From contig NZ_CP015106.1 in the NCBI RefSeq assembly GCF_002214565.1, forward strand, positions 744,001 through 808,000: DNA of 64,000 bases. Direction: 5' to 3'. This document shows, piece after piece, positions 1-64,000 of this stretch. Numbering within the stretch: position 1 is the first letter of the stretch; each line of letters begins with the position of its first letter. A model generated the notes under the pieces. It was not told where the DNA came from. It saw only the letters and a list, made by a program, of their open reading frames with translations, and searched no databases. The translations under genes and the position numbers were made by a program. The stretch is from Thermococcus radiotolerans. Lineage in GTDB: Archaea; Methanobacteriota_B; Thermococci; Thermococcales; Thermococcaceae.

Positions 1-31
1 GGAGGCTTAAGAAAAACTTGGAGGTTGGGTT

Positions 32-586
32 ATGATAGAGATTGAGGTTAAGGGGTACGCGAACGAGGCAGTGTTTGAGCGCGTTAGGGAGAACTTCAAG
101 CTGATACGAAAGGAGTATCACGAGGACACCTACTTCAGGCATCCGTGCAGGGATTTCGCCGAAACCGATGAGGCCCTCAGGATAAGGATAAGACGCTTCA
201 ACGGGCACTTCGAGGCGTTCCTCACTTACAAGGGGCCAAAGATAGACCAGAACTCGAAAACCCGAATGGAGATAGAGGTCCCGATAAGCGACCCCGACAA
301 GCACACGGAGATACTCAGAAACCTGGGTTTCGAGGAGGTTCTCACCATAGAGAAGACCCGGGAAAAGTACTACGTGGACAAGGGTATCATAATAGACCTC
401 GACGAGGTGAACGGTCTCGGAAAGTTCATTGAGATCGAGGCCCTAGCCGAGGGAGAAGAGGTCGTCGAGGAAACGGTAAAGATACTCCGTGAGATTCTGG
501 AGTCCCTGGGAGTCGAGAGGTTCGAGAGACGCTCTTACCTGGAGCTAATGCTCGAAAGGGAGGTGGAGCATGGGGAGGCTGGATGA
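32..586 (+). CDS. CYTH-domain protein (class IV adenylate cyclase CyaB / triphosphatase-like)
   Basis: 184 aa. The N-terminus carries the CYTH signature ExExK (EIEVK, residues 3-7), followed by the alternating charged beta strands of a triphosphate tunnel enzyme (RIRIRR around residue 49, LTYKGPK, MEIEVPI, IDLDEVNGLG). CYTH enzymes bind a triphosphate substrate in a metal-lined tunnel; members make cAMP or hydrolyse tripolyphosphate or thiamine triphosphate. Which reaction applies here cannot be read from sequence; archaeal members are usually named CyaB. The ATG follows a clear GGAGGTT ribosome binding site. The end overlaps the next gene by 17 bases, so the two are probably cotranscribed. 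Family assignment firm, substrate unknown. Confidence 0.85.
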   Translation: MIEIEVKGYANEAVFERVRENFKLIRKEYHEDTYFRHPCRDFAETDEALRIRIRRFNGHFEAFLTYKGPKIDQNSKTRMEIEVPISDPDKHTEILRNLGFEEVLTIEKTREKYYVDKGIIIDLDEVNGLGKFIEIEALAEGEEVVEETVKILREILESLGVERFERRSYLELMLEREVEHGEAG

Positions 587-1400
587 GTTCTTCAAGTCAC
601 TGGGCGAGAAAAGGAGAAAGAGGTCAGAGCTGGATGTTCTCGAGGAGATAGAGGGCCTCATCGGGATAGGAGAAATCGAGCAGGCGGTTGAATTAGTCGG
701 GGAGATTGAGGGCGAATCCAACAGGTTTCTGGCCCTGAGGATGATTCTGCGCTCGATTATGGAAAGATTAACTGAGTTGAAGCGCTCAGAGGGCGAAGCG
801 GATACGGGATTCGAAAACATGAGGGAAACGGTCAAGACCCTGATACCCCTCGTTAATTCCCTCATCAATCCTCGCTACAGGGCCATACTCCTCGGAGACC
901 TGGCGGTTCTATTCTACCACCTCAACGATGAACTCAACGGCGACATAGCCCTTCGAACCGCGATAAACCTTGCCAAGGAGAGTGCCGACATAATTCGGGA
1001 CATTCTCATGGGACTCGTGAACGCGGGCCTGCTGAGGAAGGCGGGCTACGCCATGAAGATGGTCCGCGAGCCGGAGAAGCTCGACGTCGTGCTCGTGCAC
1101 CTGGCGGAGATGTTCTACCGCGCTGGCGACGTCCAGAGGGCAAAGTTGATAATCGAGCACATCTCCAACCCGTTCCACAGGGCAATGGCGCTCTACTACC
1201 TCGCCGAGGTGGAGGGGGAGCGGAACAGGGAGGGGGCACTGAAGATACTGGACGCGGCATTCAAGATTGCAGATAAGGTGGAAGACCCCGACGCCAGATT
1301 CGAGCTCATGCTCAAGCTCTACGACCTCAAATACGCTCTCCTTGGGAAGGCGCTCACACTGGAGGATATCCTATCCCGGAGAGAAGCTCCTCCTCAGTGA
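570..1400 (+). CDS. hypothetical all-helical protein
   Basis: 276 aa, soluble, no signal peptide or membrane segment. It is almost entirely predicted helix and rich in Leu, Ala, Glu and Arg, with repeated helix pairs (for example around residues 95-125, 140-165 and 190-215) that suggest a TPR-like solenoid. Helical repeats of this sort usually serve as protein-protein scaffolds; no enzyme motif is visible. The start ATG lies inside the end of the CYTH gene behind a GGAGGTGG ribosome binding site, so the two genes form a unit. The last 47 bases overlap, on the opposite strand, the end of the convergent ABC ATPase gene. Function not recognised. Confidence 0.75.
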   Translation: MGRLDEFFKSLGEKRRKRSELDVLEEIEGLIGIGEIEQAVELVGEIEGESNRFLALRMILRSIMERLTELKRSEGEADTGFENMRETVKTLIPLVNSLINPRYRAILLGDLAVLFYHLNDELNGDIALRTAINLAKESADIIRDILMGLVNAGLLRKAGYAMKMVREPEKLDVVLVHLAEMFYRAGDVQRAKLIIEHISNPFHRAMALYYLAEVEGERNREGALKILDAAFKIADKVEDPDARFELMLKLYDLKYALLGKALTLEDILSRREAPPQ

Positions 1401-2214
1401 TGGCCGGTCCCTTCAACATACCCCTCTTCCTGAGCTCGTGGGATATCTCGAGGCTTGGAGGGAGCTTCACACCTAGTCTCTTCAGCGTCTCGGCCTCCTC
1501 GGCTATCTCCCTGGGGGTTCCCTCCAGGACAATTTCTCCGCCCGCCATGACCAGCACCCGGTCGGCGAAACGGAGGATGTAGTCGGTGTGATGCTCGACC
1601 AGAACCACCGTGATGCCGTGCTCCTTCCGGAGGAGGGAAACGAGTCCCAGGACTTCCTTCCGTCCGACGGGGTCAAGCTGGGACGTCGGTTCGTCCAGAA
1701 CAAGCACGGCCGGCTCCATGGCCAGAACCGCCGCTATGGCCAGCCTCTGCTGCTGTCCCCCGCTCAGGTTGGGCGGAAACTCGTTCTCAAGTCCCCTCAG
1801 TCCGGTTACCTCCAGCGCCCACCGGAGTCTTCTGAGTATCTCGTTTCTATCGAATCCCAGATTTTCAAGACCGAAGGCTATCTCCTCCTCGACGGTCATG
1901 TTGAAGAGTTGGCTCTCGGGATTCTGGAGGACAAGGCCGACGAGCGTTGAGAGCTTCGCCACGGGTGTTTCCTTGGTGTTGTACTTCTCCCCGGTCTCCG
2001 GGTCCCTGACTATGACATCGCCTGAGAACTCACCCTTTATCGAGTTGGGAATCACGCCGTTGAGGGTCAGACAGAGCGTGGACTTTCCGCTTCCGCTCGG
2101 CCCGATTATTCCGAGGAGCTCCCCCTGCCTAACCTTAAAGCTCACGTTCTTCAGCGAGTACTCCCTCGCTCGCCTGTACCTGAAACTGAGGTCCTCCACG
2201 CTTATGACGTTCAT
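1354..2214 (-). CDS. ABC transporter ATP-binding protein, cobalt/ECF type
   Basis: 286 aa from the ATG at 2214; an upstream in-frame start would lie inside trkH. Walker A GPSGSGKST at about residues 38-46, Q-loop QNPESQL, signature LSGGQQQR, Walker B VLVLDEPT and the H-loop VEHH are all present, so this is an intact single ATPase. The QNPESQ context and the extended C-terminus are typical of EcfA/CbiO ATPases that energise vitamin or metal uptake with an EcfT membrane partner. No EcfT, S component or second ATPase lies beside it. Its start overlaps the trkH stop as ATGA, so translation is probably coupled to the potassium transporter. The gene ends inside the 3' end of the convergent helical-protein gene. 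Confidence 0.88.
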   Translation of the reverse strand: MNVISVEDLSFRYRRAREYSLKNVSFKVRQGELLGIIGPSGSGKSTLCLTLNGVIPNSIKGEFSGDVIVRDPETGEKYNTKETPVAKLSTLVGLVLQNPESQLFNMTVEEEIAFGLENLGFDRNEILRRLRWALEVTGLRGLENEFPPNLSGGQQQRLAIAAVLAMEPAVLVLDEPTSQLDPVGRKEVLGLVSLLRKEHGITVVLVEHHTDYILRFADRVLVMAGGEIVLEGTPREIAEEAETLKRLGVKLPPSLEISHELRKRGMLKGPAITEEELLSGIGYPPV

Positions 2215-3692
2215 CTCCTCGTCACCACCCTCGGGGCGAGGAGGAATACGCTTATGATGAACACTAGGGTCGAGAATATCTCCAGCCTTCCAATCCACAT
2301 GTGAAGGATGAGGAGGATTTTGAGGTCAACCGGCAGTGTGGGGGAGGTTATGCCGATGCTGAGACCAACGTTGCCCTGGGCGGAGGCGACCTCGAAGAAA
2401 GAATCCGTCAGGCTCGTGCCGAGGCGGAGCATCGTGTAGAGCGTGCCTATGAGAAGGAAGGCGAAGTACGTCATCGTGAAGCTCATGACCTCCTGAATGT
2501 CCTCCTCGCTGAACAGATAGTTGCCCACCTTCCTCTTGATGACTGCACCCTTGGGCAGTATGGCGCTCTGGAGGGTCCACTTGAGGCTTTCGTACATCAA
2601 TATGACACGTATGAGCTTTATACCACCCGCGGTGCTTCCGGCGCCGCCGCCGATGACCATAAGGATGCCTAGTATGAACTTGCCCAGCTCCGGATACTTG
2701 CTCAGGTCAGCGATTCCAAATCCGGTACAGGTTATTGCCGAAACTGCGTGGAAAACCGCCTGTCTGAGGGCGTCGCCTATGCCATCTCCGAGCTGGGTGA
2801 GGCTGAGGGCTATCACGGCTATCGCGGGGAACAGGAATATGAACATGTACTTGACCTGAACGTCCTCGAAGAAGGGCTTGAGGTGCCTGTCCCTGAAGAG
2901 TCTGTAGTGAACCGTGAAGTTGACGGCACCCATTATCATGAGGAATATCGTGACGGCCTCTATGGAGGTGCTGTTGAAGTAGCCGATGCTCAGGTCGTGG
3001 CTACTCATACCACCGGTTCCAAGACCGGTCATGGAGTGTATGACGGCATCAAAGAGGGGCATGCCGTTGATGTAGTAGAGGTAAACGCCAACCAATGTGA
3101 GAACCAGGTATATCTGGAAGATGACCTTTGATGTGTTCACCAGGTTGGGGACTATCCTCTCGCTCCTCGCCTCGGCGCGGTAGAGCCTGGCCGCCGCAAC
3201 GCCGGGGCGGATGAGAACCGTCAGCGCGACCAGCACGATACCGATTCCGCCGAGCCACTGCATCCACGAGCGCCAGAAGAGGAGTATATGGGGGTAGCTC
3301 TCAAGGTGACTCATCATGGTGAGGCCCGTTCCGGTCCACGCGCTCATGCTCTCAAAGTAGGAATCCACGAAGGGCATGTCAGCTATGTAGATGAACGGTA
3401 TGACGCTTATGAACGATGCGAAGAGCCAGGTGAAGGCGGCCGAGACCATAGCCTGTCTGAGGTTGACGTCCTCAACCTTTCCCATGTGCCTCGCGAGCCA
3501 CGCGCCGAGCAGAATGGAGAACACTCCAGGGAGGGCAAAGTACACAACGTAATTGATTTCATCGGGGTAGAACCACACCAGCAACACGGGGAAGAGGTAC
3601 GCCAGCCCCACACCCTGCAGGATTGCCCCGATGAGATTCTTAACCACGAAGATGTCGTCAGAGATGTTGATGTACTTTCTGAGCTCTAGCAT
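2211..3692 (-). CDS. trkH: TrkH-type potassium uptake channel subunit
   Basis: 493 aa integral membrane protein with about ten hydrophobic segments arranged as four M1-P-M2 repeats. Selectivity-filter-like loops are visible: TGTGLT (about residue 140), TGLGTGG (about 227), TCTGFG (about 320) and the degenerate AQGNVGLS (about 438). TrkH/KtrB proteins pass potassium and are normally gated by a cytosolic TrkA/KtrA ring; no trkA lies in this window. Upstream on the minus strand is an AT-rich TATA-like stretch near 3720-3735. The stop overlaps the start of the ABC ATPase gene, an unusual pairing for a K+ channel. Family confident. Confidence 0.92.
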   Translation of the reverse strand: MLELRKYINISDDIFVVKNLIGAILQGVGLAYLFPVLLVWFYPDEINYVVYFALPGVFSILLGAWLARHMGKVEDVNLRQAMVSAAFTWLFASFISVIPFIYIADMPFVDSYFESMSAWTGTGLTMMSHLESYPHILLFWRSWMQWLGGIGIVLVALTVLIRPGVAAARLYRAEARSERIVPNLVNTSKVIFQIYLVLTLVGVYLYYINGMPLFDAVIHSMTGLGTGGMSSHDLSIGYFNSTSIEAVTIFLMIMGAVNFTVHYRLFRDRHLKPFFEDVQVKYMFIFLFPAIAVIALSLTQLGDGIGDALRQAVFHAVSAITCTGFGIADLSKYPELGKFILGILMVIGGGAGSTAGGIKLIRVILMYESLKWTLQSAILPKGAVIKRKVGNYLFSEEDIQEVMSFTMTYFAFLLIGTLYTMLRLGTSLTDSFFEVASAQGNVGLSIGITSPTLPVDLKILLILHMWIGRLEIFSTLVFIISVFLLAPRVVTRR

Positions 3693-3788
3693 GGGCCCAC
3701 CGTAGAGGTAGGGTCTGCATTAAATAAAAGGTTTTTCCCGGAGTGGAAAGGTTTAAGGGGTAATAGGGCCTTCTTATGGCGGTGATAG

Positions 3789-4679
<891 letters not shown>

Positions 4680-4903
4680 GCAAGCTTTTAGAAAAAGCTT
4701 GAGCAAAAGTCAAAATTCCGTAAAATATGAACGAGAGAGTTGCATCTCCTTTTCAATTTTAGCGGTAAGTTTGGGGTTTTATTCAAACACGCCGGCTTGA
4801 CTGAGGTTTCACTCATTTCAACGTCCAAAGGACGTTCTACACAAGGGAAACACAATAAGAAGTATGAAAATTTGGGGAGCAACCCCCCAAGGGGCTCGGC
4901 AGT
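4680..4903. other. structured intergenic region between map and tRNA-Ser
   Basis: No credible gene. It holds three inverted repeats: a 9-bp stem directly after map (4681-4689 with 4693-4701); a composite stem-loop at 4806-4851 (outer GTTTC/GAAAC, inner ACGTCC-aaa-GGACGT); and a GGGG...CCCC hairpin at about 4872-4890 just beyond the 3' end of tRNA-Ser. The last is well placed to end minus-strand tRNA transcription. The composite element has relatives near two other tRNA loci in this window. Confidence 0.6.
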
Positions 4904-4989
4904 TGGCGCCGGGGCAGGGATTTGAACCCTGGTGCGCAACGCGCACGGGATCTCGAGTCCCGCGCCTTCCCAGGCTAGGCTACCCCGGC
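4904..4989 (-). tRNA. tRNA-Ser (CGA)
   Basis: 86 bases including an encoded CCA (complement of 4904-4906). The acceptor stem GCCGGGG pairs with CCCCGGC, the anticodon loop reads CTCGAGA giving anticodon CGA (codon UCG), and the long variable arm is the serine-type class II arm. The T-loop is GTTCAAATC. A TATA box (GATTTATAAAAC) lies upstream on the minus strand near 5014-5030. No intron. Confidence 0.95.
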
Positions 4990-5013
4990 GCGATGGAGAG
5001 TTCTCGCGGGAGT

Positions 5014-5031
5014 TTTATAAATCTTTCCGCG
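5014..5031 (-). promoter_or_regulatory. TATA promoter of tRNA-Ser
   Basis: On the minus strand the sequence reads GATTTATAAAAC about 30 bases upstream of the mature tRNA 5' end, a textbook archaeal TATA box preceded by a purine-rich BRE-like stretch. Confidence 0.65.
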
Positions 5032-5125
5032 AAAGATTTATTAACCTGAGTTAACTAAAAGCTCTCGGTTGCAAAAGTTTAAATTATCGGCCGCCCTAAT
5101 AATAAGTGAAAAGGAGGTGGCAGAA

Positions 5126-6301
5126 ATGGTCGGTATTCTTGTGCAGGAGGTTATGACCGACAGGTTCCAGAAAATAGACATCGACGCCCCGCTTTCTGAG
5201 GCGATCGGAATTTTTGAGAAGGAAGACCCTGACCTTATTCTGGTCTTCGACGGAAACCTGTACAAGGGAGTCCTGACCCAGGACCTGATAGTACGCTCCC
5301 ACCTCAAGTGGGACCCAACCAAAGCCAAGGTTAGGGACGTCTACAAGACCGCTCCGGTTATCAAGCCGGATGAGGACCTTAGCAAGGCCGCCAAGCTCAT
5401 GATTGAGGTTGACCTGCGCTCCCTCCCGGTTGGGGAGAGCAAGGCTGAAATCATTGGAGTTATAAGCGATATGGAGCTCCTCAACAGGATCGTTAAGGAG
5501 GAGTTCGGGGAAAAGAAAGTCGAAGACTTCATGACGAAGGACGTTATAACCCTGAAGCCCGACGACACTGTTGCAAAGGCGCTCGCAACAATGCGCGACC
5601 ACGCGATCTCAAGGATACCCGTGGTCAACGAGGAGGGAAGGCTCGAAGGCCTTGTTACCCTGCACGACCTGATAATAAGGTTCATCAAGCCCCGCTTCAA
5701 GGCCCAGTACGGAGAGGTCGCCGGTGAAAAGATACCTCCCTTCAGCATGCAGCTCCGCGACGTGATGATAAGGGGTGTTATAACCATACCCGCCGAGGCA
5801 ACGCTGAGGGACGCCGTCAAGACGATGATGGACAACGACATAGACGGACTGGTTGTCGTTGACGAGGGCAACAGGGTCAGGGGAATCCTCACCGTCAAGG
5901 ACATGCTCCTGCCAATCTCAAGGATGGTTGAGAAGGAGGTCCGCTTCTACCTCCAGCTTGGCGGAGATGCGGATGTACTCAGCGACTTCACGAGGGAGAG
6001 GATAATTGAGGACGTGAGGCGCTTCGTTGACGGCTACGAAGACCTCCTTGGCCAGGAAGGCATAATCTACCTCTACATCAGGCGCTTCAACGAGCGCTTC
6101 AGGGGAGTGCACCTCTACCAGGCCAGAATGCGTGTCGTCACCGACAGGGGGGTGTTCATAGCAACCGGAGAAACATGGGGTGCGATACAGGCAGTCCACG
6201 ACGCACTCAGGGCCATCGAGAGACAGCTCCTCCAGAAGGCGGAGCTTGAAAAGGACACCCACTACTACAAGCGCTTCCTTGAGAAGATGGGACTCGATTG
6301 A
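5126..6301 (+). CDS. four-CBS-domain protein with C-terminal HPF/RaiA-like domain
   Basis: 391 aa from the ATG at 5126, chosen because GGAGGTGG sits just upstream; a start at 5069 would lie in the promoter. Residues 1-265 hold four CBS motifs in two pairs (segments beginning near VQEVMTDRF, VRDVYKTAP, VEDFMTKDV and LRDVMIRGV), a module that binds adenine nucleotides. Residues about 285-375 match the bacterial hibernation factor fold: helix, four strands, then a final helix (GVFIATGETWGAIQAVHDAL followed by RQLLQKAE) that lines up with the end of HPF/RaiA. HPF proteins block idle ribosomes. I infer a nucleotide-sensing ribosome hibernation factor. A TATA box AGTTTAAATTAT lies near 5075-5087. 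Confidence 0.82.
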   Translation: MVGILVQEVMTDRFQKIDIDAPLSEAIGIFEKEDPDLILVFDGNLYKGVLTQDLIVRSHLKWDPTKAKVRDVYKTAPVIKPDEDLSKAAKLMIEVDLRSLPVGESKAEIIGVISDMELLNRIVKEEFGEKKVEDFMTKDVITLKPDDTVAKALATMRDHAISRIPVVNEEGRLEGLVTLHDLIIRFIKPRFKAQYGEVAGEKIPPFSMQLRDVMIRGVITIPAEATLRDAVKTMMDNDIDGLVVVDEGNRVRGILTVKDMLLPISRMVEKEVRFYLQLGGDADVLSDFTRERIIEDVRRFVDGYEDLLGQEGIIYLYIRRFNERFRGVHLYQARMRVVTDRGVFIATGETWGAIQAVHDALRAIERQLLQKAELEKDTHYYKRFLEKMGLD

Positions 6302-6316
6302 GGGGGTTACCCCCCC
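6302..6316. terminator. GC hairpin between convergent genes
   Basis: GGGGG-TTA-CCCCC between the stop of the CBS-HPF gene and the stop of the DUF835 gene. It can fold identically on both strands and may separate the two convergent transcripts. No strong T-run follows, so its role is inferred from placement. Confidence 0.35.
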
Positions 6317-7422
6317 GGAAATTCCCTTTCTAAAATTCTTCTCTGGGTTTTGTCGAGGGTTCCAGGGTCAACCACCAGGATCAGCGTTCCGCCCGCGACG
6401 AGCACGTGGTCCTTCACGTTGAGGAGGAACTTAAGGGCGTTTTCGAAGCCGTTCTCCACGATCAGGTACTCGACGGCATCAACGTAAACAACCCTGTATC
6501 CGCTCTCGACGGCCTTGGCTATCAAGTCGGTCAGTATGTCTATCTTGGTGGGGCTTATAGCGTATATCTCGGGGGATTTGTGTATCTGCCCCTCCATGAC
6601 CCTGGTGACCCAGAAAACCAGGGCGCTGGGGTGAACCTTACCGACTATGGAGTCTATGTTCTCCCGGGTTATCATCACAAGGTTTGAGGCCTCCTCGATA
6701 CTGCCGAATTTCTCCGAGGCCTTCTCCCTTGAGGGACAGAGATAGGCACCGGGGGGAATGTTCTTCTTTGGCACTGGGGGAGCCCTGGCGGGTGGAAACG
6801 GTATGAACACGAATTTAACCGCCCCCACCGCGGCCATGATGCGGAAGAGCGCACCCAGGAAGAAACCAATGGGAGCAAACCACTCGATGTGACGGGTGAC
6901 CGGATAGGTCAGGTTCAGAACACCCAGGAGCATCAACCCTATCGGGAACAGCGAGTCTATACTGCGGTCGGATATCTCCTTTTCCCTCAGAATCATGCCG
7001 AAATATATCAGGGCGGCGCCGTAGACGAGGGATGGAAACGTGGACTCAATGAAGAAGTTGTCGTGGAACGCGTTGGCGGCCAGCAGAAACAGCCACACAT
7101 AGGACAGCACCAGGAGCACGGAGATGGCAACCACGTGCTTGAACTTGCTCGTGCGATATTTGAGGTGAAGAGCACCCCAGATCAGCAGCGTCGCTATGAA
7201 GAAGTTGGGTATCTTCGAGGCGATTCTGTAGGCATCGTGAGCGATCTCAATGCCAAGGGGTTTAAAAATGTAGCTCTCGATGTCCAGAACGTTGATAAAA
7301 AAGGCGGTCGTCAGAAGCATCCAGCTCTTTTCTCTCGTCTGATACGTTTTGTAAAACACCGCGAAGAACAGCACCCATCTGGAGATAAAATTGATTATGG
7401 AGACAAGATCGTGCCAATTCAT
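6307..7422 (-). CDS. membrane protein with C-terminal DUF835 domain
   Basis: 371 aa. The first ~215 residues contain about seven hydrophobic helices with little else recognisable. After a proline-rich linker (residues about 218-232) the soluble part (about 233-371) matches the DUF835 pattern, including SLxxSREKxxxxF-like, SALVFWVTR and AGGTLILVVDPGTL stretches. DUF835 proteins are common in Thermococcales and often fused to membrane or signalling modules; they resemble P-loop-less KaiC-like folds but have no proven activity. Its start overlaps the glmU stop as ATGA, making it the last gene of the uppP-glmU unit. A GGGGG-TTA-CCCCC hairpin sits at its end. Confidence 0.8.
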   Translation of the reverse strand: MNWHDLVSIINFISRWVLFFAVFYKTYQTREKSWMLLTTAFFINVLDIESYIFKPLGIEIAHDAYRIASKIPNFFIATLLIWGALHLKYRTSKFKHVVAISVLLVLSYVWLFLLAANAFHDNFFIESTFPSLVYGAALIYFGMILREKEISDRSIDSLFPIGLMLLGVLNLTYPVTRHIEWFAPIGFFLGALFRIMAAVGAVKFVFIPFPPARAPPVPKKNIPPGAYLCPSREKASEKFGSIEEASNLVMITRENIDSIVGKVHPSALVFWVTRVMEGQIHKSPEIYAISPTKIDILTDLIAKAVESGYRVVYVDAVEYLIVENGFENALKFLLNVKDHVLVAGGTLILVVDPGTLDKTQRRILEREFPGG

Positions 7423-8678
7423 CTCGTCATCACCGTTTTCTCCTGCTTCGCCACCACGAGGCTCCCGCTTGGAACGTTTCTGTCAACTATCACGCCTGGC
7501 CCGACGAAGGAGTTGCTCCCTATCTTCCTACCGGGGTAGATGCTAACGTTTATGCCCACCTTGACGTTGTGGCCTATTATCGCCCCGAGCTTCCTCCTTC
7601 CGGAGTCCTCGAGCTTGCCCTTTATCTCAACCTTTATCGTGCCCTTGTCGTGCCTCAGGTTTGCTGTGATAGTGCCAGCGCCGAGGTTAGTGTTCTCCCC
7701 GATTATCGAGTCCCCGACGTAGTTGAGGTGCGGAGCGTTGGAATTGTCCATTATGATGGAGTTCTTAACCTCCACGGCGTTGCCTATGTGGCAGTTGTCA
7801 CCTATGCTGGTGTACGGTCTTATGAAGCAGTTCGGTCCGATGCGGGAGTTCCTGCCTATCTTAACCGGCCCGATTATGTAGGTCCCGCTCCTGACGACCG
7901 TACCCTCCCCGATTTCAACCGGGGGAACCACCGTGGCGCCTTCCTCCACGATGCCCCTGATGCTGTGTTTAAGCTTGTTCTTGAGGAGGTATTCGTTCAG
8001 CTCCAGCATGTTCCACGGCCTGCCAACGTCGTTCCAGTAGCCGGAATAGACGGCGTAGGTTACTCTCCTTCCGGCATCCAGCATCAAGTTGAGCGTGTCG
8101 GTTATCTCGTACTCCCCGCGCTTGCTGAGGGGAGTTTTCTTGATGAAGTGGAAGACGTCTGGTTTGAAGATGTAGACCCCAAGGTTCGCGTAGCCCGAGA
8201 CCCTGCCGGGCTTTTCCTTAACGGCCGTGACTAGGTTTTCCTTGACCTCGATCTTGCCGAAATGGCTCAAATCATCGAACTCCTTGACGAGCAGCGCAGC
8301 ATCGGCCCTTTCCCTTCTGAAGGCACTCACGAGCTCCTTCACACCGTCTATCTCGAAGTATATGTCCCCGTTCGCAACTATGAACTCCTCGTCCCCGATC
8401 AACTTGCCCGCCGATTCTATGGCCTTGGCCGTTCCGTCCCCCGGGAGCTGCTCGACGTAGGTTATCGGCTTTCCGTTGAACTCGTCCCCGAGGGTGGCCA
8501 TCAGCTTCTCCTTCTCGTAGCGGACCACCACGATGAACTCGTCCACGAAAGGATCGAGGTTCTCAAGCACGTACTCGATTATCGCCCTGTTTGCGACCTT
8601 GAGCATAACCTTTGGCCTGTCATCTGTCAGCGGGCGTAGCCTCTCACCCTTCCCGGCTGCGAGAACGACGGCCTTCAT
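7419..8678 (-). CDS. glmU: bifunctional sugar-1-phosphate nucleotidylyltransferase/acetyltransferase (GlmU type)
   Basis: 419 aa. The N-terminal nucleotidyltransferase domain (residues 1-~230) has the LAAGKGERLRPLTDDRPK signature, the GDGTA loop and the NGD metal motif. The C-terminal ~180 residues form a left-handed beta helix with hexapeptide repeats (IGPVKIGRNSRIGPNCFI and on). Archaeal enzymes of this build make UDP-GlcNAc or dTDP-sugars from glucosamine- or glucose-1-phosphate. It overlaps both neighbours by four bases (ATGA at 8675-8678 and 7419-7422), so the three genes are tightly coupled. Together with the polyprenyl-diphosphatase upstream it points to lipid-linked glycan synthesis. 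Confidence 0.93.
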   Translation of the reverse strand: MKAVVLAAGKGERLRPLTDDRPKVMLKVANRAIIEYVLENLDPFVDEFIVVVRYEKEKLMATLGDEFNGKPITYVEQLPGDGTAKAIESAGKLIGDEEFIVANGDIYFEIDGVKELVSAFRRERADAALLVKEFDDLSHFGKIEVKENLVTAVKEKPGRVSGYANLGVYIFKPDVFHFIKKTPLSKRGEYEITDTLNLMLDAGRRVTYAVYSGYWNDVGRPWNMLELNEYLLKNKLKHSIRGIVEEGATVVPPVEIGEGTVVRSGTYIIGPVKIGRNSRIGPNCFIRPYTSIGDNCHIGNAVEVKNSIIMDNSNAPHLNYVGDSIIGENTNLGAGTITANLRHDKGTIKVEIKGKLEDSGRRKLGAIIGHNVKVGINVSIYPGRKIGSNSFVGPGVIVDRNVPSGSLVVAKQEKTVMTR

Positions 8679-9490
8679 AGAATCACCCCCAGCAGGTAAA
8701 CAGCGACGGCGATTGAGCCAAAGACGACCAGAAAAGCCCTCTGGCCAATGGACTCCGAGAGCCTTACGAGGGCTTTCATCGTTACGATGCTGACGACGAA
8801 CGCGGCGAGGAAAGCCGTGAACAGCAGCGAAACCGGGAGCGCGGGCTCCCAGCCGCCGAGGAACGCGAGCTTCATGACAAAGTACACGGGGGCCACGATA
8901 AAACTCAACTCAAGGGCCCGCCTCACGCTTATGCCTGTACACAGGAGACCCAGGAGAACCAGTCCACTCCTGGAAAGACCGCCAAGGAGTGTGATTCCCT
9001 GCGAGAGGCCGGATATTATTGCATCGAGGAGAGTTGCCTCTCCCTTTTCCTCTCGAATACGGCTCTCCAGCCCCTTAAAGGGTGCCCCCGACTTCGTGCC
9101 CGCGAGCAGAGCGAGGATGATTATCACAACGCCAATCGCGGCGTTTACCATGTCTGAGGTCCGGGGGCCGATAACGTCCCTGACCCCGGCGAGTATGGGG
9201 TAACCGAGGAGAACCGTGAAGATGGCGGCGTAGAGAAGATACCTCGTGTCAGAGTCGAAGCTCTTCCGGAGGGCGTTCTGGGAACCGAGGGCTATCTTCT
9301 CCTTGAAGTAGAAGAGAACCGCGAAGGTAACCCCCAGATAGGCGGGCACCAGGTAGTCCGCGTAGGCCGGATCGATGCTGTGAAGGAGGTTTGAGACGAA
9401 GTATCCCTCGGGGCTGATGGAAAGCCAAGACGAAAGTGCAACGACGATGCCTGAAACCAAGGGGGCTACGTATTCACCGATGTTAACCAT
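8675..9490 (-). CDS. uppP: undecaprenyl/dolichyl-diphosphatase, UppP/BacA family
   Basis: 271 aa polytopic membrane protein. The start at 9490 was chosen because the upstream in-frame ATG at 9526 falls in the TATA-like region and GGTGTGG precedes 9490. The internal SGLSQGITLLGGLSRSGLVLLGLL stretch (about residues 150-173) carries the SGxSQGxxLxxGLSRSG motif with the catalytic Ser/Arg of UppP enzymes, which recycle the polyprenyl pyrophosphate left after glycan transfer. The usual N-terminal E-rich motif is less clear; S-P-E-G-Y-F at about residue 26 may correspond. First gene of the uppP-glmU-DUF835 operon. Confidence 0.88.
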   Translation of the reverse strand: MVNIGEYVAPLVSGIVVALSSWLSISPEGYFVSNLLHSIDPAYADYLVPAYLGVTFAVLFYFKEKIALGSQNALRKSFDSDTRYLLYAAIFTVLLGYPILAGVRDVIGPRTSDMVNAAIGVVIIILALLAGTKSGAPFKGLESRIREEKGEATLLDAIISGLSQGITLLGGLSRSGLVLLGLLCTGISVRRALELSFIVAPVYFVMKLAFLGGWEPALPVSLLFTAFLAAFVVSIVTMKALVRLSESIGQRAFLVVFGSIAVAVYLLGVIL

Positions 9491-9546
9491 GGCAACCACA
9501 CCAAGGGTTTTAATTCCCCAGAACATAAACTTTTCGAGGGGTCGTG

Positions 9547-10353
9547 ATGAAACTGACCGTGATATACGAAAACCATGCCGGGTTTAGAAAGGGTCTCCTC
9601 GGCGCCCACGGCTTTTCAGCGCTCATTGAGCACGGAGGAACCAGGGTTCTCGTTGATACCGGCACGGATGGGAGCGTGCTCCTTCACAACATGGGGGAGC
9701 TGGGAATCGACGTGGACGGGATAGACTTCCTCTTCATCACCCACGGACACTACGACCACACGGGGGGAATGAAGGCCTTCCTCGAAGCCAGAACGAAGCC
9801 GTTGAAGGTCATCGGCCATCCGGAAATCTTCAGGAACAGAATAGCCCTGAAACCCAAAAGAAGGGACATCGGCATCCCGTTCAGCAGGGAGGAACTTGAA
9901 GGGCTGGGAGCGGAGTTCGTTCTCAGGAAAGAGCCCTTCGAGTTCACACCGGGGTTCTGGAGTTCGGGGGAGATACTCAGGCGCACGTGGGACAGGGCGG
10001 TGGGCTACGTTGAAAGGGACGGAAAACTGGAGAGGGACTCCGTTCCGGACGACATGGCGCTGATAATCGACCTCGGCGATGGGGCCGCCGTTGTCACCGG
10101 CTGCGGTCACTCGGGGGTTCTGAATATCGCGTGGCATGCGGAGGATGTGAGCGGGAAGCCGGTCAGAGCGCTGATAGGAGGCCTTCATCTCAACGGTGCC
10201 AAGAGGGAAATCCTCGATGAAGTCGCCGAGAGGATAGAGGCCGAACGGCTCTACGCCGGCCACTGCACTGGCATTGACTCCTATGCGTACCTGAAGGCCA
10301 TGCTCGGTGAGAGGATAGAGCCGCTGCACGTAGGCAAGACCATCGAGCTTTAG
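9547..10353 (+). CDS. MBL-fold metallohydrolase, MJ0301-like
   Basis: 268 aa. The metal-binding motif THGHYDH (about residues 65-71) and the downstream GCGHSG and GGLHLNG motifs define the metallo-beta-lactamase fold; the whole layout matches archaeal proteins annotated as dihydropterin ribofuranosyl aminobenzene phosphate synthase. That enzyme would belong to a methanopterin-like pathway that Thermococcales are not known to use fully, so a general phosphoesterase or hydrolase role is equally possible. ATG at 9547 follows GAGGGGTCGTG; it is divergent from uppP with a very short shared promoter. Confidence 0.8.
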   Translation: MKLTVIYENHAGFRKGLLGAHGFSALIEHGGTRVLVDTGTDGSVLLHNMGELGIDVDGIDFLFITHGHYDHTGGMKAFLEARTKPLKVIGHPEIFRNRIALKPKRRDIGIPFSREELEGLGAEFVLRKEPFEFTPGFWSSGEILRRTWDRAVGYVERDGKLERDSVPDDMALIIDLGDGAAVVTGCGHSGVLNIAWHAEDVSGKPVRALIGGLHLNGAKREILDEVAERIEAERLYAGHCTGIDSYAYLKAMLGERIEPLHVGKTIEL

Positions 10354-10415
10354 CGAACCTTTAAATACCCAGCCGAAAAGCCCAACATCGCGAGAGAAAA
10401 GGAGAGGTGGGAGAG

Positions 10416-11495
10416 ATGAAGAACCCGTTCGAAAAAATGCCGACCGTGCTTACCGCTGACGAGCTCATCGACAAGGCCTTCAGGAGGGCCGAGAAAGCCG
10501 CATCGGCCTTCACGCCCAAGGGCGGTCCGAGGGCAAAGGCGAGGCAGAGGGAGGAGCTCCGCGTAAGAACTGTCTCAAACGTGGTGAGGGACAACCTCAG
10601 AAAGCTCCTGGACAGAACGCCGGGCGTTTCGGAGCTGCCAGCGTTCTACAGGGAGCTGGTTGACACGCTCGTTGACAGGGACCAGTTTCACCGCTCCCTT
10701 GCGAGGGTCAACTGGGCGATAAAGACGATAAGGAACCTGGAGCAGAGGTACGTTGAGAAGATACGGTACTCCAGGGACCCGGAGGAGATAGCCCGGCTCA
10801 GAAGGGCCTTCTACGGCCGCGTTGCTGACGTTCTCAGGGACATAGCCGACGACCTTGAGTACCTCAACCAGGCGAGGAACGTGCTGAAGGATTTGCCGGT
10901 CGTTGACCTTGGGCTCCCAACCGTCGTCATAGCCGGTCACCCCAACGTGGGCAAGTCAACACTGCTGCGGGCGTTAACCAACGCCAGACCCGAGGTTGCC
11001 ACATACCCGTTCACGACCAAGGGCATAAACGTTGGCCAGTTCGAGGAGCACTACCTCAAGTACCAGGTCATAGACACGCCCGGCCTTCTAGACAGGCCGC
11101 TGAGCGAGAGGAACGAGGTCGAGAGGCAGGCCATCCTGGCGCTCAAGCACCTCGGAAAGGTCATCGTCTACATCTTCGACCCCAGCGAGTACTGCGGCTA
11201 TCCCATTGAGGAACAGACCCACCTGTTCGAGGAAATCTACGCCGAGTTCGGCGAGTTCCCCTTCATCATAGTCCTCAACAAGGTGGACATAGCCGACGAG
11301 GAGAAGATTAGAAAGGTAGAGGAGTTCGTCAGAGCTAAAGGCCTTGAACCCCTCAGAATCTCGGCGCTCAACGGCGAAGGCCTTGAGGAGCTGAAGGAGC
11401 GAGTCATAGAGCTCGTAAAGCCCATGGTCGAGGAGCAGGCGAGGAGAATAATGGAGAAGGAACTGAGAAAGTACCGGGAAGAGCTGGAGCTCTGA
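10416..11495 (+). CDS. Nog1-family GTPase (ribosome biogenesis)
   Basis: 359 aa. An N-terminal helical bundle (residues 1-~165) precedes an OBG-type G domain: G1 GHPNVGKST (about 173-181), G2 around TTKGINVG, G3 DTPGLLD, G4 NKVD and G5-like SALNGEG. This is the Nog1 layout; Nog1 acts on the maturing large ribosomal subunit. The archaeal form lacks the long eukaryotic C-terminal extension. ATG at 10416 follows GGAGAGGTG; an in-frame GTG at 10407 is too close to that site. TATA box CCTTTAAATACC at about 10360. Confidence 0.9.
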   Translation: MKNPFEKMPTVLTADELIDKAFRRAEKAASAFTPKGGPRAKARQREELRVRTVSNVVRDNLRKLLDRTPGVSELPAFYRELVDTLVDRDQFHRSLARVNWAIKTIRNLEQRYVEKIRYSRDPEEIARLRRAFYGRVADVLRDIADDLEYLNQARNVLKDLPVVDLGLPTVVIAGHPNVGKSTLLRALTNARPEVATYPFTTKGINVGQFEEHYLKYQVIDTPGLLDRPLSERNEVERQAILALKHLGKVIVYIFDPSEYCGYPIEEQTHLFEEIYAEFGEFPFIIVLNKVDIADEEKIRKVEEFVRAKGLEPLRISALNGEGLEELKERVIELVKPMVEEQARRIMEKELRKYREELEL

Positions 11496-11598
11496 CCTTT
11501 TCTTTCCTATCGTTGAGTTCTATATCCCTAGAAAGCGGACGTTAAATACCGGTCAATTGCAAATTCGAGAGAAAAGCTCAAATTGAAGAGAAAAGAAT

Positions 11599-11991
11599 TC
11601 AGGCGCTCTCCTCCTTGATGAGAACGGCGTTGACGACGCCGTCCTGGCCGGGCCTGCTGGTGACGATGGCCTTGCCGGCCTCGGTCTCGATGATGGCGCC
11701 CTTGGTGATGATGTTCCTCCTGACGTACTGCCTGTTGGCCGGGTTCTGGATGACGCTGATTATCTTAACCTTCTTCCCCTTGCCATTCTCGAAGACGTTG
11801 GCGTAGAGGGCCTCGATGAGCCTGACCTTCCTGTTTCCGCCGTAGGTTCTGATTATCTTCTTCTTTTCCCTGTCCTCACCGACCTTGGTGAAAGCCGGCT
11901 CCCTTCCAAGCTCCCTCTTCCTCTTCTTCCTAGCGAGGATAATCCTTCCGCCTGAAGGCTTCTTGAGTGACCTTCCCTGCCATATAGCCAT
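11599..11991 (-). CDS. rps8e: 30S ribosomal protein S8e
   Basis: 130 aa, basic. Begins [15 protein letters not shown] and contains the [13 protein letters not shown] ending typical of archaeal S8e, a 30S component absent from bacteria. The expected length is about 125-130. GAGGTGAGATAA precedes the ATG on the minus strand, and CTTATAAACG near 12045 is a good TATA box. It is divergent from the membrane protein at 12107. Confidence 0.96.
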
Positions 11992-12106
11992 TTATCTCAC
12001 CTCATGAGCTTAATACTCAACCTATCGCCACTTTGGGGGGTTCGTTTATAAGCTTTTCTGGAAGGATTTTTAAATACTCTCCCCCATTACTCCATCAGGT
12101 GGTGGC

Positions 12107-14697
<2,591 letters not shown>

Positions 14698-14711
14698 TCA
14701 TCGATGTAACT

Positions 14712-15626
14712 ATGGAAACTGTCGACCTGAATGTATCCGCAACACTCAGGAATAGGAAATTTCTCGCCCTGCTAGCCATAGCACTTCTGGTGACCTATGC
14801 ACTGCCGTTTCCCCTCATCAACGGTCCCCTTCATGACTATTCACGGCTCAAGAGGATAATGGAAAGGATGACCAAGGAAAACGACGCCATAGTCTGCCAC
14901 AACGTCCTTGATACTAACCCCGACTTCTTCGGCTCCCACGGGATGAAATGCGATGACGAGTACTACAGACCGAACAAGTCCACGGTGACCGTGGGTGACT
15001 TGATAGTCTATGAGGACACGTACAACGAGTACCTGAGGGCAAGGGAAGACCTGAAACGCGGACTGTCGGTATTCATACTCTTCGCGATATTCGTCTTTCT
15101 GGCCACGCTGGGCTTTGGATACGCCATGGTGGATTTTGCCGTTGGGCTGTCGGCGGGAACTGAAAGAAGGCTCCAGGACTCGCTCACCTCGGGCCTCCGC
15201 GCGATCCCCGCCCTCGCCGCTTCTGAGATTCTGGTTTTCATCGTACTGCTACTGGTTCTAATACTCCTGGCGATTCCAATGGCGCTTTTAGGCCCATTCA
15301 GCAACGTTCTGGCAGGACTCGTGGCGTCTCCGGCTTTCGCGCTGGTGGTTCCAGCCTACTACTTCACAAAAAACATCGGATTGATTGAGGAGATCTGGCG
15401 CGTGGTGAAAAAGAACACCGGGGGATACTTTGCCCTTGGCGCCGGTCTCGTGCTGGTTGATGGATTGATGGTCCTTCAGTACAACCTGGGCCTCGGAATC
15501 TGGACGCTCCCCGTCATGATCACAATAGGGGCGGTGAGGTACCCGCTAAATAGCCTGGGGGCACTCAAAGTTTACCTAGACACTGAGCGGGAAGAAGAGA
15601 CGAGCAACGAAGAGAAAGAAACGTGA
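14712..15626 (+). CDS. hypothetical polytopic membrane protein, paralogue of 12107-12997
   Basis: 304 aa from the ATG at 14712. The TATA-like AAAGCTTAAAAGG lies at about 14668-14680, so the mRNA leader is only a few bases and upstream in-frame starts are excluded. About five or six hydrophobic helices; an extracytoplasmic loop between helices 1 and 2 contains two Cys (in VCHN and KCDD) that could form a disulfide. The second half (PAYYFTKNIGLIEEIW, then a Gly-rich helix) matches the family seen in 12107-12997. The charged tail ends in EEETSNEEKET. The gene abuts the convergent UPF0212 gene. Function unknown. Confidence 0.75.
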   Translation: METVDLNVSATLRNRKFLALLAIALLVTYALPFPLINGPLHDYSRLKRIMERMTKENDAIVCHNVLDTNPDFFGSHGMKCDDEYYRPNKSTVTVGDLIVYEDTYNEYLRAREDLKRGLSVFILFAIFVFLATLGFGYAMVDFAVGLSAGTERRLQDSLTSGLRAIPALAASEILVFIVLLLVLILLAIPMALLGPFSNVLAGLVASPAFALVVPAYYFTKNIGLIEEIWRVVKKNTGGYFALGAGLVLVDGLMVLQYNLGLGIWTLPVMITIGAVRYPLNSLGALKVYLDTEREEETSNEEKET

Positions 15627-16007
15627 TCAACCGTCCAGCTCCAGACCGTTCCCCTCTTCCTCCTCGGTGAGCTCCCTTATCTCGTAGACCTTGAGCGGAA
15701 CCTTCTTGAGGGCCTTGCCGATGACGGCCTTGGCTATCCTCTCGGCGTGCTCGATGGTTTGAGCGTTGTAGACCTTGATCGTCAGGTACATCCCAACCAG
15801 ACCCACCGAGCCTATGACGAAGGCGCTCTCGAAGTGGGCCCCGCATACCGGGCACTGGGAGTAGCCGATTTCAACGCGCACGAAGTCGAGCTTCTCCTTG
15901 TTGAGGGCTTTCGCAACTTTGCTCACCGCCACGTTTATCGCGTCCTCGCTCGTTTCGACGTCCCTCACTATAATGGGTGCCTCCAAAACAACCACGTAGT
16001 CTCCCAT
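15627..16007 (-). CDS. UPF0212 / DUF555 protein
   Basis: 126 aa starting MGDYVVVLEAPIIVRDV, with the family CPVCGAHF Cys pair around residues 52-55. The start at 16007 is set by GAGGTG just upstream. The family is restricted to archaea and uncharacterised; the CxxC motif suggests a metal site or redox pair. It lies 10 bases after the DUF357 gene, so the two are cotranscribed. Confidence 0.85.
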   Translation of the reverse strand: MGDYVVVLEAPIIVRDVETSEDAINVAVSKVAKALNKEKLDFVRVEIGYSQCPVCGAHFESAFVIGSVGLVGMYLTIKVYNAQTIEHAERIAKAVIGKALKKVPLKVYEIRELTEEEEGNGLELDG

Positions 16008-16017
16008 AGCTCCCACC

Positions 16018-16305
16018 TCAGCCAAAGGCAAACAGTCTGTCATCCTCTCCCCTAAAGACTCCGAGCCTTACGCCGGCATCGATGAAACCGTGGGCGTAGT
16101 TGAGCGCGGCAAAGGCAGTCACGTAGTCACCTTTCTCGTAGTAGTACCTGGCGTCCTCAAAATAGCTCCTCGCCATGGTGAGGAAGTCCTCCGCAACGGT
16201 TCTTAAAAGGCTCTTCTCATGAACCGCTATTTCAAGGGTCTCCAGCGCTTCAGCGGTGATTTTAAAGTACCTCTGGAGCTTCTCCTCGGTTATCTCCCGT
16301 CCCAC
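16018..16305 (-). CDS. DUF357 protein
   Basis: 95 aa, all helical. It has the DUF357 layout: an N-terminal helix, then the [27 protein letters not shown] stretch in two segments (about residues 52-78) that forms a helical hairpin like a TPR/HEPN-type bundle. No catalytic motif. TATA box GTTTATAAG near 16335-16345 on the minus strand. It heads a two-gene unit with UPF0212. Function unknown. Confidence 0.82.
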
Positions 16306-16463
16306 CGGTCTCGCCTCACGGTTGGTTGGGGGAGAGTCTTATAAACCTTATCCCATGACTCGCCACTCTTCGGTTGACCAACGTTCACAAGTCCAGCCGT
16401 CGGTTGGGCGCTCTTACCTTCAAAACGCTCCGGAGGGGACACAAAGGCGAAGGAGCAAAGCGT

Positions 16464-16475
16464 AAAGTTTATAAA
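16464..16475 (+). promoter_or_regulatory. TATA box for leader RNA and tRNA-Ala/tRNA-Val
   Basis: AAAGTTTATAAAG lies about 25-30 bases before a structured segment that starts near 16497 and about 95 bases before tRNA-Ala, so the transcript carries a long structured leader. Confidence 0.6.
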
Positions 16476-16496
16476 GCCCACCCGATGATAGGTAAA

Positions 16497-16560
16497 TGCC
16501 CGCACGGGTGAGGGCCCGGAGAGGGATGAGAGCCGGGTTTTAGAGCCGTGCGGAGCTGTT
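16497..16560 (+). ncRNA. structured leader RNA, possible H/ACA-like sRNA
   Basis: A hairpin with a perfect 8-bp lower stem (16500-16507 with 16546-16553), an asymmetric internal loop (16508-16514 and 16538-16545), a 5-bp upper stem (16515-16519 with 16533-16537) and a purine-rich apex containing GGATGAGAG. This is the outline of an archaeal H/ACA guide: lower stem, pocket, upper stem, K-turn-like loop. A clear ANA box after the lower stem is missing (AGC is found), so it may instead be a tRNA precursor leader. A promoter is correctly placed. Confidence 0.4.
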
Positions 16561-16566
16561 GGGTGT

Positions 16567-16644
<78 letters not shown>

Positions 16645-16654
16645 TCCTTGGGTC

Positions 16655-16732
16655 GGGCCCGTGGTCTAGACTGGTTATGACGCCACCCTGACAAGGTGGA
16701 GGTCCGGGGTTCGAATCCCCGCGGGCCCACCA
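16655..16732 (+). tRNA. tRNA-Val (GAC)
   Basis: 78 bases with encoded CCA. Acceptor GGGCCCG/CGGGCCC, anticodon loop CTGACAA giving GAC, T-loop GTTCGAATC. Second gene of the tRNA-Ala/tRNA-Val unit. No intron. Confidence 0.95.
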
Positions 16733-16831
16733 CATCAACCCTTTGCTGACGCAAAGCGTTGATGGAAAAATGGCGTGCAATTCTAAAAACGCTTATCAGG
16801 TGGTTTACTCCCCAATTACCACTTTTACAGC

Positions 16832-16879
16832 GTTTCACTCACTCAAGGCGTCCTTCGGACGCCAGAATAAGAGTGAAAC
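16832..16879. repeat. composite stem-loop downstream of tRNA-Val
   Basis: Outer arms GTTTCACTC (16832-16840) and GAGTGAAAC (16871-16879), inner 7-bp stem 16847-16853/16857-16863. Two similar composites lie at 4806-4851 and 52192-52241, each next to a tRNA gene; inner stems differ in bases but keep pairing. Confidence 0.6.
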
Positions 16880-17011
16880 TAGTTCAACAGCCTGTTTTAA
16901 AGTTAAACCCCCCCACAGGCAAATTTTAAAGTGCACGCTCTAGGCTCCAGCCAACTTGACAAAAAGGGAATATTTTGGTCAAACTTTGCTCTGCAAAGTT
17001 TGCTTTTCTGG

Positions 17012-17049
17012 CGAAAAGTTTGATCAAAGGCTAGTGATTCTTTTTGAGG
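17012..17049 (+). repeat. intergenic repeat copy A
   Basis: A ~38-base segment (TTTGATCAAA, then GCTxGTGATTCTTTTTGAG) that recurs with about four to six differences at 52077-52113, immediately downstream of tRNA-Pro. Both copies are on the + strand near tRNA genes. Confidence 0.7.
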
Positions 17050-17250
17050 AGCTTCTTGAGAGGGTTCGCCTTTTTGAGTGTGTGGTTTTTAGTGAAGAAT
17101 TCCTTTGAACCTGCCTTATTCGAGTGAATTTTTGCCAAAAGCTTCAGCATCGGCTGAAAGAGGCAACGTTTTCAGAAGTTGTGAAGTTCATTAAGATAAG
17201 CATCGAAAAGTTAATATGGGAGTTTTACGATTTTCATTCCAGGTGAGACC

Positions 17251-18396
17251 ATGAACCCACTCGACGAAGCCCTGAGGATTAAGGACGAGATAATAGCCTG
17301 GAGAAGGGACTTCCACATGTACCCCGAGCTCAAGTACGAGGAGGAGAGAACTTCGGAAATTGTGGAGGAGCACCTCCGTGAATGGGGGTACAGGATAAAG
17401 CGCGTCGGAACCGGGATAATAGCAGACATCGGAGATGGCGAGAAGACAATAGCCCTCAGGGCGGACATGGACGCTCTGCCCGTTCAGGAGGAGAACGACG
17501 TCCCCTACAAGTCCCGCGTTCCCGGAAAAATGCACGCCTGCGGACACGACGCACACACGGCCATGCTCCTTGGAGCCGCAAAGATAATCTCGGAGCACAT
17601 CGATGAGTTCAACGGCAGGGTGAGGCTCATCTTTCAGCCGGCCGAGGAGGGCGGCAACGGAGCGGTGAAGATGATCGAAGGGGGAGCCTTGGAGAGCGTG
17701 GATGCGGTGTTCGGCCTCCACGTCTGGCACGACCTCCCGAGCGGGATCATCGGCATAAAGGAAGGCCCGTTCATGGCCGGTGCGGGCATATTCAAGGCAC
17801 GGGTAATAGGAAAAGGCGGCCACGGAGCATCGCCGCACCAGACCGTTGACCCCATCCCGATAGCGGCGGAAACAATACTTGCACTCCAGACCATAGCGAG
17901 CAGAAACGTCCCTCCGATTGAGACGGGAGTTGTCAGCGTCACTGCAGTACACGCCGGAACGGCCTTCAACGTGATTCCAGAGGAAGTCGAGATGAAGGGG
18001 ACGATAAGGTTCTTCAAGCACGAGGTAGGCGAGTTGATTCAGAGGCGCATGAGGGAGATACTCGAAGGTGTCACGAAGGCGCACGGGGCTTCCTACGAGC
18101 TGTCAATAGAGGAGCTCGTCCCGCCGACCGTTAACGATAAGAACATGGCGGCTTTTGCCAGAAAGGTGGCCGAAAAGTACGGTCTGAGGTATGGCGATGT
18201 TGAGCCAACCATGGGGGCCGAGGACTTTGCCTTTTACCTCCAGAAAGTCCCAGGAGCGTTCCTGACGCTCGGAATATACAACGAGGAAAAGGGGATAATC
18301 TACCCGCACCACCATCCCAGGTTCGACGTTGACGAGGAGGTTCTCCATCTCGGAACGGCGATGGAAGTTGCCCTCGCCATTGAGTTCCTCAGGTGA
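17251..18396 (+). CDS. M20 metallopeptidase: aminoacylase / carboxypeptidase
   Basis: 381 aa. Zn-binding features of the M20D family are intact: MHACGHDAHT (about residues 92-101), QPAEEGGNGA with the catalytic Glu (about 130-139), a His in GLHVWHD, and the terminal PHHHPRFDVDE. A lid/dimerisation domain is inserted between about residues 180 and 295. Thermococcales homologues act as N-acyl-amino-acid amidohydrolases and carboxypeptidases, which fits growth on peptides. An AGGTGAGACC ribosome binding site precedes the ATG. The last eight bases overlap the convergent GNAT gene. Which substrate is preferred cannot be told from sequence. Confidence 0.9.
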   Translation: MNPLDEALRIKDEIIAWRRDFHMYPELKYEEERTSEIVEEHLREWGYRIKRVGTGIIADIGDGEKTIALRADMDALPVQEENDVPYKSRVPGKMHACGHDAHTAMLLGAAKIISEHIDEFNGRVRLIFQPAEEGGNGAVKMIEGGALESVDAVFGLHVWHDLPSGIIGIKEGPFMAGAGIFKARVIGKGGHGASPHQTVDPIPIAAETILALQTIASRNVPPIETGVVSVTAVHAGTAFNVIPEEVEMKGTIRFFKHEVGELIQRRMREILEGVTKAHGASYELSIEELVPPTVNDKNMAAFARKVAEKYGLRYGDVEPTMGAEDFAFYLQKVPGAFLTLGIYNEEKGIIYPHHHPRFDVDEEVLHLGTAMEVALAIEFLR

Positions 18397-19222
18397 GCTC
18401 CTTCGCGAGTATCTTAATTTTTCCCACCTTTTCAGCGCCGAAGCTCTCAACGCTGCCCGGCAGGAGTGTCAGAACCCGCTCAAACCCGAGGATCTTCGCC
18501 CTGCCAAGAACCGCCTTCAAATCCTCAATCCTGCCCCAGAGCAGGAGCGCAACGCCCTCTCTCCCCGGAAGGTTTTTCAGCGCGTAGTACGAGCCGCCGC
18601 TCCTTCCTGATTCTACGGTATAGTGAATCCCAGCGATGTTGTCCTTAAAGGCCGAGAAGAACATGCTGTAGGAGCTTTGGAAGCGACCAGCGACCAGTTC
18701 GAGGTTCTTAACGTCCTCCCAGCCAAACTCCAAAGGTTCTACCGTCCCCCTTCCCTTCGCGGGCACCCACAGGATCGTTCCCGTGAAGAGTTCAACGTTA
18801 AAGCCGAGCTTTCTGTAGAACCCCTCCGCATCCGTATCCGGCTGGACGGTCAGCATCTCGACCTCCCGCTCCCTAGCGACCTCCTCAACGAACTCGATGA
18901 GCGCCCTTCCAATGCCCCTGCCCCTGTAATCCGGGTGAACCTCGATGACGTCAATATGGGCTATTTGCATAAGCTTCCCGTTAATTGGCTCCTCAGAGAA
19001 TAGAACCTCCACCTCGCCCACGATTTCTCCGTCCAACTCAGCAACGGCGACCAGCTGGTTATCCCGCAGAAGGTTATTGATGTGTATCGCGCAGGTCTCA
19101 ACCGCCGTCCATGGCCCGCCCTTGCTGTAGCGTTCGTAGATGCCGCCGTTGAACCTCTCGCCGGCCGTGTGGAGTGCAACTATCCCCTCAACGTCATCGA
19201 GAGTCGCCAAGCGGATCCTCAT
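18389..19222 (-). CDS. GNAT-family acetyltransferase with C-terminal extension
   Basis: 277 aa. Residues 1-~155 form the GNAT domain with acetyl-CoA binding motif [19 protein letters not shown] (about 93-110) and a Q/R-x-x-G-x-G/A loop in YRGRGIG. Residues ~160-277 form a second domain without a recognised motif, about the length of another GNAT-like half. The start at 19222 is preceded by GGTGATG; its first 29 bases overlap the phosphatase gene, so the two are translated together. Acceptor substrate unknown. Confidence 0.83.
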
Positions 19223-19931
19223 CGACATCACCAAGGTAGCCGAACTTCTCCAGTACGTGAAGGATTCCCTCCGCTCCGCCCTCCCCGTAGGTCTTTTTCG
19301 TCACGTAGTCGGCTTCTCTTTTCAGGCTCTCCGGCGCCTGGCCAACGGCGACGCGATAACCGACTACTCTGAAGGCATCGAGGTCGTTCTCCCCGTCCCC
19401 GATATGGGCGACCTCCTTGGGCTCTATCCCGAGCACCTCGCAGGCCTTTTCAAGCCCGGTACCCTTGTTTATCCATGGCTTCTTGACGTGTATCGCGAAG
19501 CCTGAATCAACGGCGATGAGGTTGAGCCCGAGCTCCGCTATTATATCCTTCACGGCCTCGACGGGGATGGTCCTCAGAATCACGAGGCCGGCCTTCCGCT
19601 CCGGCATCGAAAAGCTCATGACTGCCTCTGGATAGCGTCTCTTCACCTCGCTCCAGAGAATCCATTCCTCGTCCATCTTCGTCAGGTAAATCCTCTTTCT
19701 CAGCCGTCCGTCCCTTATGGACAGGGCTCCACCGTCCTCCGCCACCACCGGGCCGCTGGTGCCTATCATTATCGCCATTGCCTCCGCGAAGGGAACGGAG
19801 TTGCCGGTGACCAGCATGACGGGAACGCCCAGGCTCTCAGCGAGCCTTATCGCCCTCAGGGCATCTTCATGGAGCCGCCTGTCAGGATAAGTGATAGTGC
19901 CGTCTATGTCTAGGGATATTGCCTTTATCAT
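19194..19931 (-). CDS. phosphoglycolate phosphatase, archaeal HAD type
   Basis: 245 aa. HAD motif I DIDGTI (residues 8-13), motif II TGNS (about 42), a Cof-type cap with EDGGAL, motif III Lys in INKG and motif [10 protein letters not shown]. This is the archaeal phosphoglycolate phosphatase pattern, which clears 2-phosphoglycolate formed during DNA repair. The ATG is preceded by GAGAGGATG-like bases. It leads the GNAT gene on the same strand with a 29-base overlap. Confidence 0.88.
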
Positions 19932-19982
19932 CCTCTCACCCGCAATCTGCTTGAAAAAAGTCGATAAAAGGCTTACTGGACA

Positions 19983-21233
19983 TCAGTGGTCCTTCATTAT
20001 CTCCCTGAGCACGCTGGTTGCGTATGTTCCTTTCGGAAGGAAGAAGCGGAAGTACATGCCCGTTCCGGGGATGTAGCCGTAGGTCATTCCTAGGGGCCTA
20101 ATCAGAAGCTCCCTCCTGCCGCCGGGCTCGGCCATCGGCTTGGGAAGCTTTCTGAAGGTCTCGAGCGTTATGCCCTCCTCCGCAAGAATCTCCTCCTCAA
20201 GCTTCCCCGGAAGACCCCTGGCCATCCTCATCGCAAAGCCGAAGAGCGGGCCACTAAGGGCGGCCTCGCCGCGCCGTATCTTTTCATTTACGAAGTCGAT
20301 GTTCGTCTCGGTGACGCGGTACGTTCTGTCGCGGTAGGGAATTCCCCCTTTGACCTGAACGACGATATCGCCGACGAGGGCCTCGTTCAGGGGAATGCCC
20401 CTCTCAATCCTCCTGGAAATGTAGATGTTGAAGAGGTAGCTCTGGTAGGCGTGGATGAAGATGCGCATTATCGGGAGGGGCAGCGAGAGGAAGGCCCTTC
20501 TCCAGCTTCCCGTCTCCTTGTAGCGGTAGAGGAGCGTTCTCTCATAGCGCAGGAAGTTCGGAAATTCCTCTAAGGCCCTCTCAACGTCGCCCGTCTCCCA
20601 GAAGCGCCTCCTGGCTTCGTCGCCCTCCATGCCACCCTCGTGTGCTCCGAGGAACAGCCTCGCCGCAGCCTCAAAATCTCCCTGGAGGAGGAGCTTTCCT
20701 ATGAGGTGGTTCGTGACGCGCCGCTCTCCAAAGCGCTGGTAGCCGAAGTAGTTCGGAAAGCCGCCTTTACCGCGGAGTTCTCTCATTATTTCCTTACTCC
20801 GCTCGAAGGCCTTTTCATCAACCTCTCTCACGATTATCTTGAAGCGATTTCCGAGGAGGTGACCGAGTTTTATAAACCGACCGTAGGAAACGAAGCGGAG
20901 CTCAACGTCTCTGATCCGAACGTTTTCAACCTTCTCCTTCGCATCTTGAGGCACGCTTATGTATTGATACGTCACCGCATGCCTGTCCTTCGTCCCGGCA
21001 AAGCCGATGTCCCTGTAGTTGATCCCGGCGCGCTTCGCTATCTCCTTCACCGCGCTCATCGTGTCCCAGTTCCTCTTTTTAAGGAAGAAGATGGCATGCT
21101 TCCTGCCCTCGAAAATCGAGGGAAGGGGGTCTTCAATGACCACGAAATCCTCGGGATGGACCTTTATCCTCCCGCCGATACCGGGCCCCTCGCTCAGATA
21201 CATGAACTGGGAGAAGAACTCGCGGTAGTCCAT
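19983..21233 (-). CDS. truD: tRNA pseudouridine synthase D
   Basis: 416 aa. The catalytic Asp motif GTKDRHA (Asp at about residue 83, in [13 protein letters not shown]) and the TRUD insertion domain between roughly residues 150 and 330 are present, with the NxFG-like YFGYQRFG motif. TruD makes pseudouridine 13 in tRNA. The start lies three bases after the pth2 stop, so pth2 and truD form a tRNA-related unit. Confidence 0.93.
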
Positions 21234-21236
21234 GGC

Positions 21237-21593
21237 TCACACCAGCTTCAGATGGCCGGTAACCTTGTCAACTAGCTCCTCCGGGGCCGGGCCGATCGCC
21301 AGAACCGTTATCGTTCCCGGAGGAATCTCGGTTAAGCCGGCATCTCTGATGAGCGCCGCGGGGATGCCGAGCTTCTCCGCGTGAGCCTTCAGTTCGAAGA
21401 GCTCCCCCTCGTTTTCGGCCTTAACGACGACCTTCTTCTGCCCCTCGTGGAACCAGGCCTTGAACCACTCGGGCTTCTCCTTCTGAGCCTTCAGCGCAGC
21501 GGTAACCGCTCCGTGGGCAACCTGAACGGCGAACTTACCCTTGCTGAGCTTCAAATCCTTCCTCGCGACTATGACCTGCTTGTATCTGAACAT
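21237..21593 (-). CDS. pth2: peptidyl-tRNA hydrolase 2
   Basis: 118 aa, the normal length. It begins with VIVARKDLKLSKGKFAVQVAHGA, containing the Pth2 hallmark KGKxAxQxxHA/G, and ends LAIGPAPEELVDKVTGHLKL. Pth2 frees tRNA from stalled peptidyl-tRNA. The gene sits directly before truD. TATA CTTATAAATTT near 21620-21635 on the minus strand. Confidence 0.95.
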   Translation of the reverse strand: MFRYKQVIVARKDLKLSKGKFAVQVAHGAVTAALKAQKEKPEWFKAWFHEGQKKVVVKAENEGELFELKAHAEKLGIPAALIRDAGLTEIPPGTITVLAIGPAPEELVDKVTGHLKLV

Positions 21594-21648
21594 CTCCCAT
21601 CCCGAAGGAAGTGAGAAAAGGGGCTTATAAATTTAAGGAAAAGAAAGG

Positions 21649-23691
21649 TCAGAGTTCGGTTATCTCGGTGCTTTCCTTCTCCTCTTCCTCGGCCTTCTTC
21701 GGCAGTCCTCCTGGGCGCCTGCTCTTCTTCCTCTCGAGCTTCTCCCTGAGCTTCTCGGACTCGTCCCAGTACTTGTAGGCGACTCCAGCGAGCACGAAGG
21801 CCACTATGATGAGGAGTATCGCGAGCGGCTTCCATGGGTTGCCGGTTGGGCTGTAGGTTTCGGCAATACCCTTGAGCTCCTCGGCGAGAGGAGTGGGGTC
21901 GCTCATCTTGGCGAGGGTCTGGTTGACATAGCCCGGAAGCTCCTCCGGGGTCGGCCAGACTTTGACCTCCTCCACGATAACCTTGGGCGGAATGCTGTTG
22001 ATGGTAACGAGGTTGCCGAGCTCAAGCCTGTGCTCGTTTCCGAGCGGGTCGAGGTAGACGAGCGTAGCCCCTATGTTGGTGAGGTTTTCCCTGAGCACGG
22101 TCAGGTCTATCTGAACCGTCTTGGTTTCTCCGGCCTTAATGGTCCCTATCTTGATTGATGACTGTCCGTCAAGGCTGGCCGGGAGGTCTAGGAGGAGCGT
22201 GGCGTTCGTTACAAACTCGTAGTCCGGGTTGCCCTCGTCAGCTGAGAGCATGAACTTGACCTTGACGGTATCGCCGACCTTTGCGCTCACGTAGTTGCCC
22301 CAGGTGCCGTTGTAAGCCTGGGCGGTGACGTCTATGGCGGGTATGTTGTAGACCTTAATGCCGCTGAGAATCGGGGAGTATATCGTCCTCTTCTTTCCGG
22401 TCTCGAGGCTCTTGTCGTCGTAGAAGGTAACTATGGCCTTCCCAATCTCAAACTCGCCGACCTTGGTGGGCTTGAGGACGTAGATGAGCGCAGGCATGCT
22501 GGTGAAGGCAGGGAAGGTCTTAAGGGTCCAGGTTTTGGTCATACTCACGAGCTCAAAGTCGTTGGGTATCGGCGCGGCAACGCTCACGTCGTAGGCATCT
22601 CCCCTTCCGAGGTTCTGAACGTTTATCGTGACCACGAGGTTGTCGTTGAGCAGCATCGCCTTTGGAACGGCATCTATTTTGGCTATAACGTTGGCCTGCC
22701 TGAGAATCGGAGTCACCTGAGCACCGGCAGGGCCGTAAACCCTGATTATCGCTCTCTTGTAGTCGGGCTCAACCTTCTGAACCGAGAGCTTCAGGGGGGC
22801 GTTTGGAACGTTCTTTGGCTCGTCTCCGACCTCAAGGAGCATCGTTCCCAGGCTGTAGTCCCCTCTGAAGGCCTCAACCTTAACCACATCGGGAATCGTT
22901 GAAACGAGCTTGATGTAGTACGTGGTGTTGTCCGCAGTTATGGGGAGCTTCTCGTTGACGTAGAGGAGGTCGTTGTAGAGGAGGACGGTCTCAACCTGCT
23001 CGGGCGGGTTAACCTCACCGCCCTTTTTGACGATCTGGAAGTTTGTGGATGCGACCTTGGGGACGTAGACGTTTATCGTGGCGCCGTTGTTCACGGTGTT
23101 TGTAACCTCTATGGACAGGTAGTTGGAGTATGAGTGGCTTGAGTCAAGCTTGTACCTCACGCTACCGGCGGAGCCCTTGTCTATGGTGAGCGTGTATATG
23201 TCGCCGTAGGGCATGGTGACCTTGAACGAGGCGGTATCGCCGGAAACCGAGGTCAGCTTTATTTTAATCTGCGGGAAGCCCTCCGGCAGGGTTAGCTCGT
23301 TCCCAACCACAAGGTTCTTGCCGGAGAGGACCTTCTGGAGGGGCGATTTCAGCTCAAGGAGGATGGACTTGGTGTCGTACCTGATCCACACGAGGCTCAC
23401 GTTCAGGTAGACGTTCGCGCTCGATGGATAGAGGAGGTATCCATCCTGGCTGATGACGTACCTGAGGGGGCCCTGGGGGCCGTCGACCTGAATGTATATC
23501 TTGCTCCAGTTGGGATTGGCGTCGGCGAACTGGACCTCAAACGGACCCAGAACAGCCTTGTCTCCCAGACCCAGGGAGACGCTGGATATGCTGGCGTATT
23601 CCGGCACGCTTGCGGATTTTACTAGGTGCACCACAGGTGTCAGGGAGAGAATCATCAGGCCCAGCAGGATTAAAGCGGCTACCTTTTTCAT
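21649..23691 (-). CDS. secreted, membrane-anchored COG1361-like protein
   Basis: 680 aa from the ATG at 23691, which follows GGAGAT. A signal peptide (residues 1-~27, ending near VKSASV) leads into a series of beta-sandwich repeats; conserved NLGRGDAYDVSVAAPIP (about residue 368) and related segments resemble CARDB/NPCBM-associated domains of COG1361 S-layer-like proteins. A transmembrane helix (PLAILLIIVAFVLAGVAYKYW, in two halves, about 625-645) and a basic cytosolic tail end the protein. Probably a cell-surface protein; ligand unknown. An ATCACC/GGTGAT inverted repeat overlaps its TATA box at 23721-23748. Confidence 0.8.
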   Translation of the reverse strand: MKKVAALILLGLMILSLTPVVHLVKSASVPEYASISSVSLGLGDKAVLGPFEVQFADANPNWSKIYIQVDGPQGPLRYVISQDGYLLYPSSANVYLNVSLVWIRYDTKSILLELKSPLQKVLSGKNLVVGNELTLPEGFPQIKIKLTSVSGDTASFKVTMPYGDIYTLTIDKGSAGSVRYKLDSSHSYSNYLSIEVTNTVNNGATINVYVPKVASTNFQIVKKGGEVNPPEQVETVLLYNDLLYVNEKLPITADNTTYYIKLVSTIPDVVKVEAFRGDYSLGTMLLEVGDEPKNVPNAPLKLSVQKVEPDYKRAIIRVYGPAGAQVTPILRQANVIAKIDAVPKAMLLNDNLVVTINVQNLGRGDAYDVSVAAPIPNDFELVSMTKTWTLKTFPAFTSMPALIYVLKPTKVGEFEIGKAIVTFYDDKSLETGKKRTIYSPILSGIKVYNIPAIDVTAQAYNGTWGNYVSAKVGDTVKVKFMLSADEGNPDYEFVTNATLLLDLPASLDGQSSIKIGTIKAGETKTVQIDLTVLRENLTNIGATLVYLDPLGNEHRLELGNLVTINSIPPKVIVEEVKVWPTPEELPGYVNQTLAKMSDPTPLAEELKGIAETYSPTGNPWKPLAILLIIVAFVLAGVAYKYWDESEKLREKLERKKSRRPGGLPKKAEEEEKESTEITEL

Positions 23692-23720
23692 ATCTCCAGC
23701 CTCCAAAGAGTAGTTAACTA

Positions 23721-23748
23721 ATCACCAAAAGGAAAAGGTGATATAAAG
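23721..23748 (-). promoter_or_regulatory. TATA box with overlapping inverted repeat
   Basis: On the minus strand CTTTATAT (23741-23748) is a TATA box, and ATCACC (23721-23726) pairs with GGTGAT (23737-23742) across ten bases. The repeat touches the TATA box and extends downstream, the usual placement of a repressor site for the secreted protein gene. Confidence 0.45.
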
Positions 23749-23751
23749 ATG

Positions 23752-25068
23752 TTACGGTGTTAATCTTCTCCTGTCCCTTGGGAACAGGATGACTTCCCTG
23801 ATGTTGTTGAGGTCGAGCATCTGTTTCACCAAGCGCTCGGCACCGAGGCCGAAACCGCCGTGCGGCGGCATTCCGTAGCGGAAGGCCTTGAGGTAGAACT
23901 CAAAGCTGGCTGGATTGAGTCCCTTCTCCTTGATCTGCTCGACGAGGACGTCAACCCTGTGCTCCCTCTGGCCGCCGGAGGTTATCTCTATCCCCCTGTA
24001 CTCGAGGTCGAAGGAGCGGCTTATCTCCGGCCTGTTCTCATATTTCATTATGTAGAACGGCTTTGCCTCGCTGGGATACTGGTATATGAAATAGAGGGGC
24101 GCGTTTTCGTTTTCGAGCATGTACTTTCCGAGGAGCCTCTCGCCCTCGGTGTCTATGTCCTCGCCCCATGGAATTTCCCTGCCCAGGTCCGCGAGTATCT
24201 CCAGGGCCCCCTCGTAGGTGACGCGCGGGAATGGCAGCTTTGGCTCCTCCAGCTCGAAGCCGAGGGTCTGGAGCTCCTTGACGTTGTGCTCGCGGACGTA
24301 TTCGATGGCGTGCGCGACGAGCCTCTCGAGGAGGTTCATTACCTCTTCCTCGTTCTCGATGAAGGCCATCTCGGCGTCGATGCTCCAGGCCTCGTTGAGG
24401 TGTCTCGTGGTGTTGTGCTCCTCGGCGCGGAATATCGGGGCTATCTCGTAGACTCTGTCCAGGCCGGTGGCCATCATTATCTGCTTGTAGAGCTGCGGGC
24501 TCTGGGCGAGGAAAGCATCTTTCTCGAAGTACTTCATGGGGAAGAGCTCGGTTCCGCCCTCGGTGGCGGTGGCTATTATCTTGGGTGTGTGCACCTCGAT
24601 GAAGCCCTCGCTGTGGAAGAAATCGCGAACGGCCTTGAAGACGCTCGAGCGTATTTTGAATATGGCCATTACCTCGGGCCTTCTGACGTCCATGAACCTG
24701 TTGTCGAGTCTTGTGTCGAGCTCCGCCTTGACCTTGCCGGTCGGATCGAGCGGGAGCGGGCTCTCGGCCCTGCTGAGCACCTCAAGCTTTTCGGGAAGGA
24801 TTTCAAATCCCAGCTTCGCCTTCGGGGTGAAGTTCACCACGCCCTCGACGGCGACGACGTCCTCGGCGTTCAGCTTGGGTATGAGCTTGAACAGCTCCGG
24901 GTCGACCTTCTTCTTGGGGGCCGTTACCTGGACTATGCCCTCGCGGTCCCTTATCCAGAGGAACTTTATTCCACCGAGGTCCTTGATTTCCCAGACCCAG
25001 CCAGCGACCCTAACGCGCTGGCCGTTCAGCTCTTCGGTAATCTGGCTTGAGTAGTGCGTCCGATACAT
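23752..25068 (-). CDS. aspS: aspartyl-tRNA synthetase
   Basis: 438 aa, class II. The OB-fold anticodon domain covers residues 1-~105; the catalytic core carries motif 2 ([14 protein letters not shown], about 214-227) and motif 3 ([10 protein letters not shown] near the C-terminus). The length and the N-terminal [10 protein letters not shown] match archaeal AspRS. The ATG at 25068 has GGAGGT seven bases upstream; an in-frame ATG at 25083 overlaps that site and is unlikely. It charges tRNA-Asp; whether it also charges tRNA-Asn is not decided here. Confidence 0.95.
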
Positions 25069-25096
25069 CCTCAAAACCTCCATAGGGAAAAAGGAA

Positions 25097-25609
25097 TCAG
25101 ATGAAGTTTATCTTAACATCCTCCCCGGCTATCTGGGAGAGTATGCTCTCCAGCACCTCAGCCTTTTCAGGAAGCTTCCTCCTGTCCCTGTTGAGCACGA
25201 GAACCTTGTAATAGGTTCCCCCGCCGGGCTTGTAGACTATGTTCACACCGAAGACCCCCGCCGGGTAGAGGAGGTCCGTGGCGAGCTTTTTAACGTCGTC
25301 GGTGCCCTTGACTTCCACAGCCTCGATGACGCGTATCCTCTTGCCGAGCTCCCTCATGAGGGCCTTGATGTTCTTGCCGCCCTTGCCGATGGTTATCGGG
25401 ACATCGCCCTCCCCAACCACAATGACTATGAGGTCACCGGCTTCGACGGCCTTCTTAAACTCCATGTCAACGTCGCCGATAAGCTTGTACAGGAGTCTCG
25501 CGACTTTAACATCCAGCTCGGAAATAACCCCATCCTGAAGTTTTTTCTCGTCGGCCGGGCACAGAATATCGTCGGTCTTCAAACACACCTCACAGATTGG
25601 CGCCTTCAT
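25097..25609 (-). CDS. NusA-like KH-domain RNA-binding protein with Cys-rich N-terminus
   Basis: 170 aa. An N-terminal CEVCLKTDDILCPADEKKL segment has three Cys in a zinc-ribbon-like setting. Two KH-type folds follow; the first has the GxxG loop GKGGKN (about residues 95-100). Archaeal proteins of this kind are named NusA-like and are thought to bind RNA in transcription or ribosome assembly. GAGGTGAGGAG lies before the ATG and a TATA GTTTTTAAATG near 25665-25680. It is followed after 28 bases by aspS. Confidence 0.85.
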   Translation of the reverse strand: MKAPICEVCLKTDDILCPADEKKLQDGVISELDVKVARLLYKLIGDVDMEFKKAVEAGDLIVIVVGEGDVPITIGKGGKNIKALMRELGKRIRVIEAVEVKGTDDVKKLATDLLYPAGVFGVNIVYKPGGGTYYKVLVLNRDRRKLPEKAEVLESILSQIAGEDVKINFI

Positions 25610-25710
25610 CTCCTCACCTCCCTTTGCCTGAAGAATGAACCTAAAGGGCTAACCCTTAATTCTAGAAGTCATTTAAAAACCTTATTATAGGGGAAAGAGA
25701 AGGAAGAAGT

Positions 25711-26331
25711 TCAGATTTCGCCCTCTATCTCACGCCTTATGCGCTCGATGAATTCCTCAGTAAAGCGGTGCCGCTCCTCGGCCATCCTTCTCGCCGTTTC
25801 AGTGTACATCAGGTCCTTGAGCCTCAGTATCTTCTCCTCGAAGTGCCTAAGGGAGGCCTCTATGTCCCTCCCGTGCTCTCCCGAGTACATAAAGACCCTA
25901 GCTATCCCTATCGCGCCTATCGCGTCGAGCTTGTCGGCGTCGCTGAGTATCTTAGCCTCCAAGGTTCTCGGCTCGGGTCCGCGGGAAAAGCGGTGGGCCT
26001 CTATGGCATGGGCAACCTCCTCGATTTTATCCTCCGCGTAGCCAAGGCTCCGGAGATACTGCCGCGCTATCCGCGCGCCCTCAACGGCGTGGTCCTCCAC
26101 CCTGCCGGAGCTTTCTAGGGGTCTCGCTATGTCGTGGAGCAGTGCCGCCAGTGCCAAGACCTCAAGGTCCGCCCCTTCCTCCCTTCCGATGTGCATACAG
26201 AGGTTCAGAACCCTCTCAACGTGGCTGAACCCGTGGGTTCCCTCCCTCTCGAAGAAGTGCCGCGCGTATTCGCGGGTTCTCTCTATGAGCCTGAGGCTTT
26301 CCTTGTTGGTTATGAACTCATCGAGCTTCAT
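25711..26331 (-). CDS. HD-domain phosphohydrolase
   Basis: 206 aa. Metal-site motifs of the HD superfamily are in order: HGFSHVERV (His about 34-38), LLHDIARP with the HD pair (about 69-70), a His in AIEAHRF and SDADKLDAIG (Asp about 133). Proteins of this build are uncharacterised nucleotide or small-molecule phosphohydrolases (YedJ-like). It is the last gene of the six-gene hps-phi unit, four bases after the DUF4392 gene. Confidence 0.85.
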   Translation of the reverse strand: MKLDEFITNKESLRLIERTREYARHFFEREGTHGFSHVERVLNLCMHIGREEGADLEVLALAALLHDIARPLESSGRVEDHAVEGARIARQYLRSLGYAEDKIEEVAHAIEAHRFSRGPEPRTLEAKILSDADKLDAIGAIGIARVFMYSGEHGRDIEASLRHFEEKILRLKDLMYTETARRMAEERHRFTEEFIERIRREIEGEI

Positions 26332-26335
26332 TCCA

Positions 26336-27145
26336 TCACCTTAGGGCCTCATTTACGAGGGCGTTTAAAAGCTCAACGATTTTCTCGTGGACGTCGAGGC
26401 TTATTCCATCAACAGTCGGCGTCTGGGTTTTGAAGACCCCGTCTATCAGACCGAGCTTTGATATGACCCTGACTATCGCCCCCTCGTCCCAGCCGGGGAG
26501 GAGCTCCCGTCCGAACTCTATTGACGCCTGGGCCACGAGCCCGTAGGCTCCCCAGTTGGAGACGGCCGAAAGAACGAGTTCGTCCGTTTCGACAATGCTG
26601 GCTATCCTATCACCGTGGGGGACGTACCTTCTGGTGAGTTCGGTTATCTTCCCCATGCCGGCCTCGTTTCCGCCGTCGCCTATCCCTATCGTTGGCACCC
26701 CGAGCTCTCTAGCCCTCAGAACCGCCCAGTCGAAGGTCTCCCTCGTTATCTCCATGCCGCTCATTGAGTAATATCTCCCGTCCACTGCCCTCCCGGGGGT
26801 TTCCACAGCTACAACGAGGGAGTAGTCCCCTATCTCCGGTTCGTCCGTGAACCTGATGCCAAATGGTTCCAGGGCGGTCTTTACCTCCGGATACGTAAGC
26901 ACCTCGGCGGTGCCCCCCAGGGTCTCAACGGCCTTCACTAGAGCCAGTGCTCCCGGCGGGCCGTCGGTCTCCGCGCGCATCATCGGAGGGATTGGAAACC
27001 CCGTTATCACGAGAACGCGCTCATAATTATCCAAAAACATCTTTGCAGAATTATGTAAAAAATTGGGGTTTTCCCTACGGTAGTCGAGGTAAACGCCCAG
27101 GGTGCCCCTGTTGCCAACGTCAGTGTTGATTAGGTGGGCTATCAT
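26336..27145 (-). CDS. DUF4392 protein, D-glutamate-cyclase-like
   Basis: 269 aa. The stretches ITGFPIPP, ETDGPPGA, GDGGNEAGMGK and SNWGAYG are the conserved core of DUF4392, the domain found at the C-terminus of mitochondrial D-glutamate cyclase. In that enzyme it turns D-glutamate into 5-oxoproline. Here the domain stands alone. Because archaeal D-amino acids are poorly known, the substrate is open. Fifth gene in the hps-phi unit, three bases after the 59-residue gene. Confidence 0.8.
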   Translation of the reverse strand: MIAHLINTDVGNRGTLGVYLDYRRENPNFLHNSAKMFLDNYERVLVITGFPIPPMMRAETDGPPGALALVKAVETLGGTAEVLTYPEVKTALEPFGIRFTDEPEIGDYSLVVAVETPGRAVDGRYYSMSGMEITRETFDWAVLRARELGVPTIGIGDGGNEAGMGKITELTRRYVPHGDRIASIVETDELVLSAVSNWGAYGLVAQASIEFGRELLPGWDEGAIVRVISKLGLIDGVFKTQTPTVDGISLDVHEKIVELLNALVNEALR

Positions 27146-27148
27146 GGC

Positions 27149-27328
27149 TCATTCCTCTGCCTCGTAGACGGTTATCCTGACCCTCTTGCCCTTTACCGCC
27201 TCCTTGAGCTTCCACCAGAGTTCCGTCGGCTCCTCGCTCCTGTGAACCAGTTCGTCCCCGTTTTCGAGCTTGACCCTCTTCTCCCGGTACTTGACGAAAA
27301 CGCCTTCCATATCGAATATCTCCTTCAT
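27149..27328 (-). CDS. small conserved hypothetical protein (59 aa)
   Basis: 59 aa from the ATG at 27328, which overlaps the HAD stop codon as ATGA and is better spaced from GGGGGG than the ATG at 27332-27334. The protein is a charged, probably all-beta plus one helix fold (VFVKYREKRVKLENGDELVH, then a Trp-rich helix, then RVRITVYEAEE). No known motif. Its tight packing between two operon genes supports it as a real gene. Confidence 0.65.
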   Translation of the reverse strand: MKEIFDMEGVFVKYREKRVKLENGDELVHRSEEPTELWWKLKEAVKGKRVRITVYEAEE

Positions 27329-27969
27329 TCCCATCCCCCCAGGATTTTTCTAAGTTCGTGAAGGGTTCTGATTTCATAGTCCGCCATGTTATAACCTTCC
27401 TCACCGTCGCGGTTTATCCACACGGCGGTCATCCCGACGTTCTTGGCACCGTAAACGTCCTGGCTGAGGGAATCCCCGACCATCATGGCCTCACCGGGCT
27501 CCACGCCCAGGTCCTCAAGGGCGTAGAGAAATATCTTGGGCTCGGGTTTTATAGCGTTCACGTCGTCCCTAGTGACGACGACATCGAAGTAGTCCAGCAG
27601 ACCGGCGAGCTTGAGCTTCAGTCTCTGGTACTCCGGGCCGCTCGTGATGACCCCGAGGAGGTAGCCCTCCTCCCTCAGCCACTCCAGGGTTGGAACCGTA
27701 TCGGGATAAACGTGGAGCTTGTGGGGGTAGGTCTCGAGCAGCTCCTCGTAATTCAGGTCGAGGTCGAAGAGCCTGAAGAAGAAGTTCCAGTCGTGCCAGT
27801 CGTAGGTGTCTCTCCTGCCGAATATCTCTCCGAGGAACTGCTCCCTCGCCTCATCCTTGCTTATCCCAAACTTCTTCGAGAGCTTGTCGTAGACCTGCGG
27901 AAGGAAGAGCTGGATGAGCGGCATCTCGGTTAGTATTGTACCGTCTATATCAAAGAGAACCGCCTTCAT
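27325..27969 (-). CDS. HAD-superfamily hydrolase
   Basis: 214 aa. Motif I DIDGTI (residues 7-12), helical cap (about 15-85), motif II TSG (about 110), motif III KPEPKIF and motif IV GDSLSQD. It is a subfamily I HAD phosphatase with a C1 cap, so likely acts on a small phosphorylated metabolite. It starts one base after the stop of the FtsZ-like gene in the hps-phi unit, which suggests a sugar-phosphate substrate, but this is inference only. Confidence 0.85.
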   Translation of the reverse strand: MKAVLFDIDGTILTEMPLIQLFLPQVYDKLSKKFGISKDEAREQFLGEIFGRRDTYDWHDWNFFFRLFDLDLNYEELLETYPHKLHVYPDTVPTLEWLREEGYLLGVITSGPEYQRLKLKLAGLLDYFDVVVTRDDVNAIKPEPKIFLYALEDLGVEPGEAMMVGDSLSQDVYGAKNVGMTAVWINRDGEEGYNMADYEIRTLHELRKILGGWE

Positions 27970-27970
27970 T

Positions 27971-28726
27971 TTACCACCTCTTGACTAGGAGGGCCAGTAT
28001 CTCAACTTCCCTGGTGAGGTTCTCGTCCATTACGACGCCCCATATCACGTCCTTCTCGGCCAGTATCTCCTGGAAGTGCCCCAGTATCCCGTGCGCGTCC
28101 TTCAGTGGAAACTCCCTTCCGACGAGTATTCCCACGAGACCCCTGTCCCAGATGCCCCAATGCCAGCCGAAGTCGACCTCCCGGAGGAGGCGCAGGATTC
28201 CGACGTTGCCGCCGCGGATCATGTTGAACAGGTCGGCGTAGTCGATGTTGACGAGCATCTGCGTTTCGAGATAGTAGTAGAGCCTGCTGAACATCTCGGC
28301 GATGTTCTCCGATGCACCCTGGAACGCGACCGAGATCGAGGCGTCGTCGCTGCGGAAGAAGTCCCAGAGGGAGTCGTAGAAGACGGTTTCAAAGTCACCG
28401 GCCCAGGGAGGCTTTTTCTCGGTGACCAGTTCTTTTTTCGGCGTCAAAACGTAGGCGAGCTTTATCGTGTCCTTCGGGGCGCTTTCCGTTATTATCTCCC
28501 TCAGTTCGTGGTTTATCTCCTTGTCGTCGAAGACGAGCCACAGAAAGGTGTTCTCGGGAAGGCTGGAGAAGAAGTTCCTGAGCCTCTCCTCGTACTCATC
28601 AAAGCGGGGCAGGAGGTAGTAGGCAGGGTTGACGGTCACCTTAACGATGCCGTCCGCGGTTATGCTGTTGACTATCCTCGCTCCCGTGTTCCCGATTCCG
28701 ACAAAAAGATGGGTAAAAGACTGCAT
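27971..28726 (-). CDS. degenerate FtsZ/tubulin-superfamily protein without GTPase signature
   Basis: 251 aa. Homology can be read against the true FtsZ at 59553-60674. The N-terminal nucleotide loop is FVGIGNTGARIVNSI (Fts[16 protein letters not shown]), followed by VNPAYYLLPRF ([12 protein letters not shown]). Residues 159-176 VNIDYADLFNMIRGGNVG match [18 protein letters not shown], and residues 227-248 (DVIWGVVMDENL, then EVEILALLV) match [12 protein letters not shown] and MIRILIVV. The tubulin signature GGGTGTG is replaced by FDDKEIN, and the protein is about 120 residues shorter. GTP hydrolysis is therefore unlikely. It lies nine bases after hps-phi and one base before the HAD gene. Function unknown. 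Confidence 0.75.
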   Translation of the reverse strand: MQSFTHLFVGIGNTGARIVNSITADGIVKVTVNPAYYLLPRFDEYEERLRNFFSSLPENTFLWLVFDDKEINHELREIITESAPKDTIKLAYVLTPKKELVTEKKPPWAGDFETVFYDSLWDFFRSDDASISVAFQGASENIAEMFSRLYYYLETQMLVNIDYADLFNMIRGGNVGILRLLREVDFGWHWGIWDRGLVGILVGREFPLKDAHGILGHFQEILAEKDVIWGVVMDENLTREVEILALLVKRW

Positions 28727-28735
28727 GGCGACCCC

Positions 28736-29956
28736 TTACTCAAGGGTCGCATGCTTCTTCTTCATATCCTTTTCGGTCTTCTGGAAGGTTGCCATGAGGA
28801 GTGCTATGACTCCGTCGAGGAATATCATCGTTGAGTCCTCGAAGAGCGTTCCCATCGGGGCTATCCACTTGTACTTGGTGAGCATCTGGCGCGCTATGTA
28901 GTCCGTCGGGATGTCGGTCTTGGCCCTTCCGGGTATCTCAACCACGACGTCGGAGAGCTTTCCGAGGGTCGAGTTGGCGTAGGAGGTTATCGCCACTATC
29001 TTTCCACCCTGCTTCTTGGCTATCTCCGCGGCATCGACTATACTGTTGGTCTCACCGGAACCGCTGATGGCTATGAGCAGATCACCCGGCTCGAAGGCAG
29101 GCGTTATGGTCTCACCGACGACGTAGACGTTGAAGTCGAGGTGCATGAGCCGCATCGCGAAGGCCTTGCCGACGAGGCCGCTCCTTCCGGCACCGTAGAT
29201 GAATATCTTGTTCGCCCCAATCATGGCATCGACGAAGCCGCGAACCTGCTCTATCTTGAGCTTCTCAGCGACGTTGTCTATGTGGTCCACTATATCCGTC
29301 ATGGCCTTCCTTATGGTCATCATGTACTCTCCCCAGAAGAGGTCGATTATTCTCCTGGTGACTTCCTCGGGATTTTCGGCCTTGGTTATGGCGCCGCCGA
29401 CTATGATGATCGTGGCGCCCAGCTCGATGACCTTTGGGATGGTCTCGAGGTTCAACCCCCCGGCAACGGCAACTGGGACACTGACGGCCTTGACGACCTT
29501 CTCAAGGTCTTCCAGTGGACTCTTGCCCTGAACCTGCTCATCTATGCCGGTGTGGACGAGTATGTAGTGAACGCCCATCTTCTCGAGTTCTTTAGCCCTT
29601 TTGACCTTGTCCTTAACACCGATTAGATCGACCATGACCCTGATTCCATAGCGCCTTGCAACTTCAACCGCGTCTTTTATCGTCTTGTCATCGGCGACGC
29701 CGAGGATAGAAACAACGTCGGCACCGTGTCTTGCCGCCATCTCGACCTCCAGAGCGCCGGTGTCCATGGTCTTGAGGTCCGCCACAATCTTCCTGTCAGG
29801 GAAGCGCCTCTTGAGAAGCTCAACCGCGCGCATGCCCTCCTTCTTGATGAGCGGTGTTCCCACTTCGAGCCAGTGAGCGCCGCCGCGGGCGGCCTTCTCC
29901 GCGATAGAAATGGCCTGTTCAACGTCAGTTAAGTCAAGAGCAACCTGAAGTATCAT
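28736..29956 (-). CDS. hps-phi: bifunctional 3-hexulose-6-phosphate synthase / 6-phospho-3-hexuloisomerase
   Basis: 406 aa fusion. Residues 1-~210 are the HPS TIM barrel with ADLKTMDTGALE and DLIGVKDKV motifs; residues ~220-406 are the PHI SIS domain with GAGRSGLVGKAFAMRL and ISGSGETNS. In Thermococcales, which lack a pentose phosphate pathway, this enzyme runs in reverse: fructose-6-phosphate to hexulose-6-phosphate to ribulose-5-phosphate plus formaldehyde, supplying pentoses. A TATA box (AAAGTTTAAAAAG) lies near 30000-30015 on the minus strand. It heads a six-gene unit that includes the FtsZ-like gene. Confidence 0.95.
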   Translation of the reverse strand: MILQVALDLTDVEQAISIAEKAARGGAHWLEVGTPLIKKEGMRAVELLKRRFPDRKIVADLKTMDTGALEVEMAARHGADVVSILGVADDKTIKDAVEVARRYGIRVMVDLIGVKDKVKRAKELEKMGVHYILVHTGIDEQVQGKSPLEDLEKVVKAVSVPVAVAGGLNLETIPKVIELGATIIIVGGAITKAENPEEVTRRIIDLFWGEYMMTIRKAMTDIVDHIDNVAEKLKIEQVRGFVDAMIGANKIFIYGAGRSGLVGKAFAMRLMHLDFNVYVVGETITPAFEPGDLLIAISGSGETNSIVDAAEIAKKQGGKIVAITSYANSTLGKLSDVVVEIPGRAKTDIPTDYIARQMLTKYKWIAPMGTLFEDSTMIFLDGVIALLMATFQKTEKDMKKKHATLE

Positions 29957-30095
29957 CTCCTCGCCTCCAAGGAGTTTTCGTTTTAATCTTAGGGGGCTAC
30001 TTTTTAAACTTTGGTGTCATAATTTTACAAAATCGTGTTAAAGGATTCAGCCAAGGTTTAAAAAGTGAAGGAGCAATTCCAGATGGGTGGAATCA

Positions 30096-30821
30096 ATGGT
30101 AACGTTCATTCCCTTCGGCGAGAAGCCCAACAGGGACGGGGTTCTCTACGTTCTGCAGCTCTTGAAGAGGAACAAGCTCATCGAGGATTACATGATAGTC
30201 GAATCCAGCAGGGTTGAGCTCCTCCCGGAGAGGATTCCCCTCGACAACGCTTACATAGTCGGGGAACACCTGGCGACGTACGGCATAATTGAGAAGCTGA
30301 GGCCCAGTTCCCTGCTGAGCGTCGATGCTCACACCGACCTCATGCACGACTACCTCGACCACGGCTCATGGCTCGCCTACGCCCTGGAGGAGCGCATCGT
30401 GAACCGGGCCGCGGTTCTGGCGCCGGTTCTCATGATACCAACCACCGAGCGGACCCAGCTCTGGACGAGGCGCGTGAAGGTTTTCCCGGCCCTCCTGAGG
30501 AGCAGAAAGATTCGCGGAAAGTGGAGGGCGTACAAGAACCTCCAGACGAACCCCCTCGACGAGATAATCTCCGAAGCAAAGAGGTATCTGGGGGAAGAGG
30601 TGTACCTGACGGTTGACCTGGACGTTCTCAGGCCGGAATACAAGATAGCGCGCTTCCAGCACGGGGAGCTCACGCTTGAGGAACTTCTGAATCTCCTTGA
30701 GGAGGTAAAGAAAAACTTCAGGATAATCGCCTTCGACATAGCCGAGGTTTCCGACAAGATTCGCCGCTCAAGGCTGGGCAAAAAGGCCCTGGTTGAGGTT
30801 TTCCAGCTACTCACGGGGTGA
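30096..30821 (+). CDS. arginase/ureohydrolase-fold protein, divergent
   Basis: 241 aa from the ATG at 30096 (GGGTGG upstream). It has the metal motif DAHTD (about residues 76-80), a GEH that could be the first metal His, and VDLDVLRP (about 172-179) which keeps the two ligand Asp residues but has Arg where arginases have the Asp of the DP pair. The region between the two metal motifs is short. It may be a metal-dependent hydrolase with another substrate than agmatine or arginine. TATA GGTTTAAAAAG near 30053-30064. Followed after four bases by the zinc-ribbon gene. Confidence 0.7.
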   Translation: MVTFIPFGEKPNRDGVLYVLQLLKRNKLIEDYMIVESSRVELLPERIPLDNAYIVGEHLATYGIIEKLRPSSLLSVDAHTDLMHDYLDHGSWLAYALEERIVNRAAVLAPVLMIPTTERTQLWTRRVKVFPALLRSRKIRGKWRAYKNLQTNPLDEIISEAKRYLGEEVYLTVDLDVLRPEYKIARFQHGELTLEELLNLLEEVKKNFRIIAFDIAEVSDKIRRSRLGKKALVEVFQLLTG

Positions 30822-30825
30822 TGGG

Positions 30826-31155
30826 ATGGCGCTCAAGGGACCCACCGAGGAGGAGATGAGAACGGTCCTCATGCCCCTCATGCTGTCAGGGGCGAAGATG
30901 CTCGACAAGCACTGCCCCAAGTGCGGTTCACCGCTCTTCGAGAAGGACGGCAGGGTTTTCTGCCCGATATGCGAGCACAGGAAAAAGCAGAGACAGGCTG
31001 AGATGAAAGGCGTTGAGGAGCGCCTCATGGAGAAGCTGAACGAGCTCGCCAACTCCCTGCCGGACGAGGTTGAGCAACTTGAGAAACACTTAAGGGCAAT
31101 GGAGAAGATAATAGAACTGCTGGAAAGGTACAGGAAACTGGAGGGAGGGGAATGA
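30826..31155 (+). CDS. zinc-ribbon protein of the SSSCA1 (p27 autoantigen) family
   Basis: 109 aa. CPKCGSPLFEKDGRVFCPIC (about residues 32-51) is a treble-clef zinc ribbon of the Sjogren/scleroderma autoantigen 1 family, flanked by an N-terminal helix (EEEMRTVLMPLMLSGAKML) and a long C-terminal coiled coil. The family is universal in archaea and of unknown role. The ATG at 30826 lies just after the previous stop; its own stop overlaps the next start as ATGA. Confidence 0.85.
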   Translation: MALKGPTEEEMRTVLMPLMLSGAKMLDKHCPKCGSPLFEKDGRVFCPICEHRKKQRQAEMKGVEERLMEKLNELANSLPDEVEQLEKHLRAMEKIIELLERYRKLEGGE

Positions 31156-31364
31156 AGAACGTCAGGGTTTTGAAGGCTCTGGAGGATGGTCCGAAGACCA
31201 TCGAGGAGATAGTTGAAATCACGAAGCTCCCCGCCATGGAGGTCAGGCGCTACCTTCTCCGCTTCGTTGAACAGGGGAAGGTTGAGAGCTATCAGAAGGA
31301 AGGAAAGCTCTTCTGGAAGATTAAGGAGACGAGCGAAGTCGAAGAAGAGTTCAAATACGTCTGA
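31152..31364 (+). CDS. small winged-helix protein
   Basis: 70 aa, one winged-helix domain (LKALEDGPKTIEEIVEIT, recognition helix AMEVRRYLLRFVEQ, wing KVESYQKEGKLFWKI). It probably binds DNA; no effector domain. Starts on the ATGA shared with the zinc-ribbon gene and ends the three-gene unit; a T-rich stretch follows at 31368-31380. Confidence 0.78.
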   Translation: MKNVRVLKALEDGPKTIEEIVEITKLPAMEVRRYLLRFVEQGKVESYQKEGKLFWKIKETSEVEEEFKYV

Positions 31365-31420
31365 ACCCTTTCTTTTCTACTACATCCCCGTCACCGAACA
31401 AAGGAAAGGAAAGAAGGGCA

Positions 31421-32215
31421 TCAGGCCTTCTTGGCGGCCTTCCAGTACTCGTTGAACTTGCCCTCGAAGAGGGCCTTGACGCGGAAGTCCTTGATCCATA
31501 TCTGGGTCTCGTAGTTGAAGTACCTCGCCGCCATGTCCTCGAGGGCGAAGAAGACCTCGTCGTCGCAGATGAGCATCGGGAGCTCGAGCTTGTCTATGAC
31601 CTTGAGCTCAAGCTTGCCAGCCTTGTAGTAGTCCATTATCTTCGAGGTGCCGAGCCTGTGGAACACGGTCTCAGTGACTATTATCTTGGCCTTGGCGCCG
31701 TTGTCTATCGCCTTGATGATGTCACTCTCAAGGTTGACCGCGATGTAGCCGTCGTCGGCGAGGAGTATCTGCTCCTTGACTTCCTCGAACATCTCCTTGG
31801 TCTTGAGGGTGGCGTTCCTGATTCCGCGGACGACCCAGACCTTCTCGACGCCGTACTTCGGAATCTCGGTCTCGATGAGCGGGCTCATGAGCTCAAGGAG
31901 CTCCTCCTTCGCCTTCTTCTTGGCCTCGAGCTCCTCGGCAACGCGCTCCTGCCACTCCTCGATGAACTTCTCGAGGATGTTCTGCGGGTGAACCGGCCTG
32001 TACTTGTTGACCTTGCCCGGCTGGCTAATGGCAAAGCCCTTCTTCTCAAGGCTCCTGAGAACGTCATAGGTTCTCGGCGCCGGAACCTCGGAGACGCTGG
32101 CCAGCTCGGCAGGGGTGAGAACTCCAAAACCGACTAATGCCACGTACGCCCTTGCCTCGTAGAGGTTCAACTCAAAGTGCTCCTGAAGGAGCTCTACCAT
32201 CCTGTCCTTAACCAT
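31421..32215 (-). CDS. trmBL2: TrmB-family chromatin protein TrmBL2
   Basis: 264 aa, the exact size of the Thermococcus chromatin protein. The N-terminal winged helix (residues 1-~80, with PAELASVSEVPAPRTYDVLR) is followed by a coiled coil (about 90-120) and a TrmB C-terminal domain that lacks an obvious sugar site. Known TrmBL2 is very abundant, coats DNA into thick filaments and represses broadly. Reverse gyrase lies upstream on the same strand, the same neighbourhood as in T. kodakarensis. GGTGGTGG is the ribosome binding site and AATTTATATGG near 32260-32272 the TATA box. Confidence 0.9.
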   Translation of the reverse strand: MVKDRMVELLQEHFELNLYEARAYVALVGFGVLTPAELASVSEVPAPRTYDVLRSLEKKGFAISQPGKVNKYRPVHPQNILEKFIEEWQERVAEELEAKKKAKEELLELMSPLIETEIPKYGVEKVWVVRGIRNATLKTKEMFEEVKEQILLADDGYIAVNLESDIIKAIDNGAKAKIIVTETVFHRLGTSKIMDYYKAGKLELKVIDKLELPMLICDDEVFFALEDMAARYFNYETQIWIKDFRVKALFEGKFNEYWKAAKKA

Positions 32216-32581
32216 TTCTTACCACCACCCGATTTTCTATTTTTTGTTTGGATTTCATTCCATATAAATTTTTTCCACACGTCGTTAGTGTCTTTGGTTA
32301 TGCTTCGAAGATTATTCGAAGATGACTTCACTAGATATTATTGCCGTTGCATGGATATACAAAAGCATTACTACTGGATAAATTTTAAAATTTTTGGTTT
32401 TACTGAAAAGCAAAATTTACAGGTACCATCTAAGCACCAAATGAACTATGAGTAATAAAAAGACGAAACGTAGTGTAACATTATTGATGAATTTGCAACA
32501 GATTAAGCATGCTCCAATGCACTAAATAAGCGCGATTCCAAATTGACACCAAAACATAGGGTAAAGTATGAAAAATAAACC
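32216..32581. other. AT-rich noncoding gap between reverse gyrase and trmBL2
   Basis: About 365 bases, roughly two-thirds A+T against a GC-rich background, with no plausible gene. The trmBL2 promoter (TATA at ~32260) is at the left end. A CTTCGAAG / TTCGAAG repeat pair lies at 32305-32322. The right end contains only short A/T tracts. It may serve as a binding or nucleation region for chromatin proteins, or be a decayed insertion. Confidence 0.6.
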
Positions 32582-35500
32582 TCAGCCCAGGTACTGGCGT
32601 ATCTCCCCATGAAGCTTACGGAGGACCTCTTGGTAATCAATCTTGTTTTCCTCGATCAGATCCATTATCTCCTCGAGCTCCCTGGTCTTCTCCTCGCTGA
32701 CGAGTTCCTTATACTTACTTATGAGATAGTGGTAGACCTTGATGCCCTGCTCGGTGGGCACGAGCTTCTTCCTTCCGCGGGTCTCGATGACGTAGTAGCG
32801 CTGGAGCAGGGTCTGGACGATCTTGGCGTAGGTTGAGGGCCTTCCTATCTTGCGCTCCTTCATCAGGGCGATTATGTCTCCCTGGGTGTAGAGGGAAACC
32901 TTCGGCGCCTTCCACTTCTTGGACTCGACGACCTTCAGCTTCGCCCCCTTCTCAAGCCTCGGGAGCTGTCTGAAGGGCGGGTTCCTCAGCTTGGTCCAAC
33001 CGTCCTCGATTACCTCGACGTAGCCCTCTATCTCGGCCTTTCCAACACTCGCGTTAATGACGGCTTTCTCGTGGAGTATCTTGGCAGCTTTCATCTGGCT
33101 CGTCATGAAGCGCCTGAATATCATGTCGTAGAGCCTGTAGTGGTTCCGGGTGAGGTTCTTGGGGAGTTGGATAATCCCATCGCGGACGAGCTGCATGAGC
33201 CTGCCGGTGTCTATCGGCCTGGTCGGTCTTATGGCCTCGTGAGTCCCTTCCTCGCCCCAGGGCCTGGGCTTGAAGTATCCCTCTCCAACCTCCTGGGTGA
33301 TGTACTCCTTCGCTATTTCTATTCCAGTGTTACTGACGTGCGTTGAGTCCGTACGGTGGTAGGTGATGAGACCCATCTCGAAGAGGTCCTGGGCGATACG
33401 CATCGTTTCCGGCGCGGACAGCTTGAGGAAGGTCGAGGCGTCCTTCAGCATGGCATCAGTCGTGTAGGGCGGCATCGGGTTCAGCTCGCGCTCTTCAAGC
33501 TGAACGTCCTCGACAGTGACGTATTCGGGCGGTTCAACGCTTTTGCCGTCCTTTCCGAGTTCCACAGTGATCTGGAGGTCGTTCTCCAGCTTTAGACCCA
33601 TGAAGTAGGTCTCGCTCTCGGTGAACTCCTTGTACCTCTCAATCACCCAGCCCAGAACCGGCGTCTGAACCCTTCCGGCGGAGAGGTTGCGGTTCTCAAA
33701 GACGCGCTGGAGTTCCTGGCTCAGCTCGAACCCTATCCACCTGTCCTCTATGCGCCTGACGAGCTGGGCGTTAACGCGACCCTCGTTGACGTCCCTTGCT
33801 TCCTCAATGGCGCGCATTATGGCCGGTCTCGTGACCTCGTGGAACTCTATGCGCTTGATGTTCGGTGTGTACGGGCTGAGCACGTTCCTTATGTCCCAGG
33901 CTATCTTCTCACCCTCCGTATCGGGGTCCGTCGCTATGAGTATCTCGTCGACCTCCTGGGCTATCTCGCGCATTGCCTTGACGTTCTGAAGGGCGTCGCG
34001 GACGTTGGTCGAGCCGCAGCGAGGACAGACACCTTTCTCCTCCCAGTCAACGAACTGATGGCCGCAGTCGCGACAGCGCTTTATGGTATCGTAGACGGGT
34101 ATGAACTTCAGCATGCCGTCTTTCTCATCAACAAGAACGCCGTGATAGCCCTCGTTCGTCACAAGGTCAAACATGTGCCCGCCGCTAGCGAGGATGGTCA
34201 GCATCATGTTTCCTATGCTCACCTCGTAGGCGACCAGGTCCCCTATCCTCGTCTTGCTCGGCTGGCCGAAGAAGTTGGCTATCGTCCTGGCCTTGTTCGG
34301 GCTCTCCACTATCATGAGGGCGGATTTGACGAGGTCCTTGACCTTGGCGCTTATCTTGCCCTCCATAACGAGGCGGACCTTCTCCCTGTCCTCGTCTATC
34401 TGCCTCAGAACCTCGTCGAGGTCCAGCTCCTCGAAGGGTACCATCTTGAACTCGGTGAAGCGCCAGCGCATCTGTCTGAGGAGGCCGTTGAAGACCTTCT
34501 CGTTGTCAACTATGAGCACGCTCAGTCCCTTAGTGATTCCGCCGGCGAACAGCCTGCTCGTCCTTCCGGTGGCCTGGATGTACGTCCTGACATCGGGAAT
34601 CTCGATGTACCACTTGCCCTCCTCTTCCTTCAGGCTGATGAATGGATCCTCGGCGAGTCTCCTGAGAACCTCCTCGTCCTTGAGAACCCTCCTCAGGAAC
34701 TCGACCAGCTCGCGGAAAACGCCAAGAACGTGGTTGTGGAAGCCGTTCTCTATCGGCAGTCCCTCAGCCAGGGCCTCCTCAATCTTAAGGAGCTCGAACT
34801 GCGGGATGTTCCTTATAAGTCTCCTAAGCCTCGCGTGCATCTTTTCGGCCTGCTTCCTGTCCTCGTCGCTCAGAAACTCCATTATCTCACTGAGCAGGCC
34901 GAGGGCGCGGTATATGGTGGGCCTTTCAAGGTCTATTGAAAAGCGGAACTTGGGAACGCCGGTAAAGACCGCGTAGCGGATGAGGTGGGGCATGTCGAGG
35001 CCCCTCACCAGGGAGCCGTAGTAGGTTGCCGAGCCTATGAGGTAATCGGCCTCGCCGTTTTCGAACTTCTCGATGGACTTCCTGTTCTTTGAGCTCACCA
35101 GTTCTATCCTAAAGCCCCGCTCACGGAGGTAATTGGCCAGCTCCTCGGCGTAGGTCAGGCCCTGGTCAATCGGCGTGAAGATTATGCCCCCCTTTCCGAG
35201 CCTCTCAAGGAGTTCCTCGACGTGCTCCTTAATGTCCCTGCTCGGCTTCAGATAGCTGTCAACGACGTTCCTGAGGGCACTTCTTCCGCTTCCAACCTCA
35301 AAGCCAAGCAGCTCACGGTAGAGCTTTATTCTGTCTCCCCTCGCCGAACCGGTGGCGGAGGCGATTATCATTATTCCAACGCCGTTTTTGGCCTTGAACT
35401 CCTCGATTTCACGCTGGAGCTTCCCTATGCTGCCGTTCAGCTCCTTGAGCCTCTCCTCCCTGTCCTGCGCGCGGCCGTTCAGGTACTTTGACATCTGTTT

Positions 35501-36247
35501 CTTCAGGCGGATTATCTCCCAGGCTTTCTCGATTACATCGTCGTTGAAGCCTAGGAGGAGAAGGGAGCGGTCTATGTTCTTGCTGGCCTTGAGGAACGCA
35601 TCGACATCGTCAACAAAGATAAAGTCAAAGCGCCTGCCCTTGAGGACATCGTCAAACTTCCTGGCGAGCCACTGGGCGCTGGTAACGAGGATATCGTAGT
35701 CCTCGTTCTGAATCTTGGCCAGCATCTCTTCCCTTTCCTTCTTCCGAAGGTTGCCGTGGTAGTAGGCCAGGTTTATCTCAACACCGGCCCTCTCGGCTAT
35801 AGCTCGGAGTTTTTTAGCTGTTTGGATCACCAGTGGGGTTGTCGGCACAACTATGTAGCTCTTCTTTCCCCTGGTCGCGTGCCATACAGCCATGAACGCC
35901 CCGAAGGTGCTCTTGCCCATTCCAGTGGGGGCTATGATCGAGAAGCTCCTGCCCTTCAAGAGTCTCTTAACCCATGTTCTCTGCGCGCTCCAGAAGGTGA
36001 AGCCGGTGGCCTTCTCAAAGAAGGCCTCGATTTCCCTAAGGCCCTTCTCAAGGCCGTATATCCTCTCCCACTCCTTAAGAGTACCCCTGAGCTGGAGGGC
36101 GTTTCTAACTGCGGTCACAAGGTCAAAATAAGAGTCAGCATGAGCGGTTTCATCGAGGCACTCATTGCAGGGATTCTTGAGGTACAGCCTTTCATCGGAG
36201 ATTTTACCTAGGCAGTTCGGGCACATCTCGCGATAGATCGCCTTCAT
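32582..36247 (-). CDS. rgy: reverse gyrase
   Basis: 1221 aa, intein-free. N-terminal zinc finger CPNC...CNEC (residues 9-30), SF2 helicase half with Walker [10 protein letters not shown] (106-114) and VDDVD (DEAD-like), a latch region, a second zinc finger [11 protein letters not shown]...CPRCG, then the type IA topoisomerase half with the Toprim DPDTEGE motif and the catalytic Tyr in LITYHRTDS. It introduces positive supercoils with ATP and marks hyperthermophiles. GAGGGTGAG precedes the ATG; CTTATAAATC near 36283-36293 is the TATA box. The next gene downstream is trmBL2. Confidence 0.97.
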
Positions 36248-36401
36248 TTTCTCACCCTCTAAGTTCCTATTTGGTGTTAGGGGGATTTATAAGGCTTTTT
36301 GGAACGTGGGCGAGAATTCCTTTTTACCTTGACAAGGACAAAAAGATAATAAGGAATGAGATCAAAACGATAGTTGATGGTATCCGCGTGGGGGGATACA
36401 A

Positions 36402-39400
36402 ATGAAAAAGCCTCTCGCATTTTTAATGGTAGTAATTCTGTTCTTTTCTTTGATCTCCGTAACGGCGCCTGCATCTGCCCAGGGTTCGGATGAGACAACT
36501 ACCCATGAAATGCCCGATGAAATTTTCATTGTTGGTGATCCCGATGCTAGTTATATCGTCCAGAGCATTGCCGACGGATCGCTTGACATGAGCTGGGAAA
36601 ACTACCCAATGTCTTTCTACCTTGGACTTGGCGAAGGAATCCTCTCGAGCTTAAACCTCCATCAGACAAGCACTTCGTATTTTGATCTGACTTTCAACAC
36701 CTACCATGATCCCGATAAGGATGCCCCCATAGTCACCGTTGGGGACCAAGTTTACTTTAACCCCTTCGCCATGAGAAAAGTCAGACTCGCAATGAACTAC
36801 CTCATAAACCGGACGTACATCGTACAGTCAATAGAGGACGAAAGCGGGGCCCCCATGTTCGGGGCTATACGGCCGAGTCATCCATCCAGCGGTTATTTTG
36901 AATATGTCTATTCCTCTCTGGGCCTCTCAGCAGGGGGGAACGTTACCAGGGCGATGGAACTCTTTAACGAAGCTATGGAAGAGGCCATCTCACAAGTCTC
37001 GGCTTATGGGCATACCCTTGAGAGGGGAGACGACGGCCTCTGGTACTTCGACGGCGAACCAGTCACAATCAAATTCGTAATAAGAACCGAGGACTGGAGG
37101 CACGATATAGGACTGTACGTTGCGGATCTAATGGAAGAATATCTAGGCTTCAGTGTTGACAGGCAGCTTATGAACAGGGACGAGGCGGGTCCAATAGTAT
37201 TCTCCCACCCCCCGAGCGATTACGAGTGGAACGTATACACGGGCGGATGGGCCGGCACGGGAGACCCTTCCCTGTGGATCGATGACTACGCCGCCTGGTT
37301 CTACGCCGCTTGGTACGGATACGTTCCTGGAGCCGTTGAACCCAAGCATCAGAATACCCTGACGGTAGGGGAAGCGCTAGAATACATTGGAGGTGGAGAT
37401 ATTGCCCTCGGGCTGGAGCGGATAAACGCTACGTACTACACAACCCCCGAAAGCTTGGGTTCCATATTGGACTGGACGGAAGAGGAGCTTACTTACTTCC
37501 TAGTCTATTTCTCAATAAGCAGGTCATCTGCCAGCGGAAGCCCTCACCTCAACCCAGACGTAATCCCCGAAGAAACGTTAAGGATAACAGACGAGGATCA
37601 GTACTGGGACCTTCAGAAAATAAGCATGCTCCTCGGTATACTCGAAAGTCCGAGGATATTCATCACTGAAAATCACGGGTTCAACCCTTCGAGCAGGGAG
37701 AGGGTTAGTGCGATAGTATCCAGTCCAAACACTGGGATAGCCAACCGCTGGAGCGTGATGACCGCGACAACCCCCGATGGCATGCTTAGGATTGGGTCCA
37801 CGATTCCCTCGGGTTCTCTCTACTGGGGTTCCTTCAATCCCGTTGGGGGAATGACCTCCGTGTACAACACAAGAATATGGAGCCTGATCAGAGACTACGG
37901 CATTGCCATGAACTTCAGGGGTTTAATGTCTCCCTACAGGTGCACATGGGAGCTTGAGCGGGGCCCGTTCACGGTTCCAGAAACTGCGGTGGTGTACAAC
38001 CAGACCCTGGGATGGATTTCTGCCCATTCCGGTGAAACCGCCAGTGTTAGGGTTTTGGTTCAGTGTGACCTCGGCACCTGGCACAATGGTGTTCCTGGGG
38101 ACATCAACGACATAAAGAACTACGTAGCCTTCCTCTACACCTGGGCGTTTCAGGACTACCCGGACGACCCATATTATGAGGGTGAACTTGCCTGGCGCGA
38201 AGACGGCGCGAATCTCCACAACGTTCTTGGTTTTGAGTGGACTGGTGATGGTTACGTGGTTTACGGTACTTACGAGCATCCGCTGGCTGACGACGTTACC
38301 GCATCAAAGTACATATTCTACCCACAGCTCCCATGGGAGTTATACTGGACAATGGGAGAGCTGGTAGCGAGGGACGGTGAGTACGGTATCTCGACTGACT
38401 ACTCCTTCACCACGCAGTCCGATAAAGTCGCCTTAGACATGCTCCTCCCCGAACATATGAACGACCTTAGAAGCGTCATGGAAACGGTGCTCGCCGGAGG
38501 AGCCCTCGGTTCATTCCCTGGAATCGACTGGTCCTCAGCCTCTGAGAGGCTCAGCGCTGATATAGACTTCTACGATGAGCACGGACACATGGCGATAAGT
38601 AACGGACCCTATTACCTTGACGAGTACGACCGTGATTCTCAGGTCATGCACCTCCTCAAGAACCCCTCCTATCCCTTCACCGCGGCAGACGTTGCCTCGT
38701 GGACAGAGGGGGAGGTAGTGTACGGCGGGGGTGGAGGAGAGATATTCAGGCGTCTGCCCCCTGTTATAGTTAACGTCTCAGTCGAGCCTCAGAGACAGCT
38801 AGTTGGCGAGAACGTGATGATAAGCTGGAGGATCTCTAACACCAGCAACATCACTCGGGTTTGGCTCACCATACAGAGGCCCGATGGGACGACATTCCAG
38901 AGGGACTTTGACCCTTCAGCGGGTTCGTACATGTACAGCTACACCGTCGATTCCACTGGACTGTACTACGTTATTATAAGCGCGGAGGACGAATCCGGCA
39001 AAGTGAACAGGATGTCCCTATGGTTCTACGGAATCTCCGGAGAGGAAGAACCTGCAGCCAAGCCCCTCCTGATGAACTTCACACTGGTTCCAGATCCGGA
39101 CATGGGCATAGAGGATGTTGCCGCTGGCATCCTTGACATTCTCCTTCAGGCATACCCGTCATTCAAATACGACGAATTGTCGGGGGACGAAGTAGCCAAC
39201 CTGTCGCTTTACAGGACCGTTGTATCATACGACGAGCTGACGTTCAACACCTACCATGATCCCGATAAGGATGCCCCCATAGTCACCGTTGGGGACCAAG
39301 TTTACTTCAACCCCTTCGCCATGAGAAAAGTCAGACTCGCAATGAACTATCTGATAAGCCGTGACCACATAGTCAATGACATACGCTCTGGAAGTGGGGA

Positions 39401-42400
39401 GCCAATGTTTGGGTGCGTGAGGCCAGGTCATCCAGCCAACGGGTACTTTGAACCGGTTTACGACGTTTTGGGACTAACGGAGGAGGGCAACGTCTATTAC
39501 GCGCTGGATATTTTCAGGGATGCTATGGAAGAGGCCGCCTCACAAGTCTCGGCTTATGGGCATACCCTTGAGAGGGGAGACGACGGCCTCTGGTACTTCG
39601 ACGGCGAACCAGTCACAATCAAATTCATCATCCGCATTGAAGACGAACGGAGGGAGATAGGCGACTACGTGGCCGACCTCATAGAGGACTACCTCGGCTT
39701 CAGGGTTGAGAGACTGTACTGGGATAGAAGAACCGCGGGTTCAGTTGTCTTCGCCAGGCCTCCGAGCGATTACGAGTGGAACGTATACACGGGCGGATGG
39801 GTCAGCATGGGAATCCCACCCGTCTGGGTTGATGACTACACCGCCTTCTTCTACGCCGCTTGGTACGGATACGTTCCTGGAGCCGTTGAACCCAAGCATC
39901 AGAATACCCTGACGGTGAGGGAGGCCCTCGAATACCTCGGAGGGGGAAGTGCCTCTAACGGCCTGACACTGCTCGGAACTCACTACTACGAGACACCCGA
40001 GAGCTTGGGACCGATACTCGATTGGAGCGAGGAGGAACTCAGTTACTTCCTCAAAAACTTCTGGATAAACAGGGACGCGGCGCTGGCGACCCCGCATCTG
40101 AACGCAGACCTCGTCCCGGAGGAGACAATGTGGATAACGGACGAGGATCAGTACTGGGACCTTCAGAAAATAAGCATGCTCCTCGGTATACTCGAAAGCC
40201 CGCGCGTGTTCCTTATGGAAAACGTCAACTTCTACCCGGCCAACAGGGAGAGGGTTGAGAGCATCATGGCCGAGTCCAGCACCGGAATAGCCAACCGCTG
40301 GAGCCTGATAACGGCTGAAACACCGGATTCAACCCTCAAGGTGGGTTTGACTGGAAGGTTCCTCAGCCCGGCGAACCCCATAGGGGGCATGAGGGACTTC
40401 TACTCGAGGAGCGTACTGAATCTTGTGGTGGACTACGGGGCCTCGGTAAACTTCAACGGACATGTAGCCCCGTACAGATGTTCATGGAGCCTGGAGAAGG
40501 GCTCTTTCTCGGTACCGAGTGATGCAGTTATCTACACTCAGACGGACGGATGGGTTCCCTTCCACGCGGGCGAGGAGGCCAGTGTTAGGGTTTCGGTTCA
40601 GTGTGACCTCGGCACCTGGCACAATGGTGTTCCCGGGGACATCAACGACATAAAGAACTACGTAGCCTTCCTATACACCTGGACCACCCAGGACGGCTTC
40701 GATGACAGGTACTACGACCCCGCCCTTGCGGATGTCCTCAGGGGGAACCTCGGGATAGACCTTGGGAACGTTCTTGGTTTTGAGTGGACTGGTGATGGTT
40801 ACGTGGTTTACGGTACTTACGAGCATCCGCTGGCTGACGACGTTACCGCATCAAAGTACATATTCTACCCACAGCTCCCATGGGAGTTATACTGGACAAT
40901 GGGCGAACTCGTGGCGAACCACCCGACCTACGGCATTTACAAGGCCTACTCCTTCACTGACGGAAGTATGGAGTGGCTTGACCTCCTAAACTCCTCCCAC
41001 GTCCAAGACTTGAACACTGTCATAGAAGCCATCCTCTCGAATGAGAGCATAGCCAGCTCGTTCCCTGGAATAGACTGGTCTTCCGCTCTAGATAGGCTCA
41101 ACGCGGACCTTAGCTTCAGCGAACTCCACGGGCACCTGTTCATAAGCAACGGGCCGTATTACATTGACGGCTATTCCGAGGAGCCGTTCAACGTGGTCCT
41201 CAGGTTCTTTGACCCCTATCCCGTCACCAGGGGAGAGTTTATGACGTTCCTCACGGGATACCACGAAGAGACAGACACGTCCCCACCGTCAATAGTCAAC
41301 GTCAGGGTTACTCCAGAAAGTCAGGAGGTCGGAAACGTTACGACGATAAGCTGGGTCGCCTCCGATGACAGCGGCCTGGCCAACGTGACCCTTGAGATAG
41401 ACGGTCCCACAGGGGAGCCCCTAAAAGTGGAGTTCGACCCCTCCTTGGGTGTCTACGCCTACAACTATACGATACCGGCCGTTGGAACGTACACTGCCAA
41501 AATAACGGTTGGCGACGTCTATGGGAACGTTAGGGAGGTCTCCATCGAGTTCTACGGTAAGAGAACCGTGGTCGAGACGGTCACCGTAAACTCCTCCACC
41601 GAGAACGTCACAGTAAGCGGGGAAGACGTTGAGCTCAGCATGGACGTAAACGAGAGCGTTGAAGGGCAGCAGGAGGTCGTCGTAAACGTCACGGTCACGA
41701 CGAACGAGGAGGAGATCGAGGGCGAGAACGTCACCGAACTGGCGGTCGCAACGGCGGAGAACGAGACTGTGGCACCTGTAAAATATGTGGCCGTTGAAGT
41801 CGAGACCAACGAAAGCGTCGTGGAGCGGTACACCCTTAGGGTAAGCTACACCGATGAGGAAATCAGGGGCATAGACGAGGGCACGCTGAGCATCTACTAC
41901 TGGAACGGGAGCTCGTGGATACAGGTCACGGACTACATTGGAGAGCGCATACCCAACGGCCCCTTCATCTACGACACCGGTGTGAACACGGAAGAGAACT
42001 ACGTCTGGGCGGTGGTTGACCACTTCAGCGTCTACGCCATAGGCGGCATCCCGGTTCCGGAGGTCAGGGTGCTGTCGCCCGCCGATGGGGAAGTGTTCGT
42101 GGTCAACAAATCGGCGAACGTTACGGTCGTCTGGTCAGGAGACGACGAGCTGGCGATAGACCACTACGAGGTACGGCTTGACGGAGGGGAATGGATCAAC
42201 GTGGGCCTGTCCACGGAGTACACGTTCGAGGAACTTTCGGTGGGAGAATACACGGTTTACGTGAAGGCCGTTAACATCGCGGGCAGGGAAAGCACCGTAG
42301 AGGCCTCGTTTAAGATAGTAAGGAAAAAGATGTCTCCTAACCTTCACAGCAGGACCAACCTTGTAATGATGTACTGGATACTGTACAGGTACCAAGAAAT

Positions 42401-42635
42401 GAAATTCGAGAAGCTTTACAACAGGTCATCCCAGGCGGGAGTTAGCAATGAAACCCTACAGAGAGCTGCAGAATACGCGTCTATTGCAGAGGAATATTAC
42501 AAGGAAGCGATGAAATACGGCGAACTTCCACAAACGATGATGATCTGCCAAATAAGACCACTGAGACTTGCATACATTAACATAAGGAGAGCCGTTGAGA
42601 TTCTCGAAGAGGCGCTGGAAGAGATCCATAAGTGA
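36402..42635 (+). CDS. giant secreted protein with two fused family-5 solute-binding units
   Basis: 2077 aa. Signal peptide (1-~27). Two homologous units (about 35-785 and 895-1625) carry SBP_bac_5 features: RKVRLAMNYLI, EWNVYTGGW, LGTWHNGVPGDINDIK and GPYYxxxY. Each is followed by an Ig-like domain (about 789-885 and 1630-1720). A Thr/Val/Asn-rich stretch, another beta domain (about 1888-1975) and a helical tail end it; no membrane anchor. Many NxS/T sequons. Copies differ widely except for sharp blocks of nearly identical DNA 2538-2550 bases apart. No Opp/Dpp permease gene is near. I infer a cell-surface peptide- or sugar-binding protein; ligand unknown. GTGGGGGG precedes the ATG. Confidence 0.8.
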   Translation: MKKPLAFLMVVILFFSLISVTAPASAQGSDETTTHEMPDEIFIVGDPDASYIVQSIADGSLDMSWENYPMSFYLGLGEGILSSLNLHQTSTSYFDLTFNTYHDPDKDAPIVTVGDQVYFNPFAMRKVRLAMNYLINRTYIVQSIEDESGAPMFGAIRPSHPSSGYFEYVYSSLGLSAGGNVTRAMELFNEAMEEAISQVSAYGHTLERGDDGLWYFDGEPVTIKFVIRTEDWRHDIGLYVADLMEEYLGFSVDRQLMNRDEAGPIVFSHPPSDYEWNVYTGGWAGTGDPSLWIDDYAAWFYAAWYGYVPGAVEPKHQNTLTVGEALEYIGGGDIALGLERINATYYTTPESLGSILDWTEEELTYFLVYFSISRSSASGSPHLNPDVIPEETLRITDEDQYWDLQKISMLLGILESPRIFITENHGFNPSSRERVSAIVSSPNTGIANRWSVMTATTPDGMLRIGSTIPSGSLYWGSFNPVGGMTSVYNTRIWSLIRDYGIAMNFRGLMSPYRCTWELERGPFTVPETAVVYNQTLGWISAHSGETASVRVLVQCDLGTWHNGVPGDINDIKNYVAFLYTWAFQDYPDDPYYEGELAWREDGANLHNVLGFEWTGDGYVVYGTYEHPLADDVTASKYIFYPQLPWELYWTMGELVARDGEYGISTDYSFTTQSDKVALDMLLPEHMNDLRSVMETVLAGGALGSFPGIDWSSASERLSADIDFYDEHGHMAISNGPYYLDEYDRDSQVMHLLKNPSYPFTAADVASWTEGEVVYGGGGGEIFRRLPPVIVNVSVEPQRQLVGENVMISWRISNTSNITRVWLTIQRPDGTTFQRDFDPSAGSYMYSYTVDSTGLYYVIISAEDESGKVNRMSLWFYGISGEEEPAAKPLLMNFTLVPDPDMGIEDVAAGILDILLQAYPSFKYDELSGDEVANLSLYRTVVSYDELTFNTYHDPDKDAPIVTVGDQVYFNPFAMRKVRLAMNYLISRDHIVNDIRSGSGEPMFGCVRPGHPANGYFEPVYDVLGLTEEGNVYYALDIFRDAMEEAASQVSAYGHTLERGDDGLWYFDGEPVTIKFIIRIEDERREIGDYVADLIEDYLGFRVERLYWDRRTAGSVVFARPPSDYEWNVYTGGWVSMGIPPVWVDDYTAFFYAAWYGYVPGAVEPKHQNTLTVREALEYLGGGSASNGLTLLGTHYYETPESLGPILDWSEEELSYFLKNFWINRDAALATPHLNADLVPEETMWITDEDQYWDLQKISMLLGILESPRVFLMENVNFYPANRERVESIMAESSTGIANRWSLITAETPDSTLKVGLTGRFLSPANPIGGMRDFYSRSVLNLVVDYGASVNFNGHVAPYRCSWSLEKGSFSVPSDAVIYTQTDGWVPFHAGEEASVRVSVQCDLGTWHNGVPGDINDIKNYVAFLYTWTTQDGFDDRYYDPALADVLRGNLGIDLGNVLGFEWTGDGYVVYGTYEHPLADDVTASKYIFYPQLPWELYWTMGELVANHPTYGIYKAYSFTDGSMEWLDLLNSSHVQDLNTVIEAILSNESIASSFPGIDWSSALDRLNADLSFSELHGHLFISNGPYYIDGYSEEPFNVVLRFFDPYPVTRGEFMTFLTGYHEETDTSPPSIVNVRVTPESQEVGNVTTISWVASDDSGLANVTLEIDGPTGEPLKVEFDPSLGVYAYNYTIPAVGTYTAKITVGDVYGNVREVSIEFYGKRTVVETVTVNSSTENVTVSGEDVELSMDVNESVEGQQEVVVNVTVTTNEEEIEGENVTELAVATAENETVAPVKYVAVEVETNESVVERYTLRVSYTDEEIRGIDEGTLSIYYWNGSSWIQVTDYIGERIPNGPFIYDTGVNTEENYVWAVVDHFSVYAIGGIPVPEVRVLSPADGEVFVVNKSANVTVVWSGDDELAIDHYEVRLDGGEWINVGLSTEYTFEELSVGEYTVYVKAVNIAGRESTVEASFKIVRKKMSPNLHSRTNLVMMYWILYRYQEMKFEKLYNRSSQAGVSNETLQRAAEYASIAEEYYKEAMKYGELPQTMMICQIRPLRLAYINIRRAVEILEEALEEIHK
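36693..36800 (+). repeat. intragenic repeat block, copy 1 (pairs with 39243-39350)
   Basis: About 105 bases with one difference from the segment 2550 bases downstream, while flanking coding DNA differs strongly. Similar paired blocks: 36972-37076/39522-39626, 37213-37250/39763-39800, about 37300-37366/39850-39916, 37588-37649/40138-40198, 38061-38143/40599-40682 and 38220-38356/40767-40903. Confidence 0.85.
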
Positions 42636-43196
42636 CTATTTTCCCTTATTTTCTTTTTCTTTGATGTCCCGGTTCAGCAGAAGTGTTCTCAGTTCGTCCT
42701 CAAGCTTTGCCGAAAGCTCGTAGTCGCTGAAGACGTGCTTGTATTCCGCGAGGATTTCCTCAAGGACGTGGAGTGCCTCCATTTTGCCGGTCATCTCAAC
42801 GAGCTTCAGAGCCCTCCTGAAGAGTTTAGCCACCTCGCTCCCGCTCTCGTCCGTGCTGAGGGAGAACCTCAGCTCCTTGAGGGTAACGTCGAGCGCCAGC
42901 TCCGGAACCTCAGCCAGGAACTCCATGGCGATCGCCTCCGGAAAGAGCTCGGCATGCTTATCGAAGCTCTCGAAGTAGAAGCCGGCATCGTAAGCTTTCA
43001 TGGTCGCCGCGACGTGCTTGCAGTCTCCTCCAAGTGGACAGGTGCAGTGGTTCTCGCCCGTTGAGAGGTCAAGCTCGACGTAGTAGGGATACGTACCCAG
43101 AACCTTGGAGAAGAGCCTGTTTCCATGTTTGACTACCCAGAGAACCTTTCCGGCCTTGTAATAGCGCTCCCCCTTCTTGAGGGTTCTCTCATCCAT
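42636..43196 (-). CDS. SWIM zinc-finger protein
   Basis: 186 aa. The SWIM motif CxCx(n)CxH is visible as CTCPLGGDCKH (about residues 50-60), following a YYVELDLSTGENH strand, and the rest is helical. SWIM domains bind DNA or protein; in archaea they occur in small stand-alone proteins of unknown role. The ATG at 43196 is preceded by GTGAG; a GTG at 43205 is possible. The stop abuts the giant binding-protein stop. Confidence 0.82.
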   Translation of the reverse strand: MDERTLKKGERYYKAGKVLWVVKHGNRLFSKVLGTYPYYVELDLSTGENHCTCPLGGDCKHVAATMKAYDAGFYFESFDKHAELFPEAIAMEFLAEVPELALDVTLKELRFSLSTDESGSEVAKLFRRALKLVEMTGKMEALHVLEEILAEYKHVFSDYELSAKLEDELRTLLLNRDIKEKENKGK

Positions 43197-43289
43197 GGCA
43201 CTCACTTTAGGGGCTTTGGTTAGCCTCGCTTTAAGCCTTTCGACCGCAACCGTTTTATTCCCCGGTGAGTACTATATCCGGTGGTGACC

Positions 43290-43523
43290 ATGGATGTTTT
43301 TGAGCTCGCGAGGCGCTATCACGATGAGCTCGGCATAAAGGAGCCGAGCATGGCCACTATGGCGGCTGAATTCTTCGACGACCTCGGCCTCAAAATGGCG
43401 GAGTTCCTTCAGGGCGAAGGCTACGCGATACTGAACACAAAGTTCATAGACTACGACAAGAGCCTCGTTCTCGACGTATCAAAAGGAGAAAAGAGGTTCG
43501 AGGTAACGCTCCGGAAGAGCTAA
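43290..43523 (+). CDS. small conserved hypothetical protein (77 aa)
   Basis: 77 aa from the ATG at 43290 behind GGTGGTG. It starts with an amphipathic helix (MDVFELARRYHDELG), a second helix (MAAEFFDDLGLKMAEFLQ) and ends with two strands. No motif recognised. It is convergent with the DUF4139 gene with overlapping stop codons, and divergent from the SWIM gene, with which it shares a short promoter region. Confidence 0.7.
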   Translation: MDVFELARRYHDELGIKEPSMATMAAEFFDDLGLKMAEFLQGEGYAILNTKFIDYDKSLVLDVSKGEKRFEVTLRKS

Positions 43524-44824
43524 TAGCGGTTCTCGTAGTCAAAGACTATCTCCTTCTTTTCTCCGGGGTTAACCGTAACCTTGAACTCGACGTAGTTCTG
43601 GGTCTCGTCAATAGGCTTGATGCTCGAGCTCAGAACCTTGCCCCACTTGTAGTGCCTGACTATGACCGTCTTGGCGTCCTTTCCGAAGTTCTCAAGGGTG
43701 ATCTTGACCTTGTAGTAGGCGTAGTGGTCGTCGTGTCTCTCCTCAAGAACCACCGTGCTGCCCTTGAGGTCGTAGTCCCTTCCGATGCCTATTCTGAGCG
43801 TGTCCCCTTCGGGAGTGTGCTCTATGGCCCTCTCGCCGATGAGGAGAGACCCGTCGTCGGTTTCCTTGTATATCTCAACTATTCCCGCCGGAAGAACCTT
43901 CTCGGTCTTGAAGGATATCGACTCGTAGACCGGCCCCTCCCGGCTGTACGGCCAGCTCTCGTAGAGGTACTCCCTCTCGAAGGGAACCTCAAAGCTTATG
44001 TAGGGATACATCATCGTGCTGGCCGGGTTGATGTCGGCCACACCGAGCTTGTAGAGGTAGAACGCCTCTATCTTCTCCGGCCCGCCGACGTTGACCTGAT
44101 CGGTTCCCTTCTCAGCCATGGCGTAGAGGACCCTCGGCTGGGGAACGTTCTGATACAGCTGGACGTCGCCGGCAACCAAGAGAACCTTCGCGTCCTTGAA
44201 CTCCTGGGCAGTCGGGTTGTTGAGGACGATGTAGCCATAGAGCTTCGCGTTATCGCCGATGTAGAGCTTGTACCTGCTCTCCCAGCTCATGTTGGCGACG
44301 CGGTAGATGATGCTCACATTGTACTTTCCTGCCTTGTCAGCCTGGAGGACCGCGTAGGCAGACGCCTTCCCCTCAAGGTTCTTGGCCTTGAAGTAGGCCA
44401 CCTCGTTCGGGTTTATGAGGTAGTACCCGTCGCCCTCGATGGCTATCTTCCCGTTCTTGAAGCCGAGAAACTTTCCGGCTATGGTCTCTCCGCTCCTCAG
44501 CTTGACCTCGACATCGCTTCCGACGTTGGCGCTGTAAACGTCTCCTCCCTGGCCCCTGCTGAAGACCCCAAGCACCTGAACGCCCTCGTCGAGCGGCCGG
44601 ATGGTAACCTCGGCTATGTTCAGCCCCGCCAGCTCCTCGAGGGGAACCTCGTTCATGCCCTCCTTGAGCTCCAGCTCCAGCGTTTTCTCAACGACGCCTA
44701 TCTTGGCAGAGTTGTACAGCACAACCGTCGTCTCGGCGGCCGAAGCCTTGCCGCCCTGGAAGGAAAAAACCGCCAGAATTATCACCAAAATTCCTCCGAT
44801 ACCTGCAATAATCTTCCGATTCAT
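43520..44824 (-). CDS. secreted DUF4139-domain protein
   Basis: 434 aa from the ATG at 44824, preceded by GGTGATTGG. A signal peptide (about residues 1-27, GGILVIILAVFSFQGGKASA) is followed by beta-rich sequence. The region from about residue 165 (YRVANMSWESRYKLYI) to the end matches DUF4139, including NNPTAQEFKDAKVLLVAGD. No membrane helix at the C-terminus. Probably extracytoplasmic; function unknown. Its promoter is shared with the divergent acdB. Confidence 0.8.
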   Translation of the reverse strand: MNRKIIAGIGGILVIILAVFSFQGGKASAAETTVVLYNSAKIGVVEKTLELELKEGMNEVPLEELAGLNIAEVTIRPLDEGVQVLGVFSRGQGGDVYSANVGSDVEVKLRSGETIAGKFLGFKNGKIAIEGDGYYLINPNEVAYFKAKNLEGKASAYAVLQADKAGKYNVSIIYRVANMSWESRYKLYIGDNAKLYGYIVLNNPTAQEFKDAKVLLVAGDVQLYQNVPQPRVLYAMAEKGTDQVNVGGPEKIEAFYLYKLGVADINPASTMMYPYISFEVPFEREYLYESWPYSREGPVYESISFKTEKVLPAGIVEIYKETDDGSLLIGERAIEHTPEGDTLRIGIGRDYDLKGSTVVLEERHDDHYAYYKVKITLENFGKDAKTVIVRHYKWGKVLSSSIKPIDETQNYVEFKVTVNPGEKKEIVFDYENRY

Positions 44825-44978
44825 TCCAATCACCACTAATACCTTGGACTTTGGGGTATTTATACCCCGGGCATCGCTTCAAACGGAGCCGAAACGAAAG
44901 AAACGATAGGTTGACGAATGGAAACCCTTTTAACTGCCCGCTCGGATTGAGAACTGTCAAGCTGATGAGGTGATTGGT

Positions 44979-45677
44979 ATGGACAGGATTGAAAAGGCTA
45001 GGGCAATCATCGAGAAGGCCAAGGCCGAAAACAGGCCGCTCGTCGAGCCTGAGGCGAAGGAGATACTCAAGCTCTACGGTGTCCCCGTTCCGGACTTCAA
45101 GGTCGCCACCAACGAGGAGGAGGCCGTTCAGTTCGCCAGGGAGATCGGCTACCCGGTCGTTATGAAGATCGTTTCTCCGCAGATCATCCACAAGAGCGAC
45201 GCCGGCGGTGTCAAGGTCAACATCAAGAGCGACGAGGAGGCCAGACAGGCCTTCAAGACCATCATGGAGAACGCCAAGAACTACAAGCCGGACGCCGACC
45301 TCTGGGGCGTCATCGTCTACAAGATGCTCCCGCTCGGCAAGGAGGTCATCGTCGGTATGATCCGCGACCCGCAGTTCGGTCCGGCCATCATGTTCGGTCT
45401 CGGTGGAATCTTCGTCGAGATTCTCAAGGACGTCAGCTTCCGCGTCGCCCCGATAACCAAGGACGAGGCCCTCGACATGATCAAGGAGATCAAGGCTTAC
45501 CCGATCCTCGCCGGAGCCCGTGGCGAGAAGCCTGTGGACATCGAGGCCCTTGCAGAGATAATCACCAAGGTCGGCGAGCTCGCCCTCGAGCTTCCGGAGA
45601 TCAAGGAGCTCGACATCAACCCAATCTTCGCCTACGAGGACAGCGCGGTTGCCGTCGACGCCAGGATGCTTCTCTGA
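44979..45677 (+). CDS. acdB: ADP-forming acetyl-CoA synthetase, beta subunit
   Basis: 232 aa, an ATP-grasp subunit of the expected size. YPVVMKIVSPQIIHKSDAGGV (in two parts, about 56-76) and FGLGGIFVEILKD (about 146-158) are hallmark ACD-beta stretches. With an alpha subunit, coded elsewhere, it converts acetyl- or acyl-CoA, ADP and phosphate to acid, CoA and ATP, the main substrate-level phosphorylation in peptide- and sugar-fermenting Thermococcales. Start ATG at 44979 after GAGGTGATTGG. Codon use is strongly biased (many AAG, GAG, ATC, CTC), fitting high expression. Confidence 0.95.
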   Translation: MDRIEKARAIIEKAKAENRPLVEPEAKEILKLYGVPVPDFKVATNEEEAVQFAREIGYPVVMKIVSPQIIHKSDAGGVKVNIKSDEEARQAFKTIMENAKNYKPDADLWGVIVYKMLPLGKEVIVGMIRDPQFGPAIMFGLGGIFVEILKDVSFRVAPITKDEALDMIKEIKAYPILAGARGEKPVDIEALAEIITKVGELALELPEIKELDINPIFAYEDSAVAVDARMLL

Positions 45678-45678
45678 G

Positions 45679-45703
45679 GGTTTTTGTCCCTTTTCTCTCT
45701 TCT
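45679..45703 (+). terminator. T-rich transcription terminator after acdB
   Basis: Two pyrimidine runs (TTTTTGTCCC and TTTTCTCTCTTC) directly follow the acdB stop; archaeal RNA polymerase stops at such U-rich tracts. Confidence 0.5.
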
Positions 45704-45760
45704 GCACTTGAGACAGAATGCGGGATTTAATTTGAAATAATGATGAAAAACTTGTTGGAA

Positions 45761-46693
45761 TCACACTTCCCGCGCCAGCTCCATCTCCGTGACCCGCTCA
45801 AAAACGGTCTTGTGGTTTCCAAAGGCCTCGAACATTCTATCAGAATAGTTGGTGGACGCCGTTTCGAGGAACAGCCGGAGGTTTCTGCTTATTTCATCGT
45901 TCATTGGAACGTGAAGTGGCATCGGGTCGTAGTAATCGAGTCCCTTCATGAGGGCGGTTGAGAAGTACCAGAGCGTCTTCCTGACCTTCCTGCCCTTTAT
46001 CCTGGAGAAGCTCGCCTCCATGCAGTTGAAGGCCGCGTGAAGGAGAACTATCATGTCTATCTCCACGCCCCGCCTGAGGAGCCTCTCCCTCTCCGAGTCC
46101 CTCCCGAGGTCCTTTATCCTGTAACCGCTTCTCGTCTGCTCGTCGTAGGGCACCTCGATGTCGTAGATGCCCTCCACCCTTGGGTCGTAGACGAGGACGT
46201 CCGTTCCCCCGACTATGGTGAGCCTCCCGTCCCTGACCTCGACGACCGTGTTCTCCGTGCTCAGAACGGGCATCCCAGCCGCCATCGCGAGGACGGACAT
46301 GGTGCTCTTTCCGGTGTGGGGGTAACCTACGAAGAGAATCGCCTTCCCGTTGGGGGCCACCACTCCAACGGAGTCCGTTATGAACACCCTGCCCAGCTTT
46401 GCGCCGGCCCTTGCCGCAGCCTGAAGGATGAAGAATACCGGTGCCTCGTTGCCGTACGCCGAGGGGACCCCTGACTCTATCTTGTACTCGTCCCTGCCCA
46501 TGTAGTCGTAGGCGGCACTGAACACCCTGAACCTCTCGCCGTTGAACCGCTCCACGATGACCTGCGCGTCGCCTGCGCCCTCTCCCACGTCCGGAAGATA
46601 GCGCCTCGCGAAGAGTCCAGTGAAAGCGTCCTCAAAACCGTCTTCAAGTTCCCCGGTGAATTTGACGTTTACACCGCCGATTCTCGTCCCCAT
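45761..46693 (-). CDS. HPr-kinase-like P-loop protein
   Basis: 310 aa. The P-loop GYPHTGKST (about residues 123-131) is set, as in HPr kinase/PEP carboxykinase-like folds, after strands AKLGRVFITDSVGVVAP and before a helix with LAMAAGMPVLSTENTVVE. Archaeal members are stand-alone and cannot act on HPr, since no PTS is known here. They may phosphorylate a small molecule or a protein. TATA AAAAGTTATAAATCCC at about 46723-46738 on the minus strand. Confidence 0.7.
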   Translation of the reverse strand: MGTRIGGVNVKFTGELEDGFEDAFTGLFARRYLPDVGEGAGDAQVIVERFNGERFRVFSAAYDYMGRDEYKIESGVPSAYGNEAPVFFILQAAARAGAKLGRVFITDSVGVVAPNGKAILFVGYPHTGKSTMSVLAMAAGMPVLSTENTVVEVRDGRLTIVGGTDVLVYDPRVEGIYDIEVPYDEQTRSGYRIKDLGRDSERERLLRRGVEIDMIVLLHAAFNCMEASFSRIKGRKVRKTLWYFSTALMKGLDYYDPMPLHVPMNDEISRNLRLFLETASTNYSDRMFEAFGNHKTVFERVTEMELAREV

Positions 46694-46810
46694 TTGCCCA
46701 CCCGGTATGGGCTGGGTTGAGGGATTTATAACTTTTCCGTGAAAAGTCGGGCAGAGAATCGGGGGGACATTGACAAGAACATCACAAAAGAAGGTAGAAA
46801 ACTGAGGGCC

Positions 46811-47491
46811 TCACTCGAGGGCCGCGAGGAGCTTCTCCATGAACATCTTCTCCGGATAGGCACCCTCGAACTGGACCTTGTCCTCGCCATCGACTATGAT
46901 GACGATCTTCGGCACGGCCATGACGCTGTACTTGTCGGCCCACTCGGGGTACTCGATGGCCTCGACCATGTCGCCGAGTATCTTGCCCTTGCCAGCGTTG
47001 GTGTTCTCGATGGCGAACTTGTGGGCCATCCTAACGGCGAGCGGGCAGTACGGGCAGGTCGGGGTGACGAAGACCAGTATTCTGACGTCCCTGTCAATGC
47101 TGGCGAGGTCCTGCTTGCTCTCCGGCATGAGGTCGGTCGTCGCGTTGCTGACGTCAACTATGTCCTCGAGGAAGGCACCGAACTCGTGGCCGGCGGGAAG
47201 GCCGAAGAACCTGACGCCCATATCCTTGCCGTCCTGGGTTATGGTGACGGCCGGGGCGCGGTCGATCCTGTACTGCTCGGCTATCTTCCTGCCCTCCTCG
47301 GTGTCGAAGTCGTGGAACTCGTAGGTGAGCTTGTCGCTGAGCTCGCTGAGCTCCTGAACCAGCTGTTTGAGCTGGTCGCAGTACTGGCAGTGCTCTTTTC
47401 CGATAAATCCGATGATCTTGACCGGGTTCGTCATCTTGGAGAAGAATTCCTCCTTAATGACCTTTTTGTCCGCATCACTAATCAGTCCCAT
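46811..47491 (-). CDS. pdo: protein disulfide oxidoreductase (glutaredoxin-like PDO)
   Basis: 226 aa with two thioredoxin folds, each with an active site: CQYC (about residues 35-38) and CPYC (about 146-149). These are the signature pairs of Pyrococcus PDO, which forms and shuffles intracellular disulfides and serves in sulfur metabolism. Start at 47491. It is divergent from surR; a GTT-TAT-AAC SurR core overlaps its TATA box (47512-47520), so SurR probably controls it. Confidence 0.94.
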   Translation of the reverse strand: MGLISDADKKVIKEEFFSKMTNPVKIIGFIGKEHCQYCDQLKQLVQELSELSDKLTYEFHDFDTEEGRKIAEQYRIDRAPAVTITQDGKDMGVRFFGLPAGHEFGAFLEDIVDVSNATTDLMPESKQDLASIDRDVRILVFVTPTCPYCPLAVRMAHKFAIENTNAGKGKILGDMVEAIEYPEWADKYSVMAVPKIVIIVDGEDKVQFEGAYPEKMFMEKLLAALE

Positions 47492-47511
47492 TCCAAACAC
47501 CTCCACATAAG

Positions 47512-47520
47512 GTTTATAAC
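47512..47520. promoter_or_regulatory. SurR half-site over the pdo TATA box
   Basis: GTTTATAAC fits the SurR core GTTn3AAC and coincides with the pdo TATA box (GTTATAAAC on the minus strand). Binding here would block pdo transcription. The extension expected five bases on is GAT, not GTT. Confidence 0.5.
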
Positions 47521-47556
47521 GATTGGATTACAATCTCTCCGTGGAATTCAATTCCG

Positions 47557-47573
47557 GTTTGCAACCTAAGGTT
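47557..47573. promoter_or_regulatory. extended SurR binding site
   Basis: GTT-TGC-AAC-CTAAG-GTT is a perfect match to the extended SurR motif GTTn3AACn5GTT. It lies just upstream of the surR TATA box ACTATATAAGC (about 47580-47592), placement suited to activation or autoregulation. Confidence 0.75.
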
Positions 47574-47622
47574 AAATGTTCACTATATAAGCTTTACGTC
47601 ACAGATTTGGGTGGTGTAGGTC

Positions 47623-48345
47623 ATGACTGAACCCGACATCTTTTACATACTGGGGAACAAGGTGAGGCGCGATCTGCTCAGCCACCTCACCTGCACGGAA
47701 TGCTATTTCAGCTTCCTCAGCAGCAAGGTTAGTGTGTCCTCAACAGCGGTAGCCAAGCACCTTAAAATCATGGAGCGCGAGGGCATTCTGAAATCCTACG
47801 AAAGGGAGGGGCCGTTCATAGGGCCCGCAAGGAAGTACTACGACATAGCCATCTCAAAGACCTACGTTACCACGGTAACTCCCAACCTCTTCTGGTACCG
47901 CGGCCTGGACCTGGAAGGGGCACCCATCGAAAAGGTCAAGGTTGACCTGACCCGCATACCCGCGGAGCACGAGAGCCTTCTGGAGATGGTCAGCTCGTTC
48001 CTGGAGCTGAGTTCGGAGCTTGAGAAGATACTCCGCGCACTACAGGCCATCGAGAGCAGGCGCGACAGACTCATGAAGGAGCTGAAGGAGAGGTACCTCA
48101 CTGAGATAGGCGACATGACCCAGCTGGCCATACTGCACTACCTCCTCCTCACGGGTGAGGCCACCGTCGAGGAGCTGAGCGACAGGCTCAACCTCAAGGA
48201 GAGGGAGGTTCTCGTAAAGGCACAGGAGCTGGACAGGTTCGTACCGTTAATAATAAAAGACGGAACCATCAAAATCGACGAGGACAAGCTAAAACAAAAG
48301 CTTGGCGGTGTCGAATATGCCGGAGAAAATAAGGGTCGTGGTTAA
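47623..48345 (+). CDS. surR: SurR sulfur-responsive transcription regulator
   Basis: 240 aa. The N-terminal ArsR-type winged helix (about 1-75) carries a CTEC pair (Cys24, Cys27) corresponding to the CxxC redox switch of Pyrococcus SurR. Reduced SurR binds GTTn3AAC sites and controls hydrogenase and sulfur-reduction genes; oxidation by sulfur releases it. A C-terminal domain with a coiled coil (about 120-175) and a second helical module (about 180-225) follows. Divergent from pdo, as in Pyrococcus. Its end overlaps the ferredoxin start by 29 bases. Confidence 0.93.
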   Translation: MTEPDIFYILGNKVRRDLLSHLTCTECYFSFLSSKVSVSSTAVAKHLKIMEREGILKSYEREGPFIGPARKYYDIAISKTYVTTVTPNLFWYRGLDLEGAPIEKVKVDLTRIPAEHESLLEMVSSFLELSSELEKILRALQAIESRRDRLMKELKERYLTEIGDMTQLAILHYLLLTGEATVEELSDRLNLKEREVLVKAQELDRFVPLIIKDGTIKIDEDKLKQKLGGVEYAGENKGRG

Positions 48346-48520
48346 CGAGGACAAGTGCTATCTCTGCGGTGGCTGTGCTGGAGTCTGCCCGACGCTTGCA
48401 ATAAACGTAAGCCCCTCGAGATGGGAGTTCTTCCAGGACAAGTGCATCTACTGCAGGATATGCATTACCGCCTGCCCAGTGGGCGCACTGAGCGCCGAAC
48501 CCCTGGAGGTGGGAGAGTGA
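48317..48520 (+). CDS. 2[4Fe-4S] ferredoxin
   Basis: 67 aa from the ATG at 48317, which follows GGCGGTG. Two cluster motifs CxxCxxCxxxCP are intact: [12 protein letters not shown] and [12 protein letters not shown]. It is embedded between surR and the geranylgeranyl reductase gene and overlaps both or abuts them (GTGA at the end), so the three are translated together. It is the likely electron donor for the reductase (inference from context). Confidence 0.92.
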
Positions 48521-49707
48521 ACGGGATGAAATACGACGTCGTTGTAGTGGGCGCCGGAATCGCCGGGCCCATAGTCGCGAGAAACGTTGCTAAAGCCGGG
48601 TTTTCTGTTCTTCTCATCGATAAAAAGCCTGCCATCGGCACGCCGAAGCAGTGTGCCGAGGGCATAAGCATCAAGGTCTTTGAGAAGTACGACATACCCT
48701 ACGACAGGCGCTTCATCAACCGCGAGATATACGGTGCCAAGCTGTACTCGCCCAGCGGGTACGAGCTTGAGCTCCGCTATAAGGACGTCAGCGGCGTTAT
48801 CCTCGAAAGAAAGGTCTTCGACAAGATGCTGGCCTACTATGCCGCCAAGGCCGGTGCCGATGTCCTCGCCAGAACAGAGGCGCTGGACGTCATCAGGAAG
48901 GACGGCAGAGTGGTGGGAATAAAGGCAAAGCACGAGGACGAGCCGATTGAGATTCAAGCCGATGTCATAGTCGCCGCCGACGGCGTGGAAAGCATGATAG
49001 CAAGGAAGGCGGGCATAAACACCTACGCACCGCCACACGAGTTTGACTCCAGCTACGAGTACGAGATGCTCATCGAGGGCTACGACCCGGACCTGATACA
49101 CCTCTGGTTCGGCAACGAGGTTGCCCCGAGGGGCTACGTCTGGGTCTTCCCGAAGGACGAGGACAGGGCCAACGTCGGGATAGGCATAAACTCCGACAAC
49201 CCGCAGACGGCCAAGTACTACCTCGACAAGTGGCTGAAGGAGAACAACATCTCCGCCAAGAAGCTCCTTGAGATAAACGTCGGCGTCGTCCCCGTCGGTG
49301 GTTTCGTCAAGGAACTCGTCAAGGACAACATTCTCGTCGTCGGCGATGCAGCGAGGCAGGTCAACCCGATGCACGGCGGCGGAATGGCCGAGGCGATGGA
49401 GGCCGGAACGATAGCGAGCAAGTGGATAGTCAAGGCTCTGGAAGAGGAGAACCTCGCGCTGCTCAGGAACTACACGACCGAATGGTGGGAAACCGACGGG
49501 GAAAGACTCCAGAAGGTTCTCAAGGTCAGGAAGGTCACGGAGAAGCTCAGCGACGAGGACCTGGACCTCTTCATCCAGGTACTCAGCGGCGCCGACGCAG
49601 AAAAGATAGCGAGCGGAGACTACGGGGAGGTCATCAAGGCGCTCCTAAAGCACCCGAAGGTCATCCTCAGCCCGAGGAGAATAAAGCTCCTCAGGGAGCT
49701 TCTCTGA
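48517..49707 (+). CDS. geranylgeranyl reductase (archaeal lipid saturation)
   Basis: 396 aa from the GTG at 48517, which overlaps the ferredoxin stop and has GGAGGTG five bases upstream; ATG at 48526 (393 aa) is the alternative. The FAD Rossmann motif [13 protein letters not shown] is at the N-terminus, with the family's [10 protein letters not shown] and, around residue 275, [15 protein letters not shown]. The enzyme reduces double bonds of di-geranylgeranylglycerol lipids. The stop abuts convergent topA. The link to SurR suggests redox control of membrane lipids. Confidence 0.92.
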
Positions 49708-51864
49708 CTACTTCTTCCCCTTCTTCCAATCCCTGCAGTTCATGTCAACGCATATCTCGTACTCGCGGCCCTTCTCACGTATTTTGACCACCGGAGCGCC
49801 GCCGCAGCAGGTTTTGTTGGTCGGGATTATCTCGCCGCGCTGGAGGAGCGGATAGGTGACGTTGCACTTGGGCCAGTTGGAACAGCCGACGAAGCGCTTG
49901 CCCGTCCTCCTGTTGTACCGCACCACGAGGTCACCGCCGCACTTGGGGCACTTACCTATGACGAGCGGACCTTTCTTCTCCTCCCCGTCAACGGCCTTTT
50001 TAACCGCCCTTTCCTCTTCCTCGCTGAGCTCCTTCACGGCTCCAGCTTTTCTGGCGGCGGTTTTTGAGGTAGTCGCGCCGGTCCCCGTCGTCTCCATGAG
50101 CATCTTCCCTATGTCCATCTCCCTCTCCTTGAAGACCTTCAGGATTTTGATGAGCTGGTTCTTGCTCTCCTCGATGACACCCTCTTTATCGGCCTTTCCG
50201 GCCATTATCTCCTCCATCTTCTCCTCGAAGGCCCTCGTCAGCTCGACGCTTACTATATCCGGCACGTTCTTCTCCAAAGCTTCGACGACGCGCATGCCGA
50301 GCGGGGTGACCTTTATCTTTCTCTTGCCCTCGATGTAGCCGCGGCTGTAGAGGGTCTCCAGAATCTGGGCGCGGGTTGCCTTGGTCCCTATGCCTAGGTC
50401 TTCCATCCTCTTGATAACCGCCGCGGGTGAGTAGCGCGCGGGAGGCTTCGTCTTCTTCTTCTCGCGCTTTATCTGGATGACCTTGACCGGCTCGCCCTCC
50501 CTGAAAGCCGGAAGAATCACCTCGTCGAACTTGACGTACTTGCCGTAGACCTTCAGCCAGCCCTCCTTCACGGTCCTCGCTCCACCCAGGATGAAGCGGT
50601 GGGAGTTGGAGTTTATGACCACCTTCATTATCTCCCTGACGGCCGGCTCCATGAAGAGGGCCAAGAACCTCCTGACGATGAGGTCGTAGAGGTTGGCTTC
50701 GTCCTTGGTCAGCTCCCCCTGCTTGGGCAGCTCTCCCGTTGGATATATGGCCGGATGGGCAGGGTCGTCCTTCTTACCCTCAACGGGTTTGAGCCTCTCC
50801 TTTCCGAGGAGGGCGTGGGCGAAGGGCTTGTACTCCGGCAGTTTGGCGAGGTTCTGGAGAATGGAGCGGAAGTTGAGGTTCTTTGGGAGCTTCTGTGAGC
50901 TTGTCCTGGGATAGCTGGTGTAACCCTTCTCGTACAGCTTCTGTGCAATCTCCAAGGTTTTCTTCGGGCTGTATCCAAAGGCGGAATAGGCCTCCCTCTG
51001 CAGGGTTCCGAGGTCGAAGGGAACCGGTGGGTGCCTGTTCTGCTGCTTGACCTCGACCTTCTCGACGAAGGCCGGGCCCTTCTTAGCCTCCTCGACGATG
51101 AGCTTCGCCTCGTCCTCATCGAGTATGCGCTCCTTTTCGTAGACCGCCGTGTACTGCTCCCCGTTCTTCTCGAGGAGCATCTTTATGACCCAGTATGGGG
51201 TAGGCTTGAAGTTGGCTATCTCCCTCTCCCTGTCAACCAGAAACTTAAGCGTCGGCCCCTGAACGCGGCCGGTGGATAGAACCTGCCACTTACCGCTGGC
51301 GCGCTTTATGGCGGAGGTGAGCGCCCTGGAGAGGTTCACGCCCCAGTACCAGTCGAGGACGTGGCGCGCTATCCCGGCATCGGCCATCCCGAAGTTTATC
51401 GTCGGTTCGAGGTTGTACCACGCCCTGAGAAGGTCTTTCTTCGTTAGGGCGGAGAACTTCATTCTCCTCGCCCGGGACGGCTCAACGCCGCAGGCGTACT
51501 TGAGGGCGGTATAGCCTATAACCTCACCCTCGGTATCGTAGTCACAGGCGACCACAAACTCGTCGGCGCGCTTGGCGAGCGTCGCGAGGGCTTTTATGTA
51601 ATCCTTGGCGTAGCCCTTCCCCTTCTCCGCCGCATAAACGGGAACCCATTCTATGTCGAAGACCGGGTAACCGTAGGTTTTGGTCTTCGGCGCGAGTGAG
51701 AAGAGGTGGCCAACCGCAGGAGCGACTATTATCCTCTTCCCGTCGCGGGTGAATTCGTAGTAGGGAACCTTGCCGATCGTCTTTCTAACGGGCTTACCCT
51801 CGGCTAGGGCATAGGCGATTTTTCTCGCGACGTTGGGTTTCTCGGCTATGATGAGCGTGACCAT
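49708..51864 (-). CDS. topA: DNA topoisomerase I (type IA, TopA/Top3-like)
   Basis: 718 aa. The N-terminal Toprim domain has DYDTEGE (108-114) as metal site; the catalytic Tyr is Y318 in [11 protein letters not shown]-terminal zinc fingers are present (CPKCGG...CSNWPKC and CCGGAP...CVDMNC). It relaxes negative supercoils and, with reverse gyrase in the same window, makes the second type IA enzyme. No intein. The start is at 51864 and the stop abuts the GGR gene. Confidence 0.94.
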
Positions 51865-51979
51865 GACGACACCTTGAAGCGATAGGCAGGGGGATTATAA
51901 AAAACCTGCGGAGCAAGCTTTCCTAAAAGCTTCCAGCGAAAAGCTTAATAAGGAACTTCCCAATGCACCTACCGCGGGC

Positions 51980-52057
51980 GGGGCCGTAGGGTAGCCTGGT
52001 CCATCCTGCGGGCTTTGGGAGCCCGTGACCCGGGTTCGAATCCCGGCGGCCCCACCA
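51980..52057 (+). tRNA. tRNA-Pro (TGG)
   Basis: 78 bases with encoded CCA. Acceptor GGGGCCG/CGGCCCC, anticodon loop TTTGGGA giving TGG, T-loop GTTCGAATC. TATA-like AAGCTTAATAAGG about 30-35 bases upstream. No intron. Confidence 0.95.
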
Positions 52058-52076
52058 GGAAACAAGCTTTTGCAGG

Positions 52077-52113
52077 GCAAAAATTTGATCAAAAGCTGGT
52101 GATTCTTTTTGAG
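52077..52113 (+). repeat. intergenic repeat copy B
   Basis: Near copy of 17012-17049, starting about 20 bases after tRNA-Pro: TTTGATCAAA, then GCTGGTGATTCTTTTTGAG. The copies diverge after this block. Confidence 0.7.
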
Positions 52114-52390
52114 TGGTCAGGTTCTTAGTGGGTTTTTGTTTTAGTGGTTGGATTGTACGTTGGATTCATCGCCAAAACGGCGCTTTTTAACAGGTTCAAC
52201 TTCAACCTGCGCTCCTCCGGAGCGCTAAAAAAGCCGAACCTATCGATGGTTGTCTTTTTTGGAATGAATCCGGCCAAAATTGCAGATTTCAACTGAAAAC
52301 CCCCGTTGCCTAGCGAATTCTAAGTAAGGAATCACGAACTTTGATGAAACTTTGTCCAGAAACTTTACGCAGGCAAAGTTCTGGGGGTGT

Positions 52391-52537
52391 GGGGGCGTTA
52401 GCCCCCCGGAGGATTAAGGAACAGAGGAAGGTGGGGAAACGTAGTTTCCCAGGTTTTTAGAGAAAAAGCGGGGTTGTGGGGTGGAACCCCACTCCAGGGG
52501 TTTGAAAGTACAGAGAGATAAGGGGGCGGAGCCCCCT
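52391..52537. repeat. array of four tri/tetraloop hairpins with ~43-base period
   Basis: Stems GGGGGC/GCCCCC (52391-52406), GGGAAAC/GTTTCCC (52434-52450), GTGGGGT/ACCCCAC (52476-52492) and AGGGGGC/GCCCCCT (52521-52537). Starts are 43, 42 and 45 bases apart, loops are 3-4 bases, stems 6-7 bp. Stem bases differ but pairing is kept. It directly follows the 3' end of tRNA-Thr on the minus strand. Confidence 0.65.
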
Positions 52538-52549
52538 TGTCTTTCGTTG

Positions 52550-52626
52550 TGGAGCCCCGGGCGGGGTTTGAACCCGCGACCTGCCGCTTACCAAGCGGCC
52601 GCTCCACCAGGCTGAGCCACCGGGGC
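52550..52626 (-). tRNA. tRNA-Thr (GGT)
   Basis: 77 bases with encoded CCA (complement of 52550-52552). Acceptor GCCCCGG/CCGGGGC, anticodon loop TTGGTAA giving GGT, T-loop GTTCAAACC. TATA AATTTATAAACG at about 52650-52661 on the minus strand. Confidence 0.94.
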
Positions 52627-52667
52627 GTCGATGATACCATGCAGACCAGCGTTTATAAATTTTTCCC

Positions 52668-53252
52668 TCAGCCCATTTTCTCAACGAGGCCTTCCAGGAC
52701 GTCCCTGAAGTTGGCCGCGTCGATCCATTTGATCCCCATCTTCTGAGCCCACGTGAGTATGCCAACGTCGGCGGAAACTATAGTTGCGTCGAGCTCTTTT
52801 GCCAGCAAGATAAGCTCAAAGTCCTCCTTGCTGTCAACGATGCCTTCCCTGAGGGCCTTCCGATAGTTTCTCCTCAGCTTCTGGATTATCTTGTCCACGT
52901 TATCGGTCTCGATGACCCCCTCCCTCACCGCCTTCTCGGCGACGCGGAGTCCCTTGTCTATCCTCCTCCTGATGTCGTCTATCAGTTCGTACACGACGAA
53001 GGCGGGAATCTTGATGTCGTGGACGTTAGGGGGCTTCTTAATCACGTAGAGTTCAATCTCCGGAAGGAGCTCCTCCTCATCAACGAAGTGCATAACCTCG
53101 CGGTAGATGCCGGGGGGCATGTAGAACTCCACCTTCCCGAAGAGCCTCTCAGCATAGCCCAGAAAAGTCCTCATGGCCTCGGTTGGGGAGTCACCGAACC
53201 TGTCCCGTATCTCCGGGTTGACGAAGATGCTCGTATCAAGGACGAACCTCAT
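52668..53252 (-). CDS. PIN-domain protein, UPF0278 (RNA ligase partner family)
   Basis: 194 aa. Begins MRFVLDTSIFVNPEIRDRFG; acidic PIN residues are seen in LDTS (Asp6), an E in IYREVMHF, DFELILLAKELDATIVSADVGI (two segments) near the C-terminus. The family is named RNA ligase partner because it is often beside an archaeal RNA ligase; no ligase is adjacent here. It may be a metal-dependent RNase. The start at 53252 follows GTGGTGGT. It is divergent, over 52 bases, from the isomerase-like gene. Confidence 0.88.
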   Translation of the reverse strand: MRFVLDTSIFVNPEIRDRFGDSPTEAMRTFLGYAERLFGKVEFYMPPGIYREVMHFVDEEELLPEIELYVIKKPPNVHDIKIPAFVVYELIDDIRRRIDKGLRVAEKAVREGVIETDNVDKIIQKLRRNYRKALREGIVDSKEDFELILLAKELDATIVSADVGILTWAQKMGIKWIDAANFRDVLEGLVEKMG

Positions 53253-53304
53253 GACCACCACAAGCTTATTTAAGCGCGGAAGTTTAAAACGGTTAGGTGA
53301 AAGC
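53253..53304. promoter_or_regulatory. 52-base bidirectional promoter
   Basis: Between the divergent PIN and isomerase-like genes. It holds CTTATTTAAGC, nearly palindromic and readable as a TATA-like element on both strands, and GGTTAGGTGA as ribosome binding site for the + strand gene. Both 5' untranslated regions must be very short. Confidence 0.5.
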
Positions 53305-54513
53305 ATGAAAGTTGGAGTCGTTTTTGGAGTCAGCGAGCTTGCAAACCCAAAGGCATTCGAGAAAAAGGCCTCGGAGTTCATAACGGCCCTCGCAGGAGAG
53401 TTCGATGTCGTCGGAGGCTTCTTCATCTCGACGAAGAGGGATTTCAAGGAGGCCAAGGAGGAAGTCAACTTCAACGAGGTTGACGCGATAGTCCTCTATC
53501 CCCTGACGGGAGGAACCGAGGGACCGCTCAAGGAGTTCTTCGTTTACAGACGGCCGGTAGTCATCTACGGCGACCCGTTCAATAACTCACTCGCAGCCGG
53601 AATCGAGCTCAGGGAGTACTTCAGGGACAGGCTGGTGCCTTCCACCCTGGTGAAGGACCTCAACGAGCTTAAAGCCGCCCTCCTGGGCTACGACGACATG
53701 AAGGATCTCCTGGAGAAATTCCTCCGCATGCGCATAGGGCTGATAGGCAGGGTCTCACCCTGGCTCATCAACGAGAAGTTCGAGCTCCCCTACACCAGCA
53801 TCAGCCTCAAGAAGTTCTACGAGTACTATGAGGCAACCACCGACGCGGAAGGCTGGAAGGTCGTGGAAAAAATAGTCGGAAAGGCCATGGAGATAAAGGA
53901 ACCCGGCAGGGAGGACCTGGTGAAGGCAGGAAGGATATACCTCGCCATAAAGAGAATCCTGGAGGACTACAGGCTCGACGGCTTTACCATCGGCTGCTTC
54001 GACCTGATAGGCAAACTCAAGGCAACGCCCTGCCTGGCGCTGGCCATGTTCAACGCGGAGGGAATTCCGGCCGCCTGTGAGGGCGAGCTGAACGCTCTCC
54101 TCGGCATGATGATAGCGAGGCGCTTCTTCGACAAGCCGGCGTTCATGGGCAACATAGCCGACTACGGGGAGAACCACGTAATCCTGGCCCACTGCACCGC
54201 GCCCCTCATCGGGAAGTACATCGTCAGGTCCCACTTCGAGAGCGGCATGGGAGTCGGCGTGGACGTCCAGCTGCCGAAGGGAAGGGCCAGCCTCATGAAG
54301 ATACGCGGAAGAAAGGCGGTTGTTGCCGGCGTCGAGGTGGTCGGCCAGGAGCACAGCGACTTCAGGTGCAGGACGCAGGTCAAGCTCCGCGTTGAGGACG
54401 CGGGGGACTTTCTGGACGGAACCCTCGGCAACCACCACCTGCTAGTCTACGTCGACAGCGAGGAGCTGGCGGACCTGCTGAGCGAGCTTGGCTTTGAGGT
54501 CATGCTCTACTGA
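53305..54513 (+). CDS. L-fucose/L-arabinose isomerase-like protein
   Basis: 402 aa. The overall layout fits the fucose/arabinose isomerase superfamily: an N-terminal Rossmann-like domain (GVVFGVSELANP; DAIVLYPLTGGTEG), then ACEGELNALLGMMIARRF (about 250) with the catalytic-type Glu and a downstream HCTAP and H-S-D-F region. Members isomerise aldoses and ketoses, but Thermococcales homologues are uncharacterised. The ATG at 53305 follows GGTGA; upstream in-frame starts lie inside the divergent PIN gene. Confidence 0.72.
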   Translation: MKVGVVFGVSELANPKAFEKKASEFITALAGEFDVVGGFFISTKRDFKEAKEEVNFNEVDAIVLYPLTGGTEGPLKEFFVYRRPVVIYGDPFNNSLAAGIELREYFRDRLVPSTLVKDLNELKAALLGYDDMKDLLEKFLRMRIGLIGRVSPWLINEKFELPYTSISLKKFYEYYEATTDAEGWKVVEKIVGKAMEIKEPGREDLVKAGRIYLAIKRILEDYRLDGFTIGCFDLIGKLKATPCLALAMFNAEGIPAACEGELNALLGMMIARRFFDKPAFMGNIADYGENHVILAHCTAPLIGKYIVRSHFESGMGVGVDVQLPKGRASLMKIRGRKAVVAGVEVVGQEHSDFRCRTQVKLRVEDAGDFLDGTLGNHHLLVYVDSEELADLLSELGFEVMLY

Positions 54514-54574
54514 CCCTTTTCAATTTCAAAACTTTTCTAGAACAGGCAACAAAGGGAAAATTAAAAACAAAGGG

Positions 54575-56890
54575 CTAGGATGCGCTCTTCTCGAACCTTG
54601 CCCCGTAGAACTTCAGACCGAGCCACGCGGCGACGCCCGCGCCTATGATGATGGGGTTCAGCGTCACGCCGGCCAGGCCGAGGACGCCGACTATTCCCCT
54701 CATCCAGGGCTTGAGCTTCGTGCTGTAAAAGCCGGTCAGCGCTATCGCCAGCAGGTACATGACGAAGAGGGTCGCCAAGAGGTAGTAGAGCACCCTCAGG
54801 GCCATCGCCGGCGTCCACTCCGAGACCGTTATGAGGAACATCTCCGGGTGGGTGAAGTATATGTACGGCCCGATGTAGCCCGCCAGCGCGTACTTCACCG
54901 CGTTCATCGCGGTCTTCCAGAAGTCTCCGCCCGCTATAGCGGAGCCCGCGTAGCTTGCGAGGGCCACCGGCGGGGTGACGTCCGCGAGGATTCCGAAGTA
55001 GAACACGAAGAAGTGGGCCGCGAGCATGGCTATAAGGACGGTGTAGCCCGGAACCGGCTGGTTGTAGGGCTCTATGTTTCTGACCAGCATGTAAATTGCC
55101 GGGGCGGCGACGAGCGAGGTGATGATATAGTTGGCCGTCGTGGGGACGCCCATTCCGAGGATGAGGCTGAAGACCATCGTTAGCAGGAGGAGCAGCCAGA
55201 GGTTTCCGTGGGTAAGGCTTATGAGGCGGTAGCCAATGTTCGTCAGCTCACCGGTCATCGTGAGGACACCCTGGATGAGGCCCGCACTGGCGGCCGCGAG
55301 CATGACGCTGACGCTGGTCTTTCCGGCATCTATCATCGCCTCGTAGGTTGCCCTGTACATCATCTTGCCGCTGTCCATGCTGGAGCGGTAGCCGACGAGG
55401 ATTGAGAAGATTATTCCGAAGACACCGGTCATGAGGACTATCTGCTCCTTGCTCATCAGCAGGTACTTCGTCAGGGCAATGAAGAGGAGGAACGTCGCAC
55501 TGATGTAGAACTTCTCGTTGAAGGCGACGCCCTTCTTCATGACTCCAAGGGCCACCAGCAGAAGGAACATCGCGGCGAGAACCATCGCGGTCTGCCTTCC
55601 AATGTCTTTGCCCAGGAACATCAGCAGCGTTGCCAGCAGCGAAATGGCGACGTAGAGCTTCTCGTTTCCATATATCTCGTCCCTTGATATCCACGCAACC
55701 CATATGGCAACTCCGAGCGACGATATAGCGGCTATCTGCGGCGCTATTCCCCAGACGAGGGCCACCGTGATGACGACTATCGGCAGGAGGATGTAAAGCT
55801 TGCGCAGGAAGTAGGCCATCGTCTTGAACGCTTCGGCTGCCATGCCCTTCAGGCCGAGCCTCTTGGTCTCGAGGTCTATGAAGAGGTAGACTCCGCCGTA
55901 GTAGACCAGTGCAGGCAGAACCGCGGCGATGATGATTTTGTTATAGGGCAGGTTGAGGAACTCGGCCATGATGAAGGCGGCGGCGCCCATGATTGGCGGC
56001 ATCAGCTGGCCGCCGGTTGACGCGACCGGCTCAACTGCTCCCGCTATCTCGGGTGGATAGCCCGCCTTCTTCATCAGCGGAATTGTGAAGGTTCCCGTTG
56101 TGAGGACGTTGGCGACGCTCGAACCGCTGACCGTTCCCATGAGGGCGCTTGAGACGACCGCAGACTTCGCAGGACCACCTGGCCTCTTTCCGAAGAGGTT
56201 TATCATGAACTCGGTGATGTAGTCGCTGACGCCTATCTTGAGCAGGAAAGCGCCGAAGAATATGAAGGCGAAGACGTATATCGTCATGACGAAGAACGGG
56301 ATTCCAAAGATTCCCTCGTCGAAGTATAGCTGCTGAACGAAGCGCACCCAGTCGTAGTCGATGGCGTAGATTCCGTAGAGCAGGAAAAGGACCACTATCA
56401 TGGGCAGAACCCAGCCGAGGACCCGCCTCGTTGCCTCAATGACCATTATTATAGCCAGCAGGCCGAAGATTACGTCGGTCTGGTTGAGGGTCGATGTTAG
56501 GATGTAGCGCTGGTAAACCGCGAAGAGGTACAGCATTGAGACGACTCCGGCGGCTCCCATGACGTAGTCGTAGGCGAAAACCTTCTTGAAGTACTTCTCC
56601 TTCTTGCGTATCGGGTAGAGGAGGAACGTTATCACCATGAGCATGGCCATGACGAAGGCCTCACCCTGCTTGGGCTGGAACGTTATCCTCAGGAACTCAA
56701 GCTCCACACCGAGGCGCTGGAACAGGTCGTAGAGGGTATAGTTGAAGTTGAATATGAAGAGAATCTCGTAGAGGCCTATGAGTATGGCGGCCACCTTCAC
56801 GACAAGCTCCAGCCTAGGCGGTAACGTTCGGGTTCGTTCTATTACAACCTCCTCGGCCGCAACGACATCGAGAGTAGGTTCCTCTGACAC
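54575..56890 (-). CDS. TRAP transporter fused permease (DctQ-DctM, TAXI type)
   Basis: 771 aa, close to twenty hydrophobic helices. The first ~190 residues are the small DctQ-like part; the rest is the large DctM-like permease with a GTVSGSSVANVLTTGTFTIPLMKKAGY stretch (in two parts, about 232-258) and the later GMGVPTTANYIITSLVAAPA (about 595). TRAP transporters use ion gradients for uptake of organic acids. GTG start at 56890 with GGAGGTGG upstream. It follows DUF1850 and TAXI genes in one operon. Substrate unknown. Confidence 0.93.
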   Translation of the reverse strand: MSEEPTLDVVAAEEVVIERTRTLPPRLELVVKVAAILIGLYEILFIFNFNYTLYDLFQRLGVELEFLRITFQPKQGEAFVMAMLMVITFLLYPIRKKEKYFKKVFAYDYVMGAAGVVSMLYLFAVYQRYILTSTLNQTDVIFGLLAIIMVIEATRRVLGWVLPMIVVLFLLYGIYAIDYDWVRFVQQLYFDEGIFGIPFFVMTIYVFAFIFFGAFLLKIGVSDYITEFMINLFGKRPGGPAKSAVVSSALMGTVSGSSVANVLTTGTFTIPLMKKAGYPPEIAGAVEPVASTGGQLMPPIMGAAAFIMAEFLNLPYNKIIIAAVLPALVYYGGVYLFIDLETKRLGLKGMAAEAFKTMAYFLRKLYILLPIVVITVALVWGIAPQIAAISSLGVAIWVAWISRDEIYGNEKLYVAISLLATLLMFLGKDIGRQTAMVLAAMFLLLVALGVMKKGVAFNEKFYISATFLLFIALTKYLLMSKEQIVLMTGVFGIIFSILVGYRSSMDSGKMMYRATYEAMIDAGKTSVSVMLAAASAGLIQGVLTMTGELTNIGYRLISLTHGNLWLLLLLTMVFSLILGMGVPTTANYIITSLVAAPAIYMLVRNIEPYNQPVPGYTVLIAMLAAHFFVFYFGILADVTPPVALASYAGSAIAGGDFWKTAMNAVKYALAGYIGPYIYFTHPEMFLITVSEWTPAMALRVLYYLLATLFVMYLLAIALTGFYSTKLKPWMRGIVGVLGLAGVTLNPIIIGAGVAAWLGLKFYGARFEKSAS

Positions 56891-56891
56891 T

Positions 56892-57359
56892 TTACCACCT
56901 CCCTATTAGTTTCACAATGAGCGGAACGCGCCTAACACGAAAATCAACGATGGTTTCATGTCCAGGACTGCTCAGAACGGGCGAGCCGTCCACGGTGACG
57001 TTGGCACAGTTGATCGGGATGAACCAGTACTTGAAATCCCTGCCCAGGTAGTCGTTCGTCCTCTTAACGTAGAACCCGTCGGTGAGGTTCTGGATGTCCT
57101 CTGGAAGCCCCGCCCCGAAGTCCTTCCACTTCATCTCAACGGCGTAGAAGCCGCTATCGTTGGCAACGAGCACCTCGACAACGGTGCTCCGCTCAACGCT
57201 GTGGATGTACGATATCTCGATGGTGGAACCAATGGGATAGAAATGAGACTCGCCATCAACGCTTATCTCAACGGCGTTAACCGGAAGAAAGAGCAGGAGA
57301 AATGCGAGAATGATTGCAAAAAAAGAAAGGGCTTTTCGGCTCAAAGAGACCCTCCTCAC
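56892..57359 (-). CDS. DUF1850 protein of a TRAP operon
   Basis: 155 aa, GTG start that overlaps the TAXI gene stop as GTGA. A signal peptide or anchor (SFFAIILAFLLLFLPVNAVEI) leads to a beta-rich domain with FYPIGSTIEISYIHSVERSTVVEV, the DUF1850 core. These proteins accompany TAXI-type TRAP transporters and are of unknown function, perhaps an extracytoplasmic accessory. Confidence 0.85.
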   Translation of the reverse strand: MRRVSLSRKALSFFAIILAFLLLFLPVNAVEISVDGESHFYPIGSTIEISYIHSVERSTVVEVLVANDSGFYAVEMKWKDFGAGLPEDIQNLTDGFYVKRTNDYLGRDFKYWFIPINCANVTVDGSPVLSSPGHETIVDFRVRRVPLIVKLIGRW

Positions 57360-58387
57360 GGCTTTAATTCGCTAGGAACGGTCTTGCCCTTCTCCTCGTA
57401 GTACTTGATGGCTCCCGGGTGAAGTGGGATGCTCATACCGTCGAGGGCAGTGTCGAAGCTGATGTACTGGGCCTTGGCGTGAACCTGCCTGAGCTCGTCA
57501 ACGTGGAGGAAGAGCAGCTTGGTCATGGCGTAAACGACGTCATCCGGAACGTCGGCGCTGACGACGAGGACGGCCTTAACGGCGAGCGTCTGGGTGTCCT
57601 CGGTCATGCCCTTGTAGGTGTCCTTCGGAAGGGTCTGGGTGACGTAGAATATGTAGCCCTTGTCCTTGAGCTTCTTGAGGATGTCCTCGCCTATCGGGAG
57701 GACCCTAACCGGGGTCTGAACGGCTATCTGGTCAATGGCCGGGGTGGGGGCGCCCGAAACTATAACCGCGGCATCGATCTGGCCGAGCTTGAGCTGCTGG
57801 GCGGCCTCGCTGAACTTGAGGTAGACCTTGTCAACGTCGTTCCAGACTCCGGCCGCCTCGAGTATCTGCTGGGCGGCCACGGCGGTACCGCTTCCGGCGG
57901 CACCAACGGCAACCTTCTTGCCCTTGAGGTCCTCGAGGGTCTTTATGCCGCTGTCTGCCTTAACGACGAACTGTATGGTTTCAGGATAGAGGGCAGCAAC
58001 ACCGCGGAGCTTGCTAACAGGCTTGCCCTTAAAGGCATCGAGAATAACCCCATTGTAAGCGTAATAGGCAACGTCGTTCTGCATTATCGCAGCCTGGGCC
58101 CTACCCTCACCGATTGCCTGGGCGTTTGCAACGCTGGCACCGCTGGTGACGGCCCTGGCTTCAATCTTAATACCAGCCTCATCTTTGCTGTACTGGTTCA
58201 GTATGTTGGCGTAGGCGGAGCCGAGTGGGTAGTACACACCGCTTGTTCCTCCAGTGTATATCTCCACCGAGCAGGTCTCGGTGGCGCCACTGGTGGTGCT
58301 CGTTTCACCGCCGCCACTGATGCAGCCTGCCATAACCACGGCAAAAACCAAAACGGCAACCAACCCAATTGACATAAGTTTTTTCAT
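57356..58387 (-). CDS. TAXI-family TRAP solute-binding lipoprotein
   Basis: 343 aa from the ATG at 58387, eight bases after GGAGGTG. The signal ends in a lipobox-like VVMAGCISGG, so the mature protein is probably lipid-anchored. GGTSGVYYPLGSAYANIL, SGASVANAQAI and VAVGAAGSGTAVAAQQIL are TAXI hallmark segments. It binds the substrate of the TRAP permease, often glutamate, 2-oxoglutarate or another dicarboxylate in the family. It heads the operon TAXI-DUF1850-permease. Confidence 0.93.
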   Translation of the reverse strand: MKKLMSIGLVAVLVFAVVMAGCISGGGETSTTSGATETCSVEIYTGGTSGVYYPLGSAYANILNQYSKDEAGIKIEARAVTSGASVANAQAIGEGRAQAAIMQNDVAYYAYNGVILDAFKGKPVSKLRGVAALYPETIQFVVKADSGIKTLEDLKGKKVAVGAAGSGTAVAAQQILEAAGVWNDVDKVYLKFSEAAQQLKLGQIDAAVIVSGAPTPAIDQIAVQTPVRVLPIGEDILKKLKDKGYIFYVTQTLPKDTYKGMTEDTQTLAVKAVLVVSADVPDDVVYAMTKLLFLHVDELRQVHAKAQYISFDTALDGMSIPLHPGAIKYYEEKGKTVPSELKP

Positions 58388-58422
58388 AGTCTTGCACACC
58401 TCCGAACTATAATGTACGTTTA

Positions 58423-58438
58423 ATGGTCTAAAGACCAT
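58423..58438. promoter_or_regulatory. perfect palindrome upstream of the TAXI-TRAP operon
   Basis: ATGGTCT-AA-AGACCAT, 7-bp arms. It lies about 36-51 bases before the TAXI start and just downstream of a minus-strand TATA-like AAACTATATAACC (about 58463-58475), near the expected transcription start. A candidate repressor operator. Confidence 0.55.
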
Positions 58439-58612
58439 ATTAGGATATTGAAGCACATCTGGGGTTATATAGTTTGTGTTACTTTTCCGTAAATCTTTCA
58501 TGAAACATCCAACCTAAAACGTAAAACCATCGGTATAAGGTATACAAAGGTAGAATCTCGAACCCGGGCAAAGCCTTTTAATTGTAATGAATATCCCCTC
58601 AGGGGTTGCAAA

Positions 58613-59431
58613 ATGAAAGTCGTGATGACAACCAAGATAGACCTTGCCTCGATGAACATTATGAACAAGCTTATCGAGAACTTCGGATTCAAGGAAACGG
58701 GAAAAGTTTTCGACGGAAACCCAGTGTACGAGAGGGGAGATACGCTCATACTGACAACGAACGACGAGATGATATACTACGACGGCCTCGACAGGGCCAT
58801 TGAGGAGCAGCTGGGCTTCGTGCCCGAGATCATAGCCTTCGCCTCCAGACACTCGAGCAAGCAAAAACTGCCGGCACTCACCGTCCACGTGACCGGGAAC
58901 TGGGGCGAGGGGATATACGGCGGAAAGGACGAGAGCCTTGCGGTCGCACAGCCAGCCGCCATGAAGCTGGCCCTTCTGAAGATGAGTGAACTCAACGACC
59001 TCGGCTGGACTGTCTGCTACGAGGCAACGCACCACGGCCCGAGCGAGCTTGAGGTGCCGAGCTTCTTCATAGAGATAGGTTCAAGCGAGGAAGAATGGGT
59101 AGTCGACAGGGCGGGAGAGATAATAGCCGAGACGATAATCCACGTGCTTGAGAACTACGAGAAGGCCAAGTTCCCGGTTGCCATTGGGATAGGTGGCGGG
59201 CACTACGCACCGAAGCAGACGAAGAGGGCCCTCGAGACCGACCTGGCGTTCAGCCATATAGCGGCGAAGTACGCCCACCCGCTCAAGAGGGAACTCATTC
59301 TGAGGGCAATAGGGAGGACCTCCGGGAACGTGGACGCCATATACGTTGATTGGAAGGGCAGCAAGGGCGAAACCAGGCAGATGGCTAGGGCGCTGGCCGA
59401 GGAACTGGGCTTGGAGTTCATACGTGACTAA
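58613..59431 (+). CDS. dtdA: D-aminoacyl-tRNA deacylase (archaeal DTD2)
   Basis: 272 aa. Core segments [21 protein letters not shown] (in two parts, about 82-102), [21 protein letters not shown] (about 137-157) and [16 protein letters not shown] (about 189-204) are characteristic of archaeal/plant DTD2 (GEK1). The enzyme removes D-amino acids and N-ethyl adducts from charged tRNAs. The ATG is preceded by AGGGGTTG and by a CCCCT-c-AGGGG hairpin (58595-58605) that could mask it. TATA-like CCTTTTAATTG at about 58574. Confidence 0.92.
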
Positions 59432-59491
59432 ACAATCGAAATCTTTAAAGATGTTAAGCGGGATTTTAAAATCAGCACTCGCCCTTAGCTA

Positions 59492-59503
59492 AATTTATAT
59501 ACT
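59492..59503 (+). promoter_or_regulatory. TATA promoter of the ftsZ-secE-spt5-L11 unit
   Basis: AAATTTATATAC about 50 bases upstream of the ftsZ start, following the dtdA stop by about 60 bases. Confidence 0.6.
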
Positions 59504-59552
59504 ACCTGCCTACAAAGTGAAACAGATGTTAAATTGCCCGGAGGGTGAAAAG

Positions 59553-60674
59553 ATGCTGAAGCTGATTGAAGACGCTATCGAAAGAACCTCTGCCGACCTT
59601 AACAAGGTCCCGGAGGCCCAAATCCCCCAGACCGACATTGATGAGGAGCTTAAGAAGATTCTCGAGCAGATACAGGCCAAGATTTATGTCGTTGGTGTCG
59701 GCGGTGCCGGCTGTAACACCATTAACAGGATGATGCAGGTTGGTATTCAGGGTGCAAAGGTCATCGCGGTTAACACCGACGCGCAGGACCTTCTCAAGGT
59801 TCGCGCTCACAAGAAGATACTCATCGGTAAGGAGCTGACCAGGGGCCTCGGAGCCGGAAACAACCCCAAGATGGGTGAGGAGGCCGCCAAGGAAAACGAG
59901 AGGGACATACGCGATGCCCTTGAGGGCGCCGACATGGTCTTCATCACCTGCGGTCTCGGTGGAGGTACCGGTACCGGTGCCGCCCCGGTGGTTGCTGAGA
60001 TAGCCAAGAAGATGGGCGCCCTGACAGTCTCCGTGGTCACCCTTCCGTTCACCGTTGAGGGTATAAGGCGCATAAAGAACGCCGAGTACGGCCTTGAAAA
60101 GCTCAGAAAGAACAGCGACACCGTCATAGTCATCCCGAACGACAAGCTCATGGAGGTCGCCCCGAACCTGCCGATACACATGGCCTTCAAGGTCGCCGAC
60201 GAGATACTCGTCCAGGCCGTCAAGGGCATCACCGAGCTCATCACCAAGCCCGGTCTCGTCAACCTCGACTTCAACGACGTCCGTGCGGTCATGAAGGACG
60301 GCGGCGTCGCCATGATCGGTATCGGCGAGAGCGACAGCGAAAAGAGGGCTTTAGAGGCCGCCCAGCAGGCCCTCAACAGCCCGCTCCTCGACGTAGACAT
60401 AAGCGGTGCCAAGGGTGCCCTTATAAGCATCATCGGAAGCGACGTCAAGCTCGAGGAGGCCCAGCAGATCATTGAGCTCGTCACGAGCAAGCTCGATCCC
60501 GAGGCCCAGGTCATCTGGGGTATCCAGCTCGATGAAGAGCTCGGCAAGATGATAAGGATACTCATAGTCGTCACCGGCGTCAGCTCACCCTACGCCGTCG
60601 CCGAGGAGGAGACCCTCTACTACCCCGAGGAGTCGGAGAGAAAAGTTATTAAGCTCGACCTTGAGGAGCTTTGA
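59553..60674 (+). CDS. ftsZ: cell division GTPase FtsZ
   Basis: 373 aa from the ATG at 59553 (CGGAGGGTG upstream). The GTPase domain holds [15 protein letters not shown] (46-60) and the tubulin signature GGGTGTG (136-142); the T7 loop with NLDFNDV lies about residue 232 and the C-terminal domain includes [10 protein letters not shown]. All catalytic parts are present, unlike the relative at 27971-28726. FtsZ forms the division ring. It is followed by secE with overlapping frames. Codon bias is strong. Confidence 0.96.
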
Positions 60675-60712
60675 CGACCCTTTCATTTTCAAAATTTAGC
60701 GAGGTGACGAGG

Positions 60713-60898
60713 GTGGCAACAAGCACGGAAAAGCTTAAAAGCTTCTTCGCGGAGTCGCGGAGGGTTTTAATGGTCACAAAAAAGCCGGGAATGAAAGAAT
60801 TTAAGATGGCAGCGAAGATTACCGGCATCGGAATGATCCTAATCGGCCTCATCGGCCTTGTTATTCGTCTGTTCGGCTACCTCATCACTGGCTCTTGA
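60713..60898 (+). CDS. secE: protein translocase subunit SecE (Sec61 gamma)
   Basis: 61 aa, the archaeal size. An amphipathic N-terminal half ([22 protein letters not shown]) leads to one membrane helix ([23 protein letters not shown]). GTG start at 60713, five bases after GAGGTGA. Gene order secE-spt5-L11 is conserved in archaea. Confidence 0.93.
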
Positions 60899-60918
60899 GC
60901 CAGCAACGGGTGATAGAA

Positions 60919-61377
60919 ATGAGCGACAGCAGGATATTTACAGTACGCGTCACCGTAGGCCAGGAAGAGACCACGGCCAAGCTGATATACAGCAAGATTA
61001 AAACGTACAACCTGCCCGTCTACGCTATACTCGCCCCGTCAAAGGTGAAGGGTTACATATTCGTCGAGGCGCCCAGTAAGAGCGCCGTTGACGAGGCCAT
61101 AAAGGGTATACGCCACGCAAAGGGCACCCTTCCGGGCGAGGTTAAGTTTGAGGAGATAGAGCACTTCCTTGAGGAGAAACCGGCCGTCAGCGGCTTCGAA
61201 CCCGGCGACATAGTCGAGCTCATTGCCGGACCGTTCAAGGGTGAGAAGGCAAAGGTCGTAAGGGTCGACGAAGCCAAGGACGAGATAGTAGTCGAACTCA
61301 TAGGCTCAATCGTCCCGATTCCGGTCACGGTGAGGGGCGAATACGTTAGACTTATAAGCAAACGCCAGAAGGAGTGA
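60919..61377 (+). CDS. spt5: transcription elongation factor Spt5 (NusG)
   Basis: 152 aa. NGN domain (about 1-85) with [10 protein letters not shown] and [12 protein letters not shown] domain (about 90-150) with [23 protein letters not shown]. With Spt4 it closes the RNA polymerase clamp and makes it processive. ATG at 60919 after GGGTGAT. Confidence 0.95.
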
Positions 61378-61403
61378 ACGGTCAACAGACAGAGGTGAGA
61401 AAA

Positions 61404-61895
61404 ATGGCACAGGTTGTTGAGGTGCTCGTTGAGGGAGGAAAGGCTTCACCCGGACCCCCGCTCGGTCCCGCCATCGGTCCGCTTGGACTCAACGTCAAGC
61501 AGGTCGTTGACGAGATAAACAAGGCTACCAAGGACTTTGAGGGAATGCAGGTTCCCGTCAAGATCATCGTCACCGACCCGAAGAAGAAGACCTTCGAGAT
61601 CGAGGTCGGTGTTCCGCCGGTCAGCCAGCTCATCAAGAAGGAGATCGGCGCCCCGAAGGGCTCCAGCGAGCCCGGTCACAGCCCGGTCGGGAACCTGACC
61701 ATGGAACAGGTCATCAGGATAGCGAAGGCCAAGGTGGACCAGATGCTCGCGGCCGACCTCAAGGCCGCGGCGAAGGAGGTCATCGGCACCGCCCTCAGCA
61801 TGGGCGTTACCATTGAGGGCAAGGACCCCAGGGAAGTCCAGAAGGAGATTGACGAAGGCGTTTACGACGAGATTTTCGCCAACGCCGAGGAGTGA
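61404..61895 (+). CDS. rpl11: 50S ribosomal protein L11
   Basis: 163 aa. Has [23 protein letters not shown] near the N-terminus (in two parts) and the C-terminal RNA-binding domain with [16 protein letters not shown]11 helps form the factor-binding stalk base. GAGGTGAG precedes the ATG. Last gene before a new promoter. Confidence 0.96.
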
Positions 61896-61906
61896 GGGAA
61901 AAGTTT

Positions 61907-61974
61907 AAAAATCCCTCTTTTTACGCATTTTTGACTTTTCGTTGCTTAAATCAAAAACGAAAGGAGGGCTGTAA
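61907..61974 (+). promoter_or_regulatory. promoter and hairpin leader of the L1-P0-P1 operon
   Basis: AGTTTAAAAATCCC (about 61907) is a TATA box. The leader contains TTTCGTT (61937-61943) pairing with AACGAAA (61956-61962), directly before the AAGGAGGG ribosome binding site, so folding could limit access to it. Ribosomal protein L1 is an autogenous repressor in some archaea, so this is a candidate control site. Confidence 0.45.
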
Positions 61975-62625
61975 ATGGCCTATGACAGGCAGAAATTCGT
62001 GGAAGCGGTGAAGGAGGCGAAGGCCCGGGCTAAGCCGCGCAACTTCACACAGACCGTCGAAATGGCAGTCAACCTCAAGGATATAGACCTCCGCAAGCCG
62101 GAGAACAGGTTTAAGCTTGAGGTTGTGCTGCCCCACGGTCGTGGGAAGGAGCCCAAAATCGCGGTCATCGCTGATGGTGCCGTTGCCGAGGCGGCTAAAA
62201 AGCTCGGGCTTGATGTGATTAGTGGAGAGCAGCTTGAGGAACTTGCCAAGAGTCCAAGGGAAGCCAGAAAGCTCGCGAAGAACTACGACTTCTTCCTGGC
62301 GGCGGCTCCCCTGATGCCGAAGATCGGTAGGTACCTCGGTAGGTACCTCGGTCCGAGGAACAAGATGCCGCAGGTCGTGCCGCCGACCATGACCAACCTC
62401 GAACCGATAGTGGCAAGGCTCAAGAGGACCGTCAGGCTACAGCTCAAGAACAACCCCGTTGTGCACGCCAGGATAGGAACCGAGGACATGGACGACGAGA
62501 AGCTCGCTGAGAACGCCGAGGCAGTTCTCAACGCCATTATCAACAAGCTGGAGCGCGGCGAGAATCAAGTGAAGTCAGTGTACGTCAAGACCACCATGGG
62601 ACCGGCAGTTAAGGTGGAGAGGTGA
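61975..62625 (+). CDS. rpl1: 50S ribosomal protein L1
   Basis: 216 aa. Two-domain L1 fold; [20 protein letters not shown] (about 26-45) and the conserved GPRNKMP loop (about 127) are present. It binds 23S rRNA at the E-site stalk and may bind its own mRNA. The stop overlaps a GTGAG that precedes the P0 start by five bases. Confidence 0.96.
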
Positions 62626-62630
62626 GGGAG

Positions 62631-63650
62631 ATGGCCCACGTAGCCGAGTGGAAGAAGAAGGAAGTTGAAGAGCTCGCCAACATCATCAAGAGCTACCCAG
62701 TGATAGCGCTCGTTGACGTCGCCAACGTCCCGGCTTACCCGCTCAGCAAGATGCGTGAGAAGCTCAGGGGCAAGGCGCTCCTCAGGGTCAGCAGGAACAC
62801 CCTCATAGAGCTCGCCATAAAGAGGGCCGCCCAGGAGCTCAACAACCCGGACCTCGAGAAGCTCATCGACCACATCCAGGGCGGAGCAGGAATCCTCGCC
62901 ACCGAGATGAACCCGTTCAAGCTCTACAAGCTCCTTGAGGAGAGCAAGACCCCGGCCCCGGCGAAGCCAGGCGTTGCAGTTCCCAAGGACGTCGTGATTC
63001 CAGCCGGTCCGACCTCAATCTCACCGGGTCCGCTCGTCGGTGAGATGCAGGCTCTTGGCATACCCGCGAGAATCGAGAAGGGTAAGGTCAGCATCCAGAA
63101 GGACTACACCGTCCTCAAGGCCGGTGAAGTCATCACCGACCAGCTCGCGAGAATCCTCAACGCGCTCGGAATCGAGCCGCTCGAGGTCGGTCTCAACCTG
63201 CTCGCGGCCTACGAGGACGGAATCGTCTACACTCCAGAAGTCCTAGCGATCGACGAGAGCGAGTACATCACCCTGCTCCAGCAGGCCTACATGCACGCGT
63301 TCAACCTGTCAGTCAACACAGCCTACCCGACCAGCCAGACCATCGAGGCAATCATCCAGAAGGCCTTCCTCGGCGCGAAGAACGTCGCTGTGGAGGCTGG
63401 CTACGTCACCCCAGAGACCGTCGAGGACATCTTTGGCAGGGCTCTGCGTGCAGTCCTGCTCATAGCCCAGGAGCTGCCTGAGGACCTGCTCGACGAGAAG
63501 ACCAAAGAGCTTTTAAACCAACAGGCACAAATAGCCGTTGCCGCTCAGCCTCAAGAGGAGAAGGTTGAGGAGGCTGAGGAAGAAGAGGAGGAAGAAGAGG
63601 AAGCCTCCGAGGAGGACGCGCTCGCGGGACTGGGCGCGCTCTTCGGCTGA
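62631..63650 (+). CDS. rplP0: 50S ribosomal protein P0 (L10)
   Basis: 339 aa, the archaeal P0 length. N-terminal rRNA-binding domain ([32 protein letters not shown]), then the archaeal insertion domain (about 110-180), P1-binding helices and a Glu-rich tail ending [10 protein letters not shown], the translation-factor contact. ATG at 62631 after GAGGTGAGG. Confidence 0.96.
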
Positions 63651-63728
63651 ACTTTCCATTTCCCTCGTATCCCTGAACAAATCCGTGTGAAATGAATGAA
63701 AAAATGAAGATGATTGGAGGTGCGAAAA

Positions 63729-64000
63729 ATGGAGTACGTGTATGCCGCTCTGCTGCTCCACGCCGCTGGTAAGGAGATAACCGAGGAGAACCTCAAGGCC
63801 ATCCTTGAGGCCGCTGGTGTCAGCCCGGACGAGGCCAGGATAAAGGCCCTCGTTGCCGCCCTTGAGGGCGTTAACATCGACGAGGTCATCGAGAAGGCCG
63901 CCATGCCGGTTGCCGCCCCGGTTGCCGTTGCCGCTGCTCCGGCTGCCGAGGCTCCGGCTGAGGCCGCCGCTGAGGAAGAGGAGGAAGAGGAAGAGGAGGC
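63729..64000 (+). CDS. rpl12: 50S ribosomal protein P1 (L12), cut by window end
   Basis: Partial: 90 codons from the ATG at 63729 (GGAGGTG upstream), running off the right edge without a stop. Starts [20 protein letters not shown] and passes into an Ala/Pro hinge and the acidic run of archaeal P1. The missing part should be about 15 residues ending in a LF-containing motif. It is the stalk dimer that recruits elongation factors. Confidence 0.95.

Follow-up and report, generated by a model that had tools for sequence, protein, structure and literature searches.

Background

In plant chloroplasts, ARC3 carries an FtsZ-like domain without working GTPase motifs and inhibits FtsZ assembly. In Staphylococcus aureus FtsZ (SaFtsZ) the GTPase site is composite: the T7 residues N208, D210 and D213 of the top subunit position the catalytic water for the GTP of the bottom subunit, which itself contributes G72 (T3), D46/Q48 (T2) and R143 (PMC8936486). 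Incoming FtsZ monomers preferentially join the bottom end, using the top surface that carries GTP (PMC8936486). The regulators SulA and MciZ attach at the bottom of the C-terminal domain of FtsZ (PMC9405007), and one-sided binding is thus a workable way to regulate FtsZ. In archaea, SepF and MinD have been named as FtsZ regulators (PMC8178401). In 2010, Makarova and Koonin pointed out archaeal FtsZ paralogues in which important motifs are missing (PMC2875224), and a 2023 survey queried genomes with PF00091 (PMC9871819). Here we describe a 251-residue FtsZ-like protein of Thermococcus radiotolerans, for which we use the name FZL.

Results

FZL is encoded at 27971..28726 on the minus strand of the window, the whole stretch of 64,000 nucleotides that was analysed, with an ATG start and 251 codons plus stop. 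A gene for a bifunctional 3-hexulose-6-phosphate synthase/6-phospho-3-hexuloisomerase (HPS-PHI; 28736..29956, minus strand; NF041755, 553.6 bits against a cut-off of 500) ends 9 bases before FZL, and a gene for a HAD-type phosphatase of the TIGR02253 family (27325..27969, minus strand) begins one base after the FZL stop codon. Across the Thermococcaceae, the order HPS-PHI > FZL > HAD was found in 34 of the 35 loci checked and persists even where the surrounding genes have otherwise changed (L064, L065); the sugar-phosphate operon described in the first-pass annotation is therefore real and its order is conserved. The sole exception is a second, frame-broken FZL copy in one genome (L074, G095:C2:360947-361698), which is spread over two frames, contains an in-frame TGA and has no HPS-PHI gene beside it; the same genome holds the intact order at L075, and the second copy may stem from contamination or be a duplicate in decay. 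In two genomes (L040, 5887-6753; L044, 7427-8292) about 0.9 kb separates FZL from the HPS-PHI gene upstream, which suggests an inserted gene or a split operon. Downstream of the HAD phosphatase gene, the gene at 26336-27145 encodes a PF14336 protein (D-glutamate cyclase-like, C-terminal; 208 bits) and accompanies the FZL block in nearly all Thermococcaceae loci. Elsewhere in the window, at 21649-23706, lies the gene of a protein of 685 residues that contains DUF11/TRAP-beta-like domains, has a hydrophobic segment at its C-terminus and is fast-evolving (29-81% identity) while its neighbours are highly conserved.

The comparison protein of the first-pass annotation was the canonical FtsZ1 of the window (59517..60674, plus strand; there 59553-60674), which carries GGGTGTG and VNLDFND, and the two proteins were said to line up end to end. 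By sequence, the similarity is significant in the second half only: in one BLASTP comparison, FZL residues 131-244 matched FtsZ1 with 24% identity (E=2e-7), and neither BLASTP nor the family profile run against the PDB gave significant FtsZ similarity for the N-terminal half. The profile, built from 26 orthologues and compared with the whole PDB, matched M. jannaschii FtsZ1 (E=3.5e-7) over two collinear stretches with a third, faint one at the N-terminus (0.1 bits), and its best non-FtsZ entry had an E-value of 0.057. In Pfam, FZL reached no cut-off: PF12327 scored 13.2 bits against a cut-off of 27 and PF00091 was absent, while the best E-values across the 26 members were 0.0043 and 0.053, respectively. 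Pfam Tubulin remained unmatched in 25 of the 26 members at E<=1, the other standing at 0.053. NCBIfam gave a weak ftsZ match, and the search for a family matching FZL better than FtsZ yielded none in Pfam, NCBIfam, PHROGs or PDB sequences. FZL is almost certainly a diverged FtsZ homologue.

The fold was examined with AlphaFold2 models of two proteins, the window FZL (pLDDT 85.9, pTM 0.85) and a distant orthologue that shares about 47% identity with it (pLDDT 90.3, pTM 0.89). In both models the elements follow the FtsZ order, and the long helix H7 links two domains. The 50 PDB matches that Foldseek listed for the models are all FtsZ (E down to 8.4e-12), with TM-scores on the query of 0.59-0.75 and about 11-16% identity on the structure alignment. 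Since the overall rmsd to PDB FtsZ is 5-7 A, the match is one of fold and not of detail. At that level the end-to-end alignment holds, and the predicted fold of FZL is that of FtsZ, as first supposed. The equivalences drawn in the N-terminal half are taken from the models, because global hhalign of the N-terminal halves came out shifted.

In the FZL family, 50 of the 251 positions are invariant, and the loops of the GTPase site were followed through 78 distinct sequences. The T1-loop equivalent (residues 8-15, FVGIGNTG; 28682..28705, minus strand) keeps G10 and G12 invariant. At the T2 position the FtsZ 'NTD' has become N/D-P-x (N or D, then usually P), so that the T2 Asp is lost, and the T3 loop is missing from the model. 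The tubulin signature GGGTG[ST]G of T4 is absent from all 78 orthologues. At this position (residues 67-72, DDKEIN; 28511..28528, minus strand, placed by model and alignment) the family has a conserved [ED]-D/N-K-x-x-N with N72 invariant; in the model, strand S4 (residues 60-67) runs straight into the replacement, where helix 70-82 starts. The erasure of GGGTGTG in favour of FDDKEIN was thus correctly placed in the first-pass annotation, and the glycine loop and the VNP/VNTD, VNIDYAD and VIWG segments are likewise as it described them. Its estimate of some 120 missing residues overstated the loss from the core: FtsZ here has 373-385 residues including an N-terminal extension and a C-terminal tail, and against solved FtsZ cores of about 305 residues the loss is about 55, mainly of T3, T4, the H5 region and H9.

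The remainder of the upper face is conserved in a form of its own. P96 and E99 are invariant in S5-T5, and in the S6-T6 equivalent (residues 112-119, FETVFYDS; 28370..28393, minus strand), which is family-specific, F112 and residues 114-119 (TVFYDS) are invariant; the invariant residues of this face are N72, Y92, P96, E99, Y117, D118 and S119. Beyond the central helix H7 equivalent (residues 131-154; 28265..28336, minus strand, from the model) lies the T7 catalytic loop (residues 158-165, LVNIDYAD; 28232..28255, minus strand), whose intactness the first-pass annotation had not mentioned. The NxDxxD residues N160, D162 and D165, which correspond to N208, D210 and D213 of S. aureus FtsZ, occur without exception in the 78 distinct sequences, which represent six genera, and A164 is invariant too. 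In the model, S7 follows the T7 loop, and the position of H9 is taken by a tryptophan-rich segment (residues 182-196, REVDFGWHWGIWDRG; 28139..28183, minus strand) in which W188, W190, G191, W193 and G196 are invariant. The C-terminal subdomain then ends with S8, H10, S9 and S10 (residues 195-251, FtsZ_C-like by model and Pfam; 27974..28144, minus strand), with an invariant KDxIWG in S9. The window protein ends at the invariant W251, just past S10, and some members extend up to about 12 residues beyond its equivalent; neither the model nor the family sequences include the C-terminal tail that bears the SepF-binding GID motif. Judged from its sequence, FZL is a 'one-faced' FtsZ: of the composite site it still has the half that works on a neighbour, but no longer the half that would hold GTP of its own. 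Because T3, T4 and the T2 Asp are lost, FZL is predicted to be unable to hydrolyse GTP. We infer that GTP binding of the FtsZ type should be absent as well, and that another subunit cannot take its place on the upper face through the usual GTP interface.

Of 94 Thermococcaceae genomes, 89, spread over six genus codes, gave a short FZL member in a family profile search. No such member turned up in 21 genomes from elsewhere in the phylum, and 323 genomes belonging to two more archaeal phyla had no match at E<=1e-9. A profile scan of genome contigs returned Thermococci records only, and plasmid and PHROG searches gave no match. The five genomes lacking FZL are draft assemblies: HPS-PHI runs off the contig in two (G016, G033), HAD does so in a third (G088), and neither gene was found in the other two (G002, G077). 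These absences look like contig or assembly gaps, and every Thermococcaceae archaeon seems to carry FZL. With dN/dS values of 0.03-0.27 against its orthologues, the gene is under purifying selection.

In ten Thermococcaceae genomes, PF00091 retrieved FtsZ1, FtsZ2 and a CetZ-like protein from every one, together with one further, weak hit to a long ORF of no relation in one genome, and failed to detect FZL, a fourth FtsZ-superfamily protein of the Thermococcaceae. In hhalign comparisons FZL scored 92.9 against FtsZ2 (P=1.7e-12), 64.6 against FtsZ1 and 21.5 against CetZ, the last not significant (probability 1.2%, 38 columns). By profile, the closest paralogue of FZL is therefore FtsZ2, which is encoded outside the window, and not FtsZ1. 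In a tree with FtsZ1, FtsZ2 and CetZ, the FZL sequences group together with full support, but the branch of this group is very long (7.9), so that the argument for an origin from FtsZ2 is confined to the profile scores. The FtsZ2 copy of T. radiotolerans lies at G000:C1:1150387-1151304. FtsZ2 of most Thermococcaceae examined reads GMGNGTGTG and not GMGGGTGTG at T4 (L091, L092, L093, L096, L097, L099), the Gly being kept in two examined genera only (L100, L101).

Discussion

The retention of T7 alongside the loss of T3, T4 and the T2 Asp suggests that a canonical FtsZ offers its upper face as the docking site for the T7 face of FZL. The first-pass annotation had proposed a cap or regulator of FtsZ filaments; the retained T7 loop sharpens this idea, which is plausible. 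We tentatively favour a protein whose T7 face would contact FtsZ2 (or FtsZ1) where the GTP-bearing upper face lies exposed, be it in a free monomer or in the subunit that forms a filament's upper end, and which would serve there as a cap or as a hydrolysis trigger. It would complete the hydrolysis site for the terminal GTP and at the same time block that face of FtsZ, whereby filament length might be limited or the end from which subunits leave might be set; alternatively, FZL could sequester GTP-loaded monomers. Since monomers are preferentially added at the bottom end (PMC8936486), a protein with only a T7 face would act at the opposite end. FtsZ2 is the most likely partner because its profile is the closest, and with FtsZ1, FtsZ2 and a CetZ-like protein in all ten genomes tested a candidate partner would be at hand. 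We infer the partner, the docking face and the effect on filaments from sequence features, and several observations speak against a cap. The invariant residues of the upper face exceed what a merely dead face needs, the gene lies among sugar-phosphate genes and not among division genes, and the conservation of T7 is not unique in a protein with 50 invariant positions. Moreover, ion binding or stability could account for the retention of the T7 residues.

The conserved residues of the remodelled upper face make a new ligand at that site a serious rival to the cap. In bacteria, moonlighting enzymes link metabolism and division, and the upper face of FZL might similarly bind a small ligand tied to the HPS-PHI operon, the ligand state then controlling engagement with FtsZ. 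Candidate ligands include pentose- and hexulose-phosphates as well as nucleotides. Invariant residues foreign to FtsZ at the T4, T5 and T6 positions (N72, P96, E99, D118, S119), together with W63 and Y92, are consistent with such a pocket, as is the gene order with HPS-PHI and HAD, maintained even in altered neighbourhoods, although shared gene order is no proof of a shared pathway; we consider this reading possible but somewhat unlikely. The same tight order throughout the family would also fit a fold repurposed outside division, as a subunit, chaperone or scaffold of HPS-PHI or the HAD phosphatase, with T7 kept for structural reasons, and the invariant tryptophan-rich stretch 188-193 and W251 do resemble protein-contact surfaces. 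However, T7 retains precisely the catalytic residues within the FtsZ-like VNIDYAD context, whereas the CetZ-like paralogues of the same genomes read LDASD there, and to our knowledge HPS-PHI also occurs in organisms without FZL, which leaves this explanation unlikely. In the most elaborate combination, FZL would be an FtsZ-derived end-cap and hydrolysis trigger, a half-active subunit that contributes the T7 catalytic face alone. It would sit on the upper end of FtsZ2 filaments under the control of a metabolite acting through the rebuilt upper face, and would belong to the core proteins of every member of the Thermococcaceae; that all of this holds is unlikely. A further reading is that FZL still holds a guanine nucleotide in a reconstructed pocket and forms polymers, by itself or as a minor subunit with FtsZ2. 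This would agree with the kept G10-x-G12 of T1, the N/D at T2 and the conserved T4 replacement, but T3 is absent from the model, the T4 phosphate loop is lost in all members and nearly all of the 26 lack a Pfam Tubulin match, so that this is very improbable. A chance resemblance or a decaying pseudogene, for which only the low identity to FtsZ on the structure alignment could be cited, is scarcely credible, being contradicted by the profile match, the FtsZ-only top fold matches, the dN/dS values and the family-wide presence.

FZL is a real and conserved protein that is new within the FtsZ superfamily. It escaped both earlier surveys because these searched by the GGGTG motif (PMC2875224) or by PF00091 (PMC9871819), and other pseudo-GTPase FtsZ relatives may hide from such surveys likewise. 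In the literature searched we found no paper describing FZL and no FtsZ regulator in Thermococcales, subscription papers being outside that scope and a prior mention thus possible; a search by presumed locus tags returned only PF0219, an unrelated pterin enzyme. Archaeal FtsZ regulators are few, and FZL provides a candidate in model hyperthermophiles, some of which are genetically tractable. Furthermore, a lost upper face combined with an intact T7 face offers a testable idea on the control of FtsZ filament ends.

Compared with archaeal FtsZ1 and FtsZ2, FZL shares the fold, the order of elements, H7, the NxDxxD of T7 and the 'IWG' of S9, but differs in lacking T3, the GGGTGTG of T4, the T2 Asp, H9 and the C-terminal tail, in its length (251 residues against 373 or more) and in its neighbourhood, FtsZ2 adjoining a ParA-type gene. 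ARC3 and FZL would work alike, as degenerate FtsZ domains regulating a true FtsZ, although ARC3 is eukaryotic, multi-domain and of independent origin. The CetZ-like protein of Thermococcales, of the same superfamily and present in the same genomes, differs from FZL in that it keeps FGFGGGTGAG and has 'LDASD' in place of the NxDxxD of T7. FtsZl1, FtsZl2 and Tubulin_2 (PF13809) are, like FZL, divergent members of the superfamily found by remote similarity, but their recognition depended on the GGGTG(S/T)G loop (PMC2875224), which they carry and FZL lacks; PF13809 gave no significant match to FZL (best E-value 0.38, in one of 26 members). Finally, SulA and MciZ sequester or cap FtsZ by one-sided binding (PMC9405007), as FZL would do, yet they are not FtsZ homologues and they take the lower, T7-side face, whereas FZL would take the upper, GTP-bearing face and would thus be their mirror image.

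Follow-up and report, generated by a model that had tools for sequence, protein, structure and literature searches.

A hairpin array behind a Thermococcus tRNA-Thr gene is one copy of a palindromic repeat dispersed at stable-RNA gene 3' ends

Four hairpins lie between two convergent tRNA genes

The window analyzed here comprises 64,000 nucleotides of the Thermococcus radiotolerans genome. ARAGORN located two convergent tRNA genes, tRNA-Pro(TGG) and tRNA-Thr(GGT), and the DNA between them holds a structured element, here called module A, followed by an array of four hairpins (hp1 to hp4, Table 1). An earlier interpretation based on the letters of the window (hereafter, the sequence-only reading) had placed a hairpin array between these genes at 52391-52537, with stems of 6-7 bp and loops of 3-4 bases. 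The convergent neighbors, the loops and the stems of hp1-hp3 were as described, and the hairpins were found at that span. However, hp4 has 8 bp when started at 52520 (7 bp when begun at 52521), and the feature as a whole is longer, with its natural reading on the minus strand.

Table 1. Features between and including the two tRNA genes (positions in the window)
Feature	Position	Strand	Description or basis
tRNA-Pro(TGG), convergent neighbor	51980..52057	+	ARAGORN
Module A element	52062..52354	+	A-type motif downstream of tRNA-Pro, then a structured interior and, at the far end, an inverted A motif; own-genome and relative copies, fold
A-type module conserved tail (CAAAGTTTCATCAAAGTT..GTGATTCC)	52326..52354	-	
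First hairpin of the A-type 3' module after B	52356..52384	-	Sequence; order matches other copies
Repeat B, 164-bp four-hairpin form	52383..52546	-	CGAAAGAC (tRNA side) to CACACCCCC (distal border)
hp1	52391..52406	-	6-bp stem, loop of 4
hp2	52434..52450	-	7 bp, loop of 3; only in the long (~160 bp) form of B
hp3	52476..52492	-	7 bp, loop of 3; two covarying pairs between copies
hp4, tRNA-proximal hairpin	52520..52538	-	8 bp, loop of 3
3-nt spacer, CCA of tRNA-Thr to CGAAAGAC	52547..52549	-	Sequence
tRNA-Thr(GGT), 3' end bears this B copy	52550..52626	-	ARAGORN

All four hairpins are perfectly paired, with spacings of 43, 42 and 44 bases. None of 2,000 dinucleotide shuffles contained four such hairpins (mean of 0.21), which supported that the regular array is real, and when the window was cut into 710 overlapping tiles of 180 nt, three or more hairpins occurred in just two tiles, both over the array. 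Relative to shuffles, the folding z-scores of the array were -4.7 (plus strand) and -4.1 (minus strand) as RNA and -5.9 as DNA. The sequence-only reading had considered that the palindromes might be GC-rich sequence arisen by chance; both the shuffles and the dispersed copies presented below speak against this explanation, to which we give next to no credence.

In the Rfam search of the window, only tRNAs scored above the gathering threshold, and the array had no match. The array region also contained no direct-repeat family, in agreement with the earlier statement that it is not a CRISPR array. On the plus strand, two G.U pairs lengthen hp4 to 15 bp, the same positions being A.C mismatches on the tRNA strand. 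When the four hairpins were compared with each other, the unit-to-unit alignment scores were reached by 1.3-5.9% of shuffles, and the autocorrelation of the array peaked at lag 44, a value equaled by 29 of 1,000 shuffles. These scores are only suggestive of a derivation of the hairpins from a tandem repeat.

The array belongs to a dispersed repeat with constant borders

The 492 bases between the two tRNAs, used as query, gave 25 matches in the genome (1,868,990 bp, one contig), the query included. These matches sort into two modules, namely A (about 52062-52354) and the hairpin array, named repeat B. Of 61 genomes searched, 31 contained B-like DNA; these belong to the same genus as the present one, from which 37 genomes were included. 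Module A occurred in 35 of the 61, in that genus only. What the sequence-only reading chiefly missed is that the array belongs to a dispersed repeat whose copies are attached to stable-RNA genes at their 3' ends.

We have set the borders of B from 26 distinct copies, collected as those matching the distal-border pattern, and from the sequence beyond this border. The 26 two-border copies span CGAAAGAC to CACACCCCC, with both borders constant; these are not inverted copies of each other, and B has no terminal inverted repeat. At the present locus, B starts 3 nt past the tRNA-Thr CCA and is read in the direction leading away from this gene. Most copies are either ~120 bp long with three hairpins or ~160 bp long with four, and one copy is reduced to 33 bp and a single hairpin. 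The long form corresponds to the short form plus one additional hairpin unit of ~43 bp. The regular spacing of about 43 bases reported before is thus correct as a measurement, but is mostly the result of this inserted unit. Beyond the distal border, many copies continue with an A-type (AGAAACTTTGC...) or a C-type (CAGCCC...) hairpin.

Covariation was evaluated in an alignment of 25 rows, the 33-bp copy being omitted. Two pairs of hp3 changed on both sides (U-A to C-G in 4 copies and C-G to U-A in 11), and 99.4% of the hp3 alignment cells were paired. Since hp4 is invariant across copies, it yields no covariation evidence. The covariation of a third counted helix was set aside, as the aligner had matched hp2 in the long form with hp1 in the short form. 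The idea that stems differing while pairing is kept reflect selection on structure therefore stands for hp3 when copies are compared, but not in the form first proposed: stem differences within one copy do not qualify as covariation, given that its four hairpins resemble each other weakly at best.

B abuts gene 3' ends in a single orientation

Among the 45 tRNAs seen in the T. radiotolerans genome, five (Thr-GGT, Leu-CAA, Leu-TAG, Arg-CCG and Pro-CGG) bear B right after the CCA, reading away from the tRNA, and the five exact hp4 sites of this genome are all behind tRNAs. In 94 genomes of the family, the exact pattern of this tRNA-proximal hairpin gave 52 sites in 25 genomes (23 of 61 from the same genus and 2 of 7 from one other genus), with 0 sites for the reversed control. 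The orientation relative to the upstream flank was identical in all 52 sites.

Intact tRNAs with 14 different anticodons precede 31 of the 52 sites, the distance from the tRNA to AAGAC being 6 nt in 28 of them, 7 nt in two and 5 nt in one. Twelve sites lie behind the box C/D sRNA sR36, recognized by its 3' end motif and confirmed by Rfam in 6 of these 12 cases. At two other sites, B adjoins the stop codon of a presumably Cbf5-like gene; in the one analyzed with Pfam, TruB_C_2 and PUA domains were identified. Of the rest, one site is behind a truncated tRNA-Arg and six are at one conserved, unannotated non-coding site.

This strict orientation bears on the possibility that the array belongs to an independent non-coding RNA, made from the plus strand toward tRNA-Thr and ending at hp4. 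The 15-bp plus-strand pairing of hp4 would suit such an RNA, but the orientation is tied to the upstream gene, most copies of B border distally on an A/C hairpin and not on a common promoter, and an Rfam match is missing; we regard this RNA as distinctly improbable. For T. kodakarensis, part of a transcriptome report (PMC4247193) describes antisense transcripts to six tRNAs and one tRNA-Arg cotranscribed with an sRNA.

Some sites deserve separate description. At the truncated tRNA-Arg (L041, 1501-1574 plus flank, G014:C3), B lies directly behind the 3' half of the gene, likely a relic of insertion or rearrangement. The unannotated site (L278, which is G000:C1 near 1014219, and L259, L263, L258 and L252) presents TATTTAAAAG, a short hairpin and TTTTTTGCAA, followed by an A, C or B module depending on the genome. 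At least one conserved unannotated site is thereby marked by B; it could encode a small RNA or lie upstream of a divergent gene. More loosely related proximal hairpins were found elsewhere, for example directly behind an HSP20 gene in two genomes (L047 and L048, with Pfam run on L047), where the B-like hairpin has a compensated stem. Distal B halves lacking the proximal hairpin were found between modules.

Orthologous sites differ in the presence of B and in module class

Filled and empty versions of the same site were found at three places. Behind sR36, B stands between the sRNA and the A hairpin in G012, G032 and G035, whereas in G000 (T. radiotolerans) the sRNA is followed directly by the A hairpin. 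The tRNA-His site is filled in G012 and empty in G000, G013 and G032. The unannotated site is filled in G012, G035, G096 and G082 and empty in G000, G001, G013, G032 and G007, the empty versions holding an A-type, a C-type or no module. Where present, B is located between the gene end and the A/C-type 3' hairpin, and the best explanation is that this A/C layer is older than B.

Module exchange was counted in five genomes for which the flanks of all or nearly all tRNAs were available (45, 45, 44, 44 and 44 tRNAs seen, five tandem tRNAs being excluded in each); the partial G001 and G036 were left out. Of the 38 non-tandem anticodons represented in four or all five of the genomes, 16 had at least two of the classes A, B and C between species. 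Upstream homology was detected in 87 of the 94 ortholog pairs of different class, and downstream homology as well in 37 pairs, over 12 anticodons. Hence, at least these 37 pairs are local exchanges. Within the stretch compared, the other 57 pairs, which include nearly all those of G007, had no visible downstream homology, so larger rearrangements occur too.

Such swaps could represent footprints of tRNA-using integrases of the pTN3 and pT26-2 kind, the trailers having been imported with integrated elements or swapped by tRNA-tRNA recombination. According to part of a published report (PMC5495485), tRNA genes are sites of recombination by Thermococcus integrases and end points of inversions, and the B copy behind the 3' half of tRNA-Arg would be compatible with this origin. 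However, B also adjoins sR36 and a protein gene, the plasmids and phages searched had no match, and synteny is intact around many swaps. We thus consider integrase footprints an unlikely source of B.

A role of B at the 3' end is plausible

Perfect hairpins of at least 6 bp within 48 nt after non-tandem tRNAs were counted in 26 of 40 cases in G000, 11 of 40 in G007, 21 of 39 in G012, 20 of 39 in G013 and 18 of 39 in G032. In the same genome order, the shuffle means were 3.0, 2.5, 3.0, 2.6 and 2.1, while 6, 2, 7, 6 and 5 hairpins were counted in a control region 350-398 nt downstream. T-runs of at least 5 within the first 160 nt occurred in 7 of 18 B trailers, near the background of 0.36 per 160 nt, and in 49 of 90 A trailers and 14 of 28 C trailers. 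For termination by B through a U-tract, T-runs showed no excess in its trailers.

These counts bear on the view that B and the A/C modules are host elements, selected as terminators or processing barriers of stable RNAs and homogenized by trailer recombination, a view that is compatible with mobility. The way in which B abuts tRNA genes, an sRNA gene and one protein gene, the excess of hairpins behind the tRNAs of T. radiotolerans and the hp3 covariation all agree with it, as does the lack of A/B/C hairpins at the four tRNAs of the 989-995 kb cluster. Against it, T-runs in B trailers are near background, many tRNAs have no module, and the long near-identity of B at unrelated genes looks copied rather than converged. 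We take host selection as a serious possibility, while leaning toward another account.

B resembles intrinsic terminators in having a GC hairpin immediately after the gene, but has no reliable T-run, several hairpins, and dispersed near-identical copies. Judging from its position, a function as 3'-end or insulating element would be plausible, because a run-on tRNA transcript would meet B. A terminator, an RNase-resistant RNA or a protein-binding array, as suggested by the sequence-only reading, are possible functions of the array.

B probably behaves as a mobile palindromic repeat

B is dispersed, precisely placed and of one orientation, its orthologous sites are filled or empty, and modules are exchanged at orthologous tRNA genes. 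We favor, as probable, that the array is one copy of a non-coding palindromic element, found mainly in this genus, which behaves as mobile or formerly mobile and lies in one orientation at the junction between a gene 3' end and an older A/C module. B would be copied as a unit, and would target either the gene end or the base of the A/C hairpin. The tRNA transcript would then run on into B, which would become part of the 3' trailer and could act as a roadblock, in end formation or in insulation. As many tRNAs are without B, it is not essential.

No clear target-site duplication was detected, the two junctions often carrying AAC in inexact form. We found no transposase linked to B, and the plasmid and phage collections gave 0 matches at blastn sensitivity. 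With these results, the missing Y1 transposase, the lack of a terminal inverted repeat and the sites beyond tRNAs, we hold B to be a mobile palindromic repeat, probably aimed at the gene end or hairpin foot. Selection for a functional 3' element could, instead of targeting, account for the flush placement.

B is rated as a dispersed palindromic repeat, which is a known kind, placed at 3' ends with unusual strictness. In bacteria, palindromic repeats such as REP/BIME are dispersed intergenic hairpins in small arrays. The B palindromes are likewise dispersed and in small arrays, but have no Y1/RAYT association and are fixed to gene 3' ends in one orientation. The resemblance of short dispersed palindromes in arrays to REP/BIME might suggest a REP/RAYT or IS200/IS605-type element moved by Y1 transposase, the enzyme of these systems. 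This enzyme was found 0 times in the T. radiotolerans genome, and in 2 of the 25 B-bearing versus 23 of the 69 other genomes of the family, which makes its involvement very unlikely. Like MITEs, B is short, non-coding and dispersed, with filled and empty orthologous sites, and module A has inverted end motifs; unlike them, B lacks terminal inverted repeats, and a clear target duplication was not detected.

Yin, Heckman and RajBhandary reportedly described, in 1981, conserved GC-rich palindromes flanking tRNA genes in Neurospora mitochondria. By analogy, these would share with B the location of GC-rich palindromes at tRNA gene borders (for B, the 31 tRNA 3' ends). They belong to a fungal organelle, whereas B is archaeal, longer and multi-hairpin, with fixed borders, one orientation and a location on the 3' side only. 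Together with the yeast mitochondrial GC clusters, they appear to be the nearest analogy to B. Part of PMC4478555 presents the latter (GC42) as mobile, palindromic, GC-rich, non-coding sequences that merge and shuffle under structural constraint. Unlike B, they are not tied to RNA 3' ends in that part of the report, and the likeness is one of description. Searching PMC titles and abstracts, we found no description of hairpin repeats at Thermococcus tRNA 3' ends.

The formation of 3' ends on archaeal stable RNAs is poorly understood. A repeat that is placed exactly at RNA 3' ends, always oriented the same way, and that is swapped among orthologous tRNA genes, bears on this process as well as on tRNA-gene inversion. 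Natural filled and empty pairs are suited to testing whether a 3' hairpin cap alters tRNA maturation. As described in part of PMC5495485, Thermococcales chromosomes invert at tRNA genes. More speculatively, and with more doubt than confidence on our side, Thermococcus might have selfish or domesticated elements that recognize stable-RNA 3' ends and insert without a known transposase, perhaps by an RNA-level or hairpin-recognizing route. The tRNA genes would thus carry stacked, interchangeable caps that differ between species.

A- and C-type 3' modules

Many tRNAs without B have, within ~12 nt, an A-type hairpin with the conserved tail or a C-type hairpin. Allowing up to 3 mismatches, the core of the A tail was found 23 times in the T. 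radiotolerans genome, while its reversed control gave 0 occurrences. Most of these cores are close to tRNAs or sR36, and many form pairs that face inward. Inverted end motifs are present in module A, and the interior between them (52150-52290) adopts a predicted multi-arm fold and has 92% identity to a paralog in the same genome and to G033. The fold z-score of the whole 52058-52370 stretch was -4.0.

In an alignment of 55 of the 73 listed A-type motifs, judged by eye, the arms of the first hairpin (HP1) and of the tail seem to vary together (CAAAAG, CAAAG and CAAGG versions), and several A-type segments seem as if kept complementary. In L188, L102, L278 and G000 near 1829 kb (L014), extra hairpins of the GACGTCGAGCTTTGCTCGACGC and TGTTGAGACTTTCGTCTCAACA kinds are nested in the loops of A/C hairpins located downstream of tRNAs and of the unannotated site.
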